From positions 1 through 21,323 of IMG/VR virus record IMGVR_UViG_3300012358_000009: a stretch of DNA of 21,323 bases; one strand, written 5' to 3'. The notes below the pieces were generated by a model. It did not search any database, was not told the origin of the DNA, and saw nothing but the letters and a program-made list of their open reading frames with translations. Numbering within the stretch: the stretch's first letter is position 1; each line of letters opens with the position of its first letter. Shown one piece after another: positions 1 through 21,323 of the stretch. The position numbers and the translations under genes are program-made. This DNA comes from a virus.

Positions 1-1139
1 CTCGTGTGCCAAGTGCTCCCCGGCGGGGGCGCACCAGCGGCTGGGGCGATCCCGCCGTAGAGGCCCTGGCGCACGAGCTTCAACTCTTCCACGGTGCGCT
101 TCTGCTGCTCCAACTGTTGCTCGGCAATCGTCTGCGGTTTGCCGGCCCCGTGCGCCTGGTAGCCGGGGATGAACGCCATACCGAGGGCATCCCCGAGCGT
201 CGGCAGCGCCTTGATAGCGGCGTTGATAGCTCCCAGGAACGGCGTGCCCACGGTGACCACCAGTGCTCCGAACCCTTCCTTGACCTGGGAGAGCAGGTTG
301 TTAAATTCCTGCCCGCGACTGATCGCCTCGGGGGTGAACGCCTTGCTCGTCGCGCCCGCGAACGCCTCCAACTTCGCCATCATCTCGGGCGAGAAGAAGC
401 GCGCGCCCAGAAGCTCCTCTGTCCCCGTCCGCTGCGCCAGTTGGCGGGCGGCAGCGTCCGAGGGCGCGGCGCGGATGCCCTTGATCACGTCCAGCAGGAG
501 CTTCGCCTCGTTCACGTCCCCGAAGCCTTTCGGCAGAGAGCGCAGCCCAAGCCGGCCGGCGGCGGCCATTGCCATCGGATCGGTCGCGACCCGCTGGCGT
601 AAGCCACCCGCGAGCCCGGCGAAGGCATTGGGATCGAGCCCTAGCGCGCCGGCCAGGGTGCGGCCCATCTGCGTCTGGCCGGCGGTGCCGCCCGTCTGCA
701 TCTGGCCCAGCCCGAACTCCGTGAGCCGCTGCGCCGCGCCCACCGTCGCGGCGGCCAGCGCGCCCAGGCCCGCCGTCACCCCGAAGAGCACGGGGTTGAC
801 CTTGCCCAACAGCCCCGCAAACTGCGTCCAGCCGGCCAACTGCGAGGCGATGCCGCCGGCGCCTATTCCCTGCCCCGCCCCGAGCCCCGCGTGGACCGCG
901 GAGAGCCCAAGCATCGCCATTTGCCCTGTCCTGGCCTGGGCCTGCGTGTGCGCCTGGGCGAAAGCGCTCGCCCAGGCGCTCGGGTCGGGAACGGAGACCT
1001 TCGTGGCGGCCGTCTGGGCTACTTGTTTGGCGGCGGTGGACGGAGCCGCGCTCTGACCGGCCGCTTCGCCCGAAAGCTTCCGGTGGAGCGACTCCATCTC
1101 CGCCATTTCCTTGACGTTAATCCGGATCGGTGCTGCCAT
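1..1139 (-). CDS. Tail tape measure protein, N-terminal part (runs off left edge)
   Basis: This reading frame starts at ATG 1139 and stays open for 379 codons to the window edge, so the C-terminus is missing. It follows the G/G-T frameshift pair directly, overlapping the G-T stop by 23 bases, which is the standard place of the tape measure gene in siphoviruses. The protein begins MAAPIRINVKEMAEMESLHR and continues as an Ala/Gly-rich helical sequence. A hydrophobic Gly/Ala stretch lies around residues 95-140 (AGLLGKVNPVLFGVTAGLGA) and another short one around residue 300. Tape measure proteins are long helical proteins that fix tail length and often carry hydrophobic segments. The call rests on position, composition and openness rather than a specific motif. 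An SD-like AAGGAAATG lies inside the gene at the codons for KEM, so a start at residue 12 is possible but less likely. Confidence 0.8.
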   Translation of the reverse strand, partial: MAAPIRINVKEMAEMESLHRKLSGEAAGQSAAPSTAAKQVAQTAATKVSVPDPSAWASAFAQAHTQAQARTGQMAMLGLSAVHAGLGAGQGIGAGGIASQLAGWTQFAGLLGKVNPVLFGVTAGLGALAAATVGAAQRLTEFGLGQMQTGGTAGQTQMGRTLAGALGLDPNAFAGLAGGLRQRVATDPMAMAAAGRLGLRSLPKGFGDVNEAKLLLDVIKGIRAAPSDAAARQLAQRTGTEELLGARFFSPEMMAKLEAFAGATSKAFTPEAISRGQEFNNLLSQVKEGFGALVVTVGTPFLGAINAAIKALPTLGDALGMAFIPGYQAHGAGKPQTIAEQQLEQQKRTVEELKLVRQGLYGGIAPAAGAPPPGSTWHT

Positions 1140-1805
1140 CGATGAGCCCTGTCGTCAATATCTGCTGCAGCGTCGTCGGCTTCCCCGCTTCCGGGGGCCG
1201 GTCCTGTGCCAAGGCCACGTAATCCGCCAGGATGGCCGGGCCGAGACGGGGGAGGGAAAGCCCGTCCCGGCCCGACAGTTGTTCGTTTATGCTCCAGAGA
1301 GCGTCGGCGTAATAGTAGTGGACGCCGGGGTGAGTTCGACCAAAGTCGCAGGCGGCGCGGAGGACGTCTCCTCGCGCGCCGCCGAGCCGTTTCCCGGTGT
1401 CGCCTGGTAGGACCGCTCCAGCTCCTGAACCCACGCCGAGAGCCCCTCCCACGCGCTCGGCATCCGCACCGAGAGCACGGCCAAGTCCAGCGCGTCGTAG
1501 AAGTCGCCGGCCTGCTCCGGGCTCTGGAGCGCCTCCAGGAGCCCCAGCACCTGGCAGAGCCGGTTGCTCCACCGGATCGGCTCGGCCGGCGGCGGCGGCC
1601 ATGGCGGCGGGTGAGGACGCTCTTTCGTGGGCACCCACACGGCAGCCAGCTCCGCCGCGCGCTCCTGCGCCAGCGCGTAGTCCGGGAACTCCGGCCGTTT
1701 CAGTGTAAGGATAAGCACCGCGCCCGGCTGCTGGGGATCGGTGAACTCGCGCGTCTCCACCGCGGCGGCCACCGTAAACAGGGAAAGCACGTCCAGTTTG
1801 GGCAT
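1117..1805 (-). CDS. Tail assembly chaperone G-T fusion made by -1 frameshift
   Basis: This is the frameshifted product of the G gene. Ribosomes read 139 codons in the G frame from ATG 1805, slip back one base on GGGAAAC (1395-1389), and continue for 90 codons in the -1 frame to TAA at 1117, giving about 229 residues. The T-frame part reads GGARGDVLRAACDFGRTHPG onward and ends LIDGSTDPD. In lambda and most siphoviruses the G and G-T chaperones coat the tape measure protein and recruit tube subunits, and neither is in the mature virion. The gene sits between the tube candidate and the tape measure, exactly as expected. I saw the slippery heptamer in the correct codon phase and the downstream hairpin. 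The ratio of products is unknown. Confidence 0.85.
1287..1805 (-). CDS. Tail assembly chaperone, G-like
   Basis: This is the unshifted product, 172 residues from ATG 1805, whose ATG follows the tail tube stop with one shared base (TAATG-type junction). The N-terminus is beta-like and ends in a helical region around residues 85-135 (SNRLCQVLGLLEALQSPEQA and following). The last 33 residues lie downstream of the slippery site and are Ser/Thr/Pro-rich, as is common for the dispensable tail of G proteins. A Pro-rich patch near residues 63-75 is encoded by a GGC-repeat run at 1588-1599. The family assignment comes from the frameshift architecture and from position just before the tape measure gene. 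No sequence motif specific to gpG is visible to me. Confidence 0.8.
   Translation of the reverse strand: MPKLDVLSLFTVAAAVETREFTDPQQPGAVLILTLKRPEFPDYALAQERAAELAAVWVPTKERPHPPPWPPPPAEPIRWSNRLCQVLGLLEALQSPEQAGDFYDALDLAVLSVRMPSAWEGLSAWVQELERSYQATPGNGSAAREETSSAPPATLVELTPASTTITPTLSGA
1351..1395 (-). promoter_or_regulatory. Programmed -1 ribosomal frameshift signal (slippery GGGAAAC plus hairpin)
   Basis: On the minus strand the heptamer GGGAAAC occupies 1395-1389 in the phase G GGA AAC of the G frame. It is followed by a 5-base spacer (1388-1384) and then a strong stem: arm 1383-1369, loop 1368-1365, arm 1364-1351. The stem has 9 plus 5 perfect GC-rich pairs with a single bulged C. A slippery site, a short spacer and a stable hairpin are the standard layout for -1 frameshifting. 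The -1 frame is open to the tape measure start. Confidence 0.9.
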
Positions 1806-2320
1806 TAGAGAATTCCCGCGACATCCCCCACCAGACTGGGGTTACTGACCTGGTTGCCGATTGGATTACCATTGCCGTCCACGACGCTGTAATCGTCCAC
1901 GTGACGCACCGAGAGCGTGTAGCGGGAAGCGTCTTTACTTACGTCCTGCTCGTAGTTCTCAATGACGCCCATAAATGACCACGTTACCGTCCCCTCTTTC
2001 CAGATGACTAACACGTAATCGAATCCTTTCGCCATCTTGCGCGCAGGATTGACAAGACCTCTCAAGATGAGGCCGTTGAAGGTCATTGTCGTGCCGGTCT
2101 CCACCGGCACGTTGTTCTCCTGCCGGCGGGTCATGGGCGACAGGTTTACCAACCGATTCGCCAGGCGGATACGAACGCTCTCGACCGTCGAATAGAGCCT
2201 CAAAGCGCCCCCGGAGGTGTCTGGAAGGAGGGTACCGCCGGCATCTGGGGTAAACCCCTGGACCGTGAGGATCGAGGTATCGATGCCACGTTCAAACGGA
2301 CCAAGCAGAAAGTTTGGCAT
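1805..2320 (-). CDS. Probable major tail (tube) protein
   Basis: This 171-residue protein starts at ATG 2320, sharing one base with the preceding stop. It begins MPNFLLGPFERGIDTSILTV and is rich in beta-strand patterns. One such segment is YVLVIWKEGTVTWSFMGVIE near residues 102-121. It continues to a C-terminal region with alternating polar and hydrophobic residues (YTLSVRHVDDYSVVDGNGNP). No signal or membrane segment is seen. Siphovirus tube proteins are beta-sandwich proteins of similar size, encoded immediately before the G/G-T chaperones, and this gene is in that slot. An alternative is a tail terminator or another tail structural protein. The functional call is by synteny and general appearance only. 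Confidence 0.6.
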   Translation of the reverse strand: MPNFLLGPFERGIDTSILTVQGFTPDAGGTLLPDTSGGALRLYSTVESVRIRLANRLVNLSPMTRRQENNVPVETGTTMTFNGLILRGLVNPARKMAKGFDYVLVIWKEGTVTWSFMGVIENYEQDVSKDASRYTLSVRHVDDYSVVDGNGNPIGNQVSNPSLVGDVAGIL

Positions 2321-2523
2321 CAGGGTTCCCTCTGGTCAACCGGCCGCCAACCGTGGACATTCGTATTGGCCGGCACCGCCTCCGCCCCGTCCGGCGGCGC
2401 AGCGCCTTCGGGGAGCGCAATCACCATCTCCTCCAGCGGGAGAAGGTCATCTCCGCCCCCCATCATCCCCGCCCCCGCCGCTGCTCGTGTGAGCCGGAAC
2501 TTCTGCTGCTTCGGTGCGTTCAT
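2320..2523 (-). CDS. Small hypothetical protein between tail completion and tube genes
   Basis: This is a 67-residue protein beginning MNAPKQQKFRLTRAAAGAGM. I chose ATG 2523 because GGAGG lies six bases upstream and the ATG overlaps the previous stop (TGATG). The adjacent in-frame ATG at 2526 is only three bases from the SD. The protein has a basic N-terminus, then a Gly/Met stretch, and then an acidic leucine-rich patch (GDDLLPLEEMVIALPEGAAP). I do not recognise the family. Its place in the head-tail junction and tail genes suggests a minor structural or assembly role, which is inference. Confidence 0.6.
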   Translation of the reverse strand: MNAPKQQKFRLTRAAAGAGMMGGGDDLLPLEEMVIALPEGAAPPDGAEAVPANTNVHGWRPVDQREP

Positions 2524-2975
2524 CATCGACCTCCAGCCGCCGCCGCCAGCCTGCCCGAGAGCCACCGTCCCAGCCACTCACGCACCTCGGCCGCTACCCT
2601 CTCCCGAATGGGGCGGGCGATCATCCGAGACGTGCCATCGAAGAGATACCGGGCATAGGGCGCCGTGTTGTCCACGATGATCTCCAGATCGCCGCCCTGC
2701 ATGCGAGCCTTCACCCGCCAGGAGCGGCGGAACTGCCCGCTCTGCACGTTCACGATGTATGGCGCGGCGGGCGGGTGCGGGCGGCGGCGGCTGTAAGGAT
2801 GGCCCATAGCCCGAAGGGCGGCGGCGGAATACGGGCCGCCGGAGAGCTTCACCAGACGCGCCTTCACCAGCCGCTCGGCCTCGGCTTCCAGCCGGCCCAC
2901 CTGCTGCCCCAGGCTTTCCACTCCCTCGCCTAACCGGTTGGTATGGCTCGTGATGCTCGGGAAGTCAAACGCCAT
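2523..2975 (-). CDS. Putative tail completion / HK97 gp10-like neck protein
   Basis: This 150-residue protein starts at ATG 2975, overlapping the preceding gene by 11 bases, with a GGGAG about eleven bases upstream. The N-terminal third is a helix with coiled-coil character (EGVESLGQQVGRLEAEAERL). The middle and C-terminus hold a basic core with the pattern VQSGQFRRSWRVKARMQGG followed by DNTAPYARYLFDGTSRMIAR. The order 'helix, GxFRRSW-type strand, N-x-APYAxYL, G...' is what gp10-like tail completion and neck proteins show. The position after head-completion genes and before the tube gene agrees. The call is by pattern and synteny. Confidence 0.6.
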   Translation of the reverse strand: MAFDFPSITSHTNRLGEGVESLGQQVGRLEAEAERLVKARLVKLSGGPYSAAALRAMGHPYSRRRPHPPAAPYIVNVQSGQFRRSWRVKARMQGGDLEIIVDNTAPYARYLFDGTSRMIARPIRERVAAEVREWLGRWLSGRLAAAAGGR

Positions 2976-3459
2976 CGTGCGGATAGTCTCCCATGAGGAA
3001 GGAGAAGGCCAGCGCGCCGGCCTGCATCGCGTTGTTACGGATCAGGAGGATGCGCTGGATCTCCCCGTCCCGAAAGGAAGCGTGAACGTCCATGCGGAAG
3101 CGGTCCTGAAGCACCGTGAACTCCGTTCCCGTCTCGGGATCGACCAGCCCCTCCGTCAAGAGCTGGTCCTGGAGGGCCTTAAGTTTCGATCGGAACGGCT
3201 CGCTGGCGCCGCCCGAGGTGCGGTCGATGTAGTAGGCCAGGACCGCCTGCTCGTAAGCCACCGCCGTCATCGGCCCATCGTTCCACGGCTCCGCCACGGG
3301 CAGGTCGATGTGCGAACGCGGGAGACCCAGGTTCTCCACCGCCACCCGCTCCGCTTCCAGCAGCTCCCACACCCCCGCGGGCGTCGTCTCCGGCCAGGCG
3401 GCCAGGATCGCCGCCTCTACCGCATTGATCGCCGCCGGGGTGTAATCCTCTAGAGGCAT
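2965..3459 (-). CDS. Hypothetical head-tail connector region protein
   Basis: This 164-residue protein begins at ATG 3459 with a GGAGC eight bases upstream. It starts MPLEDYTPAAINAVEAAILA, is largely helical, and ends in a hydrophobic segment (NAMQAGALAFSFLMGDYPHD). I do not recognise a family. Its position between capsid/connector genes and the gp10-like gene suggests an adaptor or neck component. Its mRNA leader carries the large heptamer inverted repeat at 3481-3620, whose outer arm ends only about nine bases from the SD. Translation of this gene could therefore depend on that structure, which is inference. Confidence 0.65.
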   Translation of the reverse strand: MPLEDYTPAAINAVEAAILAAWPETTPAGVWELLEAERVAVENLGLPRSHIDLPVAEPWNDGPMTAVAYEQAVLAYYIDRTSGGASEPFRSKLKALQDQLLTEGLVDPETGTEFTVLQDRFRMDVHASFRDGEIQRILLIRNNAMQAGALAFSFLMGDYPHDGV

Positions 3460-3480
3460 GTCGCTGCGCTCCAGTGCTCG

Positions 3481-3620
3481 GTGCTCGGAGGACAGGGTGC
3501 TCGGCCCTCGGTGCTCGGTGCTCGGCTCGACAAAGGCAAGTCTGTTCCCTCCCCTCCCCTCCCCTCCCCTCCCAGCCGAGCACCGAGCACCGAGGGCCGA
3601 GCACTATCCTGTCCGAGCAC
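3481..3620. repeat. Heptamer-based long inverted repeat with C/G-tract loop
   Basis: The arms 3498-3527 and 3574-3603 are perfectly complementary over 30 bases and are built from copies of TGCTCGG. An outer 8-bp pair (3481-3488 with 3613-3620) extends the stem. The 46-base loop contains six C tracts of 3,4,4,4,4,3 separated by single T (3547-3573), so the minus-strand mRNA has six G tracts and could fold as a G-quadruplex. Additional TGCTCGG copies continue toward 3474. The region 3460-3624 has no gene. Confidence 0.9.
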
Positions 3621-3624
3621 CTCC

Positions 3625-4104
3625 TCACGGCTCCGCCTCCAGAACGTCGATGATCGCCTGGATACCGGGTGGCGGCGACGCTTCAATCGAACCCATGAAT
3701 ATCTGGTAGCCCTGGGGCACCCCTTCCACCGGCTCGAACCACGACGGGTTGCCGCGGCAGACATAGAAGCGGCCGTAATTGCGGTGCTTCGGCCCATCCG
3801 GATAGCTGTTCCGGGATACGTCCCGCACCCAGTAGCCCTGATCGACGTTCGCGTCCAGCGGGAAGTGAAGCACTTCGGTGGTGAAGGTCAGGTCCTGATC
3901 GACGCGGCCGATCGGGAACGCCTCGTCCAATCCCCTCGCCTGCTTGTGATAGAACGGGCAGTTCTCCACTACCAACTCCCAGGTCTGGCCCTGGGGATTA
4001 CCCAGGAGCACCGGGTAAGACGGCTTGAAAATCTGCGCCCGCTTGTTATAGCAGCGCTCCTGCGCGTAGTTCAGCGGATACGTCGCGCCGTCAACGACGG
4101 GCAT
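3625..4104 (-). CDS. Hypothetical head-tail joining / stopper candidate
   Basis: This 159-residue protein starts at ATG 4104, six bases beyond the stop of the upstream gene. It begins MPVVDGATYPLNYAQERCYN. It is aromatic and Pro-rich and looks like a beta-barrel (GQTWELVVENCPFYHKQARG, later NYGRFYVCRGNPSWFEPVEG). Head-closure (stopper) proteins of siphoviruses are small beta-barrels found at this map position, so that is a reasonable guess, but no diagnostic motif is seen. The two cysteines inside CRGN and ENCP do not form a clear metal site. No clear SD precedes the ATG, so translation may be coupled to the upstream gene. Confidence 0.6.
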   Translation of the reverse strand: MPVVDGATYPLNYAQERCYNKRAQIFKPSYPVLLGNPQGQTWELVVENCPFYHKQARGLDEAFPIGRVDQDLTFTTEVLHFPLDANVDQGYWVRDVSRNSYPDGPKHRNYGRFYVCRGNPSWFEPVEGVPQGYQIFMGSIEASPPPGIQAIIDVLEAEP

Positions 4105-4110
4105 GGCGGT

Positions 4111-4515
4111 TTACGGAGGAATCAGCGGCGAGCCGCCGCCGCCCGTGGGGATGCGGCCCACGATGAGCCCACCCATAACCGGCGGGCGGCTGCTGGTGCG
4201 GCCCACGATCACGTCGATCTCCTCCTGGATCTCCTTGTCCATATCGGTCAGCGTCTTCAACAGCTGGCTGTCCTTCTGCTGCTGGTCGGCGTTCTTCCAA
4301 TCCCTGGCGGTCCGCAGCCGGCCTTTCAGCCAGCCGATCGCGCGGCGCTTGACGTAGAGCATCGGCAGGTGGAAGTCCAGCCGCGCATAGACGGCGTAGT
4401 GCGGCCACCAGGCCATGATGAACTGCATGAACGCCGGATCGTTCTCCTTATCCAGCTCCTGGGCGATCAACTGCTGCTGCTCTTCCGCGGAGAGCGGCTC
4501 GGGAACATCGGGCAC
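4111..4515 (-). CDS. Hypothetical head-completion/adaptor candidate
   Basis: This 134-residue protein starts at GTG 4515, immediately after the previous TAA. It is charged and mostly helical. An acidic Gln-rich N-terminus (EPLSAEEQQQLIAQELDKEN) precedes a Trp/Tyr-rich core (FIMAWWPHYAVYARLDFHLP), followed by a basic helix and a coiled-coil-like stretch (LLKTLTDMDKEIQEEIDVIV). The C-terminus is Gly/Pro-rich, with GGGG encoded by a GCC run at 4132-4143. I do not recognise the family. Helical adaptors that dock under the portal are encoded in this region of many phages, so an adaptor role is possible. Confidence 0.6.
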   Translation of the reverse strand: MPDVPEPLSAEEQQQLIAQELDKENDPAFMQFIMAWWPHYAVYARLDFHLPMLYVKRRAIGWLKGRLRTARDWKNADQQQKDSQLLKTLTDMDKEIQEEIDVIVGRTSSRPPVMGGLIVGRIPTGGGGSPLIPP

Positions 4516-5040
4516 TTATTCCCCCTTGTCGCGCGGGCGCACCCGATACGGAGCCGCCGCCGCCTTCGCCTCCGCGACCGCCTGCGCCTGGTGCGGCCCC
4601 TCGTTCCGAGCCGCCGTTTCCGCCTCGCTTCTCCCCTGCGCCCGAAGCGCCGCCTCGTTCGGATCGGGCGCAGGGAGTGCGGCATCGAGGGTCGGGGCGG
4701 GCTCCGGTGGAACCTCGACCGCCGCGGTGGGGACCGGCTTCGGCTTTGCTTCCTCCTCCAGCGCGTCGTGCCGCTCCTTCAGGATCGCCAGCACTTCGGG
4801 GCGCGGGGTATCCGCCGGGACGCCCAGATACCGCTTGTCGTTCTCCTCGCGAACTTTGCGGCCGGCGGCGGCGGCGGCGGCATCAGCAACCACGACCGAG
4901 CCCCGGTCCTTCAGTTTGGCGAACATGTGCGGACAGCGTGCGAAGTCCTCGGCCGTCACCGTCTCCCCGACCATAAACATCCGGTCGGTGTTCGGTGGGC
5001 CAAGAACGCCTGTGCGCTGGACGATGAACTCTTCTGACAT
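4516..5040 (-). CDS. Phage structural-region protein, paralog of the next upstream gene
   Basis: This 174-residue protein has a very good start: AGGAAGAG lies just before ATG 5040. Residues 1-52 form a compact domain (MSEEFIVQRTGVLGPPNTDR, then FMVGETVTAEDFARCPHMFA, then a Gly-x-Val end). This domain matches the 62-residue protein encoded at 5175-5363 nearly position for position. The rest is a low-complexity Ala/Pro/Glu-rich helix. It begins with a seven-residue Ala run that a GGC-repeat run at 4864-4881 encodes, and it continues through EVLAILKERHDALEEEAKPK. Small domains of this type are common in phage head genes, but their role is not known to me. The low-complexity tail may be a flexible arm. 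Confidence 0.7.
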   Translation of the reverse strand: MSEEFIVQRTGVLGPPNTDRMFMVGETVTAEDFARCPHMFAKLKDRGSVVVADAAAAAAGRKVREENDKRYLGVPADTPRPEVLAILKERHDALEEEAKPKPVPTAAVEVPPEPAPTLDAALPAPDPNEAALRAQGRSEAETAARNEGPHQAQAVAEAKAAAAPYRVRPRDKGE

Positions 5041-5174
5041 TTTCTCTTCCTATGGTTTCGGGCCGGCTGACACCAACGGCTTTGAAGCTGAAAAGCTACC
5101 GCGACAGGGGAACCGGGAGCTACCCGGTGTAACCCGCCGGCACCGCGATGCCGACCTCCGGCCCGAAATCGCTC
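5041..5174. other. Short gap between paralogs, open in a shifted frame
   Basis: This 134-base stretch has no gene with its own start. The strand-minus frame offset by +1 from the upstream gene is open through the upstream stop. It reads GGRSDFGPEVGIAVPAGYTG before TAG at 5122-5120, which looks protein-like. The only other clear element is the SD of the gene at 5040. Confidence 0.4.
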
Positions 5175-5363
5175 CTACCGCCGGGTGCCGTGATGCTCCG
5201 TCTCGTGAAGGACGAGCCCGCCCGAGACGGCGAGCGAGCGGAACAGTTCGGGGCACTGCTCGAAATCGTCCACGGTCACGATGTCGCCGGCCTGGAACTC
5301 CCGCTTCGCCTTGGGCGGCTTCAAGACGCCCGACTTCTTCAGGATATATCGCTGGTCTTCCAT
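5175..5363 (-). CDS. Small structural-region protein, tandem paralog
   Basis: This 62-residue protein starts at ATG 5363 with AAGGAG six bases upstream. It begins MEDQRYILKKSGVLKPPKAK and continues EFQAGDIVTVDDFEQCPELF. It shares the frame 'GVL-PP-...-F-x-G-x-x-VT-x-x-DF-x-x-CP-x-x-F' with the N-terminus of the adjacent larger protein, so the two arose by tandem duplication. The C-terminus ends abruptly at HHGTRR. The +1 frame continues protein-like for about 20 more residues, so a frameshift near the end is possible. Function unknown. It sits downstream of the LamG protein gene and upstream of connector genes. Confidence 0.65.
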   Translation of the reverse strand: MEDQRYILKKSGVLKPPKAKREFQAGDIVTVDDFEQCPELFRSLAVSGGLVLHETEHHGTRR

Positions 5364-5373
5364 TCCCGGCTCC

Positions 5374-6501
5374 TTAACTCGGTGTCACCGTCGCGTTGAA
5401 CGCGGGGATGCCCCACCGCTGCGAAAGATAGGTGCGGACGCCGGCCTTCTGCGGATCGGTGAGGTGAACGTTCCAAATCAAGAGTTCCGCGATGTCGCCC
5501 GCCAGGAACGCCGGCGCGCCGAGTGCCCCGAAGATACTGGCGGGAATGTTCAGCGTCGTGCCGCCCAGCGTCGGCAGGGTGTTGCCCGAGGCCGCGGTGA
5601 CCTCCGTACCCCCGTTCACGCGGATGCCGATGTTGCCGCCCCCGTGCCGGGCCTCGATCACGCCCCAGGTGTTCAGCGTCATGTTGGCCTTGGCCTGGTC
5701 GCGGCCAACGGCAGTCGTGTTGCTGATGCCTACCTGGGTTGCGCCCACGCCGATCACGAACCCCTGCGCCTGGTCGGAGAAGAACGCCGGCCAGGCGTCC
5801 ACATCCGTACCCGCGGCGCCCACCGTGGCGCGGCCGACGATGAACACCGTGCAGTCCGAGGGGGTGATGAACGTGGAGAGCTTGGGCCCCTGCAGAAAGT
5901 CGTCCACCCCGTCCCCGCGCACCGTGGCGAGCGCGTTCAGGGTAGCAAGGCGCCGGGTGGGCTGCTTCACGCTCTTGCCCTGGATGAAGGCGCGGGTGTT
6001 GCCCCCCGCCCCCTTCCAGCCGCCCACGCCGTCCAGGTCCACCGCGGCCAGTTGGGAGAGTGTCGCATCCTTGTAGACGGAAAGGTCCCCCTTCAGCCAG
6101 CCTTTCAGACCCGGTATCGAGGTCGGCTTGAACACCGGCGCCGAGACCGTTACCGGAGTGAACTTCACGTTACCGCGCGAGAGCGAATAGGCGACGCCGC
6201 CGGCATCGGCGCCGCGGACCTCCACGTAGAGCGTCTTCTCGCGGTTGGGGAGCGCCTGGGACGATTCGGCGGGGATGACCGCTGTGGCGACGCCTGCCGT
6301 GCCCACAGCCCGCGTGACGCCGGTGCCCAGCGCGAGCTTCACGATCGCGTCGGAATCCCTGGCGGTCAACGTCGCCTTGGCCCAGACCTCCAGCGCCGTC
6401 CAGCCGGTGATGTCCAGCGGGGTGGTCCCCGTCTTCACGACGAGCCCCAGCGTGACCGCGGTCCCGCGCGCTTTGGTAATCGTAAAATCTTCAAACGGCA
6501 T
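5374..6501 (-). CDS. LamG/concanavalin-like lectin protein with BppU-like N-terminal domain
   Basis: This 375-residue protein starts at ATG 6501 with GAGGAT just upstream. Residues 1 to about 118 resemble the beta-sandwich N-terminal domain of baseplate/receptor-binding proteins. Signs are 'DITGWTALEVWAKATL', then a strand-turn repeat, then 'LPNREKTLYVEVRGADAG'. Residues ~127-375 form a concanavalin-like jelly roll, opening with SIPGLKGWLKGDLSVYKDA. It closes with the characteristic end AELLIWNVHLTDPQKAGVRT followed by YLSQRWGIP. Such domains usually bind glycans. In phage they occur on tail tips or as capsid decorations, and here the gene lies in the head module, which favours a surface decoration. 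No signal peptide is seen. Ligand unknown. Confidence 0.75.
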   Translation of the reverse strand: MPFEDFTITKARGTAVTLGLVVKTGTTPLDITGWTALEVWAKATLTARDSDAIVKLALGTGVTRAVGTAGVATAVIPAESSQALPNREKTLYVEVRGADAGGVAYSLSRGNVKFTPVTVSAPVFKPTSIPGLKGWLKGDLSVYKDATLSQLAAVDLDGVGGWKGAGGNTRAFIQGKSVKQPTRRLATLNALATVRGDGVDDFLQGPKLSTFITPSDCTVFIVGRATVGAAGTDVDAWPAFFSDQAQGFVIGVGATQVGISNTTAVGRDQAKANMTLNTWGVIEARHGGGNIGIRVNGGTEVTAASGNTLPTLGGTTLNIPASIFGALGAPAFLAGDIAELLIWNVHLTDPQKAGVRTYLSQRWGIPAFNATVTPS

Positions 6502-6510
6502 GGGAAATCC

Positions 6511-7359
6511 TCACTGAACCCTCACAGCGTCCGGCTTCGCCTCGATCGCAGCTTGAAGGGCCGCGGGAACGTTGCCGAGAAAGTCGTAACCGGTGATGCG
6601 CTCCACCTGATCCACACTCACCCGGTAATCGGCCCACCGCTGCCCGTGAACGCTTCCGTCGTTGGGGAGGGAGACGGCGACGACCCGCGTCTCGCCGCTC
6701 ACACGGGCCAGGTCGCCGTCTCCCTGGGGGAGCGCGACGACCACCTTCCAGCAGACCCCAGGCACGTTCAGTCCGATACGCACGGGACCGGGCCGCTTCG
6801 GGATCACACCCAATGAGCCGCCGCCGCCGGCGGTGATGTAAAGCTCGTCCCCGTCCCGCCTTACGAGGTCCCGGCAGTAGCTCTCCAGCTTCTCCCACGG
6901 CCCGCGGTTCAAATCCGGCGCCTGGGGGAGCATGTTGCTCATGAAGAAGGTGGGGAGGTTATCCTCGCGCGTCGCCGTGCGGTCGCCGGAAGGACACTGG
7001 TGGCCGCGGTCATAGCCGCTCCCTTTGTAAGCGTCCGCGTCAATGCGCCAGGAGCGGGGCAGGTCGGGATCGGCCACGAACTTGTTGGTGCGCTCCGTCG
7101 TCCCCAAGTCCTCCGCGCCGAGGTGCCAACTCACCCAGTTGGGGCCGCGCGTCTTGTAGTTGTAGGAGAGCGCATACTGGCGGCGCTCCAGCAGGTAGTT
7201 CTCGGGACGCTCATCATCCTTCGTCGCTCCGCTGGGGTTGCCGAGCAGCATATTGCTGTTGTCCTGCGGCATCGGGGCCTGGGAGCCCGCGGGCCTCGGC
7301 ACAAAGAGGAGCGAGAGGGCGAAGAGCGCCCCGAGAATGGGATAGCGTGGTCTGGGCAT
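6511..7359 (-). CDS. Secreted DNA/RNA non-specific endonuclease (NucA/Serratia nuclease family)
   Basis: This 282-residue protein starts at ATG 7359. Residues 1-27 look like a Sec signal peptide: basic start MPRPR, hydrophobic core around 8-20, probable cleavage after AGSQA. The nuclease core has the DRGH motif (D117-R118-G119-H120) with the general-base His120. It is followed by MSNMLPQAPDLNRGPWEKLE, where Asn151 matches the metal-binding Asn and Glu159 the conserved Glu of the Serratia nuclease. The family cleaves DNA and RNA without sequence preference using one Mg ion. Here the gene sits between the major capsid gene and the LamG gene, with only short gaps, so it is co-transcribed with virion genes. 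It may be a cargo (moron) gene whose product is exported to degrade extracellular nucleic acid, or it may be used during infection. The enzymatic call is strong; the phage role is inference. Confidence 0.92.
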   Translation of the reverse strand: MPRPRYPILGALFALSLLFVPRPAGSQAPMPQDNSNMLLGNPSGATKDDERPENYLLERRQYALSYNYKTRGPNWVSWHLGAEDLGTTERTNKFVADPDLPRSWRIDADAYKGSGYDRGHQCPSGDRTATREDNLPTFFMSNMLPQAPDLNRGPWEKLESYCRDLVRRDGDELYITAGGGGSLGVIPKRPGPVRIGLNVPGVCWKVVVALPQGDGDLARVSGETRVVAVSLPNDGSVHGQRWADYRVSVDQVERITGYDFLGNVPAALQAAIEAKPDAVRVQ

Positions 7360-7374
7360 AACTCGCCTAATCGA

Positions 7375-8400
7375 TCAACTCACATCCAGGATCGCGATAG
7401 CGCCCGGATAGAACAAGCACGGTCCCCCGTTGTGACCGGCGTGCAGCTCGATGGTCCTGGGAACGCGGTCCTCCCCGTGATCGACGACGATCATATACGG
7501 CTGCGGTCCCATGCTGGGGTTGGTGGCGTTCCTGACGAACCGATAGACGCCGAGCTGCTGGTTACCGGCGCGCCGGCCGACCAGCACCACCTTGCCGTCC
7601 GGGATGTAGAGCGTGAACACGCCCGCGTCATCCAGGTAGCCGCCGTCATAGACGCGGATCGACGGCAAGCCCTGGCCGATGAAGAACTGGTTGATCGTCT
7701 CCAGGCTCCGGGTCAAGGGCTGCACGCCGGCGATCGTCACCGAGAGCTGGCCCCCGATGTCCGTGGCATTGCGGTTCGCCAGGAGGTTGTTCGCGGTAGT
7801 CTGGTTCATCCAGGCCACGGAGCCCGCGCCGAAGCTGACGGAATGGCCGCGGGAGAGGAGCGCGACGGCGCGCAGATCCGCGAGCGGGGTCGCGGTGGCG
7901 ATCGTCGCCCATGTGGAGGCATCGTAGGTGATCAGGTCGAAGCTGTCCTGGTGGGTAACCCCGTTGTCGGTGATCGTGAAGGTGCCCGTCGTAAGGAGCA
8001 TCCAGATCATCGACTCGATCCGGTCCAGTTGGCGCTGGAGGAGGTGCTCCTGGTGGCCGAAGATCACCTGGGAGAGGTCCATCCGGTCCCCCCAGGTCCC
8101 GAGCGCGCGCACGGGCACGGTCAGCTCGCGCTCGTTCAACTGGATGAACTCGCCGTAGACGCCGGGCTCATACAGGTAGCGCTTGGCGCCGATCTTCTGC
8201 ACGCGGGAGGGCGGGCCGTCCAGGCCCCGCAGGTGCTGCAGCCCGGTGTAGTTGTCCCGCTGCTCCCAGGCGATGTAGAACTCGTCACGCTCCTCCGTGG
8301 GCATGATCTCGAACACCGGCCGATCTCGCTCCAGCCGCGGACGAAGGTCCTGCTCGATCTCCATCAGAGCGGCGGTAGTAGGGATGACATAAGCTGGCAT
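7375..8400 (-). CDS. Major capsid protein (lambda gpE-like)
   Basis: This 341-residue protein starts at ATG 8400. AGGAG lies eight bases upstream, so the upstream in-frame TTG is rejected. It begins MPAYVIPTTAALMEIEQDLR. The N-terminal region reads PPSRVQKIGAKRYLYEPGVY then EFIQLNERELTVPVRALGTW, matching the P-domain/E-loop-type region of gpE-like capsid proteins. The helical spine follows (GHQEHLLQRQLDRIESMIWM), then beta-rich A-domain segments and a C-terminus close to FYPGAIAILDVS. It follows the protease/scaffold and decoration genes, the lambda order C-Nu3-D-E. The length matches the family (about 340). It forms the icosahedral shell. Confidence 0.88.
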   Translation of the reverse strand: MPAYVIPTTAALMEIEQDLRPRLERDRPVFEIMPTEERDEFYIAWEQRDNYTGLQHLRGLDGPPSRVQKIGAKRYLYEPGVYGEFIQLNERELTVPVRALGTWGDRMDLSQVIFGHQEHLLQRQLDRIESMIWMLLTTGTFTITDNGVTHQDSFDLITYDASTWATIATATPLADLRAVALLSRGHSVSFGAGSVAWMNQTTANNLLANRNATDIGGQLSVTIAGVQPLTRSLETINQFFIGQGLPSIRVYDGGYLDDAGVFTLYIPDGKVVLVGRRAGNQQLGVYRFVRNATNPSMGPQPYMIVVDHGEDRVPRTIELHAGHNGGPCLFYPGAIAILDVS

Positions 8401-8411
8401 AGTCAAAGCTC

Positions 8412-8867
8412 CTAGAACTTGAAGATCGAGCCGGGATCGGTCAGGCCGCCGTTCAGCCAGCGGCCGCGGAGGTCATCGACGGCCCCCGCGTCCAGCACCC
8501 CCTCGTCCCCTTCCTGCAGGAGGTCCGAGCCGAAGAAGTAGCCGCGGATGTAGATGGCTGTCGTCGCGCCCCGCTCGCCCACCTCGCCCGAGGCGCCGGG
8601 AGTGGTCGTCTGGGCGATCTTGCCCGCGGTATCGACGGAGATGTCATAGAGCAGAAGACCGGCCGCCACCTCCGAGCCGTCGGCGGCGGCGGTTGAATAC
8701 GCCTTGTAGGTGCCGGTATCGGTGACGCGGCCCATGACGGTCCCGCGCGCATACTCCACCGTGTCCGCCGCCGCGGGCTCGATCATCACGGCGAGGGTAT
8801 CGGCGATGTAGGGATAGATCGCCGGCTCCAGCTTCTTGCCGCTCCAGGTCGCAATGGTCGCTCGCAT
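8412..8867 (-). CDS. Head decoration protein (lambda gpD-like)
   Basis: This 151-residue protein starts at ATG 8867, four bases after the protease stop. The middle has the decoration-protein pattern: YARGTVMGRVTDTGTYKAYS, then DGSEVAAGLLLYDISVDTAG, which is the 'start from a low-order value, then a Gly-rich turn and ...AxGIL/LLxD' signature of gpD-like trimeric capsid cement proteins. A later segment IYIRGYFFGSDLLQEGDEGV also fits. The family binds threefold sites of the expanded head and stabilises it against DNA pressure. Placement between protease/scaffold and the major capsid gene is exactly that of lambda D. Confidence 0.85.
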   Translation of the reverse strand: MRATIATWSGKKLEPAIYPYIADTLAVMIEPAAADTVEYARGTVMGRVTDTGTYKAYSTAAADGSEVAAGLLLYDISVDTAGKIAQTTTPGASGEVGERGATTAIYIRGYFFGSDLLQEGDEGVLDAGAVDDLRGRWLNGGLTDPGSIFKF

Positions 8868-8870
8868 CGG

Positions 8871-9494
8871 TTACGCCCCCCGTCCGTTCTTCCGCTCGCG
8901 CAGGATGGCGCGGCCGGTCTCTGTGAAGGCGAGCAGCCGGTCATGCTCCTCGGCCGGCAGCGGCTTCGTCGCCTCGTCGCCGCTCTTGTTCCAGATCACC
9001 TGCACGCCCTCGGGCAGCCTGCCGGCCGGCATCTCCCCGTAGAGCGCGTGCGGGGAGCGCGCCGTGTAGAGCGCCTGGAACGCCTCCAGGCGCGTGCCCA
9101 CCTGGGGCTGTCCCTCCCGGTCCGCGCCGAAGGTGATCTTCACGGGAACGGCGCGGTCATCGTGCGCCGCCTGCTGGAACGCCGCGATCATGGCAGGCTG
9201 CTCCGGAGGCAGCGCCCGTCCCTCGCGCACCATGTCCGCGGCGAAGCGCACCGCGTCCGCTTCGATGCGGCGGGCATCCTCCTCGGCCGTGCGCTGCTGC
9301 TGCGCGGCCAACTGCTCTTGTAGGGCTTTGAGCTGGGCCGCCATGACGGCGCTCGCGGTGTCGCGCGCAGGACTGGCGGCGGCGGCTTCCTGGGTATTGG
9401 TTCTCGACGGAACCTCCACAGCCGTCTCCAGTTCCTCGAACTCGGCCGGCTCCGCAGCTATCAGGGCCGCCTTGATGCGATCCATGAGTGACAT
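8871..9494 (-). CDS. Probable internally initiated scaffold protein
   Basis: Within the protease frame ATG 9494 (residue 369, MSLMDRIKAALIAAEPAEFE) is preceded by AAGAGGAAACCT, a strong ribosome binding site at proper spacing. Initiation here would give a 207-residue protein made only of the helical scaffold part. Lambda Nu3 is made in the same way from inside gene C. The sequence shows the RBS and the domain boundary; that the site is used is inference. Confidence 0.65.
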   Translation of the reverse strand: MSLMDRIKAALIAAEPAEFEELETAVEVPSRTNTQEAAAASPARDTASAVMAAQLKALQEQLAAQQQRTAEEDARRIEADAVRFAADMVREGRALPPEQPAMIAAFQQAAHDDRAVPVKITFGADREGQPQVGTRLEAFQALYTARSPHALYGEMPAGRLPEGVQVIWNKSGDEATKPLPAEEHDRLLAFTETGRAILRERKNGRGA

Positions 9495-10598
9495 AGGTTT
9501 CCTCTTGTTGTGCGTCCTGGCCGAAGCCGCGGGCGTGGGTTTGCGTTCCGTTGTATCTATCAAAAGGCCGCCGCCGCCGCCTTTGGCGATGGAGACGGCA
9601 GGGTTTCCGGGATCAGCGGACGAGTAATGGGTCGCCGTCGCAATCGGCTCGAAATCACCGCGCGAGAGCAGCGTCTTGTAAGCGCCTCTGGCCTCCAGCA
9701 GCTCCGCCGCGTCGAGGTCGCCACCGCGGGCGAGGGCGAGCGCCTTGCAGAAGCCGGCGCCGGGGACCGCGCCGTCATACACCCCGGAGCACTCCGCGGC
9801 GCGCGCGTCCTGAAGCGTGTAGGAGGCTTTCCCGTGCGGCACGCCACGGGCCATCTGCGCGGCCTGCTCCTCCTCGCTCATCCGCCGGGTACTGCCGGGG
9901 AAGTGGCGGCAGAGATACCCACCGCTCTCCGGATCGCAGGCGGAAAGCTCGTTGCCGCAGATGTCGCAGATAGATACGCCGCCGGAGAGGCCCATGGACA
10001 CATCGAACAGCGTGCCGCCGTCGATCATCCGGGAGAGGTCGTCCGTCGAGGGACCGGAAGCGCCGTTCGGGTGGATGCCCTGGAGCATGTAGAAGCCGAT
10101 CAGAGACCGATCACGCCGCACATCGCCCTTGTCCAGATAGGCCTCGTAGCGGCCGGCGAAGGTCTTGCCGAAGGGAAGCTCGCTGGGAGAAGAGAGCCCG
10201 CCCGTGCGGTGGCTGTTCATGAACGCGAAGCCGCGGGCCGCGTCGGCGGCGATGTTCTTTAGGGTCCGGTCCCCGAGGAACAGCCATCGGTCCTCCACGA
10301 AGTTACCGTTCGCCGCCTCCATGTAGTGGATGAACACCTCATCGGAGGAGAGCGGCGGGGCATTGGCGGGGAGGAGGGCATTGATCGCAACCATCTCCTC
10401 GTCGTGCGTTTCGGGAAGCTCGCCCGCGGAGAAGAGGATGCGGGGCGCGGGAAGCGGCTCCGGTGGGAAAGGAAGGAAACGCACCGGAGCCGCTTCCACG
10501 CCGTCACGGACCGCGGCCAGGCGGCGGCGGCGCCGGCAGCGCTCCGCATCGTAGCCAAGCTCCTGGAAGGGGCTCGGTATCAGCTTCGTGTCGGGCAT
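8871..10598 (-). CDS. Prohead protease fused to scaffold (S78-like, with zinc-finger insert)
   Basis: This 575-residue protein starts at ATG 10598 (MPDTKLIPSPFQELGYDAER). The longer frame to 10637 would start inside a terminator hairpin and is rejected. Residues ~85-210 look like a prohead protease of the S78 type: catalytic His in FMNSHRTGG (His130) and a Ser in FDVSMGLSGG (Ser201) corresponding to the 'SxGF' Ser. Between and after these lies a metal-binding insert, CDICGNELSAC then CRHFPG (Cys211, 214, 221, 230, His232). From residue ~369 a charged Gln-rich helical part follows (LKALQEQLAAQQQRTAEEDA), typical of a scaffold. Lambda C-Nu3 is the model: protease and scaffold in one frame, with self-cleavage during maturation. 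The protease call is by motif and order, not by search. Confidence 0.8.
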   Translation of the reverse strand: MPDTKLIPSPFQELGYDAERCRRRRRLAAVRDGVEAAPVRFLPFPPEPLPAPRILFSAGELPETHDEEMVAINALLPANAPPLSSDEVFIHYMEAANGNFVEDRWLFLGDRTLKNIAADAARGFAFMNSHRTGGLSSPSELPFGKTFAGRYEAYLDKGDVRRDRSLIGFYMLQGIHPNGASGPSTDDLSRMIDGGTLFDVSMGLSGGVSICDICGNELSACDPESGGYLCRHFPGSTRRMSEEEQAAQMARGVPHGKASYTLQDARAAECSGVYDGAVPGAGFCKALALARGGDLDAAELLEARGAYKTLLSRGDFEPIATATHYSSADPGNPAVSIAKGGGGGLLIDTTERKPTPAASARTHNKRKPMSLMDRIKAALIAAEPAEFEELETAVEVPSRTNTQEAAAASPARDTASAVMAAQLKALQEQLAAQQQRTAEEDARRIEADAVRFAADMVREGRALPPEQPAMIAAFQQAAHDDRAVPVKITFGADREGQPQVGTRLEAFQALYTARSPHALYGEMPAGRLPEGVQVIWNKSGDEATKPLPAEEHDRLLAFTETGRAILRERKNGRGA

Positions 10599-10610
10599 CG
10601 TGTGTCCGAG

Positions 10611-10663
10611 GCAAACAAAAAGAGGGCCGCGTGACAAGCTGATTGCTTGTCACGCGGCCCTCT
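10611..10663 (-). terminator. Rho-independent terminator-like hairpin upstream of the protease gene
   Basis: Arms 10621-10639 and 10645-10663 are perfectly complementary over 19 bases with a 5-base loop. In the minus direction the stem is followed by TTTTTGTTTG. This is an excellent intrinsic terminator for transcripts coming from the right. It ends only about twelve bases before the protease/scaffold ATG at 10598, which makes it look more like an attenuator or an antitermination target than a simple operon end. Confidence 0.85.
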
Positions 10664-10782
10664 AGGAACTCTCGTGTGTGGGCGCTCGGAAGAACGCCTC
10701 GCCGTTATGGAATTCTCGAGTCATTCGGGCGGGAGGGGCGTCAACCCTCTCCTACACCTCTCGCGTATCAGTCGCTTTCGCC

Positions 10783-10822
10783 GGGCGTTCCCCGGCCGTT
10801 AACGCGCGCGGGGCGCCCTTTT
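10783..10822 (+). terminator. Weak plus-strand terminator-like hairpin
   Basis: On the plus strand 10783-10794 (GGGCGTTCCCCG) can pair with 10809-10818 (CGGGGCGCCC), with a two-base bulge and a 14-base loop. The stem is followed by TTTT at 10819-10822. It would stop plus-strand transcripts, although no plus-strand gene is recognised. It may instead be a structured element of the minus transcript. Confidence 0.3.
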
Positions 10823-10827
10823 CGGTG

Positions 10828-10944
10828 TCATTTAGCGACTATCAGCGTGTCTGTAACTTCCACGCCGCCGCCCGAAATCTCAAAGCTGCTCCGCCCGGTT
10901 ACCGGCTGATCAGACAGGCAAAGAAGTTTTACTTCCCGCGACAT
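10828..10944 (-). CDS. Possible 38-residue micro-protein
   Basis: ATG 10944 opens a 38-codon frame (MSREVKLLCLSDQPVTGRSS, then FEISGGGVEVTDTLIVAK) to TGA at 10828. The same frame is open further upstream to GTG 10998. The second half has a plausible strand pattern, but no ribosome binding site precedes either start and codon use is less GC-biased than in neighbours. It may be chance. Confidence 0.25.
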   Translation of the reverse strand: MSREVKLLCLSDQPVTGRSSFEISGGGVEVTDTLIVAK

Positions 10945-11192
10945 GTCAACGCCAAAGCGGAACCCTGCACGCCCGCACAAGTCGGGGAAGCCGGTCACGT
11001 TTCAAGTGTGTATGCTTCCCACGTCAGGGCGCAGGCTCAAATCGGGTCCCGAATTCGTTTTGGTCGGAGAAAGCTCGGGACCACGCCCTCCGAACGTTCG
11101 CCGGAAGGACCGGGATACCCGGCCAACCGATAAGAGTCAGTCTCTCGCCCTGCGGACGCGGACTCCCGGCAAAACTTACGCTTACCTGTATC

Positions 11193-11375
11193 TTAACCCA
11201 CTTCCGGGCCGCCGTCAACCTCTTCTTCGGGCCGCACCCCGTAGCGGGTGAGATCGACACGCACCGGCGGGAACCCACGCTTCTTCACCTCGACGACGGC
11301 GCGCTTGGGATCGACCTTGAGGACCAGGTTCCCCTCCAGGTCGCGGACTTCCTTCCACCGCTCGCCGCCGCACAT
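11193..11375 (-). CDS. Small hypothetical protein
   Basis: This 60-residue protein starts at ATG 11375 (MCGGERWKEVRDLEGNLVLK), with GGAGGG seven bases upstream and a TGATG overlap with the preceding stop. The TTG one codon upstream is rejected. It is charged, with a beta pattern LVLKVDPKRAVVEVKKRGFP, and lacks a membrane segment. It resembles small OB- or beta-barrel-like phage proteins only in a general way, and I do not recognise a family. It is the last gene before the 0.6-kb gap. Confidence 0.7.
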   Translation of the reverse strand: MCGGERWKEVRDLEGNLVLKVDPKRAVVEVKKRGFPPVRVDLTRYGVRPEEEVDGGPEVG

Positions 11376-11659
11376 CAATCATCCCTCCGCTCTCGTTCTT
11401 CCTTTCGCCAGATCCTGCGCCAGCGCTTCCGGGTCAAAACCTCCTTATCCCACGCTTCGCGGCAGTCGGGGCAGAGATAAAGGTGGTACCGCGACAGCCA
11501 GGCGAAGAAACGGATGAGAGCGATGACGAACCGGCCGAGAGCGTCAAACAACCACCCATCCGACCCGTGGGTAACTTCATCTATCTCTGCGGCCGTGAAA
11601 ATCTCGGCGTGACCGCACCGGGCACACCACAGCGTAATATCTGCGCCAGGCTTGCTCAT
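11375..11659 (-). CDS. Zinc-ribbon-like protein with amphipathic/hydrophobic middle
   Basis: This 94-residue protein starts at ATG 11659 in an ATGA overlap. It has CARCG at residues 12-16 and CPDC near residues 63-66, the two halves of a probable zinc ribbon. The hydrophobic stretch WLFDALGRFVIALIRFFAWL between them could touch a membrane, and the C-terminus is very basic (TRKRWRRIWRKEERERRDD). The distance between the Cys pairs is longer than in a classical ribbon. Function unknown. It belongs to the run of Cys-motif micro-proteins that flanks the portal gene. Confidence 0.65.
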   Translation of the reverse strand: MSKPGADITLWCARCGHAEIFTAAEIDEVTHGSDGWLFDALGRFVIALIRFFAWLSRYHLYLCPDCREAWDKEVLTRKRWRRIWRKEERERRDD

Positions 11660-11952
11660 CCCCCGCCCCCATTAGAAGCCGCCGCCGCTTCCCGGTGACA
11701 CCGGCAGGGACAGCTGCCCGCCGGCATCACGCGACACCTCGCCCGCTCGGGATTGGTGCAGATGCACGTCTTGTTATCGTGCCACTGCGCCATCCATTCC
11801 ACACCGGCCAGGAACGCCGGCTCGATAGCGGCGTGCGCCGGCCAGCCCGTCCGCCCCAGTTCCCCAAGGACGGCGCTCTCGTATTCCTCGGCCGCCTGCT
11901 CGGCCCTGGTGAGCCGGTGGGGCGATACGGTCGGGGTATCATGCTCCGGCAT
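11656..11952 (-). CDS. Cys-rich small protein following portal
   Basis: This 98-residue protein starts at ATG 11952, overlapping the portal stop, with GGAGGGATCA directly upstream. A helical N-terminal half (HRLTRAEQAAEEYESAVLGE) and FLAGVEWMAQWHDNK lead to a Cys cluster: CICTNPERARC then CPCRCH (five Cys plus His). This looks like a metal site. It ends AAAASNGGGG, nearly repeating the portal C-terminus (AAAASNGSGG), and the DNA around both ends is similar. Function unknown. Confidence 0.7.
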   Translation of the reverse strand: MPEHDTPTVSPHRLTRAEQAAEEYESAVLGELGRTGWPAHAAIEPAFLAGVEWMAQWHDNKTCICTNPERARCRVMPAGSCPCRCHREAAAASNGGGG

Positions 11953-13495
11953 TGATCCCTCCGCTCCCATTGGAAGCCGCCGCCGCCTTCTCATTCTGCC
12001 CCACCCCCTGCACCGTCCCACCGGCATTGGCGGCGGCGGCCGGCTCTTCTTGAGGCATCGCAGCGATGTCCGCCTGCTTCTGCCGGCGTGCCACGTCCTC
12101 CGCCGAGCGCATCGGCACCCCCAGCTCCTGGTCCATGTCGCGGAGCTGTCCCGGATCGAAGTAGCCGCTCCGCATGAGGCTCGCGACGCTCGACGCCTTC
12201 ACCGCGAAGTTCTGCTGCTCCGTGTCCCCGAGGTTGGGGTAGGGCGCGAGGTCCACCGCCTCCTCCCCGTAGTTCAGCCGCAACCAGTTCGCGAACATGT
12301 CCAGGCGGATCATCTCCTCCGCGCGCGTGCGCAGGTATTGGATCGGCAGTTCCAGGATGTCCTGGTGGACCTGGGACGCGGCGCGGGAGCCGAACTGCGC
12401 TTCCTGGGTGGCGAGCGATTGGAAGAGGATGCCCTGGTTGATCTCGTGGTTGAAGAGGTCGATCGCCAACCGGAAGGCGTCCCCGGTAGTGAAAGCGAAC
12501 AGCGTTTTCACTTCCGCGCCGTTCGGGATGGCCAGCGCCGTGGAGTTGTGGAACGTGAGCAAGGAGGCCAGCATATCCTGCACGGGATCGACGATGACGG
12601 GGGTGTCGGTCTCGTCCAGGATCGGATCGCCGTTCTCGTCCAGCTTCGGTCGGGCCTGCGCGTCGGGGGCCGTCGTGCCGATCACGGAGGGCGATGCAAA
12701 CTGGAGCAGAAACTTGTAGAACTCCGGCCAAACTTGCGTCTTCAGCCACCACGAATTGTACGCAGCGCGTATCCACGCCGAGCCGCGAGGATCGCCGTTC
12801 TTTCCCAGGATGCTGAACAGCACGAACTTGCCGCGGGGCAGGAGGTTGGGCAGCTTCCCCAGATCCTCGCCCCGCATCGCCAGGACGCCCTGAAGCATCT
12901 GGTAGTAGAGGCCGGGGACCACACCGAGCACGCCCACCCAGTTCATATAGGGATCCACCACGAAGGCGTAGCTGTCCCGGCTCTTGAGCTTGATCGCCTT
13001 GGGGACGAGCTTCCCGGCGTCGGGACCGCTCCCTGCGACCTCGTAAACCTGTTCCGCCAGGCGGTGGCCGAAGGCGATGCCGTCCAGCAGCTCGTAGAGG
13101 GTGGCGGTGCGGAACTCATGGAGCCTGGCGAGACAGCGCTCGCAGAAGTCGAGGTACTCCTGGGCCTGTTCATAGCGGGGGTCCTCCTCGTCCACCGACG
13201 GCGAAAGCTCGATCTTCTGTCCGATCACCGCCTGCTTCAGGATACTGATGTCCGAGAATATCTGCGGATCTTCGAGCATCCGCTCGTAGACATCCGCTCC
13301 CACGGTGCGCTCGATCCCATCGATGTATTTAGGAAGCGAGCGGTAGTAGTCCGCCAGGAACGGCGACCAGCCACCGGCAGCGACGTACTCACGATTCGCG
13401 TCCGCGCTGACCCGAGGCGCGTTTCGGGGACGGCCGGGAGGGCGCTTCTCCGGGGGTGGAACGGGGATGACCTCGGTGATCTGGCTATCGGGCAT
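11939..13495 (-). CDS. Portal protein (DUF935 / Mu gp29-like)
   Basis: This 518-residue protein starts at ATG 13495, just after the previous stop. The portal-type core includes FSDISILKQAVIGQKIELSP (80-99), a helical stem-like region, and RGKFVLFS followed by DPRGSAWIRAAYNSWWLK (~221-252), a hallmark of DUF935 portals. FNHEINQGILFQSLATQE lies further on. The C-terminus is Ala/Asn/Gly-rich and disordered. Twelve copies form the DNA entry ring, to which terminase docks. The length fits the family (about 480-530). In most phages the portal gene follows terminase directly, but here more than 3 kb of small genes intervenes. Confidence 0.88.
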   Translation of the reverse strand: MPDSQITEVIPVPPPEKRPPGRPRNAPRVSADANREYVAAGGWSPFLADYYRSLPKYIDGIERTVGADVYERMLEDPQIFSDISILKQAVIGQKIELSPSVDEEDPRYEQAQEYLDFCERCLARLHEFRTATLYELLDGIAFGHRLAEQVYEVAGSGPDAGKLVPKAIKLKSRDSYAFVVDPYMNWVGVLGVVPGLYYQMLQGVLAMRGEDLGKLPNLLPRGKFVLFSILGKNGDPRGSAWIRAAYNSWWLKTQVWPEFYKFLLQFASPSVIGTTAPDAQARPKLDENGDPILDETDTPVIVDPVQDMLASLLTFHNSTALAIPNGAEVKTLFAFTTGDAFRLAIDLFNHEINQGILFQSLATQEAQFGSRAASQVHQDILELPIQYLRTRAEEMIRLDMFANWLRLNYGEEAVDLAPYPNLGDTEQQNFAVKASSVASLMRSGYFDPGQLRDMDQELGVPMRSAEDVARRQKQADIAAMPQEEPAAAANAGGTVQGVGQNEKAAAASNGSGGINAGA

Positions 13496-13498
13496 CGG

Positions 13499-13780
13499 TT
13501 AACGTGTGCGCTCCTGCTGCTGAATGGTCGCGGCTGCTTCCAGCGCGGCCCAGGGATCGCGCTGCGGCGTCTTGGGCCTGGCGCGGTTCGCCTGCGCGGC
13601 GATCTTCTCGGCATACTCTTTCTTGGCGCGGTCACGAGCCGCCTCTTCTTCCCAGTAGGGCTCCAGGGCCGCATTCGTCAGCACGTTCAGATACTCATCA
13701 GCGACGGGCATCCGGTCCATTTCGGCCTCGCAGGCGCACAGTTCTCCGGTCGCGTCCGTATACTGAAACTCAACGAGCAT
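13499..13780 (-). CDS. Hypothetical protein upstream of portal
   Basis: This 93-residue protein starts at ATG 13780 with GAGGT six bases upstream (the longer frame to 13807 is not needed). It begins MLVEFQYTDATGELCACEAE. The CAC pair near residue 15 is its only Cys feature. The C-terminal half is a long charged helix (EEEAARDRAKKEYAEKIAAQ) with possible coiled-coil character and a Gln-rich end. Function unknown. Spacing to the portal gene is three bases, so the two are translated from the same message. Confidence 0.65.
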   Translation of the reverse strand: MLVEFQYTDATGELCACEAEMDRMPVADEYLNVLTNAALEPYWEEEAARDRAKKEYAEKIAAQANRARPKTPQRDPWAALEAAATIQQQERTR

Positions 13781-13784
13781 CCAG

Positions 13785-13994
13785 TTACCTCGACGTGACG
13801 GTGACATCCGGCTTTCGGATCATCTTCAGCGCGCTCCGCTGCATCCGCAGCCATTGCCTGTGGACCGGGCAGGAAGGCGCGTGACCGCTGCCGTTGTTGT
13901 GGATGATCTTCGGGTACTCGCAGCGGCACTCCTCACGACGCTCCTCCAGGCCAACGCTCATCGCGATCCCCTCCAACGGCAGTTCCAATTGCAC
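13785..13994 (-). CDS. Small metal-site protein (CxC...CxxH)
   Basis: This 69-residue protein starts at GTG 13994, with GGAGG eight bases upstream (MQLELPLEGIAMSVGLEERR). A second good start lies at ATG 13961 (GGAGGGG upstream). The centre has CRCEYPKIIHNNGSGHAPSC followed by PVH, a compact Cys/His metal site seen in several short phage proteins of unknown role. The C-terminus is basic. Part of the Cys-motif gene series. Confidence 0.65.
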   Translation of the reverse strand: MQLELPLEGIAMSVGLEERREECRCEYPKIIHNNGSGHAPSCPVHRQWLRMQRSALKMIRKPDVTVTSR

Positions 13995-13995
13995 C

Positions 13996-14175
13996 TCACA
14001 CCTCCGACTTCCGCACGACCTCGACGACCTCATACTCACCGCCGTCCGTGGCGTGCTCTCTGATCCACGCCAGGCAGTTCTCGCGGGTCGCGTCGCGGAA
14101 CGCCTCCTCGCGGAGATGCTTGCGTTTCCCGCGCAGATCGAGATAGCCCTGGACGTTGAGATAGACCACCCACAT
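13996..14175 (-). CDS. Small hypothetical protein
   Basis: This 59-residue protein starts at ATG 14175 with AGGTGAGC upstream. It begins MWVVYLNVQGYLDLRGKRKH and has a basic helical middle (LREEAFRDATRENCLAWIRE) followed by an acidic strand. The longer frame upstream is a shadow of the membrane protein gene. The family is not recognised. Confidence 0.6.
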   Translation of the reverse strand: MWVVYLNVQGYLDLRGKRKHLREEAFRDATRENCLAWIREHATDGGEYEVVEVVRKSEV

Positions 14176-14180
14176 ACCGC

Positions 14181-14570
14181 TCACCTGCCTCCCGCCCAGA
14201 GGTGAACGATCCACCCCAGGCCCAACGTGAGTGCGGGAGCAAGGAGCGTTCGCCACACGCCTGTCTTCCACAGGCCCCGCTTCTGCTCCTCGGCCATCAG
14301 GTCCGTCAGGTAGATAGCCTGCTGGCAATGGCGCAGGAGCAGCATCAGACCGACCGCAAGGGGGAATGGCAGCACCGGCCCGCCCAGGGGCACGACGAAC
14401 CAGCCCCAAAGCGCCCGCATCACGAAAGCGGTCCACATCACGAGTGGTAGAGCCAGGACGACAAAGACGAGCACGCCCACAACACTCCCGGCCAGCACCC
14501 CGGCGGTTGTGGCCAGCACCTCCTCCCAGTCAGTCTTCGCCCGCGCCTTCCGCCCCAGTGTCGCGCTCAC
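14181..14570 (-). CDS. Multi-pass membrane protein
   Basis: This 129-residue protein starts at GTG 14570 in a GTGA overlap. After a basic N-terminus it has three hydrophobic segments: about residues 20-48 (AGVLAGSVVGVLVFVVLALP), 48-80 (AFVMRALWGWFVVPLGGPVL, PLAVGLMLLL) and 108-126 (LLAPALTLGLGWIVHLW). It may span the membrane three or four times. Phage holins are small multi-pass proteins, so a lysis role is possible. The location between terminase and portal and the absence of a neighbouring endolysin make that uncertain. It could also be a superinfection-exclusion type protein. Confidence 0.6.
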   Translation of the reverse strand: MSATLGRKARAKTDWEEVLATTAGVLAGSVVGVLVFVVLALPLVMWTAFVMRALWGWFVVPLGGPVLPFPLAVGLMLLLRHCQQAIYLTDLMAEEQKRGLWKTGVWRTLLAPALTLGLGWIVHLWAGGR

Positions 14571-14770
14571 CCGTTCACCTCCAGCCCGTAGGCGAGCCTC
14601 AACTCAAAATGGCACGCCGCGCAGTGCAGGAGCGTCAGCCCGCTCACCTGAAACGTCACCGCGAACAGCTTCCTTGACGCACCCCGGCACCGGTCGCATG
14701 ACAGCGGCTCGGGCGACTCCACCGGCTCGGCTTCCGTGAGCCAGGCCGTGGGAGATGCGCGGCCGATCAC
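14567..14770 (-). CDS. Small zinc-ribbon protein
   Basis: This 67-residue protein starts at GTG 14770 in a GTGA overlap. CDRC at residues 25-28 and CAAC near residues 50-53, spaced by about 21 residues with a beta pattern (FAVTFQVSGLTLLHCAACHF), make a probable zinc ribbon. It resembles the short DUF7455-like phage proteins in layout. Such proteins have no known function. The N-terminus is acidic and Pro-rich. Confidence 0.65.
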   Translation of the reverse strand: MIGRASPTAWLTEAEPVESPEPLSCDRCRGASRKLFAVTFQVSGLTLLHCAACHFELRLAYGLEVNG

Positions 14771-14958
14771 GTCCCCTGCGCTTTGTCATAGGCGAGCAGT
14801 TCCGGCTCCCCTCCCGTGGCAAACACCCGCACGAGACACGCCTCGTGTACGTCGCGAGACACCGAGTAGGCGGGCATCGAGACCTCCAGGCGGCATACCT
14901 CCGCATCCGGTATCTCCTCCCGGCATACGTCGCAGGTGTAGATCGTGCGGCTTGCCAC
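14767..14958 (-). CDS. Small Cys-pair protein
   Basis: This 63-residue protein starts at GTG 14958, two codons after the preceding stop region. CDVC at residues 9-12 opens a probable zinc ribbon, but only two more Cys (EVC, EACL) follow and the ribbon is incomplete (DVHEACLVRVFATGGEPELL). Function unknown. GTGA overlap with the next gene indicates coupled translation. Confidence 0.6.
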   Translation of the reverse strand: MASRTIYTCDVCREEIPDAEVCRLEVSMPAYSVSRDVHEACLVRVFATGGEPELLAYDKAQGT

Positions 14959-15183
14959 TTACGCGAAGCCCCATTTCTCGGCCAGATACCGCTCCACCTT
15001 TTGCCGATCCTCGTCGGTGAGCAGCGAAGAGGAGCCGTAACGCTCCGCAATGAAGTCCCAACGCACCTCACTCGCAACGTAGGCGAGAGGCAAAAGCGGC
15101 GGCGGCGGCTTGATGAATGCCTTGGCGGCAACCGGAGCGCTCGTGAGCACCGCCAGGAAGCCCAGGAACGCGCGCCGGTTCAT
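14959..15183 (-). CDS. Small protein with Tat-type signal and LamG-like C-terminal motif
   Basis: This 74-residue protein starts at ATG 15183 (ATGA overlap). The first 22 residues read NRRAFLGFLAVLTSAPVAAK, an RR-x-F-L motif followed by a hydrophobic core and an Ala-rich end, that is a twin-arginine signal. A four-Pro run follows, encoded by a GGC-repeat at 15098-15109. The C-terminus LLTDEDRQKVERYLAEKWGF is the typical closing motif of LamG-type domains. The window's own 375-residue LamG protein has the same end (LTDPQKAGVRTYLSQRWGIP). Yet a full LamG domain is absent, so this may be a deleted remnant or a mini-lectin. Export via Tat would place it outside the membrane. Confidence 0.65.
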   Translation of the reverse strand: MNRRAFLGFLAVLTSAPVAAKAFIKPPPPLLPLAYVASEVRWDFIAERYGSSSLLTDEDRQKVERYLAEKWGFA

Positions 15184-15368
15184 TCTCGCGCCTCCGGCGT
15201 TGCTCGCTCCCGGATGAGCCCATAGTTGTCCATCAGCAGCTCCGAATGGGGGCGGCCTTCCTCGCCAAGAAGGATGAGGATTTCGCCCTCACGGAGGGCC
15301 TGCATTTCATCCGGCGTCAGGTCGGCGCCCCAATTCGCAGTTCGCCCGCAGCGTGTGTAGAAGGGCAT
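15180..15368 (-). CDS. Small hypothetical protein
   Basis: This 62-residue protein starts at ATG 15368, sharing one base with the preceding stop. It begins MPFYTRCGRTANWGADLTPD and has an acidic, leucine-rich core (EILILLGEEGRPHSELLMDN). No motif is recognised. ATGA overlap with the next gene. Confidence 0.6.
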   Translation of the reverse strand: MPFYTRCGRTANWGADLTPDEMQALREGEILILLGEEGRPHSELLMDNYGLIRERATPEARE

Positions 15369-15556
15369 CAGCCCGCCTCCACCTCCTTGAGCGTCACGCG
15401 CCGGCCGCACGGACAGACGGGCAGCACCCCGTGGGCATAGTGCTCCGCGACCAGACCGTTGTGACGACCGCAGGCGGGACAGTCCCAGAGCAGCCAATCC
15501 TGCCCCGCGTAATGGACGCGGCTGCGTTCCGCGGGTACCTCGGTCAACTCGCTCAT
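15368..15556 (-). CDS. Small zinc-ribbon protein
   Basis: This 62-residue protein starts at ATG 15556 in an ATGA overlap. The core is WDCPACGRHNGLVAEHYAHG then VCPCGRRVTL: CxxC and CxC spaced by about 22 residues, a typical small zinc ribbon. Function unknown. Together with neighbours it makes a run of consecutive Cys-motif micro-proteins. Confidence 0.7.
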   Translation of the reverse strand: MSELTEVPAERSRVHYAGQDWLLWDCPACGRHNGLVAEHYAHGVLPVCPCGRRVTLKEVEAG

Positions 15557-15744
15557 CCGCCGATCCTCGCCCCATAGCGCACGAGCGGCAGCGTCCTCTG
15601 CTGGAGCGCATCGATCCGCTCCGAGAGCGCCGCCACCTGCCCCTGCAGCACCGTCACCTGCTGGCCCAGCGCCTCGATGCAGCGGCGCGGGCTGGGGTGG
15701 ACGCCGGCCGCGCAAGGCATCCCGCAGATCAAGCAGGTGGTCAT
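15553..15744 (-). CDS. Small CxxC protein with coiled coil
   Basis: This 63-residue protein starts at ATG 15744 in an ATGA overlap. MTTCLICGMPCAAG places three Cys in a compact N-terminal site, with a fourth Cys in PRRCIEAL. A coiled coil follows (LGQQVTVLQGQVAALSERID), so it probably oligomerises. The longer frame to 15885 is a shadow of the upstream gene. The family is not recognised. Confidence 0.65.
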   Translation of the reverse strand: MTTCLICGMPCAAGVHPSPRRCIEALGQQVTVLQGQVAALSERIDALQQRTLPLVRYGARIGG

Positions 15745-16133
15745 CGCGTAGCACTCGCTGCCGTAAAACCTAACTTGATGGTGTGCCAAGCCCAGAGGCG
15801 GTTTGTAACTTCCGGGAAATGCTCCTCGGCCAACCACATCATCTCCTCTTGGGTGAACCCACCCTTCGCCACGAACACACTGCACGAGCCGGGCCGCGGA
15901 TCAACAGACGTGTCCCACATCGCGAGCGCCGTCCACCCGTCCCGGTAATGTACAGCGGCAACATCCTCCCGGCCGTGGGTGCGCTGAAAAGGTCCTACGT
16001 AGCCGGGGCAGAGAGTGCCATCCACCTTCCAGCCCCAGGGAACGACCTCCGCGGCATCCATCCAGTGGATCATTCCCGGCGCCCAGAAGTAGTGTCCCGG
16101 CTTTTCGTGACATCCGAAGTATCCGAAGATCAT
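15741..16133 (-). CDS. Hypothetical aromatic-rich protein, start uncertain
   Basis: Annotated from ATG 16133 this protein has 130 residues and is rich in Trp, Tyr and His (HEKPGHYFWAPGMIHWMDAA, later DVAAVHYRDGWTALAMWDTS). The same frame is open and protein-like upstream (LLNDTEGLLTIESDAASGGA). It lacks ATG, GTG or TTG there, but an ATT at 16163 has a strong SD (GGAGGGG) nine bases upstream. The true start may therefore be ATT, a rare start used by infC. Family unknown. It is the first gene after a 112-base gap downstream of the terminase-linked gene. Confidence 0.6.
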   Translation of the reverse strand: MIFGYFGCHEKPGHYFWAPGMIHWMDAAEVVPWGWKVDGTLCPGYVGPFQRTHGREDVAAVHYRDGWTALAMWDTSVDPRPGSCSVFVAKGGFTQEEMMWLAEEHFPEVTNRLWAWHTIKLGFTAASATR

Positions 16134-16215
16134 CGCGCCACCCGATGCCGCATCCGATTCAATCGTCAGCAGCCCCTCCGTGTCATTTAAAAGCGAGCCG
16201 GCAAGATGCTATAGA

Positions 16216-16236
16216 GGGCTCCCATGAGGGAGAGCC
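16216..16236 (-). terminator. Imperfect hairpin in the gap before the aromatic-rich gene
   Basis: The minus strand reads AGAGGCTCTCCC then TCAT then GGGAGCCCTCT. It pairs over about ten bases with two single-base bulges. There is no T tract, so this is at most a weak terminator or an RNA structure. The rest of 16134-16245 shows nothing else. Confidence 0.25.
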
Positions 16237-16245
16237 TCTCGCAGA

Positions 16246-16677
16246 TTATATCGCGGTTTCCTTGACAGGTTCTTGCCGCGCCGGCTCCTTCTCCACCCGC
16301 TCCTGCATCCGCCGCATCCGCTCCATGTAGAGCGCCGTCTCAATCGTATCCAGGTTCACGACCGTATCGAAGACCACCGCGCCGCCCCCGATCTCGTCCG
16401 TGAGGTAGAGATAGGTGCCTCCCACCGTCTGCTGCCGGTAGATCGTCACGCCGTTGGGCATCGTGGGGACTTCCTCGCACGGGGCCGCTCCTGGGTCACG
16501 AGCGGCCCCGTGTAATCGGCCGGCCCTTTCGTTCGGCTTCTCGCTAAACGGATCGTCCTCCTCCCTGATAGGGCCTTCAGCCGACGGCGGCTCACTGACG
16601 GCTTCAAACGGAAATCCGTAAGTCGAAATGGGCGCGGGCCACGCCTCACCGAATACCTCTCTGACAGGATCACTCAT
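16246..16677 (-). CDS. Hypothetical protein downstream of terminase
   Basis: This 143-residue protein starts at ATG 16677, overlapping the TerL stop (ATGA). It begins MSDPVREVFGEAWPAPISTY. The N-terminal half is acidic and Pro/Glu-rich, with a disordered look. The C-terminal half is more ordered (MPNGVTIYRQQTVGGTYLYL then a long charged helix MERMRRMQERVEKE). The internal ATG 16461 has its own SD (GAGGAAG) eight bases upstream, and the coding sequence just before it holds a 12-bp perfect GC hairpin. It may therefore be two proteins in one frame, a full-length form and a 71-residue one. Family unknown. Confidence 0.65.
   Translation of the reverse strand: MSDPVREVFGEAWPAPISTYGFPFEAVSEPPSAEGPIREEDDPFSEKPNERAGRLHGAARDPGAAPCEEVPTMPNGVTIYRQQTVGGTYLYLTDEIGGGAVVFDTVVNLDTIETALYMERMRRMQERVEKEPARQEPVKETAI
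16478..16512. repeat. 12-bp perfect GC-rich inverted repeat inside a gene
   Basis: CACGGGGCCGCT (16478-16489) and AGCGGCCCCGTG (16501-16512) are perfectly complementary with an 11-base loop. On the minus strand the structure lies 17 bases upstream of an internal ATG (16461) that has its own SD (GAGGAAG). It could modulate internal initiation. Confidence 0.8.
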
Positions 16678-18032
16678 CGCAATCTCCCCAGGACATCGCT
16701 CACCTTCTGCGCCCTTCCCGCGGCACCGTTCCCGCTCGCTATCGGATAAGCCGCCGCCGCCCGTTGCCCACCGGCCTGGGGCCGAGCCGCCGCCGGCCTG
16801 CGTGCCCCCCACCAGGCGAGCGCCAATGCGACAACCGTGTCATCATGGAAGCCGGCCGGCGCGTTCATCCGCACGTTCCGGGAAGGCGTCAGCTCATACT
16901 GGTAGGCCAGTAGTTCCGCCGTCTGCTGCGGAATGTCCATCAGCTTCAGGTCCCCATGCTCCAGGCCCATAGCCAGCGCGTCGATCAACCGCTCCTTACT
17001 GGCGTGGGTGAACTGGTATCCCTGCACCGAGACGCCCGCCTTTCGCACTGCCTCAAAAGGCGGATCTCCTACCCCAGTCGAGTCCATAACGACCGTCGCC
17101 GCATACTTCCTGGCCGTGCGGATGATCGCCTCGATCTGCCGCTCCCAGGAGACTTCGCGGAACCGGTCAAAGTAGAGTTGGCGGCCGGCGGCATCCAGCA
17201 CCGTCAGCACCGTGAAGTCCTCAATGCGCGCCAGATCCACGCCTAGGCAGCAGCAGGCGGCGGCGGCTTGGTTTTCAGTCTGGCCCGGAACGACACAGGC
17301 CGAGACGTTTCGGAACACGGAGCCACCATCCTCCAGAAACGCGGAAAGCACCTCCTGCTGAAAGATGCGTTCGGGGGTGGTCTGGAAAAGCTGCTCAATC
17401 TCCTCGAAACTGATCGAGGGATTCTCTAGCGGGTGTGGCGCTCGCACCAGTCCATGCTCGCCAATAGCCACGCCAAGCGTCGGCGTGGACCACGAAGCAC
17501 TGTCCGGCCTCTCTTTCGCCGCTGTGTGTTCTCGCCAAAAGTAATTCAGCCCTTTCGGCGTCCCGATCGCCCACGACCACCCCCCGGTGTCAATGAGCAT
17601 CGGGCGCAGCACCTCATACCACGCGCTCTGCGTCACGTCCCCGGCCTCGTCGATCACCACCCCTGTCGCCGTGAACCCGCGCACGTTGTCGGCGTGATCC
17701 AGCGATCGATAGATGATCTGCCCGCCGCCGGGAAAGAATGCCGTCATCGTTCCCACACGGAACTCGGCGACACCCCTGGCTGCACGCTGCGTCTCCCCCC
17801 AGCAGATGCGCACCTGATCGTAGACCGGAGCGCCCCACACCACGATTCCACCCGCGAACGCCTCCTCGACGGCAATCGCCATTGCCAGCGTTGTCTTCCG
17901 CCAGCGGCGACCGGCCGCGAGCCAGTTGTGGCGCTTCGCCTCCCGGCGCACCCGCTGCTGTCCAGGGTGCGGGTAGGGCAGGCGTATCCTGGTTTCATTC
18001 CGAGGCGCTGTTATCCCGCCAATCGTTGACAT
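16674..18032 (-). CDS. Terminase large subunit (TerL)
   Basis: This 452-residue protein starts at ATG 18032, overlapping the small subunit by 38 bases. The ATPase domain has Walker A in AAGRRWRKTT (39-48), Walker B in GVVIDEAGD (124-132) and the coupling motif WAIGTPKG. The nuclease domain has GVDLAR (Asp266), VVMDSTG (Asp317) and HDDTV (Asp397/398), the acidic metal-binding set of RNase H-like terminases. It drives DNA into the prohead and cuts the concatemer. Upstream PHPGQQ fits the family N-terminal motif, so the start is right. The C-terminus is Ala/Gly/Arg-rich. Confidence 0.95.
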   Translation of the reverse strand: MSTIGGITAPRNETRIRLPYPHPGQQRVRREAKRHNWLAAGRRWRKTTLAMAIAVEEAFAGGIVVWGAPVYDQVRICWGETQRAARGVAEFRVGTMTAFFPGGGQIIYRSLDHADNVRGFTATGVVIDEAGDVTQSAWYEVLRPMLIDTGGWSWAIGTPKGLNYFWREHTAAKERPDSASWSTPTLGVAIGEHGLVRAPHPLENPSISFEEIEQLFQTTPERIFQQEVLSAFLEDGGSVFRNVSACVVPGQTENQAAAACCCLGVDLARIEDFTVLTVLDAAGRQLYFDRFREVSWERQIEAIIRTARKYAATVVMDSTGVGDPPFEAVRKAGVSVQGYQFTHASKERLIDALAMGLEHGDLKLMDIPQQTAELLAYQYELTPSRNVRMNAPAGFHDDTVVALALAWWGARRPAAARPQAGGQRAAAAYPIASGNGAAGRAQKVSDVLGRLR

Positions 18033-18405
18033 ATTCGATCACGAACTGGCCCCGAAGCGCCTCGCCGGGAGGCGTGAGAAGCTCGTTGCGGACAATCTCG
18101 CGATACACCTCCGGGCAATGTGACTTCAAAAGAAAGATCACCAGCGTATCGCTGCCCTTGAAGGCCCGCCGCCTGGCCTCATCCTCCAGAGCCGCAACGC
18201 CCATCGCCTCTGCTTCCTTCCAACGCCTGGCGAACTCGGGCCGCGTCCTCCGGTGCTCATAGACCAACGTGCGGCCCACACGTGCGCCCTTGCACGCCCG
18301 GGTCACGTTCCCCGTCTCGGCGACGAGCGCGAAGAAGCGATCCTCCCAGACCTCTTTTTTGGGCGTGCTTTCCGTCCGCTCTTGCGCTTCAACCAGATCA
18401 TTCAT
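17995..18405 (-). CDS. Terminase small subunit (TerS)
   Basis: This 136-residue protein starts at ATG 18405 (MNDLVEAQERTESTPKKEVW). It contains an HTH: FFALVAETGNVTRACKGARV then TLVYEHRRTRPEFARRWKEA, followed by a helical oligomerisation part (EAMGVAALEDEARRRAFKGS) and LVIFLLKSHCPEVYREIV. This is the common small-terminase layout: HTH for pac recognition, then ring-forming helices. TerS lies just upstream of TerL, as expected. No strong SD precedes the start; the longer frame to 18543 is a shadow of the neighbouring frame. Confidence 0.88.
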   Translation of the reverse strand: MNDLVEAQERTESTPKKEVWEDRFFALVAETGNVTRACKGARVGRTLVYEHRRTRPEFARRWKEAEAMGVAALEDEARRRAFKGSDTLVIFLLKSHCPEVYREIVRNELLTPPGEALRGQFVIEYVNDWRDNSASE

Positions 18406-18431
18406 ACCGTTAGCCAGAAGGCGCTCGCATT

Positions 18432-18689
18432 TTACGCCACCATCTCCAGCCGCCCACCGACCGTCCCGGAGTGACAGGCCCGCGAACAGAACCACTGCGC
18501 CCACCCCGGCCCGTCCGCGCTCACCGCGAACTCGCGACCGCACACACAGAGACGCTTCGGCGCCGTCCGCTCCCGCTTCTTGCGCTGCCGGTAGCGTTCA
18601 TGCCGCGCCGCAAGTATCGCCTCACGGTCGGCATCGTAGCGCGCCTTTCCAGACGCAATGTGCTTCTCACGCCGGCGGGGCTCGGCCCA
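18432..18689 (-). pseudogene. Zinc-finger reading frame without a canonical start
   Basis: Between TAG at 18692-18690 and TAA at 18434-18432 a frame of 85 codons reads like a real protein. It has a basic helix (GKARYDADREAILAARHERY) and then CVCGREF...FCSRACHSG, a CxC plus CxxxC metal site. It has no ATG, GTG or TTG at a useful place. It lies +1 to the frame of the adjacent zinc-finger gene, whose first metal site is of the same type. This may be the shifted second half of that gene (indel or true frameshift), or a separate gene with an unusual start. Confidence 0.4.
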
Positions 18690-19071
18690 CTAGCGGGCTC
18701 TCGCCCGGCCGGCGCATCGTTTCCCGGTGACGCGAGTACCAGCGCTCCTTGCGCGCCCGCTCTTTGGCGGCGGCGGCTGGATGAGAGACCTGGACGCGCC
18801 GGCACTCCCGACAGTAACCATTGAGGCCGGAGGGCGCCGAGCGGTTGCGGTGGAACGCGTGGGCCGGGAGCCGCTGATCGCAGCCGGGGCAGTGTTTCGT
18901 CTTCACTTTCGGGACCGCGACCCGGGGGCGACTCGATGCGTAGGCACGGTCATAAGCCGATTTCTTGGCCTTGCAGCAGGCGTCGGAGCAGACGAGCGCC
19001 CTGGGGCCTCGTTCGACCGGCCCGCCGCACATCTCACATGATCTCTGGACTGCCGCCGCCGCCTTGCTCAT
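18667..19071 (-). CDS. Double zinc-site protein (HNH-like N-terminal part without HNH)
   Basis: This 134-residue protein starts at ATG 19071 (ATGA overlap). It has CEMCGG...CSDACC (residues ~12-33) and HCPGCDQRLPAHAFHRNRSA ... CRECRR, the latter resembling the zinc knuckle that opens endonuclease VII-like and HNH proteins. No HNH catalytic motif follows; the C-terminus is a basic helix (ERARKERWYSRHRETMRR). The next 20 codons are followed by an open +1 frame with a further metal site, so the gene may be truncated. A four-Ala run near its start is encoded by a GCC run. Confidence 0.65.
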   Translation of the reverse strand: MSKAAAAVQRSCEMCGGPVERGPRALVCSDACCKAKKSAYDRAYASSRPRVAVPKVKTKHCPGCDQRLPAHAFHRNRSAPSGLNGYCRECRRVQVSHPAAAAKERARKERWYSRHRETMRRPGESPLVGRAPPA

Positions 19072-19238
19072 TCCCGCTTTACCTGCGCCGGCCCCCAGGC
19101 ATACCGCTTCCCATTGGCCTTGAAGCGGATCACGGGCACCTGCGCGCTCTCACCCGGCGCGAGGTCGCGCAGTTCTTTCAGGTGCGCCTGGATCTGCGAG
19201 GCCAGCGCCAGCTTCTCCAGCACATCGCCCAGCTTCAC
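19068..19238 (-). CDS. Short 56-residue protein
   Basis: This gene runs from GTG 19238 (GTGA overlap with the previous stop) to TGA 19068 (ATGA overlap with the next gene). It encodes MKLGDVLEKLALASQIQAHL, then KELRDLAPGESAQVPVIRFK and a short basic tail. A helical N-terminus with a leucine pattern is followed by a strand. Precise overlaps on both sides support the reading. Family unknown. Confidence 0.65.
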   Translation of the reverse strand: MKLGDVLEKLALASQIQAHLKELRDLAPGESAQVPVIRFKANGKRYAWGPAQVKRE

Positions 19239-19579
19239 CCTTCGCCCCTGCTCCCTTCCGCGCCCGGCACAGGCGAAAGCGGCATCCTGGGCTGCTGGGC
19301 CACCGTGACCGTCACATAATCCGGGGTTGCCCCGGCGGATGGCGCGTGGCCGGGGTTGGCGTGGCCCGAAAGCGTGATGCGAACGCCGTCCTCATACGGG
19401 TAGGCGCCGAACGCATCGCTGCCAAGAAGCTTCCGCACCGCCCCTTTGGCGGCATCGACGGCCTCGACCTGTGCTTCGGAGGCATCACCGGCGCCGACCA
19501 CCTCCATGGTCTCCAGCGCCTCGTTCAACCGGGGCTCATCCCAGTTGGGCTGCAACGTACACTCCGCTCGCCAACTCAT
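19235..19579 (-). CDS. Hypothetical protein with conserved phage-like motif
   Basis: This 114-residue protein starts at ATG 19579 with AAGGAAA upstream. It begins MSWRAECTLQPNWDEPRLNE, then a helical stretch (EAQVEAVDAAKGAVRKLLGS), then VRITLSGHANPGHAPSAGAT and a strand (YVTVTVAQQP). The 'V-x-ITLSGHANPGH' segment looks like that in short uncharacterised phage proteins, but I cannot name a family. The hairpin at 19594-19624 is in its leader, immediately upstream of the SD. Confidence 0.65.
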   Translation of the reverse strand: MSWRAECTLQPNWDEPRLNEALETMEVVGAGDASEAQVEAVDAAKGAVRKLLGSDAFGAYPYEDGVRITLSGHANPGHAPSAGATPDYVTVTVAQQPRMPLSPVPGAEGSRGEG

Positions 19580-19593
19580 GGCTTTTCCTTGAG

Positions 19594-19624
19594 CCGGTCC
19601 TCGCAAAACTGTTGCGAGGACCGG
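19594..19624. repeat. Perfect 13-bp inverted repeat
   Basis: CCGGTCCTCGCAA (19594-19606) and TTGCGAGGACCGG (19612-19624) form a perfect stem with a 5-base loop. On the minus strand it lies just upstream of the SD of the gene starting at 19579 and 25 bases after the stop of the gene at 19649. No T tract follows, so it may be an RNA structure or protein-binding site rather than a terminator. Confidence 0.85.
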
Positions 19625-19648
19625 CGCTGCTGCTTGCCAGGGTGCTTG

Positions 19649-20047
19649 CTAGGGTGCTCTGCCGGGGAACGGACCCGGTGTGGGCGTGGGAACCGGCACC
19701 GGCACGATGTCCTGGCCCGCCGCCAGGGCGTCGGCGTCAATCGCCACCAGGCCCTCACCCAGCGCGTTCATCTGCGCCACCTCGGCGCTGAAGTCCTGGC
19801 CGGCGTTCACCTTATCGACCAGGCGCTTGATCCCGTCCTTCACATCCTGCCCGACCGACGTCAGCTTATCGGCGACGTCGGTCATTGCGGCTTTCAGTTC
19901 TTCTCGGCTCGCGGCCATGAAACGCTCCATTTTCTTGAGTTCGCGCGCCATCTCGGCCTGCGCGCACTCGATACGCTCCGCGGCGGCAACCAGCTCGCCC
20001 ATACCGCGGAAGTTGACATTGAGATTCACCTCGGCCTGGATCTTCAC
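19649..20047 (-). CDS. Coiled-coil protein with Pro-rich tail
   Basis: This 132-residue protein is best read from GTG 20047, which has AAAGGAGG six bases upstream. The start at ATG 20098 has no SD. It begins MKIQAEVNLNVNFRGMGELV. The middle is a long coiled coil (ERIECAQAEMARELKKMERF, then KAAMTDVADKLTSVGQDVKD), so it probably forms an oligomer. The C-terminal tail has PVPVPTPTPGPF, the same Pro/Thr composition as the linkers of the CAP protein. Function unknown. No signal peptide. Confidence 0.7.
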   Translation of the reverse strand: MKIQAEVNLNVNFRGMGELVAAAERIECAQAEMARELKKMERFMAASREELKAAMTDVADKLTSVGQDVKDGIKRLVDKVNAGQDFSAEVAQMNALGEGLVAIDADALAAGQDIVPVPVPTPTPGPFPGRAP

Positions 20048-20090
20048 TCCCGGCCTCCTTTGCTGTGATTCTACCCGATCGATCGCCTCC

Positions 20091-21323
20091 TTATTCATCC
20101 GCCGCTGCCCCTGGCGGCAACCAGGGTTCCCCGATCTCGCCGGCCGGTAGGTCGCCCGGCGGCTCGGCGCCTGGGAAGTAGGGCTCTCCGATCTCACCGC
20201 CCTCGCCAGGCAGCGGTCCCGGCGTGGGGATGGGCTGTGCGTCCCGCGTCACCTGTGTCACCAGGAGCGTGCCCAGCGGACTGCCTCCGCGCGCCACGTT
20301 CAGGGTCTCGTCCGAGACGACACTCCTCGCCCCCGCGCCCGTGAGGCGCCCCGCGAGGGACACGCTCTCCGCGGGAGTAGGGGCCGGCGGGACCGGCGTC
20401 GGCGTGGGACCGGGCGGCTTCAGAGCGAACTGGAAAGTAGACACCGCGCTGGGCGTATTCGGGGGCGCATCCGACCGGTAGACGGCGATCACACCGACGA
20501 AGGGTGGTGGATCGGCCACAAGAGGCGCGGCCACTCCGAGCACCGTGTCCGACCACACGTTGATGAATGATACCGATTGCCCCATGATCGTCACACGGCC
20601 CCTCTCGATCCCAAAGCCCGCGCCCAAAATCTGGAGCGGTTGGCCGTAGACCGCCGTGCGGATGCCGCGGTTGCCCTGCGCATCCCACACGTCGCGGATG
20701 ATCGCCGTCGCGGGCGTGGGCGTAGGCGGAACAGGCGTTGGGACCGGTGGGACAGGCACGGGGACGGGAACCGGCGTAGGAGTAGGAGTGGGACCGCCGC
20801 CGCCGAAGTCCTGAACCCAGGAATCCCCCCACACGCCGATCCCGACCTCGGTATAGCGCGGCTCCAGGATGTTCGCCCGATGGCCGGCGCTGTTCATCCA
20901 GGCGCTCATCACCGCGCTCGCCGTCAAGAACCCGCGGGCAATGTTCTCGCCCATGATCGTACCACGATAGCCGGCAGCCTGCATCCGGCTGAACGGCGTG
21001 GAGCCGTCGGGGCCGGTGTGTGAAAATGGAATACCCGATGCAAGCTGCTGGGCGTAGCCCTGGGCGGCCCGCGTCAACTGCAATTGGAAAACGAGGGCGC
21101 GCAGACCCGCCGCCGCCCGCGCCTGGTTCAGCAGAGCCAGCACTTCCGACGCCGCTCCGCCCGGCGTGGGCGTGGGTGTAGGAACCGGTGTCGGCGTGGG
21201 CGTGGGCGTGGGCGTGGGCGTGGGCGCCGGGGTCGGCCCCTCGCGGATGTCGGTAATCTTGAGGGCGTAGTTGTAATTCAGCCAATTCGCGCCGACGAGG
21301 TAGGACCAGAGGAGCCGGCCGAA
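20091..21323 (-). CDS. CAP-domain (SCP/PR-1-like) protein with Pro-Thr linkers, partial at right edge
   Basis: The frame is open from the window edge, so the N-terminus is missing; 410 residues are visible. The visible order is: a short N-terminal piece ending NWLNYNYALKITDIREG, a linker of Pro-Thr repeats (hexamer GGGCGT repeated in DNA), and a CAP domain. The CAP domain covers about residues 60-175, with FSHTGPDGSTPFSRM, GENIARGF and AWMNSAGHRANILEPRY. A second Pro-Val/Thr linker and an IPT/TIG-like beta domain follow (RDVWDAQGNRGIRTAVYGQP). The protein ends in a Pro/Gly/Glu tail with two imperfect IGEP(Y/W) repeats. Bacterial CAP proteins are exported and their function is mostly unknown. 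Lying upstream of terminase, it could be a phage cargo or host protein. No SD evidence is available because the start is outside. Confidence 0.85.
   Translation of the reverse strand, partial: FGRLLWSYLVGANWLNYNYALKITDIREGPTPAPTPTPTPTPTPTPVPTPTPTPGGAASEVLALLNQARAAAGLRALVFQLQLTRAAQGYAQQLASGIPFSHTGPDGSTPFSRMQAAGYRGTIMGENIARGFLTASAVMSAWMNSAGHRANILEPRYTEVGIGVWGDSWVQDFGGGGPTPTPTPVPVPVPVPPVPTPVPPTPTPATAIIRDVWDAQGNRGIRTAVYGQPLQILGAGFGIERGRVTIMGQSVSFINVWSDTVLGVAAPLVADPPPFVGVIAVYRSDAPPNTPSAVSTFQFALKPPGPTPTPVPPAPTPAESVSLAGRLTGAGARSVVSDETLNVARGGSPLGTLLVTQVTRDAQPIPTPGPLPGEGGEIGEPYFPGAEPPGDLPAGEIGEPWLPPGAAADE

Follow-up and report, generated by a model that had tools for sequence, protein, structure and literature searches.

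The locus and its boundaries

The analysed window is a 21,323-nucleotide stretch of the uncultured phage record IMGVR_UViG_3300012358_000009. Its terminase large subunit gene (TerL; 16674–18032, minus strand; phrog_2, 2.9e-35) and its portal gene (DUF935/Mu gp29-type; 11939–13495, minus strand; phrog_113, 6.9e-43) lie where the initial annotation placed them, and form the upstream and downstream borders of an island. The TerL is approximately 45–55% identical to 60+ TerL proteins in IMG/VR. A TerS gene (17995–18543; phrog_4044, 2.2e-16) lies upstream of the TerL-island block. TerL and portal are 3,178 nt apart, and the interval carries 12 minus-strand open reading frames of 59–143 residues, here g1 to g12 from TerL to portal, where about eleven had been reported.

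The genes are tightly packed. Of the 13 junctions between successive genes, TerL and portal included, seven are 4-nt overlaps and one is a 1-nt overlap, in keeping with the overlaps of 1–4 bases described earlier for most of the genes. One further pair abuts, three are separated by gaps of 1–4 nt, and the last, g1/g2, has a spacer of 112 nt, which folds no better than shuffled sequences and has no scored promoter. There is no sigma-70-like promoter inside the island, no terminator between g1 and the portal, and no RNA family in the window.

The block of small genes runs on past the portal as d1–d3 (11193–12027), two of which are Cys-rich, up to a strong intrinsic terminator (10621–10663, minus strand; 19-bp perfect stem followed by T5, z −8.8). 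This terminator closes the block from TerL through island and portal to d3, ahead of the head maturation protease. The first of the three, d1 (11656–12027, minus strand), is a small Cys-rich frame that more likely encodes 98 residues from 11952; d2 (11375–11659, minus strand) encodes 94 residues with CARC and CPDC motifs, a probable zinc ribbon without a PHROG match. Both have weak coding scores. The third, d3 (11193–11378, minus strand; 61 residues), has a homologue in two relatives (L031/L032; phmmer 5e-4), where it sits immediately downstream of TerL.

Coding status and content of the island

All twelve island frames look coding. In codon scoring, the annotated frame was the best of six in 12/12 cases, and seven of the 12 outscored every spurious frame in a null set (n = 49). 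The weakest by codon usage, g2, still scored above 90% of the null, and is accepted as a real gene because it belongs to a conserved family, which is independent of the codon score. A simple gene caller also called plus-strand frames across the right-hand half of the map; these were treated as high-GC artefacts.

The gene nearest TerL, g1 (16246–16677, minus strand), is a 143-residue frame without a family match. It scores 0.49 per codon over 16246–16461, while its first 72 codons (16462–16677) have no net coding signal. Since those codons also hold a hairpin with a 13-bp stem, a start at 16461 is likelier, and the real gene is probably a 71-residue one beginning with the ATG there. The hairpin (16478–16512, minus strand) is a GC-rich self inverted repeat without a U-tract (z −3.95), just 5′ of this probable start.

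Several of the remaining minus-strand genes are distinguished by cysteine motifs. Thus, g3 (15553–15744; 63 residues) has an N-terminal CxxC-x3-C cluster followed by a heptad-like helix; g4 (15368–15556; 62 residues) is a probable zinc ribbon (CPAC and CPC), scoring 0.033 against DUF1922, under the cut-off; and g7 (14767–14958; 63 residues, GTG start) has a CDVC motif and two further cysteines. A second probable ribbon, g8 (14567–14770; 67 residues, CDRC-x21-CAAC), scores 0.027 against TIGR02605, again under the cut-off. Lastly, g11 (13785–13994; 69 residues, or 58 from 13961) has CxC and CPVH motifs, and a scan with its motif found no relatives.

Two genes have membrane or export features. 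The single membrane protein reported for the island is g9 (14181–14570, minus strand; 129 residues), which has hydrophobic segments and matches phrog_2169 ('membrane protein') over residues 33–125 (3e-7), in support of that reading; the moron/host takeover class of that family is an annotation and not a tested function. None of the relative phages carries phrog_2169 (49 records), and a search with g9 alone turned up no relatives, whether among phages or among viral contigs. The 74-residue g6 (14959–15183, minus strand) has a signal-peptide-like N terminus with a twin arginine (MNRRAFLGFLAVL). The Tat signal ascribed to it is suggestive only, as it scores 13.2 bits against TIGR01409, under the cut-off of 16.7.

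The others, all on the minus strand, offer fewer clues. They comprise g5 (15180–15368; 62 residues), which has no family match; g10 (13996–14184; 62 residues), with a codon score of 0.40, no family and a value of 0.045 against FAR1, under the cut-off; and g12 (13499–13807), with 93 residues from 13780 or 102 from 13807, a codon score of 0.32, a charged, helix-rich-looking C terminus and no PHROG match.

The g2 family

What is mainly new here is g2 (15741–16133, minus strand; 130 residues), a member of a previously unnamed phage protein family with the motifs YFGC-x4-GHY and WDxxVDxRPGS. A motif scan recovered homologues in 21 other viral contigs, 20 of them at 2.7e-10 or better and one at 8.6e-9, and the family occurs in contigs of up to 595 kb. 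Full-length alignment of 17 members showed ten invariant positions (D38, P43, W73, D74, V77, D78, R80, P81, G82, and S83). The AF2 model (pLDDT 88.4) is consistent with a compact globular domain, and conservation of the WDxxVDxRPGS surface suggests a resemblance to a ligand or active site. There was no significant match in Pfam, NCBIfam, or PHROG, and none in the PDB by fold or sequence at E ≤ 0.001; the best BFVD model match was an uncharacterized siphovirus protein (E 0.026, TM 0.55–0.63).

The family keeps varied company. Its neighbours in other phages include integrase, DNA methyltransferase, replication initiator, helicase, tail, and TerL genes, and no other island protein was found beside its homologues in the 21 contigs, where the available stretches are short (1.6–15 kb). 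When the island proteins were concatenated and searched by tblastn against 50,697 phage records, only g2 matched, in one jumbo phage. The g2 profile had no match in relatives of the window phage (46 whole records), and two genomes that encode a related TerL lack g2 as well. Scanning for exact g2 peptides gave no match, nor did a search of plasmids; in bacterial genomes, none was found among 299 of one phylum and 251 of another, a weak negative obtained without a positive control. As an unnamed, phage-borne family, it is open to expression and structure solution.

Cysteine knuckles

Six of the 12 island proteins have one or more C-x(1-4)-C/H knuckles, compared with 95 of 594 small genes in relatives (16%; Fisher p 0.007), and two knuckles occur in 4/12 compared with 34/594 (p 0.005). 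The spacing fits four Cys/His ligands in two knuckles for g4, g8, and g11, to which the Cys cluster of g3 can be added; g7 has one knuckle and two cysteines. The earlier suggestion of several zinc ribbons therefore draws support from Cys spacing in g3, g4, g8, and g11, and less in g7. No curated family matched these proteins above its own cut-off, and the single-sequence model of g8 is too poor for use (pLDDT 64), with no ribbon visible. The enrichment goes beyond a random draw of small genes and might point to a shared purpose.

The same junction in relatives and in other phages

The initial annotation regarded adjacency of TerL and portal as normal, and in this lineage it is: measured in 58 relatives whose TerL is related, the distance from TerL to the next large gene has a median of 11.5 nt and a maximum of 1,406 nt. 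The 3,178-nt island is thus extra DNA at the junction relative to these phages. Where relatives do carry cargo there, it includes an N6/N4 methylase (L005), an FkbM methyltransferase (L012), a glycosyltransferase (L030), Dam (L037), zinc ribbons (L052), and a membrane peptide (L008). No homologue of an island protein was found in the stretches around TerL or portal examined in relatives, and no close relative of the window phage was found. An island common to all relatives was rejected on the gap survey and the homologue search, and comparison of gene content recovered no fixed virion set. These figures quantify how seldom the TerL–portal pair is split within a phage lineage, and indicate that the junction repeatedly takes up unrelated cargo.

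Islands of like style between TerL and portal have been published for two Microbacterium phages, Quhwah (cluster EC, MH271321) and Hendrix (MH183162), in PMC7302621, and for phage Laroye in PMC5513430. The two Microbacterium phages resemble the window in having many small, co-oriented, mostly unknown frames there. The Quhwah island has 17 genes, 1- or 4-nt overlaps at 11 of 16 junctions, and Cys-knuckle proteins in 7/17; for Hendrix, the corresponding values are 41 genes, 28 of 40, and 20/41. Taken together, the two islands are modestly richer in knuckles than the remainder of these genomes (stratified p 0.004 for one or more, 0.036 for two). Neither phage has homologues of the window proteins, and the Quhwah island has intergenic repeat motifs (PMC7302621), whereas that of the window has almost no intergenic space. 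Laroye likewise has five genes between TerL and portal, but these are fewer and larger, and one is annotated as a single-stranded DNA-binding domain protein (PMC5513430).

In Mu-like Pseudomonas phages, morons and regions of genomic plasticity consist of short accessory frames (34–100 codons) that occupy fixed positions among the core genes, the head module among them, and some of these frames encode anti-CRISPRs (PMC4378225). The window, too, has a Mu-type (phrog_113) portal. However, those sites hold zero to six frames each, and no 12-gene TerL/portal block is described there. The island is unusual among its relatives, yet of a kind already known in other soil phages.

Origin and possible roles of the island

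We favour the reading, with a probability of about 0.72, that these genes form an accessory (moron-type) island of heterogeneous content, in which unrelated small genes were gained singly at the TerL/portal junction. The initial annotation had also taken it for an accessory island, and this is borne out by the extra DNA relative to 58 relatives, the unrelated cargo found there, and profile searches of the small proteins, in which no head, tail, or packaging family matched in PHROG, Pfam, or NCBIfam among those scanned. Comparison with relatives shows gain of genes at the junction; the gain may have been stepwise, one gene at a time, at a site that appears to tolerate insertions in this lineage. 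The island would be read within the late packaging transcript, probably ending at the 10663–10621 terminator, and the observed stop/start overlaps of 1–4 nt may couple translation from gene to gene. A strict moron, with its own promoter and terminator, is not claimed, since the island has no sigma-70-like promoter and a terminator follows only after d3.

Most likely the products serve as non-structural auxiliaries, each acting singly and not as one complex. The Cys-knuckle microproteins g3, g4, g7, g8, and g11 probably bind zinc and interact with nucleic acid or with a host protein, g9 would act as a membrane protein, and g6 is probably an exported peptide.

It is unlikely that the island is instead one dedicated system, such as an anti-restriction or anti-defence set in which the zinc microproteins, the membrane protein, and g2 act jointly. 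Tight overlaps, shared transcription, and knuckle enrichment, both here and more modestly in Quhwah and Hendrix, would fit such a system. Against it stand the very different cargo of relatives, the occurrence of g2 without the other island proteins, and the late-operon location; placement in a late packaging/head operon also makes early takeover a slightly less likely role. Among defence and anti-defence families there was no match, and the PADLOC search, negative for 10 of the 12 island proteins, covers mostly defence and not counter-defence. Anti-defence or host-takeover functions, as first suggested, are conceivable, with no hit in their favour. As to the proposal of an undescribed system, most of the proteins are indeed undescribed, but g2 occurs independently of the rest and similar islands have been published (PMC7302621, PMC5513430).

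A packaging or head-assembly function for some products, in a holding, connector, or TerL-accessory role, is improbable. The island does sit between packaging genes, the Thermus phage Riverbug has TerS between TerL and portal, and the d3 homologue directly follows TerL in two relatives; yet TerS is already accounted for upstream, no island protein has a head or packaging PHROG, and relatives package with the same type of TerL without these products. Part of the tiling being spurious is more doubtful still: long chance frames abound in high-GC DNA, g2, g4, g5, g7, g8, and g11 each fall in the top 10% of the null and not beyond it, and the N-terminal half of g1 looks non-coding, but the best-of-six frames, the ordered overlaps throughout the block, and the conservation of g2 all argue for genes.

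Beyond the singly gained island that we favour, a wider idea can be put forward as a long shot: that in unrelated high-GC soil phages the TerL–portal islands recur as stores of zinc-knuckle microproteins with a shared late role, and that g2 founds a new fold for a host or DNA ligand. Shielding of DNA during packaging and blocking of host nucleases are examples offered for such a late role. The excess of Cys knuckles in three unrelated TerL–portal islands is a simple pattern that can be tested in large actinophage collections.

A small-gene island at the terminase–portal junction

Coding in the 21.3 kb window, an IMG/VR virus record, lies mostly on the minus strand, where the genes for TerL (16674-18032), TerS (17995-18543) and a DUF935/Mu-type portal (11939-13495) have clear PHROG matches. 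The initial annotation described about eleven small genes between terminase and portal; the island and its small overlaps are borne out, and our ORF reading raises the count to twelve (g1-g12). From TerL to portal there are thirteen junctions: neighbours share a 4-nt stop/start overlap at seven and a 1-nt overlap at another, abut at one and leave gaps of 1-4 nt at three, with 112 nt between g1 and g2. The small-gene block extends beyond the portal (d1-d3, 11193-12027), up to a very strong intrinsic terminator with a 19-bp perfect stem (10621-10663, minus strand), located past the portal block and ahead of the gene for the head maturation protease. Judged by its sequence, this terminator would part packaging from head genes, giving two transcription units.

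TerL profile searches recovered more than 60 relatives from viral contigs and a further two from bacterial MAGs. In the 58 relatives whose available DNA reaches far enough, TerL and the next gene of at least 280 aa lie a median of 11.5 nt apart (maximum 1,406), against 3,178 in the window; this gene was assumed to be the portal from size and position, with a profile check for only part of the relatives. In L005 and L030, and probably also in L003 and L033, it is something other than the portal, so a few true gaps exceed the listed values. At the junction of named phages that encode related proteins (Meiothermus MMP17, Thermus Riverbug, Microcystis Mwe-Yong1318-1, Gordonia Madi and Microbacterium NarutoRun), there is at most one gene. 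Terminase and portal are thus normally adjacent in this lineage, as first proposed, and the island is real and unusual for its lineage.

Where relatives carry cargo at this junction, it is mutually unrelated: an N6/N4 methylase (L005), an FkbM methyltransferase (L012), a glycosyltransferase (L030), a Dam methylase (L037), zinc-ribbon proteins (L052), a membrane peptide (L008) or a homologue of the window's d3 (L031). No homologues of island proteins were found around TerL or the portal of relatives, so the island set is not common to them, and the junction is an insertion-tolerant site. The accessory status initially claimed agrees with both the length of the gap and this unrelated cargo, and the island is most plausibly accessory cargo that is read through inside the late operon. 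That it forms one dedicated system, such as the anti-defence set suggested initially alongside host takeover, is unlikely; searches of Pfam, NCBIfam, PHROGs and PADLOC (the last with ten of the twelve proteins) gave no above-cut-off match for the island proteins scanned except g9, a membrane protein as annotated (phrog_2169, 3e-7).

Cysteine motifs and precedent

The zinc ribbons initially called probable are supported by ribbon-like Cys spacing in g3, g4, g8 and g11, and less clearly in g7, but not by family matches. Cys knuckles (C-x(1-4)-C/H) are more frequent in the island than in the relatives' small genes (n = 594; Fisher p 0.007 for at least one knuckle, 0.005 for two), although these values are optimistic because Cys motifs were part of the reason why the region was first chosen.

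This kind of architecture is already known. Between terminase and portal, 17 ORFs are present in Microbacterium phage Quhwah and about 40 in Hendrix, both called unusual (PMC7302621), and five in Arthrobacter phage Laroye (PMC5513430). Like the island, the Quhwah and Hendrix gaps have 1- or 4-nt overlaps (11/16 and 28/40 junctions, from the genome records) and knuckle-bearing proteins (7/17 and 20/41). In these two phages, picked irrespective of Cys content, knuckles are commoner in gap small genes than in small genes elsewhere in the genome (stratified p 0.004 for one knuckle, 0.036 for two; L127, L128-L131). Among relatives of the window itself, genes in the gap show no knuckle excess as a rule, and the enrichment is therefore a lead rather than a result.

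Coding status

A codon model built from the window's long genes ranks the annotated frame first of six for each of the twelve island ORFs. Seven score above every one of 49 wrong-frame spurious ORFs, and the other five above 90-98% of them. The coding signal of g1 lies wholly in its C-terminal 71 codons, from ATG 16461, and the model finds none in the N-terminal part, which holds a 13-bp perfect hairpin without a U-tract (16478-16512, z -3.95) just 5' of that ATG. On this sequence evidence, g1 probably starts at 16461 and its annotation needs shortening, in which case the 4-nt TerL-g1 overlap would be coincidence.

The g2 family

The part of the island that merits follow-up is g2. A search with the concatenated island gave one match, a 595-kb uncultured phage, via g2 only. 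Scanning with a DNA motif derived from that alignment found 21 contigs, all encoding a full or partial homologue. Across 17 aligned members, YFGC-x4-GHY recurs close to the N terminus and a WDxxVDxRPGS block is invariant. Neighbouring genes in other phages encode an integrase, DNA methyltransferase, replication initiator, helicase, tail-fibre J or TerL; the stretches examined contain none of the remaining island proteins. In L099-L119, g2-family genes sit within clusters of small overlapping ORFs, which in L108 and L111 abut TerL on its 5' side.

The AlphaFold model of g2 is good (pLDDT 88, pTM 0.85). In a comparison spanning the PDB and viral models, there was no PDB match at E<=0.001, and the best viral match was an uncharacterized siphovirus protein (E 0.026, TM 0.55-0.63). 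A search of 550 bacterial genomes, run without a positive control, did not find g2. The family is unnamed and, within what was searched, apparently confined to phages.

Other features of the window

Directly 3' of the major capsid gene lies a NucA/EndoG-type non-specific endonuclease gene (6511-7359, minus strand; PF01223, 2.8e-45), odd for a head operon; the DRGH motif of its product is intact and the N terminus resembles a signal peptide. A CAP-domain protein with long Pro-Thr repeat linkers (20091-21323, minus strand; PF00188, 7.7e-21) is encoded upstream of the terminase genes. Two neighbouring minus-strand genes (5175-5363 and 4516-5040) are paralogue-like (QRTGVLGPP / KKSGVLKPP, then DF..CP..F), the second with a long Ala/Pro-rich extension.
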